Of a DNA stretch of 64,000 nucleotides, positions 1 to 64,000 are shown in pieces. A model generated the notes under the pieces. It was not told the origin of the DNA and ran no database searches. It saw only the letters and a program-made list of their open reading frames with translations. Source of the DNA: an uncultured Lachnospiraceae bacterium (GTDB lineage: Bacteria; Bacillota; Clostridia; Lachnospirales; Lachnospiraceae); assembly GCA_946544235.1 (NCBI GenBank), contig CAMNMC010000070.1, forward strand, positions 1-64,000, in the 5' to 3' direction. Position 1 is the first letter of the stretch. The number at the start of each line of letters is the position of its first letter. Both the position numbers and the translations under genes were made by a program.

Positions 1-1050
1 GGCCAGACGCAGCAGGGAAATGGTCAGAATGGATATATTCAGCCACAGACCGGTCAGACCCAGGGGCAGAATGGCTATGCTGAGCAGGGATATAGTCAGG
101 GCTATTATGGTCAGGCACAGCAGGGAAATGGTCAGAATGGATATGTTCAGCCGCAGACCGGTCAGAATCAGGAGCAGAATGGTTATGCAAATCAGGGGTA
201 TGGTCAGAACTATTATGGACAGGTACAGCCGGGATATGGTCAGGCCGTTTATGGCCAGGCGCAGCCGATGTACGGACAAGCTTTTAAACAGAGTGGATAT
301 TCAAGCGGCAAGGTTCATCATGCGTTTGCCGGGGCTTTTAACCGTGTAAAAACAGCAAGATTAAACGTATTTCAGCTTATATGCATAATCATGGCGCTTC
401 TTATCATTACTTCACCGTTTCTTGATTTTGCTACCGTCCATGCCAGAGCGGAAATCAATAGTTCGATGGTTAATAAATACAGCTCATACAGTGACTATTT
501 CGGGTATGGTAATAATTATGATATGGATGACATGAATGGCCTTATAGGTAATGCTGCCAATGGTTTTAAGGCTAAGGGAGCAGTTGGCTTTAATCTGTTC
601 CAACTCAGCAAATTAAGCGGTACTGTCAGGAGAGCGATTGATATTATACCGAATGTGAATCTGGATATGCTGAAGGATTATTATGAAATGGCCGATAACC
701 AGAAGGAAGCCATAAAAAGCACGATCGCAAAGGAAACAGGAGGGTTACTTGACTATAATGAAGGTATCTTCAATGAGGTTCTTGGTGTGGCACATATAAT
801 TATCTGGGGAAGATTTGCGTTACTGGTACTTCCGTATGTTATTATTCTTGCGGGAATCGTTCTGATCGTCGGAACATATATGAATAAAAAGAAGATCAAG
901 CTTATAGCATGTGGAGCAGTATATGTTTCGCTTCTGTGGCTTATGATATTATCAGGTCATTTCTTCAGTATGATGGGATTTGGAGCAGTGGTTATGATTC
1001 TTGCTCCTGCAATAGCCATCGTGGCGACCGTTACTGATAAAGAATATTAA
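1..1050 (+). CDS. Membrane protein with Gly/Gln/Asn/Tyr-rich low-complexity N-terminal region, 5'-truncated by window edge
   Basis: Frame 1 is open from base 1 (GQTQQGNGQNGYIQPQTGQ...) and continues in frame into the 268..1050 ORF; hydrophobic segments near residues 40-60 and at the C-terminus of the 268..1050 ORF. The +2-frame ORF 20..349 is spurious. Confidence 0.75.
   Translation, partial: GQTQQGNGQNGYIQPQTGQTQGQNGYAEQGYSQGYYGQAQQGNGQNGYVQPQTGQNQEQNGYANQGYGQNYYGQVQPGYGQAVYGQAQPMYGQAFKQSGYSSGKVHHAFAGAFNRVKTARLNVFQLICIIMALLIITSPFLDFATVHARAEINSSMVNKYSSYSDYFGYGNNYDMDDMNGLIGNAANGFKAKGAVGFNLFQLSKLSGTVRRAIDIIPNVNLDMLKDYYEMADNQKEAIKSTIAKETGGLLDYNEGIFNEVLGVAHIIIWGRFALLVLPYVIILAGIVLIVGTYMNKKKIKLIACGAVYVSLLWLMILSGHFFSMMGFGAVVMILAPAIAIVATVTDKEY
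10..225 (+). repeat. Two tandem copies of a 108-bp (36-aa) coding repeat
   Basis: cagcagggaaatggtcagaatggatat at 10 and again at 118; encoded QQGNGQNGY[IV]QPQTGQ..QNGYA.QGY.Q.YYGQ. Confidence 0.8.
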
Positions 1051-1059
1051 AATATAAAG

Positions 1060-1087
1060 TGGCGCCCCTTTTCGAGGGGCGTCATTT
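1060..1087 (+). terminator. Intrinsic terminator
   Basis: tggcgccccttttcgaggggcgtcatttta stem-loop directly after the stop at 1050. Confidence 0.8.
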
Positions 1088-1229
1088 TACATTGCGTTTT
1101 TTAATCTGTAATCACGATTTTTCGGCATTTTCATACGAATTTTTAATCTTGATAATCTTGATCTTAATCTTGATAAAAGAAAAAGATTGACAAAACTGGT
1201 GGTATTTATTATTATCATTAAGTGGTTTT

Positions 1230-1302
1230 GCTGTTATAGCTCAGTCGGTAGAGCGCAACATCGGTAATGTTGAGGTCACGGGTTCGATTCCCGTTAACAG
1301 CT
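1230..1302 (+). tRNA. tRNA-Thr (anticodon GGT)
   Basis: Complete 73-nt cloverleaf: GCTGTTA acceptor / TAACAGC, GCTC..GAGC D arm, CAACA-TCGGTAA-TGTTG anticodon arm, ACGGG-TTCGATT-CCCGT T arm; CCA not encoded. Confidence 0.95.
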
Positions 1303-1322
1303 GGCGAATTCAAGCGAGTTAT

Positions 1323-1341
1323 GCACATGCACAGCATGTGC
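1323..1341 (+). other. 8-bp perfect hairpin GCACATGC-ACA-GCATGTGC
   Basis: Direct inspection. Confidence 0.6.
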
Positions 1342-1350
1342 AGCAAAAAC

Positions 1351-1400
1351 AAAACAGACCGTCTGCATGTTTACATGCAAAGATGGTCTGTTTTATTTTT
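1351..1400 (+). terminator. Terminator-like hairpin, copy 1
   Basis: aaaacagaccgtctgcatgtttacatgcaaagatggtctgttttattttt; imperfect stem followed by T-rich tract. Confidence 0.75.
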
Positions 1401-1497
1401 GCAATACATGTGGCGAAGCCGCATGTATATAACGAGCGTGCGACCTGAAATAAGCACGAAGTGCTTATGAAGGCGCAGGGAAAGCCGTAACAAATAT

Positions 1498-1546
1498 AAA
1501 CAGACCGTCTGCATGTTTACATGCAAAGATGGTCTGTTTTATTTTT
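1498..1546 (+). terminator. Terminator-like hairpin, copy 2 (near-identical to 1351..1400)
   Basis: aaacagaccgtctgcatgtttacatgcaaagatggtctgttttattttt repeated about 146 bp downstream. Confidence 0.75.
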
Positions 1547-1720
1547 GTGATGCATGTGACACCGAACAGAGAGCGCGACTTCTTTACAATTCTTAATAAT
1601 ATATTAAATATTATGTAAATCATATTATGATACAATATATACGTATCTTAATGTTTTCGTATATTATTTAATCTGCATGGTTAACATAAGCATAAACTCA
1701 GAAGTTGATCATAACCGGGA

Positions 1721-1803
1721 AATGACTGATTTCCTCAAATGATTCCGCATAATATAGAGTTTCAAAGCTTGAAAAAACCTATATTTTGCGTAATTTGGTC
1801 ATT
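1721..1803. promoter_or_regulatory. Extended imperfect dyad overlapping a promoter -35
   Basis: Nested pairs AATGAC/GTCATT, CAAAT/ATTTG, CGCATAATATAG/CTATATTTTGCG (1 mismatch), TTTCAA/TTGAAA; abuts promoter TTGAGT-17-TATAAT. Confidence 0.5.
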
Positions 1804-1830
1804 GAGTTATCAAAATCGATATGCTATAAT
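1802..1830 (+). promoter_or_regulatory. Sigma70-type promoter TTGAGT-17nt-TATAAT
   Basis: Hexamers at 1802-1807 and 1825-1830 upstream of 1862 CDS. Confidence 0.55.
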
Positions 1831-1861
1831 AACGGAGATTGTGGATTTATGAGGGCGCTGT

Positions 1862-3625
1862 ATGATGAATAATTCCAGATTCAGAAAATTAATAGCTATT
1901 CTGATAGTCATGTGTTTCACATGCCTTTCCTTTAATATTCCTATAAATTACAATATCAAGTACTCAGAAGCCGCAACGGATGAGAAATTTGAGAAAAAGA
2001 TGGATAAGCAGGGCTTCCCTGAAAGCTATAAGCCTTATCTTCGTGCACTTCATGAGGAACATCCTTCGTGGGTATTTAAGGCTAATCATACAGGTATATC
2101 ATGGAATGATCTTATTGAAAATGAGAAGAATATTCCGGGACGGGTTAATAATCTGATCTACGGAACGTATTACAATCCTCATTATAACTGGCGTTCGACG
2201 GTTGTAGGATATAACTGGTATACAGATTCGTATTCAACCTTTGACGGTTCGGTATGGTATGCGGCTTCAGATGATATACTTGCTTACTATATGGATCCGA
2301 GAACTTATATGTATGAGGAATACATATTTGCATTTGAAACTCTGGATTATCAGAAGGGTTACCAGAATATAAATGGCGTTGAAGCTATTTTGGACGGATC
2401 CTTTATGCATAAAACAACGCCGACAAAGCTTTTCAAGTCTGCTTTCGGAAGTAATGCAGCGAAAAAAAAGAAGCAGGAGGGCGATGATAAAACCTATTCG
2501 CAGATAATACTTGAAGCTGCGGAAGCACATGGCGTCAGCGCATATCATCTTGCTTCACGAATTAAGCTTGAGATGGGTAATTCAGCCGGTGTTGCTTCAC
2601 TTGGTAATTCAAGTTCATATCCGGGAATATATAACTATTTTAATATCGGCGCCTTTGATTCAGCTGTAGGCGATGCAGTACTTAACGGCCTCAGATATGC
2701 GGCGGGCGAAGGCTCATTTGGCAGACCATGGAATTCTGTTTACAAATCGATCATGGGCGGTGCAGAGTACCTTTCTGGTGAGTTCATATCAGAGGGACAA
2801 AATACTATCTATACTCAGAAATTCAATGTAACCAACGAAAGCTGTCTCTTTTATAATCAGTATATGAGCAATATTCAGGCACCGGCAACGGAATCATATA
2901 TTGAATACGAAGCGTATGTTGAAAAGGGACTGGTTGATTCTTCATTTGTATTTGAGATTCCTGTATATCTCGATATGCCTGATGCGGCAGTTGAAAAGCC
3001 GGCTGACAGCGGAAGCCCGAATAACTGGCTTGACTCACTTTCGGTTAAAGGTTATAAGCTGAATCCTGAGTTTTCAGGTGAAACGACTGATTATACGATA
3101 GTAGTTCCGGATAAGGTAACAAGCCTGGATGTTTCTGCTTCAACAGTAAATGAATACGCATCCATTGATAAAACAGGTCAGATAAAGATAAAGTCCGGTG
3201 AAACAAAAGTGACTCTCAAAGTTACAGCTGAGAATGGTGATGTAAGGAAATACAAGATCAACGTTAAACGTGATAATTCTGCAACAGAGGCCACTACAGA
3301 AACGACAACGGAAGAAACTACGGAAAAAACCGAGGACAGTTCAAAGACAACCGAGAACAGTTCCGAAACAACAGAAGATACATCAGGAGACACTACTGAA
3401 GAAACAACTGAGCAGCCTGTTATCCATAAGGGTGACCTGAATGGCGACGATAAGATTAATGCATTGGACATCATTTTTGTTCAGAGGATTATAGTTGGTC
3501 TTGATGAACTGACGGATGAAAAGCTCCTGCTTGCTGATATAAACGGTGATGGAAAAATAAATGCACTTGACATTATTTTCATTCAGCGTCATATTGTAGG
3601 TCTTGAGCTTATCAGCTGGGAATAG
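1862..3625 (+). CDS. Secreted glucosaminidase-type peptidoglycan hydrolase with cadherin-like beta-sandwich domain, Thr/Glu linker and C-terminal type I dockerin
   Basis: Signal peptide; LytG/glucosaminidase-like region (ILEAAEAHGVSAYHLASRIKLEMG...YPGIYNYFNIGAF); cadherin-like segment; [14 protein letters not shown] linker; duplicated DLNGDDKINALDIIFVQRIIVG / DINGDGKINALDIIFIQRHIVG dockerin Ca-binding repeats. Confidence 0.88.
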   Translation: MMNNSRFRKLIAILIVMCFTCLSFNIPINYNIKYSEAATDEKFEKKMDKQGFPESYKPYLRALHEEHPSWVFKANHTGISWNDLIENEKNIPGRVNNLIYGTYYNPHYNWRSTVVGYNWYTDSYSTFDGSVWYAASDDILAYYMDPRTYMYEEYIFAFETLDYQKGYQNINGVEAILDGSFMHKTTPTKLFKSAFGSNAAKKKKQEGDDKTYSQIILEAAEAHGVSAYHLASRIKLEMGNSAGVASLGNSSSYPGIYNYFNIGAFDSAVGDAVLNGLRYAAGEGSFGRPWNSVYKSIMGGAEYLSGEFISEGQNTIYTQKFNVTNESCLFYNQYMSNIQAPATESYIEYEAYVEKGLVDSSFVFEIPVYLDMPDAAVEKPADSGSPNNWLDSLSVKGYKLNPEFSGETTDYTIVVPDKVTSLDVSASTVNEYASIDKTGQIKIKSGETKVTLKVTAENGDVRKYKINVKRDNSATEATTETTTEETTEKTEDSSKTTENSSETTEDTSGDTTEETTEQPVIHKGDLNGDDKINALDIIFVQRIIVGLDELTDEKLLLADINGDGKINALDIIFIQRHIVGLELISWE

Positions 3626-3680
3626 AAGATAATATCATGCACAGCATGTTTAATAATCATTTATGAATAAGGGGTCTGAA

Positions 3681-6518
3681 ATGAAAAATAAAGCTAAAAG
3701 AATAATCACAATGGCAATTTCATTTATGCTCATGTTAGTCATGACCATTAATTACAGTCATAGTACCTCAAGAGCTGCCGGAATCAGTCTGACTATGTAT
3801 GTTTCGGCCGGTGAGGTCAATGTTGGCGATACCGTAGAGGTAACGGTCAGCGCAAGCTGTGATGAATATTTCTCTTGTGATATCAATGTTAATTATGACA
3901 GCAGTATCCTTGAGTTTGTATCGAGTTCTTTCGGAAACGGAACATTGATCAATATTTCCGGAACAAGCGGAAGTGCTACGATTACATTCAGAGCGATTGC
4001 AGCCGGTGATGTATATGTCAGTACAAGCTCAGATGGATATCTTATTTCAGGTGAGAGTGCTGAGGTTTATGACCAGGGCGCAGGAATCTCGGTAGTAGAT
4101 CCTTCAGCTACAACTACAGAAGCGACCACTGAGGAAACAACAGAAACTACGACAGAGAGCACGACAGAAGCTACTTCTGAAACAACTTCGGAAACCACAA
4201 CAGAAGAAACAACCGAAACAACTAGTGAGACTACATCAGAGGAGGATCTCTCTGATAACTGCAATCTGCTGAGCCTTTCGATCGATCCGGGAACACTCGC
4301 ACCGGAATTTTCTGCGTATGAGACTGAATACGAGGTTGTGCTTGATGAAGGTACAACAAGAATGAATGTTACCGCTGTAGCCGAGGATGAAAAGGCTGAG
4401 GTTAGTGTCAGCGGAAATGAAGAGCTTAGCAATGGTGAGAATACTGTCAGGATTTCCGTTACTGCGGAAAATGGTGCATATAAAACATATTATCTCTATG
4501 TAACTGTTGGCGATGAATCAGGTGATCCGGTAGTCAAGATTGATGGTAAGACTTACAAGATACTGGATGATATATCTATCGACGCACCTGAAGGATTTAC
4601 GGAAACCACTGCAAAATATGATAAGTGGAACGTTAAGGCTTATCAGTCACTTGGCAAAAAGATAAAGCTTATCTGTGTCCTGAAAGATGATGAAGTCGAT
4701 GAAGATGGCAAGACCAGAAGCGTTGAGCAGTGGTATTATGTGGATGAAAAATCAGGATATCTTAAAAAGTATCAGGAATATCCTTCTGAAAAACAGAGAT
4801 ATATGATAATTGATTATCCTATGACAAGCTCCTTTATGCTTCCTGCATTTTCAGAGGCTGAGCTTAGTATCGGCAGTGAGAAGTATAAGGCTTATGTATC
4901 AGATGCCGACAAGAATATTTATCTCATATACGCCATTCCTGTTGATGGTGATGAAGGCTATTATCTCTATGATGACAAAGAAAAGAGCATTATGAGATAC
5001 GTTGATATTCAGCCGACAACCGAAATTACAACAGAGACCACAACAGAAGCCACGACCGAGAAGGTTAAAACAATAGTCATCGATAATACCAAGAAGGTTG
5101 AAGATAAAGGTTTCTTCTCTAAGAAGAATCTTAAGATGATGCTTATAGGAATGACTGTAATGTTCCTCATTCTTTGCGTAGCTTTGATAGCTCTTGTTAT
5201 AAGGCTCAGCAATGTTCAGAGAAAATCTGATAAGGCTGTCAGCAGAAAAACCGTAAGAAAGAATGATGATATCGAGTTTGATGAGGACAATGTTGAGGAA
5301 TATGAAAAAGATACAGATGAATTCTTCGACAATCCTGAAAAAGTGTATAACGATGCACAGACATCAAAGTATTATGCTGATTCAGAGGAAACAGATGATT
5401 CCGAAGCAGGAAACTATTCAGATTCTGCTGAACAGGACTTTGATGATTTTTACAACAATGATGTTAAGAATGATGTTGTAGAAAACGATACCTATGAAGA
5501 AGTAAATAATACAGATGACTTATCCGGTGAGGTTCAGAATAATGAAGATTATGCTCAGAATGAGTATTCCGGTGAGGATTATTCAGAAGAAGAATATATT
5601 GATGATGCTGTGACAGAAACGGATGAAGCTGATCAGGCGGATTATGAAGAAACACAGGCTGTTGCAGAAGAGTATTCTGAAACAGAATATGCTGAAGAGT
5701 ATGCTGATGAGCCGGCCGAACAGCAGTATGAAGAGACTTCTGCTCAGGAGTATAATGATATTCAGAATGATGAGGCCTTCGATGATGATACTGAGTCATA
5801 TGCTGAATATACATATATTGATGAGACATATACAGAAAATGCATATGATGCAGAGACAACCGTAAGAAATGATGGCAGATACAACAGTGTTGAAGCAACC
5901 TATGGTATTCCTGAAGAGTCATATATACCGACCTCATCAATTCCGACACCTGTAAAGAAATATGACGGCGGCGTGACAGGTAAGATAGAGATATCGGATG
6001 TTATAGAAGCATCAGAGGTTACTGCATCCGGAATGATGGCTTATGAGAAGCCTTCCAAGGTATCGGATGATACAATAGGAATACAGCTTGAGGACGCAAT
6101 CGATAATAACAGTAATGTTAACGTTCCTCCTGTTTCAGAGCTTTCAAGCAGAGAAGAAGCCATGAAGACAAGACCATATGGTATTGATTCGGCTTTTGAT
6201 GTTATCGAAGAAGATAAATACAGAGAGATGGCAAGTGCCGCTGAGGAAAATACAACTGATATTTCAGAGGTTATTAATAATACTCAGAATACTGTAACTT
6301 CCGGAAATATGTTCAGACCGACGATGCAGACTGCAGCACAGCCTGTATCACGTCCGCAGGTTATGCCAGAAGAGAAGAAGGTTGTAGCTGATCCGACTGT
6401 GAGTGCAGCAGCCGCAGCATTTGCAAATATAAGAAAAACTGTTGAAGAATCTGCAGAAGAGACTGTACAGAAGGTGTCAGATGATGATATAGTATTTCCT
6501 ACCGGAATAGATAAATAA
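3681..6518 (+). CDS. Cohesin-like domain surface protein, single-pass membrane anchor, long acidic cytoplasmic tail
   Basis: Signal peptide; cohesin-like [68 protein letters not shown] linkers; cadherin-like domain; [24 protein letters not shown]; Asp/Glu/Tyr-rich C-terminal half. ORF track start is 3663; 3681 ATG is an alternative. Confidence 0.8.
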
Positions 6519-6535
6519 GATACTTTGGAGGATTT

Positions 6536-8203
6536 ATGGAAGAGGAAGTAGTTGTTTCGAAGAATTTTATAGAGCAGATAATCGATAAGGATCTTGCGGA
6601 AGGGAAGTATACAAAGGTTGTTACCAGATTTCCGCCGGAGCCAAACGGATATCTTCATATAGGACACGCAAAATCAATAATCCTTAATTCGGGACTTGCC
6701 AAAGAATATGGCGGACAATTCAATCTCAGGTTTGATGATACCAATCCTACAAAAGAGAAGACTGAATTTGTACAGTCCATTGTGGATGATGTTAAGTGGC
6801 TGGGTGCAGATTTCAGAGGAGAGATATTCTTCGCATCAAACTATTTTGATCAGATGTATGAGGCTGCCATAAAGCTTATCAAGAAAGGTAAGGCATATGT
6901 GTGCGACCTTTCTGCTGATGAGATAAGAGAATACAGAGGTACTCTTACCGAGCCGGGTAAGAACAGTCCTTACAGGGACAGAAGTGTTGAGGAAAATCTT
7001 GCTCTCTTTGAAGCAATGAAGAATGGAGAGTTTCCTGATGGTTCCAAGGTTCTTCGTGCGAAGATCGATATGAGCAGTCCTAATATTAATATGCGTGATC
7101 CGGTTATTTACCGTATTGCAAGGATGACTCATCATAATACAGGTGATAAGTGGTGTATCTATCCGATGTATGACTTTGCTCATCCGATTGAGGATGCTAT
7201 AGAGGGGGTTACACATTCGATCTGTACACTTGAATTTGAGGATCACAGACCGCTTTACGACTGGGTTGTAAATGAGCTTGAATACGAGAATCCACCAAAG
7301 CAGATTGAGTTTGCAAAGCTTTATCTTACAAATGTTATTACAGGTAAGAGATATATCAAAGCTCTTGTTGAAGATGGAACTGTTGATGGCTGGGATGATC
7401 CGAGACTTGTTACGATAGCTTCACTCAGACGCCGTGGTTTCACACCTGAGGCTCTCAGAAAGTTCATGGAGCTTATCGGCGTAAGCAAGAGTCAGGCTTC
7501 TGTTGATTATGCGATGCTTGAATATGTCATAAGAGAGGATCTTAAGAGCAAGGTTGACAGAGTTATGGCCGTACTTGATCCGGTTAAGGTTGTTATCGAT
7601 AATTATCCTGAGGATATGACCGAGGAATTTGAAATCGAGAACAACCCTGATAATCCTGATGCAGGTATGAGGAAGGTTACTTTCTCAAGAGAGCTTTATG
7701 TTGAGAGAGAAGACTTTATGGAGGAACCACCTAAAAAGTATTTCCGACTCTTCCCTGGAAATGAGGTTCGTCTCAAGGGTGCATATTTCGTTAAGTGCGT
7801 CGGTTTCGAGAAGGATGAGAATGGTAAGGTGACAGTAATCCACTGTACCTATGATCCGGCTACCAGATCAGGTAATAACTTTACTGAGCGTAAGGTTAAG
7901 GGAACAATCCACTGGGTAAATGCAAAAGATGCTGTTACAGCAACTGTCAGACTCTATGAGAACCTTGTTGATGAGGAAAAGGGCAAGCTGAATGATGACG
8001 GAACGATCAACTTCAATCCAAATTCACTCACTGTGATCGAGGATGCTAAGCTTGAGCCGTCACTTGCTTCTGCAACTCCGGGAGAAAGCTTCCAGTTCAT
8101 AAGAAACGGATATTTCTGTGTTGACAGCAAGGATAGTACGGAAGGGCATCCTGTATGGAACAGAGTTGTATCTCTTAAGAGCAGCTACAAGCCGACAGTC
8201 TAA
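6536..8203 (+). CDS. glnS: Glutaminyl-tRNA synthetase
   Basis: [32 protein letters not shown] class I motif; GlnRS family sequence. Confidence 0.95.
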
Positions 8204-8364
8204 TGGGTTTAGCGGTATATTTTGAGGCTTTGATCCGTTATTGGTAAGAATGTCAAAAAAATATATACAAGAATTGTCAAAATTTAGTGTTGAATTTCTT
8301 GAAGTATTTGATATATTAATTAATTGGTAGGTATGGTTGCTTAGTTTGATTGGTTTTATTTTAT

Positions 8365-8955
8365 ATGAGTAATAAGAATAATAAATCTAAAAAAGCTAAA
8401 AAAGAGAAAAAGGAAGTTTATATTCTACTGACCAAGACGGCAACTGTTCCGTCTAAAGTTATTCATTTCTTCAAGAGGATGCCTTACGTTCATGTATCCA
8501 TCGCTCTTGATGAGAATCTGTATGAGCTGTACAGCTTTGCGCGCAAGACGGTTCATAATCCGTTTAACTGCGGTTTTATCGATGAAGATATCAATTCCGG
8601 TATCTTCGGAAGGGATACCGAGACCAAGTGTCAGGTACTCCGACTCAGAGTGACAGAAGCTCAGTACAGGGATATCGAGAAGGCTATAGAGATATTTAAG
8701 AGCGACAGAGAGAAGTACAAATACAACTATCTCGGCGTGCTTTCAATCTATTTCCATCTCGGATTTGAAAGAAAATATAAGTATTTCTGCTCGCAGTTTG
8801 TGGACAAGGTTCTGCAGATGGGCGGTGTGGATCTCTTCAATAAGAAGCCGTCGAAGGTTATTCCGGATGATTTCAGGAATTGCGATAAGCTTGAGAAAAC
8901 CTTTGAAGGCAGGCTTCAGTCTTACAGGGATTTTGTAAATGAAAGTATTGTATAA
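8365..8955 (+). CDS. Putative permuted NlpC/P60-like (papain-like) protein
   Basis: H in YVHVSIALDENLYELYSF and C in KYKYFCSQFVDKVL, consistent with permuted NlpC/P60; family assignment by recall only. Confidence 0.6.
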   Translation: MSNKNNKSKKAKKEKKEVYILLTKTATVPSKVIHFFKRMPYVHVSIALDENLYELYSFARKTVHNPFNCGFIDEDINSGIFGRDTETKCQVLRLRVTEAQYRDIEKAIEIFKSDREKYKYNYLGVLSIYFHLGFERKYKYFCSQFVDKVLQMGGVDLFNKKPSKVIPDDFRNCDKLEKTFEGRLQSYRDFVNESIV

Positions 8956-9901
8956 TGGCAGTGACACCTGTTTAACAGGTGTCACTGATTTTAATCTCAG
9001 AGAAACTTTGGAATGTGGTCAGTGCTTTAATTTCGTCAGGACAGATGATGGCACTGACAGTTCTTTTTGTGCCTACAGGATAATCGCCGGAGGGAGAGTT
9101 CTGTTCATTTCTGAGAAACGCTGCGATGAAAATAAACGGAATGAGATAAAAACAGAAACGTGTGACTTGACGCTGTATGATACAGACATAGATGAATATG
9201 AGTCGTTCTGGAAGCATTATTTTGATCTTGATACCGATTATCTGCTGATAAAGAAGAAAATAGTTGAAGAGTGTCCTGAGCTTGAGAGTATTATCAGAGA
9301 GAATCCTGGCATCAGGCTTCTTAATCAGCAATTCTTTGAAACTCTTATTTCATTTATTATTTCACAGAATAAGCAGATACCTCAGATAAAAGCCGTGGTA
9401 AGAAATCTGTCAGAGCTGGCTGGTAAAAGAATTGATTGTAAAAAAACTGCCGAAAAAAGTATTGATGAAATAATAAATGATGATTATCACGTATATTTAT
9501 TTCCTACAGTTGATGAAATGAGGAGACTTACGGAGGATGATATTCGTTCCTGCAAGGCCGGTTTCAGGGCACCGTATATAATGGATGCAGTAAACAGGGT
9601 TGCATCAGGAGAGATAAGTGCATCATGCTTTGACACACTGACAACAGATGAGGCCAGAGTGAAGCTTATGACAATAAAAGGCGTCGGCGAGAAGGTTGCC
9701 AACTGTGTTCTTCTTTTCAGCCTTGGCAGAAGAGAGGCTTTTCCTGTTGATGTCTGGATGAAGCGTATAATGGAGGAACTGTATTTTCATAAGGATACTG
9801 ATAAAAAGCTTATAGAGCGTTTTGCGTGCGAAAAGTTCGGTAAATATGCGGGCTATGCACAGCAGTATTTATTCATATATGGCAGGAATGCTTTGAAATG
9901 A
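8939..9901 (+). CDS. ogg: 8-oxoguanine DNA glycosylase-like HhH-GPD protein
   Basis: DFNLRETLECGQCFNF N-terminal motif and HhH-GPD LMTIKGVGEKVANCVLLFSLGRREAFPVDVWMKR. Confidence 0.88.
   Translation: MKVLYNGSDTCLTGVTDFNLRETLECGQCFNFVRTDDGTDSSFCAYRIIAGGRVLFISEKRCDENKRNEIKTETCDLTLYDTDIDEYESFWKHYFDLDTDYLLIKKKIVEECPELESIIRENPGIRLLNQQFFETLISFIISQNKQIPQIKAVVRNLSELAGKRIDCKKTAEKSIDEIINDDYHVYLFPTVDEMRRLTEDDIRSCKAGFRAPYIMDAVNRVASGEISASCFDTLTTDEARVKLMTIKGVGEKVANCVLLFSLGRREAFPVDVWMKRIMEELYFHKDTDKKLIERFACEKFGKYAGYAQQYLFIYGRNALK
8959..8987. other. 13-bp perfect inverted repeat with 3-nt loop inside the start of the glycosylase CDS
   Basis: cagtgacacctgt-tta-acaggtgtcactg, 4 nt after the upstream stop codon. 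Confidence 0.9.
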
Positions 9902-9945
9902 ATCAATTGTTCACGTTTTATTCACGAATAATATTATATTTAGGC

Positions 9946-9973
9946 TTGATTTTTATATTTTAATTGTTATAAT
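9946..9973 (+). promoter_or_regulatory. Promoter of groESL (TTGATT-16-TATAAT)
   Basis: Hexamers just upstream of CIRCE. Confidence 0.6.
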
Positions 9974-9983
9974 GATAATTGTG

Positions 9984-10010
9984 TTAGCACTCGAAGCGAG
10001 TGAGTGCTAA
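9984..10010. promoter_or_regulatory. CIRCE operator (HrcA binding site)
   Basis: TTAGCACTC-GAAGCGAGT-GAGTGCTAA, exact match to TTAGCACTC-N9-GAGTGCTAA. Confidence 0.97.
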
Positions 10011-10036
10011 ATCAAACAAATAGGAGGAATGATAAA

Positions 10037-10321
10037 ATGAAGATTTCACCACTTGGCGACAGAGTTGTTCTTAAGTCAGCAGAAGTTGAAGAAACAACAA
10101 AGTCAGGAATCATACTTACAGGTAATTCAAAGGAGAAGCCTGTTTATTCAGAGGTAGTTGCAGTAGGTCCCGGAGCAGTTGTAGACGGCAAGAAGGTTCC
10201 TATGGAAGTTAAAGTTGGACAGAAGGTTATTTATTCTAAATATGCCGGAACCGAAGTTAAGTTCGGAGATGATGAGTATACCATCGTTAAGCAGGGAGAT
10301 ATACTTGCAGTAGTTGAGTAA
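10037..10321 (+). CDS. groES: Co-chaperonin GroES
   Basis: MKISPLGDRVVLKSAEVEETTKSGIILTG...; RBS taggagg; ATG at 10037 preferred over track start. Confidence 0.97.
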   Translation: MKISPLGDRVVLKSAEVEETTKSGIILTGNSKEKPVYSEVVAVGPGAVVDGKKVPMEVKVGQKVIYSKYAGTEVKFGDDEYTIVKQGDILAVVE

Positions 10322-10435
10322 ACTTTTGATACATTTTATATATTAAATATTATGATAGGAGTCATGTGAGATAATCACACAATTACCGGTGATCGGTGCA
10401 TGATTCGTATATGTCATATTATAGGAGGAACATAA

Positions 10436-12067
<1,632 letters not shown>

Positions 12068-12258
12068 TCTGCCCGCAAGGTTATCGATTATGATTTTTCT
12101 GCTTGAATTATCATTTTAATCGTATTATTATTATACAGCATAATGTTTTAATGATTCATGATGTGTTTCATTGACTTGAATATAGTAAGTCTTTGATGTA
12201 TTCATCATAACGATATATGAATGAAGAATTTCATATGGTATATACGAGAGGTGATCAG

Positions 12259-12666
12259 GTGGAAAAGAAAATCTTCAAAAAAACTATAGATGGTGAATTG
12301 ATCGAAATAACAGAGGAAGTAGATGCTCCTGAGCAGTTTGCAGGATCGTTCGAAGCCGGAGCAAAAGATGATTCTTCAGAAACAAACGAAGCATCGTCTG
12401 ATGAATCAACGGCAGACGAAAAGCTTTCTGCAGAAATTGATGCTGAGCTTGCTAAACAGCCGGTTACAAAGGATATGAATATCAAATATATCCTCAGCCT
12501 GCATCCGGAAAGCTCAGTGATCCTCATGAGTATCGGCATGGGCTGCATCAGCTGCTTTGCGGCAGAGATGGAGTCTCTTGCAGAAGCGTGTGTAGTTCAT
12601 GGTTTGGATCCTGATGATGTTACAGAATATCTGAATGGTGAACTTGGGCTGCTTCCTGTAGAATAA
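12259..12666 (+). CDS. DUF1858-type domain protein with acidic N-terminal region
   Basis: C-terminal MNIKYILSLHPESSVILMSIGMGCISCFAAEMESLAEACVVHGLDPDDVTEYLN typical of DUF1858; GTG start preceded by agaggtgat; track start 12217. Confidence 0.75.
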   Translation: MEKKIFKKTIDGELIEITEEVDAPEQFAGSFEAGAKDDSSETNEASSDESTADEKLSAEIDAELAKQPVTKDMNIKYILSLHPESSVILMSIGMGCISCFAAEMESLAEACVVHGLDPDDVTEYLNGELGLLPVE

Positions 12667-12701
12667 AAAAGTGATATTTTCATCAGAATATGCTATTATT
12701 A

Positions 12702-12731
12702 CAAGGCAGCAGTAATTGCTGCCTTGTTTTT
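12702..12731 (+). terminator. Intrinsic terminator
   Basis: caaggcagc-agtaatt-gctgccttgttttta. Confidence 0.9.
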
Positions 12732-12831
12732 AAATACATGAAAGCTCACTTACTATGATTTGTCAGGATTAAATAAGTTATAATGCTCATATTGTTATGC
12801 TCATTATGCTTACATAAGGAGGAGATAACCA

Positions 12832-13080
12832 ATGTTTAAAACGACCGTTGGAATAGAAGGAATGATGTGCGGTATGTGTGAAGCACATGTTAATGATGCA
12901 ATCAGAAAAGCACTTGATATAAAAAAAGTATCTGCCAATCGTAAGCATAAAAATGCCGAGATTATCTCTGAACAGCCGCTTTCTGAGGAGGATGTCAGGA
13001 AGGCGGTAGAAGAAACAGGATATACAGTTACATCATACAGTAGTGAAGAATATACTAAAAAGGGTTTGTTTTCAAAATGA
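12832..13080 (+). CDS. Heavy-metal-associated (HMA/CopZ-like) domain protein
   Basis: TTVGIEGMMCGMCEAHVNDAIRK; GMxCxxC motif. Confidence 0.85.
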   Translation: MFKTTVGIEGMMCGMCEAHVNDAIRKALDIKKVSANRKHKNAEIISEQPLSEEDVRKAVEETGYTVTSYSSEEYTKKGLFSK

Positions 13081-13892
13081 AGATAGGACTGCTTGATTCG
13101 GGCACCGGTGGCCTTTCTGTACTACATGAAGCTTTTCATCTGCTTCCTGATGAAGAATATATTTTTTATGCAGATCTGGACCATGTTCCTTACGGGACAA
13201 AGAAGCCTGAAGAAATATTAGCTTATACAACTGAAATAGTAAGATTTCTTATTGACCGGGGTGCAGAGGTTATTATAATTGCCTGCAATACTGCGACGAG
13301 TGTTGCTGTTGAAACTGTAAGAAGGCTTTATGATATTCCTATAATAGGCATGGAGCCTGCCGTAAAGCCTGCTGTAAGTCACAGCCGTAACAGACGTGTC
13401 ATGGTCATGGCTACACCGGTAACGATAAGAGAAAATAAACTTAGGAGCCTGATCGATAAGGTGGATACGGATCATATCTGCGATCTTCTTCCGATGCCAA
13501 AGCTGGTGGAATATGCGGAAAGTGAAGTGTTTGAGTCTCAGGAGGTCTATGATTATCTTGAGGAAAAATTCAGTGGATTTGATCTTTCGGAGTATTCCGA
13601 GCTTGTTCTGGGCTGCACTCATTTTAACTATTTTAAACCATGCTACAGAAGGTTTTTTGGCGCAGATACTGAGTTTATTGACGGAAACGGTGGAACCATA
13701 AGATACCTTGCTTCAAGAATGAATCTTATTCCTGCGATGGATGACAGAAGGGTTTATTTTGATTCACCTGATGATATGCTTGATAAAAGCAACTGTACGT
13801 ATTATGTTTCCGGCAGGAAGGTGACTGATGAGACAACTCTGAGCCACATTATGAGGCTTCATAACAGGCTCGAAGAGGTACGGAAGTTTTAA
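13077..13892 (+). CDS. murI: Glutamate racemase
   Basis: IGLLDSGTGGLSVL..YADLDHVPYGTK..IIIACNTATSVAV..LGCTHFNY. Confidence 0.95.
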   Translation: MKIGLLDSGTGGLSVLHEAFHLLPDEEYIFYADLDHVPYGTKKPEEILAYTTEIVRFLIDRGAEVIIIACNTATSVAVETVRRLYDIPIIGMEPAVKPAVSHSRNRRVMVMATPVTIRENKLRSLIDKVDTDHICDLLPMPKLVEYAESEVFESQEVYDYLEEKFSGFDLSEYSELVLGCTHFNYFKPCYRRFFGADTEFIDGNGGTIRYLASRMNLIPAMDDRRVYFDSPDDMLDKSNCTYYVSGRKVTDETTLSHIMRLHNRLEEVRKF

Positions 13893-13999
13893 TTATTTCT
13901 GCTGTATTTGACTAAAACATTGATTTTATTATAATTCCGCATCGGATTATTGTTCTTATAAATATAATATTTTATATTCATTTTACGGAGGATTTATAG

Positions 14000-15049
14000 A
14001 TGGGCAGCTGGGAAGAGAATATAAGGCGCGTTGTACCGTATGTACCGGGAGAACAGCCTTCCGATACTAATATTATCAAATTAAATACAAACGAGAATCC
14101 TTACGGACCTTCACCGAGGGTCAAAGCGATCAGTATGGATATGGATTTTCTGAAGAAATACCCTGATCCACGTGCAGGGCTTCTTGTAGATAAGCTTGCG
14201 GCTTATCATGGTCTTGAGCCTTCTCAGGTTTTTGTCGGCGTCGGATCGGATGATGTTATTGCAATGTCATTTATGACCTTCTTTAATTCAGGTAAACCGG
14301 TGCTGTTCCCTGATATTACTTATTCTTTCTATGATGTGTGGGCAGACATGCTTCGTATCCCTTACGAGAAGAAACCGCTCAATGATGATTTCAGGATAGT
14401 AAAAGAAGACTATATGAATAATGATAATGGGGGTATAATCTTCCCTAATCCGAATGCGCCAACCGGTATACTTGTCGGAGTTGATTTCATTGAGGATATT
14501 GTCAGGGCAAATACTGATTCTGTTGTGATAATTGATGAGGCATATATTGATTTTGGTGGAGAAAGCGCACTTCCACTTATTAATAAATATGAGAATCTCC
14601 TTATAACAAGGACCTTCTCTAAATCCCGTTCAATGGCCGGCCTCAGGATCGGATATGCGATGGGCTCAGCTAAACTCATCAAGTACCTTAATGATGTTAA
14701 ATACTCATTTAATTCATATACAATGAATACACCTTCGATAATACTCGGCTCAGAGGTTATAGATGATGAAGAGTATTTCAGAAACTGTCTGGCTAAGATA
14801 ATTGACACAAGAGATTGGTTTACTGAAAAGCTTACTGAACTCGGCTTTATGGTTCTTCCTTCAAAGTCGAATTTTGTTTTTGCCGCTCCAAAGAGTATAA
14901 GTGCTGAGGAGCTTTTCATGAAGGCGAGAGACAACGGCATATTCTTCAGATACTTTAAGTCTCCGAGGATAGACAGATTCCTCAGGATCACAATAGGCAC
15001 CAGAGAAGAGATGGAAAAGGTTGTTAACTTCCTTGTCAGCGTTTTGTAG
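14000..15049 (+). CDS. hisC: Histidinol-phosphate aminotransferase-like PLP enzyme
   Basis: IKLNTNENPYGPSP..VGVGSDDVI..FPNPNAPTG..DEAYIDFGG..RTFSKSRSMAGLRIGYAMG. Confidence 0.88.
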   Translation: MGSWEENIRRVVPYVPGEQPSDTNIIKLNTNENPYGPSPRVKAISMDMDFLKKYPDPRAGLLVDKLAAYHGLEPSQVFVGVGSDDVIAMSFMTFFNSGKPVLFPDITYSFYDVWADMLRIPYEKKPLNDDFRIVKEDYMNNDNGGIIFPNPNAPTGILVGVDFIEDIVRANTDSVVIIDEAYIDFGGESALPLINKYENLLITRTFSKSRSMAGLRIGYAMGSAKLIKYLNDVKYSFNSYTMNTPSIILGSEVIDDEEYFRNCLAKIIDTRDWFTEKLTELGFMVLPSKSNFVFAAPKSISAEELFMKARDNGIFFRYFKSPRIDRFLRITIGTREEMEKVVNFLVSVL

Positions 15050-15238
15050 CGCTACAAATCTGCAACCTCCGCGATTTGACAAGTTATATTTCGCAAAATA
15101 TAATGATATTTGTCCATTAAATAATATTTCATTCATATAGCCTTCGCACAGGGCGGTCTCCCGAATGACTGTTTTAGATCGTGTGTAAATGACTGGCTCA
15201 GAGGCCCGGTCATGATACTAAAAAACGGGAGTGTTAAT

Positions 15239-16135
15239 ATGAATAAAGAAGAAATACGCAGCAGAGTCTGCAAAGAGCTGAGAGATGAACTCGGCAAAAG
15301 ATATGATATCGAGGATATCAGAGTAATATCATATAAAAAGAATAACGGAGTCTTTGTGGAAGGTGTATCGGTTAAACTGAAGGGCTGCAATACCATGCCA
15401 TGTGTTTATTCTGAGCATCTTGACGCCATAAGGACGGAGACGGAGCTTGAGGCGGTTGTTGCAAGGCTTGCCGAAAGGTTTGAAGGAGCCATTGAAAATG
15501 CCTTAAGGGCACAGCTTCCGACGGATATTGATTTCGAAAACTCAAAGGGCAGAATAATACTTTCTCTGATCAATTATGAGATGAACAGGGACAGACTCGA
15601 AAACTGTCCACATATAGTTTTTAATGATCTTGCCGTAACGTTCAGGCTGCTTTTTGATATTGATGATAGTAATGCCAGTACGCTGATAGATGATACGATT
15701 GCTTCCTTCTGGGGAGTCGGAACGGAGGAACTCTGGAATATTGCGATTGAGAACTCGGTTCGTGATCTTCCGGTGTGCATTGAAAAACTTGAAGATGTAC
15801 TTATGAGATTTACCGGAAATGAGGTACTGATGGATCCGGATGAAATAAGTAATCCTTTCTATATAGTAACAAACAGGAGACTGTACTTTGGTGCGGCATC
15901 CATCCTTTATAAGGATGTTCCGGCAGATATTTACGAAAATACCGGCTGTAATTATTATATACTGCCATCGAGTGTGAATGAACTTATCATTGTTCCCGAG
16001 AATGTCTGTGATGATAAGCAGTTCCTGAAGGGTATGGTTGAGAGCGTAAATAAAACATTATATAACAGGACGGATTTTTTGTCGGATTCGGTCTATTACT
16101 ATGACCATGATGAAAAAAGTATCAGTATTGCTTGA
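15239..16135 (+). CDS. DUF5688 family protein
   Basis: VSVKLKGCNTMPCVYSEHL...NRRLYFGAASILY; family name by recall; ATG 15239 preferred over track start 15212. Confidence 0.65.
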   Translation: MNKEEIRSRVCKELRDELGKRYDIEDIRVISYKKNNGVFVEGVSVKLKGCNTMPCVYSEHLDAIRTETELEAVVARLAERFEGAIENALRAQLPTDIDFENSKGRIILSLINYEMNRDRLENCPHIVFNDLAVTFRLLFDIDDSNASTLIDDTIASFWGVGTEELWNIAIENSVRDLPVCIEKLEDVLMRFTGNEVLMDPDEISNPFYIVTNRRLYFGAASILYKDVPADIYENTGCNYYILPSSVNELIIVPENVCDDKQFLKGMVESVNKTLYNRTDFLSDSVYYYDHDEKSISIA

Positions 16136-16209
16136 CTTTATCCCCTCTGGGTATTAAAATTAATATTTGTCAGAAGTGACATAATTAAAGATTTTTGGAG
16201 GGAATAATA

Positions 16210-16413
16210 ATGGCTAAGGGAACAGTTAAGTGGTTCAATAACCAGAAGGGTTATGGCTTCATTACTGATGAAGAGGGCAAGGATGTATTTGTTCACTTCT
16301 CAGGACTTAACATGGAAGGTTTCAAAACACTTGAGGAGAATCAGGCAGTAGAGTTTGATGTTTCTGACGGAGCTAAGGGACCACAGGCAACTAATGTTAC
16401 GGTAATCAAATAA
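16210..16413 (+). CDS. Cold-shock domain protein (CspA family)
   Basis: [33 protein letters not shown]. Confidence 0.95.
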
Positions 16414-16458
16414 TCTGCTGAAGATATTCAGTATATTTAGATCGTTCACTAGTGAATC

Positions 16459-16486
16459 AAGGAGCTGCATATGCAGCTCCTTTTTC
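16459..16486 (+). terminator. Intrinsic terminator
   Basis: aaggagctgcatatgcagctccttttt palindrome plus T-run. Confidence 0.9.
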
Positions 16487-16613
16487 TGCTTATGAATTAT
16501 TAACAAAACAGGACTTGTATTTTGTAGAAAACTGACAAAAAAGATTTGACAAACATTATAGCGTTTTATAAAATGATAAATAGAAGTATAATGTTTACTT
16601 GGGAGTAAAAACT

Positions 16614-17204
16614 GTGGTTGAGGATTACATTTCAAAGAAAGATAGGATAATATCCACCGCGATAGATATAATCTGTGATTCGGGTCTATCTGCGCTTACA
16701 ACAAGAAATATTGCCCTTAAGGAGAATATGTCCGAGGCTCTTCTCTATAAGTATTATGGAAGTATTGATGAGGTGCTGAAGGACGTTGTTGATTATTATT
16801 TCAAGTTCGACAAGGGTATTCAGGCTACAGTCAGCGCTAAAGAATCCAGCTACATAGATAAGATAAAGGCTTATGTTGATTCTTATTCGAGTTACTATGA
16901 TAACTATTATGCGCTGTCGGTTATTATGCTTCAATACGAGGAACTTCTGCATAATCCTGTAACACGTGATAAGGTGGCAGAGGGTACGCTTGACAGAAGA
17001 GAGTTTCTTACGAAGCTTTTTGAAGGCGCTATAGAGAATAAGGAGATTCAGCCTTACATTCCGCCTGATATACTGTCAATGGTTGTTACAAGTATTATTT
17101 ACCAGCTGACACTCAACAGAAGGTTTGTATTTAAAAAAGAGACATTTCAATCTGAAACGAACAGATTTGTTGATAAAATGATTGAGTTTATTAGGATTCA
17201 CTGA
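16614..17204 (+). CDS. TetR/AcrR family transcriptional regulator
   Basis: KKDRIISTAIDIICDSGLSALTTRNIALKENMSEALLYKYYGSIDEVL HTH; GTG start after gggag (track start 16599). Confidence 0.88.
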   Translation: MVEDYISKKDRIISTAIDIICDSGLSALTTRNIALKENMSEALLYKYYGSIDEVLKDVVDYYFKFDKGIQATVSAKESSYIDKIKAYVDSYSSYYDNYYALSVIMLQYEELLHNPVTRDKVAEGTLDRREFLTKLFEGAIENKEIQPYIPPDILSMVVTSIIYQLTLNRRFVFKKETFQSETNRFVDKMIEFIRIH

Positions 17205-17219
17205 TTGGAGGATAACATA

Positions 17220-17612
17220 ATGAAGGTTTTAGTTGCAGAAGATGATATGGCAAGCGGCAAATTTCTGACAAAGCTTCTGGCTAAATATGGTGAGGTTGTA
17301 CTTGCCAGAGATGGTATCGAGGCTGTTGACAACTTTGTGAAGGCTTCAACAAAAGGAGAGAAGTTTGATCTTGTATGTCTTGATATAATGATGCCTAAGA
17401 TCGATGGTTATAAGGCCCTTGAATCAATCAGAAATGCAGAGAGAAAGCTTGGAATACCGAGAATCTCAAGATGCAAGATCATCATGATAAGTGCACTTGA
17501 TGAGGGCTTTGACTCAAACTATGCAAGCGACGATTATGATGAATACATGTGTAAACCTATAGATATCGTCAAGTTTGACAGTTTGATCAGAAAAATGGGA
17601 TTAGTTGACTAA
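17220..17612 (+). CDS. CheY-like response regulator receiver protein
   Basis: MKVLVAEDDMASGKFL..VCLDIMMPKIDGYKAL..KIIMISAL. Confidence 0.92.
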   Translation: MKVLVAEDDMASGKFLTKLLAKYGEVVLARDGIEAVDNFVKASTKGEKFDLVCLDIMMPKIDGYKALESIRNAERKLGIPRISRCKIIMISALDEGFDSNYASDDYDEYMCKPIDIVKFDSLIRKMGLVD

Positions 17613-17615
17613 AAA

Positions 17616-18932
17616 ATGGATATATTTGATTTTATGAGAACTGAGAAGAGTAAGGGAGACTGCCCGCTAGCAAGAAGACTCAGACCGAAGACACTCGATG
17701 ATATCGTCGGTCAGGAGCATATTCTCGGCAGGGACAAGCTCCTTTACAGGGCCATAAAGGCCGATAAACTCAGTTCTATTATTTTATATGGACCTCCGGG
17801 TACGGGCAAGACCAGTCTTGCCATGGTAATTGCAAATACGACAAGCGCTGAGTTTAAGGAGATCAATGCCACAACCTCCGGAAAGAAGGATATGGAAGAG
17901 GTTGTTAAGGATGCCAAGGACAGGCTCAGAATGTACGGTAAGAGAACCATACTCTTTGTTGATGAGATTCATCGTTTCAACAAAGCACAGCAGGATTTTC
18001 TCCTTCCGTATGTTGAAGACGGAACGGTCATTCTTATCGGTGCGACCACGGAGAATCCTTATTTTGAAGTGAATAGTGCGCTTCTTTCAAGGTCCAATAT
18101 TTTCGAGCTTAAACCGCTGACAAAGGATAATATAAAGGAGCTTATCAGAAAGGCTGTTTATTCTGAGGACGGTATGGCTTCCTACGATGCAGAGATAACT
18201 GATGAGGCGGTGGATTTTCTTGCCGATATAGCTGAGGGCGATGCCAGACATGCGCTTAATGCTGTTGAACTTGGAGTTCTTTCTACGGAAAGAGATGAGA
18301 AGACCGGGAAGATAGTAATAGACCTTAAGGTGGCTGAAGAGTGTGTTCAGAGGCGTCATATAAGATATGAGAAGGATGGAGATAATCATTATGACATTAT
18401 TTCCGCTTTTATTAAATCAATGAGGGGATCTGATCCGGATGCCGCTGTCTATTATCTGGCAAAGATGATTTATGCCGGTGAGAGCGAGAGATTTATTGCG
18501 AGACGTATCATGATCTGCGCTTCCGAAGATGTCGGCAATGCCGATCCGAACGCTATTGTTGTTGCGGCTGCCTGTGCTCAGGCTGTTGAAAGAGTCGGTT
18601 TCCCTGAGTCGCAGATAATTCTTGCTCATGCTGCGACATATGTTGCGACGGCTCCGAAAAGTAATTCTGTGGTGAATGCCATCGGCTCTGCCATGGAAGC
18701 GGTAAAGAAATACGGTAATGCTCATGTGCCGGATCATCTTAAGGATGCTCATTATCCGGGAGCAAAGGAGCTTGGACATACAGGTTATAAATATGCCCAT
18801 GATTATCCGAATCATTATGTGGATCAGCAATATCTTCCGGATGCACTGGTGGATGAGCAGTTCTATATTCCTTCCGATAACGGATATGAGAAGGAGATAA
18901 GTGAGTGGTTTCAAAAAATTAAGAAACACTAA
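17616..18932 (+). CDS. rarA: Replication-associated recombination protein A (AAA+ ATPase)
   Basis: RPKTLDDIVGQEHILG..ILYGPPGTGKTSLA..FVDEIHRFNKAQQD..IGATTENPYFEVN. Confidence 0.94.
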   Translation: MDIFDFMRTEKSKGDCPLARRLRPKTLDDIVGQEHILGRDKLLYRAIKADKLSSIILYGPPGTGKTSLAMVIANTTSAEFKEINATTSGKKDMEEVVKDAKDRLRMYGKRTILFVDEIHRFNKAQQDFLLPYVEDGTVILIGATTENPYFEVNSALLSRSNIFELKPLTKDNIKELIRKAVYSEDGMASYDAEITDEAVDFLADIAEGDARHALNAVELGVLSTERDEKTGKIVIDLKVAEECVQRRHIRYEKDGDNHYDIISAFIKSMRGSDPDAAVYYLAKMIYAGESERFIARRIMICASEDVGNADPNAIVVAAACAQAVERVGFPESQIILAHAATYVATAPKSNSVVNAIGSAMEAVKKYGNAHVPDHLKDAHYPGAKELGHTGYKYAHDYPNHYVDQQYLPDALVDEQFYIPSDNGYEKEISEWFQKIKKH

Positions 18933-18958
18933 TATTGACAATACGCTGGTGAATAAAT

Positions 18959-19291
18959 ATGAATGATATAGATAATAAGGTTTCTGAAAGTCAATATACT
19001 CGTGGGAGCAGGATACTTGCGATGATAACGGTGATAATAATCGTTGCGCTGTTTATTGCGATGTTCGTTTGTGCAATCATTGGAAGTAAGCTGTATCTTG
19101 GATTTCTGTTTGCGGCAATTATTGTGCCGTGTCTGATTTATGCTATTGTATGGCTTAGAGGAGTTCTGAATAAGGCTTATGGCCGCAAGGTAATTGGTAT
19201 CTCTGCTGAAAATGGCAAGACAGATAACGATGATGCTGAAGGTGTGACTGCAAAAGAAGGTCAGTCCACAGAGGTTAACGATATTAAATAG
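18959..19291 (+). CDS. Small membrane protein, two predicted TM segments
   Basis: ORF with AMITVIIIVALFIAMFVCAIIG and LYLGFLFAAIIVPCLIYAIVWL. Confidence 0.6.
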   Translation: MNDIDNKVSESQYTRGSRILAMITVIIIVALFIAMFVCAIIGSKLYLGFLFAAIIVPCLIYAIVWLRGVLNKAYGRKVIGISAENGKTDNDDAEGVTAKEGQSTEVNDIK

Positions 19292-19292
19292 A

Positions 19293-19346
19293 ACGACAGA
19301 TTATGGGTGTCCGATATTACGGATATAATTTGCCGTTTTTTGTTTA
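19293..19346 (+). terminator. Terminator-like hairpin
   Basis: aacgacagattat ... ataatttgccgttttttgttt, stem with one mismatch and one G-T pair then T-run. Confidence 0.6.
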
Positions 19347-19378
19347 TGAATAATATTTAATACTGAATAAAAGATTAT

Positions 19379-20278
19379 ATGAAAAAAAGAAATAAGATAT
19401 TTACCGCTGCTTCGTGCTCGGCAGCACTTACTCTTGGTTTTGTGATACTGGAAAGCAGACGTGAACTTGGATCTCTGACTGTAAGAAATGTCAAGATCAG
19501 CTATAATAAGGATACTGATACAAAACCACTGAGAATAGCTTTTTTTGCTGATTATCATGAAGCATGCAAAGGAAAATTGAATAAAAGAATAGCGGATGCT
19601 GTCGGAAATGCATGTCCGGATCTTATAATGATCGGTGGCGATATGCTGAACGGATATGAGATGATGGATGAACTGCCGTCAAACGAGCTGGTCGATCTTT
19701 TGTACAGGATAGCACCTGTAATAATGGCTCCCGGTAATCATGAGAAGAGAGCAGAGCAGAAGGTTTATAAGGATAATGAAATGCTTTATGATAAGTTTAT
19801 GGCCGGTATAGAGGACAAGGTTCATTATCTGAAAAACACCTCGGAGCTTTTTTCAATAAACGGAAAATGGATACGTGTATTTGGATTGGATCTTCCGCTC
19901 GATTATTACAAAAGGAGAGAGAAAAAGACTCTTTCTGCTGATGAAATCATTTCTTATATCGGAAAACCTGAGAAGGATGATTCCGGGATCATAAATCTGC
20001 TTTTGGCACATAATCCGGAGTATTTTGAGTCGTATGCTGAGTGGGGAGCTGATCTTACATTGTCGGGACATTTTCACGGGGGTCTCATAAATATTCCGCT
20101 GATAGGAGGCGTCATATCTCCAAGGCTTAAAATCCTGCCGGAATATACCAAAGGTCTCTATGAGAGCAGGAAATGCCCCGGTAAACTGATGTATCTCTCG
20201 AGCGGTATCGGCCAGCATTCTATAAAGATTAAGGTCAATAACGTGCCTGAGATCGTTATACTTGATCTGGAAATATGA
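19379..20278 (+). CDS. Calcineurin-like metallophosphoesterase, membrane-anchored
   Basis: IAFFADYHEACKG..DLIMIGGDMLNG..MAPGNHE..LLLAHNPE..LTLSGHFHGG. Confidence 0.9.
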   Translation: MKKRNKIFTAASCSAALTLGFVILESRRELGSLTVRNVKISYNKDTDTKPLRIAFFADYHEACKGKLNKRIADAVGNACPDLIMIGGDMLNGYEMMDELPSNELVDLLYRIAPVIMAPGNHEKRAEQKVYKDNEMLYDKFMAGIEDKVHYLKNTSELFSINGKWIRVFGLDLPLDYYKRREKKTLSADEIISYIGKPEKDDSGIINLLLAHNPEYFESYAEWGADLTLSGHFHGGLINIPLIGGVISPRLKILPEYTKGLYESRKCPGKLMYLSSGIGQHSIKIKVNNVPEIVILDLEI

Positions 20279-20476
20279 TGTCAGAAAATTATATAATGTG
20301 TTATGGATTTGATATATTTCTGAGGCGTATTTATAGTATTTTAAGGGTGAAAACAAAAAGAAACTGTTTTAAAGAATATTACAGCAGGCATGAACAAACG
20401 AAAAAAAGGTTTATATATGGCTGCTGAACATATGTTATAATATCAGGGATGAATTATTTTTGGGAGGTTAATGTAA

Positions 20477-21511
20477 ATGAAGAGAATAAGCGGTTTTGTA
20501 AAGGGTGTAAATTTAGGCGGCTGGCTTTCACAGTGTGCTGAGTATACTTACGATCATTATGATACTTTTATCACAGAGAGCGATGTTGACAATATTGCAA
20601 AGCTTGGCTTTGATCATGTTCGTGTTCCTGTGGATTACAATGTTATCGAAAGAGGAGATAATGATTATATTGAAGAAGGCTTCAGGTATATTGATGAGTG
20701 TATTAAGTGGTGTAAGAAGAACGGCCTTAAGATGATAATCGATCTTCATAAAACCTACGGATATTCATTCGATCCGCTTGACAAGATTGACAGGGTTGAC
20801 TTCTTCACAAATGAGGCAAATATCCAGAGATTCATCAATCTGTGGAAGTTTATAGGTAAGAGATACGCAGAGTATCACGATTTTGTATGTTATGAGCTTC
20901 TTAATGAGATAATCAGAGATGAGGTTGCGGATGACTGGAACAAGGTGGTTCTCAGGACTATCGCAGCGATCCGTGAGGTGGCGCCTGATTCAATGATCAT
21001 CTTCGGTGGAGTTAGATATAACAGTATCACATCTGTTCCAATGCTTGTTGATCCAAAGGATGATAAGGTTATTTATACCTTCCATTGCTATGATCCGCTT
21101 ATCTTCACACACCAGGCAGCATACTGGGTTGAGGGTATGCCTAGTGATTTCAGAATTGATTATCCGGGCACCATCGAGGAATACAGAGAGAAGAGCCTTA
21201 TGCTCACACAGGAGCTTGGTGGTGCACTCTATACACAGGATTTCAAGAGCTTCGGACCTGAGTTCTTCGAGCAGCTTTTCGAGCCTGCACTTAAGATAGC
21301 TGAAGAGAGAAATATTCCTCTTTACTGCGGTGAGTATGGTGTTATCGATCAGGCAGATCCGGAGGCAACAGTTAGATGGATGAAGGATATCAATACAGTG
21401 TTTGAGAAATACGGTATCGGTCGTGCATACTGGAACTATAAGGAGAAGGATTTCGGCCTTATCAGCGGACATTACGACAGTGTTATGGATGGTATGATGT
21501 CTGCAATGTGA
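20477..21511 (+). CDS. Glycoside hydrolase family 5-like (cellulase family), no evident signal peptide
   Basis: GVNLGGWLSQ..FDHVRVPVDYNVIE..GLKMIIDLHKTYG..YELLNEIIRD..PLYCGEYGVI. Confidence 0.88.
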   Translation: MKRISGFVKGVNLGGWLSQCAEYTYDHYDTFITESDVDNIAKLGFDHVRVPVDYNVIERGDNDYIEEGFRYIDECIKWCKKNGLKMIIDLHKTYGYSFDPLDKIDRVDFFTNEANIQRFINLWKFIGKRYAEYHDFVCYELLNEIIRDEVADDWNKVVLRTIAAIREVAPDSMIIFGGVRYNSITSVPMLVDPKDDKVIYTFHCYDPLIFTHQAAYWVEGMPSDFRIDYPGTIEEYREKSLMLTQELGGALYTQDFKSFGPEFFEQLFEPALKIAEERNIPLYCGEYGVIDQADPEATVRWMKDINTVFEKYGIGRAYWNYKEKDFGLISGHYDSVMDGMMSAM

Positions 21512-21577
21512 TCGGTATAGCAGATACAGAACGATTGATTCATAATACCGGACAATAGAATAAAAATTATGCTTTTT

Positions 21578-21609
21578 AAAAGGCGTCGGCATATTCTGCC
21601 GGCGCCTTT
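21578..21609. terminator. Hairpin terminator (bidirectional-looking)
   Basis: aaaaggcgtcggcatattctgccggcgccttt; little T-run on + strand. Confidence 0.6.
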
Positions 21610-21712
21610 GACGTACATATTCATTTTGTAAATATTCCACGATAATAGTTTCTTTTTATTTGCAAAACAACGGAAAATACTATATTATGTAAAAGGTTTA
21701 CAGAAAAACTAT

Positions 21713-23602
21713 ATGGGGCAGACAAAAACGATGGATGATAATAAGCTGGTGAAAACTGATGCTTCTGATGAAATTACCAAAGAGAATAAATCTGTAGTAT
21801 CTGCAGATGATAAAGAAGATAAAGTAGAGGGTATTTCCGGAAATAAAACAGAGACTATTGCAGAGGATAAGCCGGAAAAAAAAACCGGAGATCAGTCTGA
21901 AGAAAAATCTGAGAAAAAAACAGAAGAAAAATCCGAACTAGATTCCGGGGATAAAGCTGAAGATAACACTGAGAGTGAATCAGATAAAGAGTCTATAGAC
22001 AGTACGGCTGACAAATCTGAGGCAAAAACGGTAAATGAGGTTGAAGAAAAATCAACGAAGGATGCCGATGTTGAACCGGAAGAAAAATTGACGAATGATG
22101 TCAATGAAGAACCGGAAATAAAGACGAAGGATGCCGATGATAAATCGCATAAAGAACTCGAAGATGATAAACCGTACGTAGATACGGCAGCCTTCGAGAG
22201 TGTAAAAAAGAAGAAGCATATTATGAGATGGATCATGACCGGTCTTGCGGGTCTGATCGTAATTTTTTATTTTGTGATGGTGTATCTTTCACACAAGTAT
22301 TTTGCTCCGGGAACAAGGATTAACGGCCAGGATTATTCCTTCAGATCCTATGAAGATGTTTTGAATGATGTAAATTCAAAATATGAGGGTTATGTTCTTC
22401 GTATAAGATACAGAAATGGTGAGGATCTTTTCAACAAGGATGAGGCAGGTCTTATAGTTACCGCAGAGAAGGATGTTAAGAAGATCAAAAAGAAACAGAA
22501 TCCATTCCTTTGGTTCACCTATCTCTGGAGTGATGATAATACGGTTGAATTCGAATTTGACTGTGACAAGGAAGTTTTGATGAAGAGTATCGAAAACAGT
22601 GAGTTCCTTGATCCGGAGAAGATGATAAGTCCCGAAGAACCGACTCTTGAATTTAATAAAAGAACAGGACACGTCGAGGTTATTGAGGGTGACGATGGAA
22701 CTCAGCTTGACAAGTTTGCTGTATTTCTTATCTGCTATGATGCTGTTAAAAATGTAGAAGGATATGTGGATATAAAGAACAGCGACTGTTATATCGAACC
22801 TCAATACTATGCGGATTCACCGCGTATCGTAAATACGGTCAATCGTATAAACCATTATCTTGATGCAAAGGTTACTTATCTTTACGGAAGCATCAGAATA
22901 GAATTGTCACCGGAGAATATTTATAATATTCTTGATATTTCCGATGATTATTCCGTATATCTCTCCAAGCAGAAGGTTCGGAGCTTTATAGAAAGAATAT
23001 CCGACGATTATGATACCTATGGTAAGGAGAGGAACTTCAGAACTCATGACGGTAAGCTTTTTAAAGTGAACAGTGATGAATACGGATATCAGATTGATAT
23101 TGATAAGGAGGCAGATCTCCTGTATATCGCTATTTCAAGCGGTGAAACTATTGAGAGAGAACCGGAGTTTATTCATAAGGGCTACAGCTATGATAAACCT
23201 CATGATGATCTGGGTAAGAACTATGCCGAGGTTAATCTGACCAAGCAGAAGGTTTATCTCTATATCGATGGCAAGGTAATTCTTGAATCAGATTGTGTCA
23301 GCGGAAATATGAGTGAAGAACATGGAACGCCAAGCGGTCTTTATGATCTGGACGGAATGTATTACAAGGTTGTTCTTACAGGTCCTGATTATGCTTCACC
23401 GGTAACGTACTGGATGCCGTTTAATGATGACATCGGTTTCCATGATGCAACCTGGAGGAGTTATTTCGGTGGTGATATTTATATGACTAACGGTTCGCAC
23501 GGATGTGTCAATCTGCCTTTTGAAACCGCTGAGCAGATTTATAATACGATCGAACCGGGCTTCCCTGTTATACTTTACTGGGAAGAAGAGCTTTCAAGAT
23601 AA
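21713..23602 (+). CDS. Membrane-anchored L,D-transpeptidase (YkuD) with long Lys/Glu-rich cytoplasmic N-terminal region
   Basis: TM WIMTGLAGLIVIFYFVMVYLS; catalytic motif IGFHDATWRSYFGGDIYMTNGSHGCVNLPFETA. Confidence 0.9.
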   Translation: MGQTKTMDDNKLVKTDASDEITKENKSVVSADDKEDKVEGISGNKTETIAEDKPEKKTGDQSEEKSEKKTEEKSELDSGDKAEDNTESESDKESIDSTADKSEAKTVNEVEEKSTKDADVEPEEKLTNDVNEEPEIKTKDADDKSHKELEDDKPYVDTAAFESVKKKKHIMRWIMTGLAGLIVIFYFVMVYLSHKYFAPGTRINGQDYSFRSYEDVLNDVNSKYEGYVLRIRYRNGEDLFNKDEAGLIVTAEKDVKKIKKKQNPFLWFTYLWSDDNTVEFEFDCDKEVLMKSIENSEFLDPEKMISPEEPTLEFNKRTGHVEVIEGDDGTQLDKFAVFLICYDAVKNVEGYVDIKNSDCYIEPQYYADSPRIVNTVNRINHYLDAKVTYLYGSIRIELSPENIYNILDISDDYSVYLSKQKVRSFIERISDDYDTYGKERNFRTHDGKLFKVNSDEYGYQIDIDKEADLLYIAISSGETIEREPEFIHKGYSYDKPHDDLGKNYAEVNLTKQKVYLYIDGKVILESDCVSGNMSEEHGTPSGLYDLDGMYYKVVLTGPDYASPVTYWMPFNDDIGFHDATWRSYFGGDIYMTNGSHGCVNLPFETAEQIYNTIEPGFPVILYWEEELSR

Positions 23603-23620
23603 AGTGAAGGTGATATTTAT

Positions 23621-24466
23621 ATGAATCAGACAGAGATTAATGATGGATTTGAAAATATAGAAGAGGCATACGGGTTTATATCAGATAAGCTTGCCGGAAG
23701 AGTGAAACCTGAAACAGGTATAGTACTGGGATCGGGACTTGGTGATTTTGCAGATCAGATAAGTGACAGAATAGAAATACCATATAGTGATATTCCTAAT
23801 TTTCCAACCTCATCCGTTGAAGGTCATAAGGGTTGCTTTGTTTTCGGAAGGCTGGAGGGCGTACCGGTAGTGTGTATGCAGGGAAGAGTTCATTACTATG
23901 AGGGCTATCCGATGCAGAAGGTTGTTATGCCGATAAGACTTATGTGCAGAATGGGTATCGACAAGCTTATACTCACAAATGCAGCCGGCGGAATAGGCGA
24001 CAGTCTTGAACCCGGAAGCCTTATGATAATAACGGATCAGATCACGAGCTTTGTTCCGTCTCCGCTTATCGGAAGGAACTATGATGCCGGTCCGAGATTT
24101 CCTGATATGAGCAGTGTTTACGCGCCTGAGCTTGTTGAGGTCATAAAAAAAACTGCAGAAGAATGTAAAATAGATATTAAGAGCGGAGTATATCTTCAGA
24201 CCACAGGACCTAATTATGAAACTCCTGCGGAAATACGTATGTATAAAGCTCTCGGAGCTGATGCGGTCGGAATGAGTACCGCAGTTGAAGCGATGGCTGC
24301 CGTCCATGCCGGCGTCAAAGTAGCAGGCATATCCTGCATTACAAATAAAGCCTCCGGCCTTTCAACAACCCCACTTTCCCACTCAGAAGTCCAATCCGTC
24401 GCCGACAAGGTCCAATCCGACTTTCAGATTTTACTAAGGCGAATTGTGTTATTGCTTAGTAGTTAA
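23621..24466 (+). CDS. punA: Purine-nucleoside phosphorylase
   Basis: TGIVLGSGLGDFAD..MQGRVHYYEGYPMQKVVMPIR..LTNAAGGI..TGPNYETPAEIRMYKALGADAVGMST. Confidence 0.93.
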   Translation: MNQTEINDGFENIEEAYGFISDKLAGRVKPETGIVLGSGLGDFADQISDRIEIPYSDIPNFPTSSVEGHKGCFVFGRLEGVPVVCMQGRVHYYEGYPMQKVVMPIRLMCRMGIDKLILTNAAGGIGDSLEPGSLMIITDQITSFVPSPLIGRNYDAGPRFPDMSSVYAPELVEVIKKTAEECKIDIKSGVYLQTTGPNYETPAEIRMYKALGADAVGMSTAVEAMAAVHAGVKVAGISCITNKASGLSTTPLSHSEVQSVADKVQSDFQILLRRIVLLLSS

Positions 24467-24549
24467 TCGGATCGGGTTCGAAAAATATATACACTTGAAT
24501 GTGTTATTTGATATAATTGAAAGCGTATATTATTATAGGATATGTACAT

Positions 24550-24620
24550 GATTTGCACGCATATATGCCTCCGAAGGCGTATTTTAGCTACAACTGAGGA
24601 GGCATATATGCGTGCAAATC
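24550..24620 (+). repeat. Conserved-loop/variable-stem hairpin, site A
   Basis: 23-bp perfect stem gatttgcacgcatatatgcctcc / ggaggcatatatgcgtgcaaatc around 25-nt loop GAAGGCGTATTTTAGCTACAACTGA. Confidence 0.95.
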
Positions 24621-24654
24621 TATTGAATATTTATGAAATACAAGGTAGTAAAAT

Positions 24655-27120
24655 ATGACAAGAGAACAATTTAGACAACTCGTAGACTCACAGATACTTG
24701 TGCTTGACGGCGCAACCGGAACCAATCTTATGAGCGTCGGAATGCCGCTCGGGGTATGTCCTGAAAAATGGATACTCGAGCATCCGAAGAAGCTTATAGA
24801 ACTGCAGACATCCTTTATTGAAGCAGGATCAAATATAGTTTATGCACCGACCTTTACCTGTAACAGGATCAAGCTTCAGGAATATCATCTTGAAGATGAG
24901 ACAGTAAGGATGAATAAGGAGCTGGTGGCTCTTTCGAAGGAAGTAATATCCAGAAATAATTTCAGAGGATATGTTGCCGGCGATATGACCATGACCGGGA
25001 GACAGCTTTATCCGATCGGTGATATCAGATTTGAACAACTGGTTGATGTTTATAAGGAACAGGCATCGGCGCTTATAGAGGCCGGTTCTGATCTTATTGT
25101 TGTAGAGACAATGATGAGCCTTCAGGAAACCAGAGCTGCCCTCATAGCGATAAGAGAAGTATCCGATGAGATACCTGTCATTGTAAGCATGACCTTTAAT
25201 GAGGATGGAAAAACACTTTACGGCACACCGCCTGAGGTTGCCGTTACTGTACTTCAGGGACTTCATGCTGATGCAGTCGGTATCAACTGCTCAACCGGTC
25301 CTGAAGAAATGATAGAACTTGTTGAGAGAATGAAGAAGTATGCTGAAATACCTGTATTTGCCAAGCCAAATGCCGGTATGCCGGAGCTTGTCGACGGAAA
25401 AACGGTTTATCTGATGAAACCGGAGCATTTTGCGGACTGTGCAAGAAAGCTCGTATATGCAGGTGCCTCCTTTGTCGGTGGCTGCTGTGGTTCGGACTGC
25501 AGGCATATTGCAAGACTTAAACGTGAGGTCAGATCTCTGCCTACACCTCATATAAATGATACTCACAGAAGAACTCTCTGTTCAGAGACCATGATGCTTG
25601 ATATACCTCTTGACGGACCATTTCTTGTTGTCGGCGAAAGGATCAATCCGACCGGCAAAAAGGCTCTTCAGGCTGAACTCAGAGAAGGAAAGCTTGATCT
25701 GGTTGCAGATATGGCTGTTTCCCAGGAGAAGAACGGAGCGGCTGTCCTCGACATAAATATGGGTGTCAATGGTATTGATGAAGAAGAGATGATGACGAAG
25801 GCGATATATGAGGTTACGGGTCTTACTCCGCTGCCTCTCTGTATCGATTCGAGCTATATAAATGTTATTGAGACTGCTCTCAGGATATATCCTGGAAGAG
25901 CCCTTATCAACTCTGTTTCTCTTGAAGAGAAGAAGTGCAGACCACTTTTCAGACTTGCGAGGAAATACGGTGCAATGTGTATCCTGCTCCCTCTTTCCGA
26001 TGCCGGTCTTCCTGAGACTGCAGAGGAGAAGAAGAATAATGTCAGAGAGCTTGTCCGCATCGCTCTTGAGGAAGGGCTTACGATGAATGACCTTGTGGTA
26101 GACGGACTTGTTTCAACAGTAGGTGCGCTTAAGGATGCTGCACTTATGACACTTGATACGATCAGGTTCTGCCATGATGAGCTTCAGCTTCCGACTATCT
26201 GCGGTCTGTCTAACATATCCTTCGGACTTCCGGAGAGAATAAACGTAAATACAGCATTTCTCACCATGGCTATTGCAGAGGGACTTACCATGGCTATTGC
26301 CAATCCGGGGCAGGATCAGCTGATAAATGCTGCCTATGCATCGGATCTTCTTCTGAATAAGCCAGAGGCTGATAATATTTACGTTTCAAAGGTCAGACAT
26401 ATAGATACTGCTGCTGGTGGCGCTGCTAAGAGTTCTTCTTCCGGAACAGGCAGTAATTCTTCTTCCGGCAGTGCTGATGGAAGCGGCTCAGCTTCATCCG
26501 GTTCACCGGTTTATGATTGTGTCATTAACGGAAATAAGAGACAGATAGTCGATGAAGTTAAGAAGATGCTTTCTGCAGGATCAACTCCTAAGGATATTAT
26601 TGATAATGAGCTTATACCGGCAATTAACAGGGTTGGTGTTCTTTTTGAAGAGAAGAAATTCTTCCTTCCACAGCTTATTTCCGGCGCAAATGCAATGGAT
26701 GCGGCCATCGAATATATCACGCCGCTCTTAAATACCGGAGCAGCGCAGGAGAAGAAGGGTACGGTTGTATTTGCTTCTGTTGAAGGTGATATTCATGAGA
26801 TAGGCAAAAATCTCTGCGTTCTTATGCTTAAGAATTATGGTTATGATGTTATAGATCTTGGCAAGGATGTACCTGCTGATGTGATCGTCAAGGCGGCAGA
26901 AGATAATAAGGCTGACATCATAGGTCTTTCAGCTCTTATGACAACAACCATGATGAAGATGAAAGAGGTTATTGAATTTGCTCATAAGAGCGGATGCAAG
27001 GCCAAGGTGATCATCGGTGGAGCAGTTATTACGGAAAGCTTTGCCGAGGAAATCGGCGCCGATGGATATTCCAAGGATGCAAATGAATGCGTCAGGCTTG
27101 TTCAGAGTATCATCGGATAA
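24655..27120 (+). CDS. metH: Cobalamin-dependent methionine synthase (Hcy-binding, pterin-binding and B12-binding domains; no C-terminal reactivation domain)
   Basis: LVLDGATGTNLM..GGCCGSDCRHI..VGERINPTGKKALQ..EGDIHEIGKNLCVLMLKNYGYDVIDLG; ends after the B12 domain; Ser/Gly-rich linker AKSSSSGTGSNSSSGSADGSGSASSGS. Confidence 0.92.
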   Translation: MTREQFRQLVDSQILVLDGATGTNLMSVGMPLGVCPEKWILEHPKKLIELQTSFIEAGSNIVYAPTFTCNRIKLQEYHLEDETVRMNKELVALSKEVISRNNFRGYVAGDMTMTGRQLYPIGDIRFEQLVDVYKEQASALIEAGSDLIVVETMMSLQETRAALIAIREVSDEIPVIVSMTFNEDGKTLYGTPPEVAVTVLQGLHADAVGINCSTGPEEMIELVERMKKYAEIPVFAKPNAGMPELVDGKTVYLMKPEHFADCARKLVYAGASFVGGCCGSDCRHIARLKREVRSLPTPHINDTHRRTLCSETMMLDIPLDGPFLVVGERINPTGKKALQAELREGKLDLVADMAVSQEKNGAAVLDINMGVNGIDEEEMMTKAIYEVTGLTPLPLCIDSSYINVIETALRIYPGRALINSVSLEEKKCRPLFRLARKYGAMCILLPLSDAGLPETAEEKKNNVRELVRIALEEGLTMNDLVVDGLVSTVGALKDAALMTLDTIRFCHDELQLPTICGLSNISFGLPERINVNTAFLTMAIAEGLTMAIANPGQDQLINAAYASDLLLNKPEADNIYVSKVRHIDTAAGGAAKSSSSGTGSNSSSGSADGSGSASSGSPVYDCVINGNKRQIVDEVKKMLSAGSTPKDIIDNELIPAINRVGVLFEEKKFFLPQLISGANAMDAAIEYITPLLNTGAAQEKKGTVVFASVEGDIHEIGKNLCVLMLKNYGYDVIDLGKDVPADVIVKAAEDNKADIIGLSALMTTTMMKMKEVIEFAHKSGCKAKVIIGGAVITESFAEEIGADGYSKDANECVRLVQSIIG

Positions 27121-27159
27121 ATAAACGCTTTATTTGACAGAATTTTTAGGGCGTTATTA

Positions 27160-27188
27160 TTGACATAGTCAGCTTAAATCAATATAAT
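27160..27188 (+). promoter_or_regulatory. Sigma70-type promoter TTGACA-17-TATAAT
   Basis: Upstream of ilvN. Confidence 0.8.
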
Positions 27189-27276
27189 TGTCTTTATGAT
27201 AAATCAGTGCATAACACAGATATTTAATGAATAAGGATGGTCTCAAGGGATCATTGCTTGAAAGGTGGAATATGAT

Positions 27277-27756
27277 ATGAAGACTAAGGTTTTATCTCTA
27301 CTTGTTGATAACACATCAGGTGTTCTCAGCAGAGTTTCCGGAATGTTCAGCCGTAGAGGTTATAATATTGACAGTTTATCCGTAGGTGTTACGGAGAATC
27401 CTAAATACTCACGTATGACTGTTGCTGTCAGCGGTGATGACCGTATACTCAGTCAGATCAAGAAGCAGCTCAATAAGCTTGAGGATGTTGTTGATATCAT
27501 AGAGCTTGAGGATGGCTCATCAGTAAGAAGAGAGCTTGTGCTTGTCAAGGTTAAGGCTGATATGCAGGAGAGACAGGAGATCATTGCGGTAGCAAATGTA
27601 TTCAGAGCCAGCATAGTTGATGTTTCACCGGATTCACTTATGATAGAGCTTACGGGAAATACAAACAAGATAGAAGCTTTCATTAATCTTCTGAATGGCT
27701 TCACCATTCAGGAATTCGTAAGAACAGGACTTACAGGTCTGGTTCGTGGTAATTAG
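27277..27756 (+). CDS. ilvN: Acetolactate synthase small subunit
   Basis: KVLSLLVDNTSGVLSRVSGMFSRRGYNIDSLSVGVTENPKYSRMT. Confidence 0.95.
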   Translation: MKTKVLSLLVDNTSGVLSRVSGMFSRRGYNIDSLSVGVTENPKYSRMTVAVSGDDRILSQIKKQLNKLEDVVDIIELEDGSSVRRELVLVKVKADMQERQEIIAVANVFRASIVDVSPDSLMIELTGNTNKIEAFINLLNGFTIQEFVRTGLTGLVRGN

Positions 27757-27766
27757 TTTCAAATAT

Positions 27767-27800
27767 AAATGCAGTGCAGCTGTTCTGCACTGCATTTTTT
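27767..27800 (+). terminator. Intrinsic terminator
   Basis: aaatgcagtgcag-ctgtt-ctgcactgcatttttt. Confidence 0.92.
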
Positions 27801-27855
27801 AAACTGCTTATGTGTGAAAAACGGATGTATCATTTTTTTATGGGAGGGCAAAAAT

Positions 27856-28695
27856 ATGATAAGATATACGAATGTATTTGATAACAGAAATATGCTTCTG
27901 ATCGAGCAGGGTGGCTGCTATTTTGTTTACGAGCATCAGATGGACAGGTCCAACACGAGCATTTCTGCTGCAAATGCCTATTTCATGAGAGAGATGAACG
28001 TTAAGAAGCGTCAGGTTCTCTGTCAGCTTAACGGAACATCGCTCCGCATGCAGGCTGGTGCCATGCAGTGGATGACCGGTAATATTCAGATGAAGACCGG
28101 GCTGAACATCGGAAATGTTCTCGGTAAAGCCATTAAGGCAAAGGTTACCGGCGAGTCGCTTGCAAAGCCTATTTATGAGGGACAGGGCTGCATAATGCTT
28201 GAGCCTACATATAATCATATTCTTATTGAGGATGTTGGTGCCTGGGGACCAAACGGAGTTGTACTTGATGACGGACTCTTTCTTGCGTGCGATTCAAGCG
28301 TTGAGGAAAAGGTTATTGCAAGACACAATATTTCTTCAGCTGTTTTCGGTGGTGAGGGTATCTGGAATCTGAGCCTTCGCGGACAGGGTTTCTGCGTCCT
28401 TGAATCGCCTGTTCCCAGAGAAGAGCTTTTTGTATTTGATCTTGATAATGATGTATTGAAAATAGATGGAAATATGGCCATTGCATGGTCAGCTTCACTG
28501 CAGTTTACCGTTGAGAAGACATCAAAGTCACTTATCGGTTCTGCCATAAGTAAGGAAGGCCTTGTAAATGTTTACAGAGGTACGGGACGCGTTATGATGG
28601 CTCCTACAATTCCTGGAACACTCGATAAGTTTGAGAATAACGGACCTGAGCAGAAGTCGTCAAATGCACATCCAATGTCATCACTTGGAGACTGA
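27856..28695 (+). CDS. AIM24 (DUF124) family protein
   Basis: VLCQLNGTSLRMQAGAMQWMTGNIQMKTG..GQGCIMLEPTYNHILIED..GEGIWNLSLRGQGFCVLESPVP; ATG 27856 with RBS gggaggg. Confidence 0.85.
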   Translation: MIRYTNVFDNRNMLLIEQGGCYFVYEHQMDRSNTSISAANAYFMREMNVKKRQVLCQLNGTSLRMQAGAMQWMTGNIQMKTGLNIGNVLGKAIKAKVTGESLAKPIYEGQGCIMLEPTYNHILIEDVGAWGPNGVVLDDGLFLACDSSVEEKVIARHNISSAVFGGEGIWNLSLRGQGFCVLESPVPREELFVFDLDNDVLKIDGNMAIAWSASLQFTVEKTSKSLIGSAISKEGLVNVYRGTGRVMMAPTIPGTLDKFENNGPEQKSSNAHPMSSLGD

Positions 28696-28792
28696 TACCG
28701 GTCGAAATATTGATATATACATTGGTTTATACTGTCTTGGGTTTGATAAATATCAGTGAAAGTTAAATTATTGATACGGGGGCTTTTAGCAG

Positions 28793-29398
28793 GTGAATCA
28801 TCTTGAAGCACAATCGTATATAATGCCGTTTATAGAGGATAAGATCCCTGAAGCAAAGCAGGAGGATTTTGTCCTCCATATGAACAGCTGTCCAAAATGC
28901 CGCGAAGAGCTGGAAATATATTATACTCTTATGATCGGGATGAAACAGATCGACTCCAAACAGGAGATCGCAACTGATTTCAGTGCCGATCTTTCAGCAC
29001 GTCTGAAAAAACTTGAGCATCATCTTAAGGGACGTAAGAGAAGAAAATTTTCAGCATTCTCAATTGTAATCGCAGGCATAGTGGCAGCTATTTTTATTTT
29101 TTACGGCAGAGCCCTTAACAAGGTTTATTATTTCGAGCAGGACAGGAAGCTAAGATCTCAGGGAAATGCGTATTTTCACAGAGAACTAAGTGATCCGCTT
29201 CTTATTTCGGACAGAGACAGGATACGTGACAGCATAAAATATGAAACCGTTCCCGAAGCCAGTATATTTAAGAAGATAGAGGTTTACAGAGGGATAAGGA
29301 ATAACTTTGATAATATTGATAGGATCGGTAACGATATTTACGATGACAGAGAGATAACTACGGAGGAAGTAAAGGATGAAGAAGCTTCTGCTGATTGA
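28793..29398 (+). CDS. Anti-sigma-factor-like zinc-finger membrane protein
   Basis: FVLHMNSCPKCREELEIYYTL (HxxxCxxC) plus one TM FSIVIAGIVAAIFIFYG. Confidence 0.65.
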   Translation: MNHLEAQSYIMPFIEDKIPEAKQEDFVLHMNSCPKCREELEIYYTLMIGMKQIDSKQEIATDFSADLSARLKKLEHHLKGRKRRKFSAFSIVIAGIVAAIFIFYGRALNKVYYFEQDRKLRSQGNAYFHRELSDPLLISDRDRIRDSIKYETVPEASIFKKIEVYRGIRNNFDNIDRIGNDIYDDREITTEEVKDEEASAD

Positions 29399-32018
29399 CG
29401 GAAACAGCATAATGAACAGAGGATACTACGGACTTCCGGAGATGACTAATCACAGCGGACTTCACACGAATGCTGTCCTCGGTTTTCTGAATATAATATT
29501 TAAGATAATTGATGAAGAAAAGCCCGGTAACATAGCTGTGGCTTTCGATCTTCATGCACCAACATTCAGACATAAGATGTTTGAGGCTTATAAGGGTACA
29601 CGTAAATCAATGGATCCTGAGCTGAGAGAGCAGTTCCCTGAAATTAAGAAGCTGCTTAAAGCAATGGGTGTAACGATAATAGAAAGAGAAGGACTTGAGG
29701 CTGATGATATCATCGGAACCATGTCTGTTATAGGAGAAAATGCAGGATACAGTGTTACTGTTCTCTCAGGAGACAGAGATCTGCTGCAGCTTGCAACCGA
29801 CAAGGTTCTGATAAGGATACCCAAGACCAAAGCCGGAAAAACGACTATCGAGGATTATTATGCTTCAGATGTTATGGAGGCATATAAGGTTACACCGAAG
29901 GAGTTTATCGATCTTAAGGGACTTATGGGAGATACTTCTGATAATATTCCGGGAGTTCCGAAGGTTGGACCAAAGACTGCCGAAGGATTTATTACAAAAT
30001 ACCATTCGATAGAAGGACTTTATGAGCATCTTGATGAGATAAAGGCAGGTGTTACCAAACAGAATCTGATCGAATATAAGGAACAGGCGTTTCTGTCAAG
30101 AACGCTTGCAACCATTAAGCTTGACTGTGAGCTTGGAGTTTCTATAGAGGATACAGCTATATCGGATGAAAGGATGTTTTCTGCCGAAGCTTATGATATT
30201 CTGAATGAACTAGAACTGAAAAGCTTTCTCGGTAGATTCAGCTTTGAAGAAAAGAAGGATGAAAGCCGTGAAATGCTGCTTACCGATGTTAATGCTGATG
30301 GTTTAGACAGTGCTTTGGAGAAGCTTATTGGGCTGGCGGCAAAATCAGGTCATGCAGGATTGTTCCCTGTAACTGACAGTGACGGCAGTTTGATCGGCTC
30401 AGCAATATGCATTGAAGCGGATATATTTATTATAAGAGATATGGGAGCGGTTTCGACCGGGCAGATATACAGAAGGCTGCAGGACGAAAATATTACGGTT
30501 AGCTTTATAGGTCTTAAGGAATATATAAATCTTCTCGATATTGATGAAGAGGATGAGGTTTTTGATATCGGTGTTGCCGCATATCTTATCAATCCTCTGA
30601 GAAACGGATATGAATATAATGATATAGCAAGGGATTTTCTGGGCGAAAGCTATCCGGACAGGAAGGAAATGATAGGCAAAGAGCCTGTCAATATCTTCAT
30701 GTTTGATGAAGAAAAATTCAGGAAATACATTTCATACGCGTCTTCGACAGCCTACAGGGCTTATGATAAGATTTCCGAAGAGATATTTGCCGATGAAAAG
30801 CTTGCCGGACTTTATACAGATATAGAATTTCCGCTTATATTTGTACTGGACAGCATGGAAAAGGCCGGTATAGCGGTTAACAGAGAAGAACTCGTATCCT
30901 TCGGTGAAGGGCTTAAGGAAAGAATAGAAGTGCTTAAGAATATGATATACGAGGGCGCAGGCGAAGAGTTCAATATCAATTCGACTAAGAAGCTTGGTGA
31001 AATACTGTTTGAGAAGCTTGGATTGCCGAACGGAAAGAAGACCAAGACAGGCTACTCGACCAATGCCGAGGTGCTGGAGAAGCTTAAAAATGAGCACCCA
31101 ATTATTTCACTTATTCTTGAATACAGACAGCTCAGTAAGCTGCTTTCAACCTATGTTGAGGGTCTGCTTTCCTGTGTAGCTTCAGATGGCAGGATACACA
31201 GCCACTTTAATCAGACTGTTACAGCAACAGGAAGAATAAGCAGTACAGAGCCAAATCTTCAGAACATCCCTATGAGAACAGGAATCGGAAGAGAGCTGAG
31301 AAAAGCATTTGTTCCTAAAGAAAACTGTGTTTTTGTCGATGCGGATTATTCTCAGATTGAACTGAAATGTATGGCTCATATGTCAGGTGACGAAAAGCTG
31401 ATAGGCGCTTTTCAAAGCGGAAGAGATATTCATGCAATGACTGCTTCGGAGGTTTTCGGCGTTTCACAGGAAGATGTGACCTCAGATATGAGAAGAAAGG
31501 CCAAGGCTGTTAATTTTGGTATTATTTACGGTATCAGTGCCTTTGGACTCGGTCAGGATCTTGATATAAGCAGAAAAGAGGCTCAGGACTATATTGATAA
31601 ATATTTTGAAACCTATCCACGGGTTAAGGTTTATCTTGATGCACTTATCGCTTCGGCTAAGAAGAGCGGTAGTGTTTCAACTCTTTTCGGACGTAAGAGA
31701 CCGGTTCCGGAGCTCAGCAGTTCGAACTTTATGCAGAGAAGCTTTGGTGAGAGAATAGCCATGAATTCTCCTATACAGGGAACGGCAGCCGATATCATTA
31801 AGCTTGCGATGATCTCTGTTTATGAGGAACTGGCTAAGAGAGGTCTTAAGTCCAGACTTATCCTTCAGATACATGATGAACTTCTTATCGAGGCATATAA
31901 GGATGAAGTGGAAGAGGTTTCTCAGCTTCTTAAGGAATGCATGGAAAAGGTTGTTACCCTGTCCGTACCGCTTACTGCGGATGTTCATGAGGGGACAAGC
32001 CTCTATGATGCAAAGTGA
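29376..32018 (+). CDS. polA: DNA polymerase I
   Basis: 5' nuclease LLIDGNSIMNRGYYGLP; polymerase motif A DADYSQIELKCMAHMSGD; motif C QIHDELLIEA. Confidence 0.97.
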   Translation: MKKLLLIDGNSIMNRGYYGLPEMTNHSGLHTNAVLGFLNIIFKIIDEEKPGNIAVAFDLHAPTFRHKMFEAYKGTRKSMDPELREQFPEIKKLLKAMGVTIIEREGLEADDIIGTMSVIGENAGYSVTVLSGDRDLLQLATDKVLIRIPKTKAGKTTIEDYYASDVMEAYKVTPKEFIDLKGLMGDTSDNIPGVPKVGPKTAEGFITKYHSIEGLYEHLDEIKAGVTKQNLIEYKEQAFLSRTLATIKLDCELGVSIEDTAISDERMFSAEAYDILNELELKSFLGRFSFEEKKDESREMLLTDVNADGLDSALEKLIGLAAKSGHAGLFPVTDSDGSLIGSAICIEADIFIIRDMGAVSTGQIYRRLQDENITVSFIGLKEYINLLDIDEEDEVFDIGVAAYLINPLRNGYEYNDIARDFLGESYPDRKEMIGKEPVNIFMFDEEKFRKYISYASSTAYRAYDKISEEIFADEKLAGLYTDIEFPLIFVLDSMEKAGIAVNREELVSFGEGLKERIEVLKNMIYEGAGEEFNINSTKKLGEILFEKLGLPNGKKTKTGYSTNAEVLEKLKNEHPIISLILEYRQLSKLLSTYVEGLLSCVASDGRIHSHFNQTVTATGRISSTEPNLQNIPMRTGIGRELRKAFVPKENCVFVDADYSQIELKCMAHMSGDEKLIGAFQSGRDIHAMTASEVFGVSQEDVTSDMRRKAKAVNFGIIYGISAFGLGQDLDISRKEAQDYIDKYFETYPRVKVYLDALIASAKKSGSVSTLFGRKRPVPELSSSNFMQRSFGERIAMNSPIQGTAADIIKLAMISVYEELAKRGLKSRLILQIHDELLIEAYKDEVEEVSQLLKECMEKVVTLSVPLTADVHEGTSLYDAK

Positions 32019-32092
32019 TATAAAGATTTTTTCCTGATGATTGATGTTTTTAATTGCTGTTTTAAATCAATAAGATAATGGGGTAGTTATAA

Positions 32093-32713
32093 ATGAAGGT
32101 TATAGGTATTACCGGAGGTATAGGTTCAGGGAAGAGCCGTGTGCTTAAATATATATCTGAAAAACAGGGCGTTTATATCCTGAAAGCGGACAGGCTGGCC
32201 GAGAGACTCATGAATAAGGGTGAAAGGATATATATGGCTGTTACCAAAGCCTTTGGTGATGAAATATTAAATGAATCCGGAGAGATCAACCGTGCTGCTC
32301 TGGCGGCAATCGTATTCAGTGATCCGGATAAACTAAAACTGCTTAACAGCCTGACTCATCCTGCTGTCAGAGAAGAGATAATGGATATGATAGATCTTGC
32401 TGACGGCGGCTTTATCAGGAATGACAGACATGAGGAGATAAAGCTCTTTTTCATCGAAGCCGCTCTTCTTATAGAAGAAGGCTACAAAGCAATATGCGAT
32501 AATATGGTTTTTGTTTATGCGGACAGGGATGTACGTATAGAAAGACTTATGGATGGAAGAGGATACACGAGGGAGAAATGTCTGTCTGTTATGAAAAACC
32601 AGAAGGATGATGATTTTTACCGTGAAAATTCGGATATCGTTATCGATAATTCTTATGATTTCGGAATGACCGAGAGAGTTATCGATGATGTTTTTAAGAA
32701 ATATTTTGATTGA
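32093..32713 (+). CDS. coaE: Dephospho-CoA kinase
   Basis: VIGITGGIGSGKSRVLKYIS..ILKADRLAERLMNKG. Confidence 0.93.
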   Translation: MKVIGITGGIGSGKSRVLKYISEKQGVYILKADRLAERLMNKGERIYMAVTKAFGDEILNESGEINRAALAAIVFSDPDKLKLLNSLTHPAVREEIMDMIDLADGGFIRNDRHEEIKLFFIEAALLIEEGYKAICDNMVFVYADRDVRIERLMDGRGYTREKCLSVMKNQKDDDFYRENSDIVIDNSYDFGMTERVIDDVFKKYFD

Positions 32714-32801
32714 TTATTATCCGATTTATGGTAAAATTGAGTTGTGGTCTGTGTGACTATTTACTAGATAGAATTACTTGGTTTTTTGGGGGTATTTTGT
32801 T

Positions 32802-34547
32802 GTGACCAGGGATTTTGTAGAATCTACTACCAGCAGATTTATTTTGTTGCGTATCATAACTTATGTCGGGCTGGCGTTATATACTGTTTGCACAAAGATG
32901 GCGGGGCTTTCTAATGATAATAAAGTGGCGGTTTATTTCGGCGCCGTTTATATCGTATGCCTTCTTGGCGATCTTTATTGTAAATTTAAAGACTGTCTTT
33001 TCAGAAGTAAATTCCAGACAATTAAGTGCATAGTTCAGCTTGGCCTTCTTACGGCCGGCTGCTTTATAACCAAGATCAACGCTGTTGAGTTCATTGGTGT
33101 TGTTGTTGCGTATTTTTGTATCTATCTTGAATTCATTCTTTTTGATCTGTCCTTTGACAGTATGATACTGCTTTATAAGAAAATACTGGGTGGTGTCCTT
33201 ATTGCACTGGGCTGTTTCAGATCGATCGGCGGAAGCATGGATACATATATGCTTATAATTTCCGGGCTCTGTACAACCGGAATTATATGCATAACCTTTG
33301 CTGTATCAGATTACTACAACGGAACAGTTGCCCATTATGACAAAACCATCGGAAGCCTTAATTCCAACAATGAGAGTCTGGTTAAAGAAAATGCCAGTCT
33401 CAGAACATATCAGGACAAGCTTAATCAGGTTAATAATCTGATCAATTATCAGAAGATCGATCTTGCCAAGGCCAATAATGATCTTAAGGCGCTTAATGCC
33501 GACATCAGAACCCTTGTCGAGATAATGAAAAATGTTTCCATGACCAATGATGTTCCGAAGGGTATGAATATCCTTCTTGATAACATAATGAGAGACCGTA
33601 AACCTGATATATGCGGCTTTTATATCAGGGAAAATGTATTTATTGATAATGAGCCATATATGGCTATACGCACTGCCAGAGAGGGCAGTAATGATGCGCC
33701 TGCTTCGAACAAGGCTGCTGAGAAGCTGCTCGGACTTAATTTCAGAGAGATATTTAATACTGTTGCATCAAGAAAGAATAATGATATCTATGAGATGAGG
33801 ATAGATGGTACCGTACATAACAGTTCCGAGGATTTCGGCCTCAGTATGGCCAATCTTGTTATATTCCCGGCTATTCTTGATAATGAGCTTTATGGAATCC
33901 TTCTTGTTGGCGACAGAAGCTCAGGCTTCTTTGAAGGCGGTTATTCCTTCTTTGAATCTGCTGTTGTAAACCTTTCGGTTTCTCTTAAAAATACGCTTCT
34001 TTATCTGCAGATGCAGGATATGGCAAGACGTGACGGACTTACGGGTATTTATAACAGGGCATATTTCAACGAGATATTCTATAACATCTCCATGAAAGCA
34101 GCTGATGAGAATGGTTATCTTTCGGTAGCTATGCTTGATATTGATAAGTTTAAGAATGTTAATGATACTTATGGCCATCTGGCAGGTGATGCTGTGATCA
34201 AAATGGTTGCAAATGTAGTTAATTCCTTTGCAAAGCAGCATAAGGGAGTTGCCTGCAGATATGGTGGAGAGGAGTTCCTCCTTATACTTCCGGGTAAGAA
34301 TGTTGAGGATGCTTATAATACGGTAACCGAGATGCATGACGCCATAAAGGCATCGGAGGTGGAATTTGAGCAGTACAAGATACATGTCAATTCAAGTATA
34401 GGTATTGCGTCATTCCCAGAGACGACCAAAACAGTTCATGAACTTCTGAGCAGATCAGACGAAGCTATGTACTATGGTAAGGAACATGGACGTGGCGTTG
34501 TAATTATCGATGGACGGGAAGAGGAGACCCTAGAAAAACGTAAGTAA
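32802..34547 (+). CDS. GGDEF diguanylate cyclase with N-terminal membrane domain and central GAF-like region
   Basis: RDGLTGIYNRAYFNEIF..DIDKFKNVNDTYGHLAGD..CRYGGEEFLLILPG; several N-terminal TM segments; GTG start likely (track start 32778). Confidence 0.92.
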   Translation: MTRDFVESTTSRFILLRIITYVGLALYTVCTKMAGLSNDNKVAVYFGAVYIVCLLGDLYCKFKDCLFRSKFQTIKCIVQLGLLTAGCFITKINAVEFIGVVVAYFCIYLEFILFDLSFDSMILLYKKILGGVLIALGCFRSIGGSMDTYMLIISGLCTTGIICITFAVSDYYNGTVAHYDKTIGSLNSNNESLVKENASLRTYQDKLNQVNNLINYQKIDLAKANNDLKALNADIRTLVEIMKNVSMTNDVPKGMNILLDNIMRDRKPDICGFYIRENVFIDNEPYMAIRTAREGSNDAPASNKAAEKLLGLNFREIFNTVASRKNNDIYEMRIDGTVHNSSEDFGLSMANLVIFPAILDNELYGILLVGDRSSGFFEGGYSFFESAVVNLSVSLKNTLLYLQMQDMARRDGLTGIYNRAYFNEIFYNISMKAADENGYLSVAMLDIDKFKNVNDTYGHLAGDAVIKMVANVVNSFAKQHKGVACRYGGEEFLLILPGKNVEDAYNTVTEMHDAIKASEVEFEQYKIHVNSSIGIASFPETTKTVHELLSRSDEAMYYGKEHGRGVVIIDGREEETLEKRK

Positions 34548-34671
34548 TATATCGATCATCCGAATATGCTGTCTATGAATAATACTTAGGATGCTGAGAT
34601 TTATATATGATATTATGACAATACGGTCGGGCAGTTTTTTTACCCGATTATTATAAAAGGAGAGAAAAATA

Positions 34672-35859
34672 ATGAAGATACTTGTTATCAATGCCGGTTC
34701 GACAACTCTTAAATATCAGTTGATCAATTCTGAGGATGAGTCTGTTATAGCAAAGGGACTCTGCGAGAGAATTGGAGGGACCGGAGTAATCAATTATAAT
34801 AAGAGAGACGGAAGCAAGGCCAGTGAGACTGTGGAAATGCCGGATCACAGCGTTGCTCTTAAGCTGGTTATTGACAGACTGACAGATCCTGATTTTGGAC
34901 TTGTAAAGGATCTTTCGGAAATAGGTGCTGTAGGTCACAGAGTTGTTCATGGAGGAGAGAGCTTCTCTTCATCAGTGGTTGTTGATGATGCGATAATTGA
35001 AGAAATAAGAGCCTGCAGTGATCTTGCGCCTCTTCATAATCCGGCCAATATACTCGGTATTAATGCCTGCAGAAAGCTTATGCCGGGCGTTCCGAACGTG
35101 GCAGTTTTTGATACTGCATTTCATCAGACGATGCCTGAGAAGGCTTATATTTACGGTCTTCCATATTCTTATTATGAAAAATACAAGGTCAGAAGATATG
35201 GCTTCCACGGAACAAGCCACAGCTTTGTGAGTAAGAGAGCGATAGAACTGCTTGGCAAGCCTGCAGAGGAGACCAAGGTTATTGTATGTCATCTGGGCGG
35301 CGGCGCCAGCATAACTGCAGTAAATGGCGGCAAATCAGTTGACACCTCCATGGGAATGACTCCTCTTGAAGGACTTATCATGGGTACAAGATCAGGAAGT
35401 ATCGATCCGGCTATTATCGAGTATATCGCTCATAAGGAAGAATCGGGTATAGATGATATAATGAATACGCTCAACAAGAAATCAGGCATCTATGGTATAT
35501 CCGGTATCTCAAGTGATATGAGAGATATTGATGCAGGATATGTACAGGGTGATAAGAAGGCTACAATAGCATTTAAAGTATTCTGTTATCAGGCAGCAAA
35601 GCTTATCGGCGGATACATCGCTGCAATGAATGGAGTTGATTCTATAGTATTTACTGCAGGTATCGGTGAGCATGATAATCTTGTTCGTGAAGAGATACTG
35701 AGTTACTTTGGATATCTCGGAATAACCGTTGATAAAGAGGCTAATGATAAATGCCACGATGAGGCTCTTATCAGTACAGCTGATTCTAAAGTCAGGGTTT
35801 TTGTTATTCCGACAAATGAGGAGCTTGCAATCGCAAGAGAAACAGCTGCACTTGTTTAA
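34672..35859 (+). CDS. ackA: Acetate kinase
   Basis: MKILVINAGSTTLKYQLI..GHRVVHGGE..VFDTAFHQTMPEKAYIYGLPY..RRYGFHGTSH. Confidence 0.97.
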   Translation: MKILVINAGSTTLKYQLINSEDESVIAKGLCERIGGTGVINYNKRDGSKASETVEMPDHSVALKLVIDRLTDPDFGLVKDLSEIGAVGHRVVHGGESFSSSVVVDDAIIEEIRACSDLAPLHNPANILGINACRKLMPGVPNVAVFDTAFHQTMPEKAYIYGLPYSYYEKYKVRRYGFHGTSHSFVSKRAIELLGKPAEETKVIVCHLGGGASITAVNGGKSVDTSMGMTPLEGLIMGTRSGSIDPAIIEYIAHKEESGIDDIMNTLNKKSGIYGISGISSDMRDIDAGYVQGDKKATIAFKVFCYQAAKLIGGYIAAMNGVDSIVFTAGIGEHDNLVREEILSYFGYLGITVDKEANDKCHDEALISTADSKVRVFVIPTNEELAIARETAALV

Positions 35860-35941
35860 TTTGTTTCCGGGTGTTTACATGAGGTTTTTCTGCTGAAATA
35901 AACCGGACAGAAAAAAACGTTGAAAGAATAATAAAAAGTTG

Positions 35942-35970
35942 TTGACAAGTATATACCCTGTCTGTATAAT
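35942..35970 (+). promoter_or_regulatory. Consensus promoter TTGACA-17-TATAAT for rpmF
   Basis: Exact hexamers, 17-nt spacer. Confidence 0.92.
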
Positions 35971-36008
35971 ACAGAAAGTGTGATTTTCGTAAGGGAGGTG
36001 TTTCCGAT

Positions 36009-36188
36009 ATGTCAATTTGTCCAAAGAACAAGACTTCTAAGGCTAGAAGAGATAAAAGAAGAGCAAACTGGAAGATGACTTCTCCAAATCTTGTTAAGTG
36101 CAGCAAGTGTGGCTCACTCATGGTTCCTCACAGAGTATGTCAGAACTGCGGATCTTACAACAAGAAGGAGATCGTTTCAGTTGATTAA
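36009..36188 (+). CDS. rpmF: Ribosomal protein L32
   Basis: 59-aa ORF below the track cutoff: MSICPKNKTSKARRDKRRANWKMTSPNLVKCSKCGSLMVPHRVCQNCGSYNKKEIVSVD; RBS gggaggtg. Confidence 0.95.
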   Translation: MSICPKNKTSKARRDKRRANWKMTSPNLVKCSKCGSLMVPHRVCQNCGSYNKKEIVSVD

Positions 36189-36207
36189 TCTTGGTTTATA
36201 GATTATT

Positions 36208-36237
36208 AAAAAAAGCCGTCATTGTACGGCTTTTTTT
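36208..36237 (+). terminator. Intrinsic terminator
   Basis: aaaaaaagccgt-cattgt-acggcttttttt. Confidence 0.95.
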
Positions 36238-36317
36238 AATGCTTTGTATAGAACAGGAAACAGCGTTACTATTTTATAAATTCCTCCGGGGGATGAGTCT
36301 CGGCGCAAATAGGTGCT

Positions 36318-36334
36318 GCCTGCCGGTGGCAGGC
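36318..36334 (+). other. 7-bp perfect hairpin GCCTGCC-GGT-GGCAGGC in plsX upstream region
   Basis: Direct inspection. Confidence 0.6.
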
Positions 36335-36441
36335 GTTTACGATTGAGCATATGTTGATTAAAATCAGTTGCATAAATGCTGTATTTGTTCTAAAATAGTA
36401 AAAGCGTTTTTATGCCATAAACTATTCGGAGGTATATCAGG

Positions 36442-37476
36442 TTGAGCGATAAAAAGAAGGTAAATATAGTTATCGATACATTTGGCGGTGACAATGGCCC
36501 GGAGGTTGTTGTCAGAGGAGCCGTTAAGGGCCTGGAAGAAAACAGTAATGTTACGATATATCTTACTGGACATGAAGAGGAGCTGAAGAATCTTCTCAGC
36601 CAGTATGCATATGATAAAGACAGGATCAGGGTTGTAAATGCAACCGAGGAGATTACCTGTCATGACGCGCCTGTTGAGGCAGTCAAGAAAAAGAAGGATT
36701 CATCTCTTGTTGTAGCTCTTAATCTTGTGAAGGACGGAACCTGCGATGCATTTATTTCCGCAGGAAGCTCGGGAGCCATACTTGCCGGCGGACAGTTTGT
36801 GGTTGGTCGTACAAGAGGAATAAAGAGGACTCCACTTGGCGTTATGGTGCCAACCTCGGGTAAGCCGTCATTTCTTCTTGACTGTGGTGCAAATGTTGAT
36901 GCAAGACCAGAGGTTCTTGTTCAGTTTGCCAGAATGGGTTCAATCTATATGGAAAATATAGAAGGAAGAAAGAATCCTACCGTTGCAATCGTTAATATCG
37001 GTACAGAGGAAGAAAAAGGAAACGCTTTGGTTAAGGAGACCTATCCGCTGCTCAAGGCGTGCAAGGATATTAATTTCGTAGGAAGCATAGAGGCAAGAGA
37101 GATACCGGATGGCAAGGTAGATGTTATCGTAACCGAAGCCTTTGTGGGAAATGTCATAATCAAGCTTTATGAAGGCCTTGGTAAAACACTTCTTTCTGAG
37201 ATCAAAACCTCCATGCTGAGCTCATTTAAAAGTAAGGTGGGCGCGATTCTGGTTAAAAAGCCTATGAAGAAGACTCTTTCCAAGTTCAGTGCCAGCAATA
37301 AGGGTGGGGCACCGCTGCTCGGACTCAAGGGACTTGTTGTAAAGATTCATGGAAATGCCAAGGAAGGCGAGGTTATCAGTGCCATCAGACAGTGTAACGA
37401 GTTTGTACAGAAGGATGTCAGCGGCAAGATAATCGAAGGACTGATAGCTGAAGAAGAAAATGATAAATCCGAATAA
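36442..37476 (+). CDS. plsX: Phosphate acyltransferase PlsX
   Basis: NIVIDTFGGDNGPEVVVRGAV..SAGSSGAILAGGQFVVGRTRGIKRTPLGVMVPT; TTG start. Confidence 0.95.
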   Translation: MSDKKKVNIVIDTFGGDNGPEVVVRGAVKGLEENSNVTIYLTGHEEELKNLLSQYAYDKDRIRVVNATEEITCHDAPVEAVKKKKDSSLVVALNLVKDGTCDAFISAGSSGAILAGGQFVVGRTRGIKRTPLGVMVPTSGKPSFLLDCGANVDARPEVLVQFARMGSIYMENIEGRKNPTVAIVNIGTEEEKGNALVKETYPLLKACKDINFVGSIEAREIPDGKVDVIVTEAFVGNVIIKLYEGLGKTLLSEIKTSMLSSFKSKVGAILVKKPMKKTLSKFSASNKGGAPLLGLKGLVVKIHGNAKEGEVISAIRQCNEFVQKDVSGKIIEGLIAEEENDKSE

Positions 37477-37536
37477 TAAACCGGATATCAAAAACAAAAG
37501 TTATAATAAGTTTAGAATGGACAAGGTTGATCGATA

Positions 37537-38265
37537 ATGAATTATGGAGTTCATGATTATTCCGGACTTGAGGAAAGAATAGGATATCATTTTAAAGATA
37601 AGGGATACCTTGATACAGCTTTCACTCATAAATCATTTACAAATGAATATCGTTCGGAGGGAATATCTTCATATGAAAGGCTTGAATTTCTTGGTGATTC
37701 ACTTCTGGAATTTATCTCCAGCAGAGAATTGTATGACAGATATCCTGAAAAACCGGAAGGTGAACTGACGAAGCTTCGTGCAAGCCTTGTGTGTGAATAT
37801 ACGTTATCGCAGATAAGCCGTTCACTTGGGTATGGTGAATACCTCTATCTAAGCAGAGGCGAGGATATTACCGGCGGACGAGAGAGAAATTCGATACTGT
37901 GCGATCTGTTTGAATCAGTACTCGGAGCCATTTATCTTGACGGCGGACTTGAGCCTGCAAAGGATTATGTCATGAAACATCTGATGACTGATATTGAGAA
38001 GAAAGCTCTGTTTCATGATTCAAAATCGATACTTCAGGAGTATTCGCAGAAGTATGGATTTAATCTTATTTATAAGGAAATATCCGTGACAGGACCAGAT
38101 CATTGCCATGTATATACCGTTCAGGCGTGTATGGGACCTCTGGGTGAAGAAACGGAATATGAAAAAGGTGAAGCTAACACCAAAAAAGGCGCAGAACAGA
38201 TTGCGGCACATAAAACTCTTGTTAAACTTGGAATAAACGATCTGTCTGATGTTAAATATAAGTAG
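37537..38265 (+). CDS. rnc: Ribonuclease III
   Basis: YERLEFLGDSLLEFISSRELY..LCDLFESVLGAIYLDGG; C-terminal dsRBD. Confidence 0.96.
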   Translation: MNYGVHDYSGLEERIGYHFKDKGYLDTAFTHKSFTNEYRSEGISSYERLEFLGDSLLEFISSRELYDRYPEKPEGELTKLRASLVCEYTLSQISRSLGYGEYLYLSRGEDITGGRERNSILCDLFESVLGAIYLDGGLEPAKDYVMKHLMTDIEKKALFHDSKSILQEYSQKYGFNLIYKEISVTGPDHCHVYTVQACMGPLGEETEYEKGEANTKKGAEQIAAHKTLVKLGINDLSDVKYK

Positions 38266-38280
38266 AAGCGAGAAAATATC

Positions 38281-41200
38281 ATGTACTTAAAAAGTATAGA
38301 AGTAAACGGTTTTAAATCATTTGCAAATAAAATTGATTTTAAATTCAATGACGGTATAACAGCCATAGTTGGACCAAACGGCTCGGGCAAGAGTAATGTT
38401 GCAGATGCTGTAAGATGGGTTCTCGGTGAGCAGAGTGCATCAAAGCTCAGAGGCTCCAAGATGGAGGATGTCATATTTGCCGGTACTGAGCTTCGTAAAC
38501 CTCAGGGCTCAGCGTATGTTGCGATCACTCTGGACAACAGCGATCATAAGCTTCCTGTTGATTACAATGAGGTTACGGTTGCCAGACGAGTTTATCGTTC
38601 GGGTGAAAGTGAATATCTTATAAACGGTACGGTTACAAGACTTAAGGACGTTAATAAAATGTTCTTCGATACAGGTATCGGTAAAGAAGGATATTCAATT
38701 ATCGGTCAGGGTAAGATCGAGCAGATCCTGAGCGGAAAGCCTGATGAGAAGAGAGAGCTTTTTGATGAGGCTGCCGGTATAGTTAAATATAAGAAAAATA
38801 AAGCGGCTACCGAGAAGGCACTTCTTTCTGAACACCAGAATCTCAGCCGTGTCAATGATATACTGAGCGAGCTTTCAGGACGTGTGGGACCTCTTGCAAG
38901 ACAGTCCGAGAAGGCTAAGAAATATCTGGCTTTTAAGGAGGATCTCAAGGCACTTGAGGTTTCATCATTCCTGCTTGAGATTAACGAGATCAATCAGCAG
39001 CTTGAGAAGCATGATGAAGAGCTTTCCATCATGCAGGATGATACAAAGCGCCTGACTGATGAATTTGACCAGACAAGAACAAGATATGAAGAGCTTGAGA
39101 AGACTCTTGAAGAGAAGAATCAGGAGATTGACGATACCAGAGCCTTCATAAATGATAAGAAGCTTGAAAATGAAAAATCAGATGGTGAGATCAGAGTTCT
39201 TACTGAGCAGATTTCATCTGAAAATAAGAATAAGGAACTTATCCTCGGGGAGATACGTAAGACTGAAGAAAAGATAGAAGGTCTCGAGAAGGAACTTGAA
39301 GGATATAATGCCCAGAAGAAGGATTATAATGAAATAATTAAGGCGGCCGAAAAGGAAGTTTCCGGCAAGAAAAAGCAGTGTGATGAGCTTGAAACCGGTA
39401 TATCTTCCCTGGAGGAAGAGATTGAAACTGCTAAGAGTGAGATCATTGATTTCATTAATGAAGGCGGAACTCTGAAGGCCAAGGTCGGTCGTTATGATAC
39501 CATGCTTGAGAATATTTCGCTCAGGAAGACCGAACTCCAGCAGAAATATCTTTCTTTAAAGAGTGATGAAGCAAGATTCAGAGAAGAAAAGAAGAACTTT
39601 TCAGAATCTCTTGCAAGTGCTTCCGAGCTTCTCCGTGAGAATCAGGAGAAACACAAAAATGCCGAAAACGGTATCAGAAATAATACTGAGGAAGCATCTG
39701 CAGTTAAATCGGATATTACAAAGTATAATCAGCTTGTTGTAAGCCTTCGTTCAAGACATGACGCACTCCTTAATCTCACAGAGAGATATGAGGGTTATGG
39801 TAACAGTATTAAGCGCGTAATGGAGCAGAAGGACAGAAATCCCGGTATCATAGGCGTTGTAGCAGACATCGTTAAGGTTGATAAGGATTATGAGATAGCA
39901 ATCGAAACAGCTCTTGGTGGAAATATCCAGAATATCGTTACCGATACTGAAGAAACAGCCAAGAAGATGATACGATTCCTTAAGGAGAATAAAGCCGGAA
40001 GAGCTACATTTCTTCCTGCATCAAGTATTGTTGCAAGAGGCAGCGTTGACCCTGATGCGCTTAAGGAAAAGGGCGTTATTGGTCTTGCATCAAAGCTTGT
40101 AAAGGTTGATTCAAAATACCAGAACATAGTCGATAACCTTATCGGAAGAACCATAGTTGTTGATACAGTCGATAATGCCACAAAGCTTGCTGCAAAATAT
40201 AAGCAGTCTCTCAGACTGGTAACTCTTGAGGGCGAACTTATCAATCCGGGCGGATCCATGACCGGTGGTACCTTCAAGAATCAGAGTAATCTGCTTGGCC
40301 GTAAGAGAGAGCTTGATCAGCTTATTGAGGATATCAAGAAGGCAAGTACTTCACTTCAGAAGGCAAGGCAGAAGGAGACAGAACTTCTCATGAAGAGGGA
40401 GTCTCTTAAGGAAGAGAGAGATCGTCTGAATCAGGTTATCCAGAGACAGGGTATCGAAGAAAATACACTACGTATCAGCTTCGAGAATTCTTCGAGAAGT
40501 CTTGATGAGACTCTGCAGCTTTTTGATACGATCAAGAAAGAGAATCTTGAGCTTGATGAACAGATCAAGGATATCAATGTCAATAAGGATGAACTCTTCG
40601 ATGAGGGCAAGCAGAAGGAAAATGCCATTGAGGAGAGAAAACTCACTATTGCGGGTCTTGAGAAAAAGCTTGAGGATCTGAAAAATGAGAAGAAGCTTCG
40701 TGATGAGGAATATGCTTCACTTTCACTTAAAGCAGGAAGCATAAAGCAGCAGTACAGCTTCGTTGATCAGAATATAGAACGTGTTGAGGGAGATATTGAA
40801 AGAACCAGAGATGAGGCTGATTCATACAGAAGACGTCTTGATGAAGCCGGTTCAAACGAAGCATCCTTCAGCGAAAAGATTAAAAATCTTACAGAGCAGA
40901 GGAAGAAGAACGAGAAGACCATTGTTGAAAAAGGTGTTCTTCTTACTAAGCAAATAGAAGAAAAAGAAAATATAAATAAAAAACATAAGGAATTCCTGAA
41001 CCGTCGTGAAGAGCTGTCTCAGGAGATCAACAGACTCGATAAGGCTATATTTACTCTTAACGGTACCATAGAGAAGATCACCGAGAAGAAGGATGCCCAG
41101 ATCAATTATATGTGGGAGGAATATGAGCTTACCTACCAGTCTGCGCAGGCACTTCCGAAGACCGGTGAGGAGAAGAGCAGAACAACTCTCAGGAAAGAAA

Positions 41201-41841
41201 TTTCAGCTCTCAAGACTGAGATAAGAGCCCTCGGTGACGTGAATGTAAATGCAATCGAGGAATATAAAGAGGTTTCCGAAAGGTATGAATTCCTTACGGC
41301 TCAGAGAGATGATATTGTTAAAGCTGAGGACAATCTCAGAAATATCATCGCAGAACTTGAGAAGGCCATGAAGGAGACCTTTACCGAGAGATTTAAGGAT
41401 ATCATGGAGATGTTCAACAAGGTATTTAAAGAACTCTTCGGTGGTGGTAAGGCAACGCTTTCGCTGGTTGATGAGGACGATATACTTGAATCAGGTATCA
41501 TCATCAATGCTCAGCCGCCGGGAAAGAAGCTTCAGAACATGATGCAGCTTTCCGGTGGAGAGAAGAGTCTTACGGCTATTGCACTTCTTTTTGCAATTCA
41601 GAGTCTTAAGCCATCGCCATTCTGTCTCCTTGATGAGATCGAGGCTGCCCTTGATGACTCAAACGTTAAACGTTTTGCAAAATATCTCGACAGACTTTCA
41701 AAGGATACACAGTTTATCGTTATTACTCACAGAAGAGGTACCATGGAATCTGCTGACATATTATATGGTATTACCATGCAGGAAAAGGGTGTATCAACAC
41801 TTGTTTCCGTAAATCTTATTGAAGATAAGCTTGATGATTAA
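38281..41841 (+). CDS. smc: Chromosome segregation protein SMC
   Basis: [47 protein letters not shown]; hinge; C-terminal [17 protein letters not shown]. Confidence 0.98.
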   Translation: [1186 protein letters not shown]

Positions 41842-41860
41842 GCAGGAGGTTAAACAGTAA

Positions 41861-42859
41861 ATGGGATTTTTTCAAAAACTGAAGGAGGGTCTCAGCAAGA
41901 CCAGAAACAGTATATCAAAAAGCTTCAGCAATCTCTTTAAGGCAAATGAGATAGATGATGATTTTTATGATCAGCTCGAGGAAACTCTTGTAATGGCTGA
42001 TATGGGCTATGAAACATCAGAGAAAGTTATCGATGATGTTAAAGCCAAGGTTAAGGAGCTTAAGATCAAGGATGCGGCTCAGTGTAAGGAGCTCATCATA
42101 AACAGCCTCCGTGACCAGATGGATGTTGATGACAGCGAATATGATTTTGAAGAGAAGAGATCGGTTATATTTGTTATCGGTGTTAATGGTGTTGGTAAGA
42201 CAACATCTATCGGAAAATTGGCTGCTCAGTACAGGAAGAGAGGCAAGAAGGTTCTTATCGCCGCTGCCGATACCTTCAGAGCCGCTGCCATAGATCAGCT
42301 GAAGACCTGGGCAGATCGTGCTGAGGTTGACATTATTGCACAGAGTGAGGGCTCAGACCCTTCAGCTGTTGTTTATGATGCTGTTTCTGCTGCCAAGGCA
42401 AGAAATACGGATATTCTTCTTGTAGATACTGCAGGACGTCTTCATAACAAAAAGGGTCTTATGGATGAGCTCGCCAAGATGAGAAGGATCATCGGCAAGG
42501 AATATCCTGAAGCCACAGTTGAGACACTTATCGTACTTGATGGTACGACAGGGCAGAACGCTCTCGAGCAGGCAAGACAGTTCTCTACAGTATCTGAGAT
42601 CGACGGTATCATTATCACAAAACTTGATGGTACAGCCAAGGGTGGTATAGCTATCGCCATTCAGTCAGAACTTTCGGTACCTGTAAAATACATCGGTATC
42701 GGAGAGAAGATCGATGATCTCCAGAAATTCAATCCTAGCCAGTTCATAACAGCTCTCTTTGCAGACTTCAGCGTTGAGTCTGAGATGTCCGACGTAGAAA
42801 GACTCGTCGAAGCCGACGAAGGCCTGGAGAGGGACGATGACCTGTTCGATATTAATTAG
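41861..42859 (+). CDS. ftsY: SRP receptor FtsY
   Basis: VIGVNGVGKTTSIGKLAAQYRKRGKKVLIAAADTFRAAAIDQLKTWADR..VDTAGRLHNKKGLMDEL. Confidence 0.97.
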   Translation: MGFFQKLKEGLSKTRNSISKSFSNLFKANEIDDDFYDQLEETLVMADMGYETSEKVIDDVKAKVKELKIKDAAQCKELIINSLRDQMDVDDSEYDFEEKRSVIFVIGVNGVGKTTSIGKLAAQYRKRGKKVLIAAADTFRAAAIDQLKTWADRAEVDIIAQSEGSDPSAVVYDAVSAAKARNTDILLVDTAGRLHNKKGLMDELAKMRRIIGKEYPEATVETLIVLDGTTGQNALEQARQFSTVSEIDGIIITKLDGTAKGGIAIAIQSELSVPVKYIGIGEKIDDLQKFNPSQFITALFADFSVESEMSDVERLVEADEGLERDDDLFDIN

Positions 42860-42869
42860 TCATGTAATA

Positions 42870-42929
42870 AACAGTAATATGTGTGCTGAGTGAGTGTTTC
42901 TACTACATATGAGGAGATATATTGCTGTT
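42870..42929 (+). repeat. Conserved-loop/variable-stem hairpin, degenerate site H
   Basis: Arms aacagtaatatgtgtgct / ggagatatattgctgtt pair with several G-T wobbles; 25-nt loop GAGTGAGTGTTTCTACTACATATGA resembles the family consensus. Confidence 0.6.
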
Positions 42930-42967
42930 AAATAATATAGTTTATAATAGTATAGATGTATACTGAG

Positions 42968-43032
42968 ATACAGAAAAATATACCCATGAGGGCGTATTTT
43001 ATCTACAAACAAATGGGTATATTTTTCTGTAT
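42968..43032 (+). repeat. Conserved-loop/variable-stem hairpin, site B
   Basis: 20-bp perfect stem atacagaaaaatatacccat / atgggtatatttttctgtat; 25-nt loop GAGGGCGTATTTTATCTACAAACAA. Confidence 0.95.
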
Positions 43033-43068
43033 ATAAATATGTTTAATATAATAACAGAGGAAGAGTAT

Positions 43069-44295
43069 ATGATGGAAAAAATCACCCTCGAGAAGTGCGA
43101 GGAAGCATATAATATAGTATCAAAGGTTGCTCGAAATACAGGTCTTATCGAAAGCGAGTATTTCAGCAAAATGACCGGAAATAAGGTTTTCCTCAAACCT
43201 GAAAATATGCAGCTTACAGGTGCATACAAAATAAGAGGAGCTTATTATAAAACCAGCCAGCTGTCTGATATCGAAAGAGGCAGAGGACTTATAACAGCAT
43301 CAGCAGGTAATCACGCTCAGGGTGTTGCTTATGCAGCAAGAGAGTATGGTTGCAAGGCTATAATTGTCATGCCTACATCAACCCCGCTTATTAAAGTCAA
43401 CAGGACAAAATCGCTCGGAGCAGAGGTAATCCTTAAGGGCGATGTATATGATGAGTCCTGCGAATATGCACTTTCACTTGCTGATGAGGAGGGATACACC
43501 TTCATCCATCCTTTTGATGATCTTGAAGTCGCTACAGGACAGAGCACCGTTGCTATGGAAATACTTAAGGATCTTCCTTTTGTTGACATCATCCTTGTAC
43601 CAATCGGTGGCGGCGGACTTGCAACAGGTGTATCAACTCTTGCCAAGATGCTTAATCCGAATATCAAAGTTATCGGTGTTGAGCCTGCAGGAGCAAGCTG
43701 CATGAAGACTTCTCTTGAGAAGGGCGAGGTTACAACCCTTCCGGTTGTTAATACAATCGCTGACGGTACTGCAGTTAAAACTCCGGGAAGCGTTATTTTC
43801 CCTTATATCAAGGATAATATTGATGAGATAATAACAGTTGAGGACAGCGAGCTTATCGTTGCCTTCCTTGATATGATTGAAAATCACAAGATGATAGTTG
43901 AGAACAGCGGCCTTCTTACGGTTGCAGCATTAAAGCATCTTAAAGCTGAGGATAAGAAGGTTGTCAGCATTCTTTCCGGTGGAAATATGGATGTCATCAC
44001 ACTTTCATCTGTTGTTCAGCACGGACTTTTTGCAAGAAGCAGAATATTTACCGTTTCGGTTCTCCTTCCGGATAAGCCGGGCGAGCTTGTTAAGGTATCA
44101 AGCATAATTGCCGAAGAACAGGGAAATATCATTAAGCTTGATCATAATCAGTTTATTTCCCTTAACAGAAATTCAGCTGTTGAGCTTGTTATCACTATGG
44201 AAGCTTTCGGACCTGAACATAAGGATAAGATAATGAAGAGGCTGGAAAAGTCAGGCTACAGACCTCTCGAGAAAACACCAAAGGCAATATTTTAA
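43069..44295 (+). CDS. ilvA: Threonine ammonia-lyase with C-terminal ACT domain
   Basis: KPENMQLTGAYKIRGAYYK..SAGNHAQGVAYAAREYG..IGGGGLATGVSTLAK; start 43069 preferred over 43039. Confidence 0.94.
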   Translation: MMEKITLEKCEEAYNIVSKVARNTGLIESEYFSKMTGNKVFLKPENMQLTGAYKIRGAYYKTSQLSDIERGRGLITASAGNHAQGVAYAAREYGCKAIIVMPTSTPLIKVNRTKSLGAEVILKGDVYDESCEYALSLADEEGYTFIHPFDDLEVATGQSTVAMEILKDLPFVDIILVPIGGGGLATGVSTLAKMLNPNIKVIGVEPAGASCMKTSLEKGEVTTLPVVNTIADGTAVKTPGSVIFPYIKDNIDEIITVEDSELIVAFLDMIENHKMIVENSGLLTVAALKHLKAEDKKVVSILSGGNMDVITLSSVVQHGLFARSRIFTVSVLLPDKPGELVKVSSIIAEEQGNIIKLDHNQFISLNRNSAVELVITMEAFGPEHKDKIMKRLEKSGYRPLEKTPKAIF

Positions 44296-45626
44296 TGGAT
44301 AATAAGATATTTGCTGCCATCGATGTAGGTACTACAACGGTGGCAGTTTCCTTAATTGATGAGGAAAATAGAGTAATAATTAAAGATGGTTTCCTTAATC
44401 CTCAGAGCAGGTTTGGCTCGGATGTCATCTCCAGGATAACTCTGTCTGAAAGAGGCGATAATCTGGCAAGCATGCGAAAATGCATACTTGAGGAGATTGA
44501 AAAGTCCATCGCCGGTATGATCGAAAAACTTGGTTTGTCCGGCAGTAAAACGGATGATGATAGTGATCCGGATTTATCGGACAGTTATACGGATGATAAA
44601 AATGGTACGATCAGTCTGCCTGATACGAATAATAGACGATCAGTTATCAGCAGAGCTGTCATAACGGCCAACACAGCGATGGCGTCGATAATCCTTGACA
44701 GAAGCATATCAAGTCTCGGAAAGGCACCTTTTGTCATGCCTTTTAATGAGGAAAATATTATTACTCTGAACAAAATCATACCTTGCCATGTCCTTCCGGG
44801 TGCATCTGCCTTTATCGGGGCAGACAGTGCCGCCGGTGCAATGTACGTACACGGTATTGCGGGTGAACCGACTCATAATTCTGTCTGTAGTGTGAAAGAA
44901 ATATCAGCTTACAGTGATGTAAGTATTAATACTGTTAATTTAGCTGATATTGATAGTGATACCGATAAAAATAATGTTAATACATCTTGTATTGATGATG
45001 CTCTTCGTGCGGGAGAGATGCTTATAGATCTTGGTACCAATGGCGAGATGATCCTTAATGACGGAACGAAATATCTTGCCTTATCAGCTGCCTGCGGACC
45101 TGCGTTTGAAAACAGTACAAGGGCATCGAAGGTATATGGTAAAACTACGCTTTCTGCAATAGCGTATTTGCTTAAACGTGGAGAGCTTGACAGAAGCCTT
45201 ATACTAGATGATGATTTTATAAAAAATGGAAGATATATTACCATCGCAGGTACGAAGCTGCATCTTGATGCGAGGATAATAAGAGAGATACAGCTTGCTG
45301 TTGCAGCGATATATGCATCGGCAGTATTTCTTATCGAGAGTTCCGAGATAGATATTGATGATATAAAGAAGGTATATATCGCCGGAGGTTTTGGATTTGC
45401 CATGTCGCTTGCGGATGCCGAGACGATCGGTATACTTCCCTCTAAGCTTCTGGAAAAGGCTGTTACAGCCGGTAATACATCACTTATTGCTGCAGAGAGA
45501 CTTGCTGTAACAGGTGATTTTGAGAAATATGATCAATTCAGGAAGAGTATCATAACTCTTCAGCCGGGCGGAAATGAGAGATATGAAGAGCTGTTCCGAG
45601 AGAATATGACATTTATGAAGAGATAA
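44295..45626 (+). CDS. ASKHA-type (DUF4445/RACo-like) corrinoid-activation-related protein lacking N-terminal 2Fe-2S domain
   Basis: FAAIDVGTTTVAVSLID..MLIDLGTNGEMIL..AACGPAFE..VYIAGGFGFAMSLADAETIGILP; ATG overlaps ilvA stop. Confidence 0.78.
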   Translation: MDNKIFAAIDVGTTTVAVSLIDEENRVIIKDGFLNPQSRFGSDVISRITLSERGDNLASMRKCILEEIEKSIAGMIEKLGLSGSKTDDDSDPDLSDSYTDDKNGTISLPDTNNRRSVISRAVITANTAMASIILDRSISSLGKAPFVMPFNEENIITLNKIIPCHVLPGASAFIGADSAAGAMYVHGIAGEPTHNSVCSVKEISAYSDVSINTVNLADIDSDTDKNNVNTSCIDDALRAGEMLIDLGTNGEMILNDGTKYLALSAACGPAFENSTRASKVYGKTTLSAIAYLLKRGELDRSLILDDDFIKNGRYITIAGTKLHLDARIIREIQLAVAAIYASAVFLIESSEIDIDDIKKVYIAGGFGFAMSLADAETIGILPSKLLEKAVTAGNTSLIAAERLAVTGDFEKYDQFRKSIITLQPGGNERYEELFRENMTFMKR

Positions 45627-45644
45627 AAGATATACAGAATCAGC

Positions 45645-45694
45645 CTGTGATTTCGGAGTGACAGTATGATCTGATTTGTATGTTGAAATCACAG
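45645..45694. other. 10-bp perfect inverted repeat with 30-nt loop
   Basis: ctgtgatttc (45645-45654) / gaaatcacag (45685-45694). Confidence 0.6.
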
Positions 45695-45753
45695 ACATTA
45701 TTTGTTATTTGATATAGTTAAGTGATAAAAGATTCAGAATGGTGGAATAAAAC

Positions 45754-46554
45754 ATGAAATTCATGAATATAGCCAGCGGGAGCAGCGGCAATTCTAGTCT
45801 TGTTTGTACCGAAAATACAGCTGTTCTTATTGATGCGGGTCTCAGTATGAAGAAGATCGAGGAAGGGCTAAGGAACGCAGGAATGACCGGCTCTGATCTT
45901 GACGCGATCGTCGTTACGCATGAACACAGCGATCATATTAAAGGACTTGGAGTTCTGGCAAGAAAATATGGTATGCCGATATATGCTACGGCGGGTACCA
46001 TTAAAGGGATAAACGAGGTTACTTCACTCGGGAAAATTGACAGTGGGCTGTATAATGTTATAAGCAGTGATGTCGAATTTAAGGTCGGTGATCTTTCAAT
46101 AGAACCTCATTCAATCTGGCATGATGCCTATGAACCGGTATGTTATTCGTTTGAGGATGGCAGAAATAAGGTTTCCGTTGCTACAGATCTTGGGAATTAT
46201 AATGATTATCTGGTGAAATGTCTTGCAGACAGTGATATACTCCTTATTGAGGCCAATCATGATATAAGGATGCTTGAGGTCGGACCTTATTCCTATGCGT
46301 TAAAGAGAAGAATACTTGGCGAGAGAGGACATCTCTCGAATGAGGCTTCGGGAAGATTCATCAAGCGACTCCTGAATGACCATATAAAAACGATAATCCT
46401 CGGACATCTGAGTAAGGATAATAATCTTCCGGAGCTTGCATACGAGGCTGTAAAATGTGAGATTTCCGATAATCCCTTCACTGAAGATGTGAGGAACTTT
46501 GACCTTCATACAGCATTTCGTGACAGGCCGGACAGGTTATATGAAGTATCCTGA
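45754..46554 (+). CDS. MBL-fold metallohydrolase (YycJ/WalJ-like)
   Basis: IASGSSGNSSLVCTENTAVLIDAGLSMKKIEEGL..VVTHEHSDHIKGLGVLARK..HLSNEASG. Confidence 0.9.
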   Translation: MKFMNIASGSSGNSSLVCTENTAVLIDAGLSMKKIEEGLRNAGMTGSDLDAIVVTHEHSDHIKGLGVLARKYGMPIYATAGTIKGINEVTSLGKIDSGLYNVISSDVEFKVGDLSIEPHSIWHDAYEPVCYSFEDGRNKVSVATDLGNYNDYLVKCLADSDILLIEANHDIRMLEVGPYSYALKRRILGERGHLSNEASGRFIKRLLNDHIKTIILGHLSKDNNLPELAYEAVKCEISDNPFTEDVRNFDLHTAFRDRPDRLYEVS

Positions 46555-46709
46555 GACGAATTTTAATCGCATGAATCGTTTGTATGATATGATTTAGATA
46601 TTAATAAGTAATAATATCGGGATATTATTTATAGAGATTTGTTTACTATATTTTCATATGATGCTATATTTACAATCATAAAGTAATAATACATATACGG
46701 AGGTTTTTT

Positions 46710-46982
46710 ATGAACAGAACAGTAATAACAGTTATAGGTAAGGACACGGTAGGAATCATTGCTAAGGTTTGTACTTATCTGGCAAGCAATAATATCAATA
46801 TCTGCGATATCACGCAGACAACAATGCAGGGGTATTTTAATATGATGATGCTTGTTGATACTGCAGGTTCAATAAAATCACACGATGAGCTTGCTTCAGA
46901 GCTCGCATCCGTAGGACATGAGATCGGTGTTGAGATCAAGGCTCAGAAGGAAGAAATATTTGATATGATGCACCGCATCTAA
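46710..46982 (+). CDS. ACT domain-containing protein (UPF0237)
   Basis: MNRTVITVIGKDTVGIIAKVCTYLASNNINICDITQTTMQGYFNMMMLVD. Confidence 0.93.
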   Translation: MNRTVITVIGKDTVGIIAKVCTYLASNNINICDITQTTMQGYFNMMMLVDTAGSIKSHDELASELASVGHEIGVEIKAQKEEIFDMMHRI

Positions 46983-47145
46983 TTCCAATATAGTTATAAG
47001 ATGGTATTGATGCAATTAGATATGATCTTATAAAACTGTAAAAGCAGGTGAATGCTTATATAGTGTTTGCCGTCAAAAAATCGGCATTTGATTAAATTGT
47101 TAGATAATACGTGGTCTGCAAAACGTATTTGAAATGGAGATAAAC

Positions 47146-48510
47146 ATGATAACATTAAATGAAGTTTTGGAAACAAATAATATGGTCAGCAGGATGAACC
47201 TGGATGTCAGGACCATCACCATGGGTATCAGTCTGCTTGACTGCGTAGGTAAGGATGTTGAGGAAACCTGCGATAAGATATATAAGAAGATAACAGAGAG
47301 CGCAAAGAATCTCGTACATACAGGTGAAGAGATCACAAAGATGTACGGAATTCCCATAGTTCATAAGAGAATATCAGTTACTCCGATAGCTATAGTAGGC
47401 GGTTCGGTTTGTAAGACCACTGATGATTTTGTAATGATCGCAAAAACACTCGACAGAGCCGCTGCCGAGGTGGGTGTTAACTTTATCGGCGGATATTCAG
47501 CTCTTGTAAGTAAGGGTATGACGCCTGCAGATAAGCTGCTTATCGAGTCAATTCCTAAGGCTCTTGCTGAGACAAATGTAGTCTGCAGCTCTGTAAACTG
47601 CGGTTCTACTAAAACAGGTATAAATATGGATGCAGTCAAGCTTATCGGTGAGAAGATAAGGGAAGCTGCTGAACTGACAGCTGATAAGGGTTCCATCGGA
47701 TGTGCAAAATTTGTTGTATTTTGCAATGCTCCTGACGACAATCCTTTCATGGCAGGTGCTTTCCATGGTGTGACCGAGGCTGACAGGATAATAAATGTCG
47801 GCGTTTCAGGCCCTGGAGTTGTTAAGACTGCTCTTGAAGAGGTTAGAGGCGAAAGCTTTGAGGTGCTCTGCGAGACTATAAAGAAGACTGCATTTAAGAT
47901 AACCAGAGTTGGTCAGCTTGTTGCAAGAGAAGCATCAAAGAGACTCGGAGTTCCTTTCGGTATCGTTGATCTTTCACTTGCTCCTACACCGGCTGTAGGT
48001 GACTCAGTTGCAGATATTCTTCATGAGATCGGTGTTGAATATGCCGGTGCTCCGGGAACAACAGCTGCACTTGCACTTCTTAATGATCAGGTTAAGAAGG
48101 GCGGTATAATGGCTTCTTCATATGTCGGAGGACTTTCAGGTGCATTTATCCCTGTAAGTGAGGATGCAGGCATGATCGAAGCTGCTGAAAAGGGCGCACT
48201 TACGATAGAGAAGCTTGAGGCAATGACCTGCGTTTGTTCGGTTGGTCTCGATATGATAGCAATTCCTGGTGATACCAAGGCAACAACTATTTCCGGTATC
48301 ATCGCTGATGAGATGGCTATCGGTATGATCAATCAGAAGACAACAGCAGTAAGAGTTATCCCTGTTATCGGAAAGAAGGAGGGCGAGTCTGTTGAGTTTG
48401 GCGGACTGCTCGGATATGCACCGATAATGAAGGTTAATCCTTATGACTGTGCGGCTTTCGTAAACAGAGGCGGACGTATACCGGCGCCGGTTCACTCATT
48501 TAAGAACTGA
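47146..48510 (+). CDS. PFL family protein (UPF0210/DUF711)
   Basis: [43 protein letters not shown]; pairs with upstream ACT protein. Confidence 0.92.
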
Positions 48511-48535
48511 TTGGATATAAATATTTCATATAAAT

Positions 48536-48601
48536 GATGCAGAGGATATACGCCTCTTCGGTTGTAGCAAGAATACGCCCTCAGAGGCGTATATCCTCAT
48601 C
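48536..48601 (-). repeat. Conserved-loop/variable-stem hairpin, site F (reverse orientation)
   Basis: 16-bp perfect core stem gaggatatacgcctct / agaggcgtatatcctc; loop reads GAGGGCGTATTCTTGCTACAACCGA on the minus strand (25 nt). Confidence 0.93.
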
Positions 48602-48620
48602 GCGTAGATGTATTAATTAT

Positions 48621-48670
48621 GATATATATCTTCAAGTGTAGTTGTCGAATACGCCTTCGGAGATATATGT
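48621..48670 (-). repeat. Conserved-loop/variable-stem hairpin, degenerate site G (reverse orientation)
   Basis: Minus strand GAAGGCGTATTCGACAACTACACTTGA between atatatct / agatatat arms. Confidence 0.55.
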
Positions 48671-48712
48671 GTTAATGATAACTATAACTAGATAAATAAA
48701 TGGAAATAAATT

Positions 48713-50575
48713 ATGACTAAATTAGCTCTTTCAGATGAAATATTGATGTCCGTGGAGAAGCCTTCGAGGTATATCGGGCATGAGGTAAATATGGTAGAAA
48801 AGGATATCAATTCTGTTGATATCCGTTTTGCTATGTGTTTTCCTGATGTCTATGAGATTGGAATGTCGTATCTGGGAATACAGATTCTTTATGATATGTT
48901 CAATCGCAGGGAAGACACCTATTGTGAGAGGGTTTACAGTCCGTGGCCGGATCTGGACAGGATCATGAGGGAGAAAAACATACCTCTTTTTACTCTAGAA
49001 ACTCAGAGCCCGGTTAAGAATTTTGATTTTCTGGGTATAACACTTCAGTATGAGATGTGTTATACAAATATTCTTCAGGTTATCGAACTTTCGGGCTTTC
49101 CTATATTTGCTGCTGAAAGATCGAAGGGTGATCCGATAGTTATCGGAGGCGGTCCTTGTGTATTTAATCCTGAGCCGGTTGCTGATTTCTTCGACATCTT
49201 CTATATCGGTGAAGGTGAGGTCAGCTATGATGAATTGTTTTCGTTATATAAAGAATATAAAAACAGCGATATGACGAGAGAGGAATTTCTCAGGAAGGCT
49301 TCACAGATCAAGGGAATCTATGTTCCTTCAATGTATGATGTCAGCTATAAGGAGGATGGTACGGTCGAGGCCATTACTCCGAAATACAGTGATGTTCCTG
49401 CTAAGATAAAGAAGGTTGTCGTTACTGACTTTAACAGTGTGCCATATCCGATGAAGCCTGTTATTCCATATCTTCGTGCAACTCAGGACAGAGTTGTTCT
49501 TGAGGTTATGAGGGGCTGTATCAGAGGCTGCAGATTCTGTCAGGCAGGAATGATCTACAGACCGACCAGGCAGAAGGATGTTGAACTGCTTAAGAAATAT
49601 GCTGACACCATGCTGAAAAATACAGGTTATGAAGAGGTTTCTCTTGCTTCACTTTCAACAAGTGATTATCTGTCGCTGAAGGAACTTCTCGATTATCTTA
49701 TGGATGAGATGGATAAGAAGCATATCAATGTTTCGCTTCCGTCACTGCGTATTGACGCTTTTTCACTTGAGGTCATGAAGAAGGTTCAGGATATCAAGAA
49801 GGTTTCGCTGACCTTTGCGCCTGAGGCCGGTTCTCAGAGACTGAGAGATGTTATAAATAAAGGTATTACAGAAGAAAATATAATTAATGGTTCCAGAGAT
49901 GCCTTTAAGGGTGGCTGGAATAAGGTTAAGCTTTACTTCATGCTTGGCCTTCCGACCGAGACAGATGAGGATGCTGAGGGTATAGCGCTTCTTTCCGAGA
50001 GAATATCGGAGGAGTATTTTGAAACTGTTCCTAAGGAGGAGAGAGTCGGTTCTCTTCAGATTACGGCATCCGCATCTTACTTCGTTCCGAAGCCTTTTAC
50101 TCCGTTCCAGTGGGCTCCGATGCTCCCAAGAGATGAATACGTCAGAAGAGCAAGACATGTAAAAGATACATTTAACCAGCAGCTCAATAAGAAGAGACTT
50201 AAATTTGCATACCATGATCAGGATATTTCTGTGTTGGAGGCAGTATTTGCCAGAGGAGACAGAAGACTGTCAAAGGTTATTTATGATGCCTACAGAGACG
50301 GTGCCATATTTGATGCCTGGACAGAGTTCTTTGATATGGAGAGATACTGCAGGGCTTTTGCCGAGAATGGTATCGATTATAAATTTTACACCGAAAGGGA
50401 GAGGGGACTTGATGAAGTCTTCCCTTGGGATCATCTCGATGCAGGTGTTTCGAAGCAGTTCCTTATGAAGGAATGGCAGGCTGCAAAAGAAGGCAGAGTT
50501 ACTTCGAACTGCCGTGATAAATGCCAGGGCTGTGGCGCTGCAGTATTTGGCAGTGGCGTATGCTTTGGGAAATAA
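48713..50575 (+). CDS. TIGR03960-type B12-binding-like radical SAM protein
   Basis: RFAMCFPDVYEIGMSYLGIQILYDMFN..RGCIRGCRFCQAGMIYRP; C-terminal CRDKCQGCGA. Confidence 0.93.
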   Translation: MTKLALSDEILMSVEKPSRYIGHEVNMVEKDINSVDIRFAMCFPDVYEIGMSYLGIQILYDMFNRREDTYCERVYSPWPDLDRIMREKNIPLFTLETQSPVKNFDFLGITLQYEMCYTNILQVIELSGFPIFAAERSKGDPIVIGGGPCVFNPEPVADFFDIFYIGEGEVSYDELFSLYKEYKNSDMTREEFLRKASQIKGIYVPSMYDVSYKEDGTVEAITPKYSDVPAKIKKVVVTDFNSVPYPMKPVIPYLRATQDRVVLEVMRGCIRGCRFCQAGMIYRPTRQKDVELLKKYADTMLKNTGYEEVSLASLSTSDYLSLKELLDYLMDEMDKKHINVSLPSLRIDAFSLEVMKKVQDIKKVSLTFAPEAGSQRLRDVINKGITEENIINGSRDAFKGGWNKVKLYFMLGLPTETDEDAEGIALLSERISEEYFETVPKEERVGSLQITASASYFVPKPFTPFQWAPMLPRDEYVRRARHVKDTFNQQLNKKRLKFAYHDQDISVLEAVFARGDRRLSKVIYDAYRDGAIFDAWTEFFDMERYCRAFAENGIDYKFYTERERGLDEVFPWDHLDAGVSKQFLMKEWQAAKEGRVTSNCRDKCQGCGAAVFGSGVCFGK

Positions 50576-50669
50576 GAATGGTTAATCGAAAATAGAATTA
50601 GCCATATTATTAATGTTTGTATTGTCAGTTGTTTATTGATGAATATTTGTTGAGATTTGGACGTGATTT

Positions 50670-51443
50670 ATGAAGACCAGGATAAAATACAGTAAAACAG
50701 GTCCGGTAAAGTTTATAAGTCATCTTGATGTGATGAGGTATTTTCAGAAAGCTATAAGACGTGCTGAGCTGGATATAAGCTACAGCACCGGTATGAGCCC
50801 TCATCAGATCATTTCTTTTGCTGCGCCGATGCCTCTTATGATGGAATCTGTCGGAGAATATTGTGATGCGGAATTTGAAAGTGTTACAAGCAGTAAGGAA
50901 ATGGTGGAAGCCTTTAACAGCGTTGCTTCGCCTTTTATAAAAATGCTTGATATAGTTCTCCTTCCGGACGATGCGATCAATTCAATGGCTGCAGTAACTG
51001 CTTCGGATTATCAGATAACACTGACCGATAAAGGACGTGAGAAGTTTGGAATATCGGGAGATGATTACAGCTTTTTTGATTCACTAATAGGGAATATTAA
51101 TTCTTCCGATAAGGTTGAAGTTCTGAAAAAAACCAAGAAGTCGGAAACTGTAACCGATATTAAACCGCTTATTTATGAATTGAATTCATCCAGAAATAAA
51201 ACAAAAGACAGTGATAAAACTTTGAATAGCGATGTATCTGGCGTGGATAAAGAAGGCATATACATGCTCCTCGCAACCGGAAGTCACGAGAACATAAAGC
51301 CTGAAAACGTTCTTACTGCTATCTGTGATAAAGCCGGTAAAGAATACGACCGCTTTGATTACAACATACTGCGACTCGAAACATATTTCGGAAGTCCTTC
51401 CGAAGGCTTCAAACCGCTGAGTTCCGCAGGCAACCAATTCTAA
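50670..51443 (+). CDS. TIGR03936/DUF2344 radical SAM-associated protein
   Basis: TRIKYSKTGPVKFISHLDVMRYFQKAIRRAELDISYSTGMSPHQIISFAAPM; adjacent to TIGR03960 gene. Confidence 0.9.
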   Translation: MKTRIKYSKTGPVKFISHLDVMRYFQKAIRRAELDISYSTGMSPHQIISFAAPMPLMMESVGEYCDAEFESVTSSKEMVEAFNSVASPFIKMLDIVLLPDDAINSMAAVTASDYQITLTDKGREKFGISGDDYSFFDSLIGNINSSDKVEVLKKTKKSETVTDIKPLIYELNSSRNKTKDSDKTLNSDVSGVDKEGIYMLLATGSHENIKPENVLTAICDKAGKEYDRFDYNILRLETYFGSPSEGFKPLSSAGNQF

Positions 51444-51455
51444 TAGATTAACCTC

Positions 51456-51528
51456 GGAATTAGTGTAGAATATGCCCCTTCAGTTGTAGGTGAAATACGC
51501 CTTCAGGGGCATATTCTACACCAATTCC
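51456..51528 (-). repeat. Conserved-loop/variable-stem hairpin, site E (reverse orientation)
   Basis: 24-bp stem with 1 mismatch ggaattagtgtagaatatgcccct / aggggcatattctacaccaattcc; minus-strand loop GAAGGCGTATTTCACCTACAACTGA. Confidence 0.95.
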
Positions 51529-51552
51529 TTGAGACTTTTTCAATTATAATGA

Positions 51553-51625
51553 GGGTTTGCGCTTCAGTGTACCCCTGAAGGCGTATTCTTGCTACAACTG
51601 AAGGGGTACACTGAAGCGCAAACCC
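51553..51625 (+). repeat. Conserved-loop/variable-stem hairpin, site D
   Basis: 24-bp perfect stem gggtttgcgcttcagtgtacccct / aggggtacactgaagcgcaaaccc; loop GAAGGCGTATTCTTGCTACAACTGA. Confidence 0.96.
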
Positions 51626-51658
51626 GGGGATAATTAAGTGCGTTTTCTATTGAAATGA

Positions 51659-51729
51659 GGAATCAGAAAAAATATGCCCACGAAGGCGTATTTTATCTAC
51701 AACTGAGTGGGCATATTTTTTCTGATTCC
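51659..51729 (+). repeat. Conserved-loop/variable-stem hairpin, site C
   Basis: 23-bp perfect stem ggaatcagaaaaaatatgcccac / gtgggcatattttttctgattcc; loop GAAGGCGTATTTTATCTACAACTGA. Confidence 0.96.
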
Positions 51730-51743
51730 GGAGTAAATTAAGA

Positions 51744-52991
51744 ATGAAAGCAAAGATCGTTATTACAAACGCCGCCTGTGGCCATACAGCATATATTTTT
51801 GAGGATGAGGTTCTTTCGGAGGTTCATCCTTTTTCAGATGAAGAGGAAACGGGCAGCATTTATGTTGCAGTGGTTGATAATATAGTTGAAAATCTTAAGG
51901 CTGCCTTTCTCAGGATCGAGACAGGAGAAGTATTATATTATTCTCTTGAGGAGAACGAGGGAAGGCATATATTTATTAAACACGGCAATAAGAGCAAGGT
52001 CAGAAAGGGTGACTGGCTTCTTGTTCAGATCACTAAAGCTGCTAAGGGAAGTAAAAAAGCTCAGGCTACGGCTGATATTTCTCTTAAAGGAAGATATGCG
52101 GTCATTAATCGTTCAGGAAGAGTCGGTGTATCCAAGAGGATAACGGAGGATGAAAAGAGAGAAGATCTAAAAGAGCTTTATGAGAGACTTAAAAATATAT
52201 ATTCATCAGAACTGACTGATGACTTTGGTATCATCTTCAGATCGGCTGCAGTATCGGCTAAGAATGAAGATGATATTGAAGAGGATACCATAAAAACATT
52301 ACGTAAACTAACCGGGATCATCGAACGCGCAGAAAACAGCTCAGCGGGCTGCTGCATTTATAAGAGTCAGGTTGATATAGCTGCCTACATTATGGACATA
52401 AAGGCTAAATCGCTTTATGATAAGATAACGGTTATAACAGATATTGGTGAAGTGTATGAAGATATTTACAGCGCAGGTTTCATAAGTGAAACTGATGCAT
52501 CTGATGATACAGATAAAGAAGCAGAACTTATTTTCCATGATGAGAAATATCAATCTCCGGGAGCACTTTTTAATATAGACCGTACACTTTCAATAATGTT
52601 CGGCAGAAAGATCTATCTTAAATCCGGAGGATATCTGGTGGTTGATCTTACGGAAGCACTGACAGTTATTGATGTTAACACAGGTAAGGATATTAAGGGC
52701 AGCAGTTTGCCGGAACATATACTTAAGACCAATAATGAAGCGGCAGAACTGATTGCAAGACTTCTCAGGATCAGAAACCTTTCCGGTATCATCATAATTG
52801 ATTTTATAAATATGAGAGATGAGTTATCTGAGGAAAAGGTTATTGGTGAACTTAAAAAACATATTTCCAGGGATCACAGAAAGTGCTTTTTCGTTGATAT
52901 GACCGAGCTTGGTCTGGCCGAACTTACAAGACAGAGGATAGGCACAGGTTATATTCTTGAAAATCTTCTCACAAATATAAATAATAAATGA
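51744..52991 (+). CDS. rng: Ribonuclease G/E family
   Basis: GSIYVAVVDNIVENLKAAFLRI S1-like start; YLVVDLTEALTVIDVNTGK; GIIIIDFINMRD; LGLAELTRQRIG. Confidence 0.93.
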   Translation: MKAKIVITNAACGHTAYIFEDEVLSEVHPFSDEEETGSIYVAVVDNIVENLKAAFLRIETGEVLYYSLEENEGRHIFIKHGNKSKVRKGDWLLVQITKAAKGSKKAQATADISLKGRYAVINRSGRVGVSKRITEDEKREDLKELYERLKNIYSSELTDDFGIIFRSAAVSAKNEDDIEEDTIKTLRKLTGIIERAENSSAGCCIYKSQVDIAAYIMDIKAKSLYDKITVITDIGEVYEDIYSAGFISETDASDDTDKEAELIFHDEKYQSPGALFNIDRTLSIMFGRKIYLKSGGYLVVDLTEALTVIDVNTGKDIKGSSLPEHILKTNNEAAELIARLLRIRNLSGIIIIDFINMRDELSEEKVIGELKKHISRDHRKCFFVDMTELGLAELTRQRIGTGYILENLLTNINNK

Positions 52992-53046
52992 CTTTTATTG
53001 CAATTTGTTTTATAATACTTCTATAAAATACCTGGGGTGGGGTAAT

Positions 53047-53781
53047 ATGGAATTAGAGAAGGAAAACTATAGGGGTGCTTCATTTGTTTTTATATTTGCC
53101 GCGCTTGTTGTTTCTGTCTGTCTCATCATTTTAAAACCCGGTGAGCAGAAGGCAATCAATATCTACGACGGTTTCTCCAGAATACTGATGGTGAGCTTTG
53201 CTTTGATAGCAATTGTTCTTGTTGTGCTCAGATACAACAGACTTGTCATCAGCAGTATCGCCTTGTATTTTCTTATCAAGAGTGTGACAGTACTCGCAAG
53301 ACTTGATAAGATGGTCAATGTATTTAAAAACTCAGTAAAAAGTGGTGTAAAGAAAAATACAAAGTTCAGTATCAAAGCATATGAGATATTCAGTCCTGCA
53401 TCAGGTTTTATTCTTCTGATATGCACGGTTCTGCTTATAGCGTTTGCTGTGATAGTTATTTTTTCCATGTTCAGAAAACCTGCAGTTCCGCTGATGGTTG
53501 TATGTTTCTTCTATATGGTTGCGGAGATTCTTGCTGAGGGCCTTTATATAGTAAATTCCATGAAGGACAAGTCCCTTTATAAGGAATATTGGAAGCAGAA
53601 TATCATATTTATCATATGGATCGTGTTTGAATGCTTAATGGCCTGCCTGGCGCTTCTCCTTACAAGAGAACCTTTCAGGAAAGAAAGGGCTGCATCGGGC
53701 TTTAATCCGGATGAGGATGATCTGAGGCGTGAGATTGAAGAATACGGCGTGATAAGAGATATTCAGAGAAAAGACAGATAA
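53047..53781 (+). CDS. Multi-pass membrane protein of unknown function
   Basis: At least 5-6 hydrophobic segments; ATG 53047 with RBS ggggtgggg (track start 53005). Confidence 0.75.
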   Translation: MELEKENYRGASFVFIFAALVVSVCLIILKPGEQKAINIYDGFSRILMVSFALIAIVLVVLRYNRLVISSIALYFLIKSVTVLARLDKMVNVFKNSVKSGVKKNTKFSIKAYEIFSPASGFILLICTVLLIAFAVIVIFSMFRKPAVPLMVVCFFYMVAEILAEGLYIVNSMKDKSLYKEYWKQNIIFIIWIVFECLMACLALLLTREPFRKERAASGFNPDEDDLRREIEEYGVIRDIQRKDR

Positions 53782-53810
53782 TTTTTTTAATGATTTAAGG
53801 AGGTACATTT

Positions 53811-55043
53811 ATGAATCAGGGGAAGGATTATAAACAGGGAGCGCTGATGGGAGCTATAGCCGGTATTTTCAGCTTTGGAGTCGGGATTTATCTTGTAATA
53901 GATGATTATAAGTATATGACCGGATATCTGAAGTTTTTGAATATTTCCATCATGGCATGTATACTATTGGCTGTTGTTTTTGCTTTTGCTAAACTAAACA
54001 AGGCAGCTGTGGGATTCATTTTCGGTATGTTTCTTTTTTCAGCTCTTAATTACCTCAAATACTTCGAAGACTATAATGAAATACTGGAGCATGGTCTCAA
54101 AAATGAAATTAAATTGAAGGCGGATTACAGGATATATCTTATCTGTACAGGCATAAATCCGTATGTAATATATTTACTTACGATACTGACATTGATCTAT
54201 TTCATTCTTCTTTTCACTACACCTAACAGAAAAGGCATGGCTAACAGTGTTACTGTTTTTACGATCATAATGGCAGTTATAACGCTGACGGCACTGGCAT
54301 GTTATGTTTCAGGTAATGCTGATTACGCTGACAGAATTAAAAACTTCTGGGTTGATGTTATTACACATGCGGTCAAGGCTGTTTCTGACATGCTTATGAT
54401 CATCGGTATTTCCAAGGCGGCTGCCGTTGATGATGTACGTATGGCAGGATCTGCAAGCTTCGGTCCGCAGGGTGGAATGTATGGCATACCATACAGCAAC
54501 GCTCCTGTAAATAATGCACCATATCAGATGAGAAGCTTCAATCAGCCTTCAATGAATTATAATCAGCCGCAGAACATGGGCTATGGAAATAACATGGGAA
54601 GCTTCAGACCACAGGGCGGTTTTGGTCAGCAGGGCTATGGTCAGATGAATAATAACTTTGGCCAGCAGAATATGGGCGGCTTCGGCGCGCAGGGTGGTTT
54701 TGGCCAGCAGAATATGGGCGGTTATATTTCCAACCAGCCACAGAATTCGGGCGGCTATCCTGCACAGCCTCAGAATGGCGGCTATGGTCAGATGAATAGT
54801 AATATGAATAGTTTCCAGCCACAGGGCAATTATAATCAGCAGGGCTATGGTCAGATGAATGGTTCCATGAATGAAAACGATGGTTACCAGCATTCTGCTG
54901 CATCTAAACCGATGAGTGCCCCTGAAATGTCTTCACAATCTGATGCATCTGAAACATCATCAATACCAGGTGTACCATCCGATGATATAAATGCAAATGC
55001 ATCACGTGATCTGTCACTCTACGATAAACCTGACAACTTATAA
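53811..55043 (+). CDS. Multi-pass membrane protein with Gln/Gly/Asn/Tyr-rich C-terminal tail
   Basis: TM-rich N-terminal half; C-terminal GQQGYGQMNNNFGQQNMGGFGAQGGFGQQNMGGYISNQPQ... Confidence 0.8.
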   Translation: MNQGKDYKQGALMGAIAGIFSFGVGIYLVIDDYKYMTGYLKFLNISIMACILLAVVFAFAKLNKAAVGFIFGMFLFSALNYLKYFEDYNEILEHGLKNEIKLKADYRIYLICTGINPYVIYLLTILTLIYFILLFTTPNRKGMANSVTVFTIIMAVITLTALACYVSGNADYADRIKNFWVDVITHAVKAVSDMLMIIGISKAAAVDDVRMAGSASFGPQGGMYGIPYSNAPVNNAPYQMRSFNQPSMNYNQPQNMGYGNNMGSFRPQGGFGQQGYGQMNNNFGQQNMGGFGAQGGFGQQNMGGYISNQPQNSGGYPAQPQNGGYGQMNSNMNSFQPQGNYNQQGYGQMNGSMNENDGYQHSAASKPMSAPEMSSQSDASETSSIPGVPSDDINANASRDLSLYDKPDNL

Positions 55044-55062
55044 TCATCTGAACAACTGCAGC

Positions 55063-55118
55063 AAAACACAGAAACAGCAATAGACATGCTTGCATGGATA
55101 TTGCTGTTTCTGTGTTTT
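55063..55118 (+). terminator. Long terminator hairpin T1 of tandem repeat
   Basis: aaaacacagaaacagcaatagacatgc / gcatggatattgctgtttctgtgtttt. Confidence 0.85.
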
Positions 55119-55212
55119 GGTATAGATTGCGAAGCAATATATCATCAAACATAAGCCCGAAGGGCGACAGACGACGAAGTCGGCTGGTTTGATGACTGCA
55201 GTTGTAATAATA

Positions 55213-55264
55213 AAGGAAACAGCAATAGACATGCTTGCATGGATATTGCCGTTTCTGTGTTTTG
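55213..55264 (+). terminator. Long terminator hairpin T2
   Basis: ggaaacagcaatagacatgcttgcatggatattgccgtttctgtgtttt. Confidence 0.75.
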
Positions 55265-55356
55265 GTATAGATTGCGAAGCAATATATCATCAAACACAAG
55301 CCCGAAGGGCGTGAGACGAAGTCGGCTGGTTTGATGACTGCAGTTGTAATAATAAA

Positions 55357-55406
55357 GGAAACAGCCATAGACATGCTTGCATGTTTATGGCTGTTTCTGT
55401 ATTTTC
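55357..55406 (+). terminator. Long terminator hairpin T3
   Basis: ggaaacagccatagacatgcttgcatgtttatggctgtttctgtatttt. Confidence 0.8.
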
Positions 55407-55409
55407 CAC

Positions 55410-55438
55410 TTGACATAATTATTCAGTGATGCTATATT
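55410..55438 (+). promoter_or_regulatory. Promoter of rplU operon TTGACA-17-TATATT
   Basis: Hexamers upstream of rplU leader. Confidence 0.8.
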
Positions 55439-55445
55439 ATGCAAG

Positions 55446-55518
55446 TGTGCCGCACAATGAGGCTAGAAGTGTGTCTACAGGGCACCGCCGAAGTTGGCGA
55501 GTAATAATGATAGGAGGA
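55446..55518 (+). ncRNA. Candidate ribosomal protein L21 leader
   Basis: GC-rich structured segment gtgccgcac...ggcaccgccgaagttggcgag between promoter and rplU RBS; position fits L21 leaders, not verified by model. Confidence 0.45.
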
Positions 55519-55524
55519 AACCAT

Positions 55525-55833
55525 ATGTACGCAATTATAGCTACAGGCGGAAAGCAGTACAAGGTATCTGAGGGAGATATCATTAAGGTAGAGAAGCTTA
55601 ATGCAGAGAAAGATGCAGAAGTAACATTTGATAATGTTATCGTAGTAAGCAAGGACTCTGATATCATCTGCGGAGATGCTGCAAAGAGCGCTACTGTAAA
55701 GGCTACAGTACTTGGTGAGGGCAAGGCTAAGAAGGTCGTTGTTTACAAGTATAAGCCGAAGTCAGGATATCACAAGAAGAATGGTCACAGACAGCCATAT
55801 ACACTTGTTAAGATCGATTCGATCAATGCTTAA
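55525..55833 (+). CDS. rplU: Ribosomal protein L21
   Basis: MYAIIATGGKQYKVSEGDIIKVEKL..KPKSGYHKKNGHRQPYT; start 55525 with RBS aggagg. Confidence 0.97.
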   Translation: MYAIIATGGKQYKVSEGDIIKVEKLNAEKDAEVTFDNVIVVSKDSDIICGDAAKSATVKATVLGEGKAKKVVVYKYKPKSGYHKKNGHRQPYTLVKIDSINA

Positions 55834-55839
55834 TTCAAA

Positions 55840-56163
55840 ATGATCAAAGCGGTTTTTTACAAAAAAGAAGATTATTTATTCGGGTTTTCGGTGAAGGGAC
55901 ATGCCGGTTACGGAAAAGCAGGTAAGGATATTATTTGCAGTGCGGTAAGTACCCTCGTCATAAATACCATTAATTCAGTCGAAACCTTGACTGATGACAG
56001 GTTTGTTGGCGAAAATGCTGAGAGCGGAGACCTTAAATTTAAGGTCGTATCCGAGGTAAGCAGTGAAAGTAAACTGCTGATAAAATCCCTCTATCTTGGT
56101 CTTACCAATATAGAAGAGGAATATGGACGAAATTTTGTGAAAGTTTACATCAGGGAGGTGTAA
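55840..56163 (+). CDS. prp: Ribosomal-processing cysteine protease Prp
   Basis: [31 protein letters not shown]; between L21 and L27. Confidence 0.95.
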
Positions 56164-56168
56164 AACGT

Positions 56169-56450
56169 ATGTTAAGAATGGATTTACAGTTCTTTGCTCA
56201 CAAGAAGGGAGTTGGTTCTACTAAGAACGGACGTGATTCTGAGGCAAAGAGACTTGGCGCCAAGAGAGCAGATGGCCAGTTCGTTAAGGCTGGTAATATA
56301 CTTTACAGACAGCGCGGTACAAAGATTCATCCGGGACTTAATGTAGGACGTGGCGGAGACGATACACTTTTTGCATTAGTTGATGGTGTTGTAAGATTTG
56401 AGAGACTCGGAAGAGACAAGAAGCAGGTTTCAGTACATCCTGCAGAGTAA
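56169..56450 (+). CDS. rpmA: Ribosomal protein L27 with Prp-cleavable N-terminal extension
   Basis: [56 protein letters not shown]. Confidence 0.97.
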
Positions 56451-56468
56451 TTTTACGAGATGACTAAA

Positions 56469-56497
56469 GAAGGGAGCTGTTTTTCAGCTCCCTTTTA
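56469..56497 (+). terminator. Intrinsic terminator
   Basis: aagggagctg-ttttt-cagctcccttttatt. Confidence 0.9.
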
Positions 56498-56594
56498 TTC
56501 AACTATCATCGTACAGCTGCGACAGGGCCTGATCTGTTATTATAAGATCACTGCCCGGGATCATATTCGAGGTCGCGAATATTTAGGAGAATAA

Positions 56595-57890
<1,296 letters not shown>

Positions 57891-57915
57891 ATACAGATGA
57901 TTTAAGGAGAAATAA

Positions 57916-58206
57916 ATGACAAGTAAGGAAAGAGCTTATTTAAAAGGCCTGGCAATGACGATGGATCCGATACTCAGTCTCGGTAAGGCAAGTCTTACCC
58001 CTGAGTTTGCAGAATCGGTTGCTGAGGCAATTAAGAAGAGAGAGCTTATAAAGATAAATGTGCTTAAGAATTGTATCGATGATCCAAAGGAGATCGCTGC
58101 AACTCTGGCTGAGAGAACACGCTCAGAGGTTGTTCAGGTTATTGGTAGAAAGATCGTTCTCTATAAGATGAATAAGGATAAACCGGGAATAGTATTTCCT
58201 AAATAG
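57916..58206 (+). CDS. yhbY: YhbY-type CRM RNA-binding protein
   Basis: KERAYLKGLAMTMDPILSLGKASLTPEFAESVAEAIKKRELIKINVL. Confidence 0.95.
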   Translation: MTSKERAYLKGLAMTMDPILSLGKASLTPEFAESVAEAIKKRELIKINVLKNCIDDPKEIAATLAERTRSEVVQVIGRKIVLYKMNKDKPGIVFPK

Positions 58207-58285
58207 TATAAATCAGATTCATGATCGTTTATGAAAATCTGAATAGACAGACAAAAGGAATTCTTTGATCATTTACGGAGTTAAT

Positions 58286-58900
58286 ATGAAAACAGGTATA
58301 TTAGGCGGATCGTTTAATCCTATACATTGCGGACATATCAAGCTTGCTGAAGCAGCTCTTGCAGAGTACGGCCTTGATAATGTTCTTATAATGCCAAATA
58401 ATGATACCTATTATAAGAAGGATGCCGAAATCTCTGATGAAGACAGAATCGAGATGATCAGACTTTCCATTGAAGGGATCAGTGGCATGGAGCTTTCCAA
58501 TATAGAGATAAAACGCGGAGGTACAACCTATACCATTGATACGATCAGAGAATTAAAGGAGTCGGACAGAAGGCTTGGAACCTCTAATGAATACTATTTC
58601 ATAATAGGCGGCGATTCTCTGGAACATCTCTATTACTGGAGAGAAATTGGTGAATTGTTTAAAGAAATGACCTTCCTCGCGGCAATAAGAGATGATATTA
58701 ATAAAGACAAGCTGGAAGAGCTGAGGTTCATGTATCTTGAGCATTACCCCGAGGCGAGGATTGAATTTCTTTCTGTTGATGCAGAGAATATATCATCCTC
58801 TGACATAAGAAGAAGAGTTTCGGAAGGTGATAGTATTTCCGGACTTGTATCACCGAAGGTCGAAGAGTATATACATGAAAGAAAACTGTATTTTGAATAA
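58286..58900 (+). CDS. nadD: Nicotinate-nucleotide adenylyltransferase
   Basis: KTGILGGSFNPIHCGHIKLAE..SSSDIRRRVSEG. Confidence 0.95.
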   Translation: MKTGILGGSFNPIHCGHIKLAEAALAEYGLDNVLIMPNNDTYYKKDAEISDEDRIEMIRLSIEGISGMELSNIEIKRGGTTYTIDTIRELKESDRRLGTSNEYYFIIGGDSLEHLYYWREIGELFKEMTFLAAIRDDINKDKLEELRFMYLEHYPEARIEFLSVDAENISSSDIRRRVSEGDSISGLVSPKVEEYIHERKLYFE

Positions 58901-58913
58901 GGAGGGCTGAAAG

Positions 58914-59489
58914 ATGGAAAGAAAAGATATGCTTGATAAACTTAAATCAAAGCTTACCGAGAAGAGATTTATTCATTCTATCGGTGTGGAATATACTGCA
59001 GCCTGCCTTGCCATGAGATATGGTGCGGATGTTCAGAAAGCCCGCATCGCGGGTCTTCTTCATGATAATGCTAAGTGCCTTCCTATAGAAGACAAACTGA
59101 AAAAGTGCGAAAAGTTTGATCTTCCGATAAATGAATGTGAGAGGAAGAATCCGGATCTTCTTCATGGAAAGCTCGGAGCTTATTATGCAAGAGAAAAATA
59201 CGGTATAAAGGATCAGGAGATACTTGATGCGATCACCTATCATACGACCGGCAGACCGGCCATGACTCTGATGGATAAGATCATTTTTGTGGCAGATTAT
59301 ATAGAACCTAATCGTAAGATAATATTCGAGCTTCCGGAGATAAGAATGGAAGCGTTTACCGATATAGATGAATGCGTTATCCATATATTAAAGAATACTC
59401 TTGAATATCTGGATGGAAAAACAGATATAATCGATGAAATGACAGAAAAAACCCATAAATACTATACTGAGTTACGTATACAATCTTAG
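58914..59489 (+). CDS. yqeK: YqeK-type HD-domain hydrolase (bis(5'-nucleosyl)-tetraphosphatase)
   Basis: RFIHSIGVEYTAACLAMRYGADVQKARIAGLLHDNAK..ITYHTTGRPAMTLMDKIIFVADYIEPNR. Confidence 0.95.
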   Translation: MERKDMLDKLKSKLTEKRFIHSIGVEYTAACLAMRYGADVQKARIAGLLHDNAKCLPIEDKLKKCEKFDLPINECERKNPDLLHGKLGAYYAREKYGIKDQEILDAITYHTTGRPAMTLMDKIIFVADYIEPNRKIIFELPEIRMEAFTDIDECVIHILKNTLEYLDGKTDIIDEMTEKTHKYYTELRIQS

Positions 59490-59510
59490 AACAGGAGAAT
59501 GAATGACCAT

Positions 59511-59849
59511 ATGGAGTTAATAGAAAAGGTTAAATTGATAAATAAGGCTATCGATGACAGGAAAGGATATAATGTTAAGAATCTTGACGTAAGCGGTGTT
59601 TCACCTATGTGTGATGCATTTGTTATCGCAAGCGGTTCCAACAAGAACCAGCTGAACGCAATATGTGATGCTGTCGAGGAGATCTGCCGTGACAATGGTA
59701 TGCCTCTTCGTGAAAGAGAAGGAAGGGCTGAGGGCGGCTGGATACTTCTTGATTACAGTGACATTATCGTACATATTTTTTCAAGTGAGATGCGCAATTT
59801 TTATAATCTGGATCATACCTGGAAGGATGCGAAGACACTGTCTTTGTAA
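59511..59849 (+). CDS. rsfS: Ribosome silencing factor RsfS
   Basis: DVSGVSPMCDAFVIASGSNKNQLNAICDAV..GWILLDYSDIIVHIFSSEMRNFYNLDHTW. Confidence 0.95.
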   Translation: MELIEKVKLINKAIDDRKGYNVKNLDVSGVSPMCDAFVIASGSNKNQLNAICDAVEEICRDNGMPLREREGRAEGGWILLDYSDIIVHIFSSEMRNFYNLDHTWKDAKTLSL

Positions 59850-60012
59850 TGGCTTGTTTTATGCGTATCATCACGGCTGAATTATTATTAATATAATCTT
59901 AAATAAATAATAATATAATGATTATTCATTTTATCTGTTCAAAGTGATAATATATTCTTAGCGATACTGCAGATGAGGCCGCAGTTAATATGGAAAGGAG
60001 AAAAGTCCTGAT

Positions 60013-61470
60013 ATGAAGAAGGGGAAAATCATTGTAATACTGGTTATACTGGCTGTACTTGTTGGAGCCGGTATATTTTTTGTTCAACGGTTTTTAAAGA
60101 AAGACAAAGGGGATGACGGGAGGCTTGTTTATGTTGAGTCGGTTGCTTCCATAACCGGCCACGGAACGGGGCTTTCCAACAGATATATGGGTATTGTTGA
60201 GGCCCAGGAGACCAAGAAGGTCGAGAAGGATGACAGTAAAAAAATAGCAGAGATATTTGTCAGTGTTGGTGACAGAGTTAATGAGGGCGACCAGCTCTTT
60301 TCTTATGATACAGAAGAGATGAAACTTGACCTTCAGGAAATGGAACTCGAGCTTGACAGTATAGAGAACTCGATCGCAAGCGATAAGCAGCGTATCAATG
60401 ATCTCTATGAGCAGAGAGAAAAAGTTCCGGATGAAGATAAACTCAGTATCACAAGTCAGATAAATAATATTACCGCAGAACTCAAGCAGGAGGAATACGA
60501 TCTTTCCACAAAAGAGCTAGAGATAGAGAGACAGAAGGAAGCTATCGAGTCTGCTGTTGTATTTTCCCCAATGAGCGGTACCGTAAAGAAGATTAATAAG
60601 GACAGTAATCAGAGCGGATACGGCTATGGTGACGGCTCTGACAATTCCTTCATAACAATTATGGCTGATGGCGACTACAGGATCAAGGGAACTGTTTCTG
60701 AGAATAATATTTATGAACTTACTTCAGGTATGCCTGTTATCATCCGTTCAAGAGTTGATGAAAATAAGACCTGGAACGGTACGATCAGCAAGATCGATCT
60801 CGAACCTCAGCAGCAGGGCGGAGATGAATATTATTACGGCAAAATGGGTGAGAGCACATCAAAATACACCTTCTATGTAAAGATCAATTCATTCGACGGA
60901 CTTATGCTCGGACAGCATCTCTATATTGAGATGGATTATGGTCAGGGTGAGGTTAAAGAAGGACTTAACATACCTTCATATTATTTCGTGACCGAAAATG
61001 GTGAATATTATCTCTGGGTACGTGATGATAATAAGAATATCGAGAAGAGAAAGGTTTCCGTTGGAGAATATGACGAAAATCTTGACGTTTACGAGGTTTT
61101 ATCAGGAATTACAGACAGTGATTATATTGCTTTCCCTGACGATACTATAAAAGATGGATATAAGACTACCACCAACTATGAGGATATAATGGATCAGATG
61201 GATATCCCGGATGGCGGAGATTATGGCGATGATATGTATGATGACAGCATATATGACGACGGTAAGTATGATGAGCAGATGATGCCGGATGATGACATGC
61301 AGTATATTCCGACAGGTGATGACGGAAGTTATATGCTTCCGGATGGAAGTATGTCGGACGATGCCGGAAATATGGATGAAATTGCCACTGTCGAGGATAA
61401 CAGTGATAATATAGACGGTAGCGAAAAACTTCCTGTAGAAGGCTCTGATAATACGGATGGAGGTGAGTAA
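60013..61470 (+). CDS. HlyD/MacA-like efflux adaptor subunit with Asp/Met/Tyr-rich C-terminal tail
   Basis: N-terminal TM, lipoyl/coiled-coil/lipoyl arrangement; followed by ABC ATPase. Confidence 0.85.
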   Translation: MKKGKIIVILVILAVLVGAGIFFVQRFLKKDKGDDGRLVYVESVASITGHGTGLSNRYMGIVEAQETKKVEKDDSKKIAEIFVSVGDRVNEGDQLFSYDTEEMKLDLQEMELELDSIENSIASDKQRINDLYEQREKVPDEDKLSITSQINNITAELKQEEYDLSTKELEIERQKEAIESAVVFSPMSGTVKKINKDSNQSGYGYGDGSDNSFITIMADGDYRIKGTVSENNIYELTSGMPVIIRSRVDENKTWNGTISKIDLEPQQQGGDEYYYGKMGESTSKYTFYVKINSFDGLMLGQHLYIEMDYGQGEVKEGLNIPSYYFVTENGEYYLWVRDDNKNIEKRKVSVGEYDENLDVYEVLSGITDSDYIAFPDDTIKDGYKTTTNYEDIMDQMDIPDGGDYGDDMYDDSIYDDGKYDEQMMPDDDMQYIPTGDDGSYMLPDGSMSDDAGNMDEIATVEDNSDNIDGSEKLPVEGSDNTDGGE

Positions 61471-62448
61471 ATGCTCCTTCATTTGGAAAATATCAACAAA
61501 AGCTATAATCAGGGCAAGATGGAAGTACCTGTTCTTCATGATATCAATCTTGATATAGAAGAGGGTGAATATGTTGCTGTCATGGGACCTTCAGGTTCCG
61601 GCAAATCAACCCTGATGAATATAATAGGCTGTCTCGATAAACCGACAGAAGGCAGTTATATCCTTGATGATGTTGAGGTTGCCGGTATGAAAGACAGGGA
61701 ACTGTCTGTAGTAAGAAATAAGAGTATCGGTTTTGTATTTCAGAACTTTAATCTTCTTCCGAGACAGACTGCACTTCAGAATGTCGAGCTTCCGCTGCAG
61801 TATGCAAAGGTTCCGAGAAAACAACGTAAGAAGAAGTGTAAGGAAGCCCTCGCAAGTGTAGAGCTTTCGGACAGAATGAGTTTTAAACCTACTCAGCTTT
61901 CCGGTGGTCAGAAGCAGAGGGTTGCCATAGCCAGAGCTATGGTTAATTCACCTAAGATACTGCTTGCTGACGAGCCTACGGGTGCACTTGATTCCAGATC
62001 CGGACTTCAGGTAATGGGACTTTTTGAGAAGCTTCACAGAGAGGGTGTTACCATAATCATGATCACCCACGCCAAAGAGATCGCTGAATACGCAGACAGA
62101 ATAATCACTATATTTGACGGACGCGTTACAAGTGATGAGATGAACGAGAATAAACGTACGGCTGTTTATGAATCGGAATCTGATGGGGCGGCCGTTTCAC
62201 AGAGCTTTAATGATGATGAGCCTGATGACGATATTGAGGAGATCATTACCGACAGGCTCAGAAAGATTCAGAGTAATGACGCATCATCCGGTTATGAGGT
62301 TGATGGTGATGTTATGATTGATCGCCTTGAAACCATACAGGACGAAGATAATTCAGGCAATTCTGGTGTTGACGGAGATGCTCTGATGGACAGACTTCAG
62401 ACTATTAAGGATGAGGATGCTGAAGAGAAAGAGGGTGACACAGAATGA
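61471..62448 (+). CDS. MacB-type ABC transporter ATP-binding protein with repetitive C-terminal extension
   Basis: GPSGSGKSTLMNIIG..LSGGQKQRVAIARAM..LLADEPTGALDSRSG; extension with three DRLxxIxxxD repeats. Confidence 0.93.
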   Translation: MLLHLENINKSYNQGKMEVPVLHDINLDIEEGEYVAVMGPSGSGKSTLMNIIGCLDKPTEGSYILDDVEVAGMKDRELSVVRNKSIGFVFQNFNLLPRQTALQNVELPLQYAKVPRKQRKKKCKEALASVELSDRMSFKPTQLSGGQKQRVAIARAMVNSPKILLADEPTGALDSRSGLQVMGLFEKLHREGVTIIMITHAKEIAEYADRIITIFDGRVTSDEMNENKRTAVYESESDGAAVSQSFNDDEPDDDIEEIITDRLRKIQSNDASSGYEVDGDVMIDRLETIQDEDNSGNSGVDGDALMDRLQTIKDEDAEEKEGDTE

Positions 62449-63875
62449 AGAAACTGATCATCACTCTGATAGTTCTTGCTGTCGTTGTTGCAGGAACGAT
62501 CATCGGCGTAAAGATATATAAGGATCACAGAAAGAATACCAATCCGGTAAAATGCATAAACGTTTCATATCTTAATTCCGGTTATCCTGAATATGGCGAT
62601 ATGCTTGACGGAAATATTTCCGAGACAGGAGATCAGAAGGTTTATGTTGATATGTCAAGTGTTATTGCGGAGGTTCATGTTGAACCCGGTCAGCAGGTAA
62701 ATGTCGGAGACAAGCTTCTTTCTTATGATACCACCAGACAGCAACTTGCCATCGACAGTATGAAGACGCAGTATGAAGTATACAAGACCGATATACTTGT
62801 GGCTGAGAGAGAGCTTGAAAAGCTTAAAAACATGACTCCTCTAGAGGATATGACAACTGAGACAACGACAGAACTGACAACTGAGGAGACAACAGAGCTT
62901 ACAACTGAGGCAACGACGGAAAATACAGGTACACCTACCGATGCCGATAAACCTAACCCGGAGGATGTATTCAGAGAGCATCCTGACTGGGTAATGTATC
63001 CTGACGGACACTTTGGTCCGCTTTATCCTGATGAGGATATTGATGATACTGAAGATCCTGATGACGGATTTGATCCTGACGATTATTTTGATCCGGATGA
63101 ACCTTATGAGCCTATTTATGACAGGGCAACTCTTAAGGAAATGATAGCCGATAAGGAAAAGGAAATAAAGAAGATGAAGAATGATCTTGAAATATATGAG
63201 ATCAAGATTCAGAAGGAAGAGAAAAAGCTTGATGAAGGAAATGTTTATGCAGCCATTAACGGCGTTGTCAAAACAGTTAATGTAACTGATGAGGCTATCT
63301 CGAGTTATCAGCCTGTTATAGTTGTTTCAGCTAATTCCGGTTATAAAACAGAAGTAAGTATAAGTGAATGGCAGCTTGATGAAGTAAATATCGGTGATCC
63401 TGTTTCCATATATTCCTATGAAACAGGAATGGCATATACCGGTAAGATTTCTTCGATAGATAAGACTCCGACCGAGGATTATGGTTATTATTATGGCGGT
63501 GGGGCGACAGCATCGAGATATCCTATGACTATAGTTATCGATGAGCCATGTGATGACCTTCAGCCGGGTTACTGGGTTCAGATAACTCTTGGTGAAGGCG
63601 GCGGTTATGATCCGTTTGGCGGTATGAGTGACAAGCTTTATCTGCCTCTACCTTATGTGCGTGAAGAAAACGGCAATTATTATGTAATGGCTTATGATAA
63701 TGGTCGTTTAAAGAAAAGATTTGTTAAAACAGGCAAGGTTGTATATGGATATGCTATTGAGATCAAAAGCGGACTGTCCATGGATGACTCTATAGCCTTC
63801 CCGTATGGCAAGGATGTAACCGAAGGCAAGAAATGTATCATTACAGAAAACTTTGATGAGATGATGGGATATTAG
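62445..63875 (+). CDS. Second HlyD/MacA-like efflux adaptor with TTE- and Asp-rich insert
   Basis: N-terminal TM; EVHVEPGQQVNVGDKLLSYDT; insert TTETTTELTTEETTELTTEATTEN..DEDIDDTEDPDDGFDPDDYFDPDEPYEP. Confidence 0.83.
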   Translation: MKKLIITLIVLAVVVAGTIIGVKIYKDHRKNTNPVKCINVSYLNSGYPEYGDMLDGNISETGDQKVYVDMSSVIAEVHVEPGQQVNVGDKLLSYDTTRQQLAIDSMKTQYEVYKTDILVAERELEKLKNMTPLEDMTTETTTELTTEETTELTTEATTENTGTPTDADKPNPEDVFREHPDWVMYPDGHFGPLYPDEDIDDTEDPDDGFDPDDYFDPDEPYEPIYDRATLKEMIADKEKEIKKMKNDLEIYEIKIQKEEKKLDEGNVYAAINGVVKTVNVTDEAISSYQPVIVVSANSGYKTEVSISEWQLDEVNIGDPVSIYSYETGMAYTGKISSIDKTPTEDYGYYYGGGATASRYPMTIVIDEPCDDLQPGYWVQITLGEGGGYDPFGGMSDKLYLPLPYVREENGNYYVMAYDNGRLKKRFVKTGKVVYGYAIEIKSGLSMDDSIAFPYGKDVTEGKKCIITENFDEMMGY

Positions 63876-63887
63876 GAGGAAGGAAAT

Positions 63888-64000
63888 ATGATTGAAAATA
63901 TCAGGCTTTCGTTTCAGGGTATATTCGGACATAAGCTTCGTTCCTTTCTGACTATGCTCGGTATTATTATCGGTATTGCTGCCATTATTGCAATTGTATC
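63888..64000 (+). CDS. MacB-like ABC transporter permease, 3'-truncated by window edge
   Basis: [37 protein letters not shown]. Confidence 0.9.

Follow-up and report, generated by a model that had tools for sequence, protein, structure and literature searches.

Three hairpins upstream of rng

The DNA analysed here (the window) is a 64,000-nucleotide stretch from the genome of an uncultured Lachnospiraceae bacterium, referred to below as this genome. Within it, a 300-bp gap separates the stop codon (51443) of a DUF2344 (TIGR03936-type) gene (50670..51443, + strand) from the start (51744) of rng, a gene of the RNase E/G family (51744..52991, + strand). Three inverted repeats, E, D and C, occupy 217 of the 300 bp. 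Element E (51456-51528, - strand) consists of 24-bp arms at 51456-51479 and 51505-51528 around a tip at 51480-51504, and its tip strand is antisense to both neighbouring genes. Element D (51553-51625, + strand) has perfect 24-bp arms (51553-51576 and 51602-51625) and a tip at 51577-51601, and element C (51659-51729, + strand) has perfect 23-bp arms (51659-51681 and 51707-51729) and a tip at 51682-51706. A G.T pair in E, in the tip-strand reading, is the sole stem imperfection among the three. The preliminary description of this cluster was exact as to the number, orientations (-, +, +) and coordinates of the hairpins, and rightly stated that they fill most of the gap and that their outer stems are unrelated (D and C are 29% identical over the outer 14 nt).

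All three elements carry a 25-nt tip, GAAGGCGTATTnynnCTACAACTGA, whose small, conserved inner structure comprises a GA/GA step, two pairs, a 2x2 loop and GTA/TAC. Matches to the tip pattern number 5 in the window and zero in shuffled sequence. Folded as RNA, the gap region gave a z-score of -16.7, and E, D and C each gave z of about -10 when folded as single-stranded DNA. On the tip strand, the 3′ flanks of E, D and C are GGGGATAATT, GGAGTAAATT and GAGGTTAATC, respectively.

The window holds further copies. A short element at 24546-24624 (+) has a counterpart with an unrelated stem at the orthologous site of Lachnospiraceae bacterium C6A11. A degenerate element at 42860-42939 (+) lies in tandem with a short element at 42961-43039 (+), whose site is occupied in C6A11 too. 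The site of another short element, at 48531-48609 (-), is also occupied in both C6A11 and Eubacterium sp. RGIG2622, with an unrelated stem, and a weak element is found at 48607-48685 (-).

Size and range of the hairpin family

A search for the tip pattern that tolerated as many as 3 mismatches gave 49 occurrences in this genome and none in a reversed control. A covariance model based on 33 short copies found 68 matches in this genome, 44 in C6A11, 14 in RGIG2622, 7 in RUG671 and 0-2 in other congeners; no match was obtained outside the genus in a sample of 298 genomes representing 297 genera of the bacterial family. The hairpins are restricted to a single Lachnospiraceae genus of gut and rumen bacteria, and to few of its species. 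The family is apparently undescribed, no published account having been found in the literature searched. Rfam 15 gave no family above its gathering threshold, and the sub-threshold matches were mostly to microRNA families, as is usual for long hairpins; membership of a known structured RNA family was rejected on these scores. Carriage by phages or plasmids was likewise rejected, the tip patterns being absent from IMG/VR and the long core described below from phage and plasmid collections.

The stems of the short form show strong covariation: 94.3% of cells are paired and double changes occur in 25 of 29 pairs, with far lower values in shuffled and slid controls. Copies have in common an inner stem, ATATGCCYCT, and a weak outer-stem consensus, GATTC/GAATC. 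There is also a long form (about 20 copies in this genome, 2 in C6A11), in which the core extends to ~130 nt and includes several mini-hairpins, many of them closed by GNA triloops; 44 of its 74 consensus pairs show at least two Watson-Crick types. In each element, conservation covers the inner stem and the tip, which measures 25 nt in short and ~130 nt in long copies, and pairing is the only requirement on the outer stem.

Individual loci carry additional features. One complete long-form element has a truncated element tip just 5′ of it (L028:1440-1500, contig C79 of this genome). In another (L041:1540-1870; contig C35, 15040-15370), the long form holds a nested insert with inverted repeats of its own, TATAGCGGTTCTAAAATAACT...AGTTATTTAGAAATCGCTATA; this insert resembles a MITE of unrelated origin with a duplication of CTA. 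A short contig assigned to another congener (L180; G067:C243) is 99% identical to this genome on one side of an element and is possibly a mis-binned contig from a near strain.

Placement and selected strand

None of 135 copies lies inside a predicted gene, by gene calls made with a simple codon-usage script on which all placement counts rest. Between co-directional genes, 78 copies are in the sense and 35 in the antisense orientation; 17 lie between convergent genes and 3 between divergent genes. This placement is REP-like, in that the elements are extragenic, multi-copy and mostly outside divergent gaps.

If the pairing of arms in duplex DNA alone mattered, G.T and A.C mismatches should be equally frequent. 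On the tip strand, 116 G.T were counted against 25 A.C, with the consensus wobble column left out. The same excess was seen in copies chosen by tip alone (28 vs. 6) and in long forms (62 vs. 16). It was not reversed in copies antisense to genes, where the tip strand carries 23 G.T and 8 A.C (p = 0.011), although significance is lost when these copies are restricted to mid-stem positions (10 to 5), where numbers are small. From the G.T excess on the tip strand, antisense copies included, it follows that one folded single strand, always of the same polarity, has been selected. Selection on the transcript strand was rejected, as the wobble excess is unreversed in antisense copies, and there are better candidates for the selected strand than the local transcript. 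The working form is probably single-stranded DNA, although a G.T excess would be equally expected of RNA, for example RNA made from another promoter.

Clusters of hairpins

At the rng gap, the flanks of D and C resemble each other in register. The left flank of D (51533..51552, +) matches that of C (51639-51658) at 15 of 20 positions, with 83% identity over 18 nt, and the right flank of D (GGGGATAATTAAG, 51626..51639, +) matches that of C (51730-51743), which carries the rng ribosome-binding region, at 11 of 14. The summed score was not reached by any of 2458 background pairs, and a gapped shuffle test on these short, AT-rich sequences was weak (p = 0.10 and 0.21). The likeness in register, set beside the weak gapped test, makes tandem duplication probable, short of proof. 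On these alignments, D and C probably arose by tandem duplication, their stems changing afterwards. The flanks of element E resemble those of neither D nor C; being inverted, E may represent a separate acquisition.

Clusters elsewhere in this genome contain chimeric units, in which each side carries the arm of one neighbour (contigs C14 and C105). Such units result from unequal crossing over within the shared tip. The serC-serA gap holds one short element in genome G028, a triple cluster in this genome and a long form in C6A11; the triple cluster is one of the two with chimeric units, the other being that of contig C14. Clusters within 250 bp number 12 in this genome and 0 among the C6A11 copies examined, indicating that clustering is a habit of the lineage rather than a property of the site. 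These counts fit local duplication in this lineage better than the preferred location that had been suggested for the rng hairpins. The rng gaps of five congeners contain zero elements.

Stem turnover at orthologous sites

About a dozen elements of this genome occupy intergenic gaps that also hold an element in C6A11 or relatives, with orientation kept in all but one case. Over 14 orthologous comparisons with this genome, outer-arm identity averaged 0.55, against a background of 0.54. The genes on either side retain 52% identity at four-fold degenerate sites, and adding the unchanged fraction that this implies to the background gives a rough estimate of ~0.68 for outer arms under neutral drift; the 0.55 found is lower, on a sample that is small and not independent throughout. 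Long forms behave similarly: where cores are 93-98% identical, the outer arms are no more alike than background, and core and stem similarity are uncorrelated (r = -0.11). No whole stem common to two non-tandem copies was found within one genome.

At many sites, stems change faster than their flanks. Because orthologous sites keep the element yet have unrelated stems, stem difference is no measure of independence. The earlier conclusion that unrelated stems imply independent acquisitions is not supported, given the matching flanks of D and C and the divergent stems seen both at orthologous sites and around nearly identical cores. The associated argument against simple tandem duplication survives in part: duplication without subsequent change is excluded by three stems that are unrelated and all pair well, but the pattern of three unrelated stems at rng is compatible with tandem duplication.

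Stem turnover is not universal. Six pairs of elements in RGIG2622 and C6A11 have near-identical stems. Four of these sit in tracts that are near-identical, flanks included, which points to recent recombination, and they were not counted as evidence of selection in place (C6A11 tracts L148:848, L137:4168, L133:856 and L132:790; RGIG2622 counterparts L171, L176, L168 and L167). The remaining two were passed down at their sites and differ by 3-5 changes, among them one compensatory pair and two wobble changes; these vertically inherited stems are more conserved than neutral sites. At the serC-serA site, one stem is common to G028 and this genome. The conserved RGIG2622/C6A11 stems and the stem shared with G028 indicate that turnover is punctuated rather than uniform or steady.

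Two loci show repeats at the stem. The left flank of a distant element (L103:1440-1580; G007:C5:72184-72264) is a tandem array whose unit resembles TCAGCGTATTTAATTAGG. Its TCAGCGTA doubles as the outer arm on the left, which suggests that flanking sequence can serve to extend or duplicate an arm. At L055:1590-1670 (contig C77 of this genome, 8292-8370), the right arm and flank are tandemly duplicated over about 29 bp. The spare copy has C where the arm has T, so that this pair probably changed from G-C to G.T in place.

Discussion

Taken together, our observations can be read as describing a REP-like palindrome family with recognition of the tip in single-stranded DNA, past mobility, recombination through the tip, stems that change in jumps, and a duplication that produced D and C at rng. 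We give this reading, taken as a whole, an even chance of being correct. Under it, the tip-strand hairpin would fold as single-stranded DNA exposed at replication, and a putative protein would recognise the tip. The elements would have been mobile in the past and would now be mainly inherited in place and locally duplicated, while recombination or conversion through the common tip would duplicate units and homogenise tips. Neither a mobiliser nor a tip-binding protein was found, and no movement of an element was observed. Stems would change in jumps and stay paired, the simplest route being replication template switching between arms, which has been described as creating perfect stems and refreshing or repairing them in one event (PMC8794818). 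Selection would maintain pairing on the tip strand. At rng, an element beside the ribosome-binding site would have been tandemly duplicated to give D and C, whose stems diverged later, and E would be a separate, inverted copy.

Other explanations account for some of these data. Each rng hairpin could have been a separate insertion at a preferred site, with a stem of its own that it brought along or gained there, as the unrelated stems, the mixed orientation, the lack of the cluster in five congeners and the distinct flanks of E would suggest; sites occupied in several species could then be insertion hot spots. Against this are the in-register flanks of D and C, the C6A11 copies without clusters, the chimeric units that reveal duplication via crossing over elsewhere, and a stem foot without a common insertion motif (none was found there except the weak GATTC/GAATC). 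In addition, recent insertions carrying their stems should share whole stems, which non-tandem copies never do, and we regard independent acquisition as rather unlikely. If the elements were instead cis-acting hairpins that stabilise or process polycistronic mRNA, selected in place with a stem that drifts while remaining paired, their location close behind stop codons in operons, their rarity between divergent genes and the orientation kept at orthologous sites, with one exception, would follow naturally, and similarly placed REPs have been discussed as RNA elements (PMC3733652). However, about a quarter of the copies are antisense, and their wobble excess still falls on the tip strand where the reverse is predicted; moreover, stems at many orthologous sites differ beyond the neutral expectation. 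An mRNA function of this kind is therefore judged unlikely. Intrinsic terminators with a decorated loop would likewise be strong hairpins located behind genes, but the stems lack a T-run, a terminator scan found no site spanning a whole hairpin, and most copies have co-directional genes on both sides, the next start often being a few tens of bases away, so that this identity is very improbable.

A further alternative is that mobility belongs to the tip or long core only, and that every insertion builds a fresh palindromic stem out of the host sequence flanking it. Highly similar long cores with unrelated stems, the lack of correlation between the two, the absence of whole stems common to non-tandem paralogues, and the alternation of short and long cores at one site all fit such a process. 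The inner ATATGCCYCT and weak outer GATTC/GAATC are shared, however, so stems are not purely host-derived; G028 and this genome also have one stem in common at serC-serA, and no convincing empty stem was found, all of which leaves a site-made stem an improbable origin. Insertion of the core into pre-existing empty palindromes was rejected: a search for them returned 0 matches in this genome and C6A11, and two doubtful ones in RGIG2622, no more than in the reversed control. More tentatively, and with considerable doubt, we suggest that the stem is not inherited with the core: the tip or long core would spread or convert between sites, and the perfectly paired stem of each site would be made or remade in a single event, such as a template switch at the fork. 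Were the stem rewritten separately in this manner, its replacement would leave position, orientation and tip unchanged.

A conserved stem is what usually defines the palindromic repeats of bacteria. The rng family inverts this pattern, with a fixed tip, a stem that is free yet paired, and a wobble asymmetry that marks the folded strand. More than 100 natural copies, many at sites occupied in multiple species, amount to a natural experiment on the origin and change of long perfect stems, a question also raised for RNA genes and template switching. The family also offers a handle for finding a tip-recognising protein.

Comparison with known systems

Like MITEs, the hairpins are small, non-coding, multi-copy, intergenic inverted repeats. 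MITEs have terminal inverted repeats in common with an autonomous transposon, whereas the arms of the rng family vary from copy to copy, no foot motif is conserved, and no such transposon was found. Integron attC sites are recognised as folded single strands and have stems of variable sequence; however, in attC sites the conserved boxes, R and L, are located at the base of the stem, and in the rng family it is the tip that is conserved and the base that is not. Mitochondrial hairpin elements (sponge RHE and, as cited elsewhere, the double-hairpin elements of Allomyces) are likewise dispersed and intergenic, with tandem insertions giving multi-hairpin clusters. In sponge RHE, stems are conserved and substitutions fall in the loops (PMC2800124), the opposite of the fixed tip and variable stem seen here.

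Parallels exist with REPs, short multi-copy extragenic palindromes found mostly in co-directional or convergent gaps and often arranged as dimers or clusters (PMC3733652). The rng family resembles REPs and REPINs, which are GTAG- or CGTC-tagged and mobilised by RAYTs, in copy number, extragenic placement and clustering. It differs in its stems, which are 23-24 bp and freely variable around a conserved tip, whereas REP stems are 5-13 bp with a family-defined sequence. No GTAG or CGTC tetranucleotide was found at the hairpin foot, and 99 copies showed no conserved foot motif. The Y1 (TnpA-REP) transposase domain PF01797 is absent from both element-rich genomes, this one (G000, 82% complete) and C6A11 (G061, 100% complete), and a Y1/RAYT transposase was rejected as the mobiliser on that basis; PF01797 was detected in 36 of the 61 genomes searched, and the majority of these do not contain the element. 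With neither the foot tetranucleotide nor the transposase found, and a stem that is not family-defined, membership of the REP family was rejected, and the hairpins are a variant of bacterial extragenic palindromes that stands outside the REP family proper.
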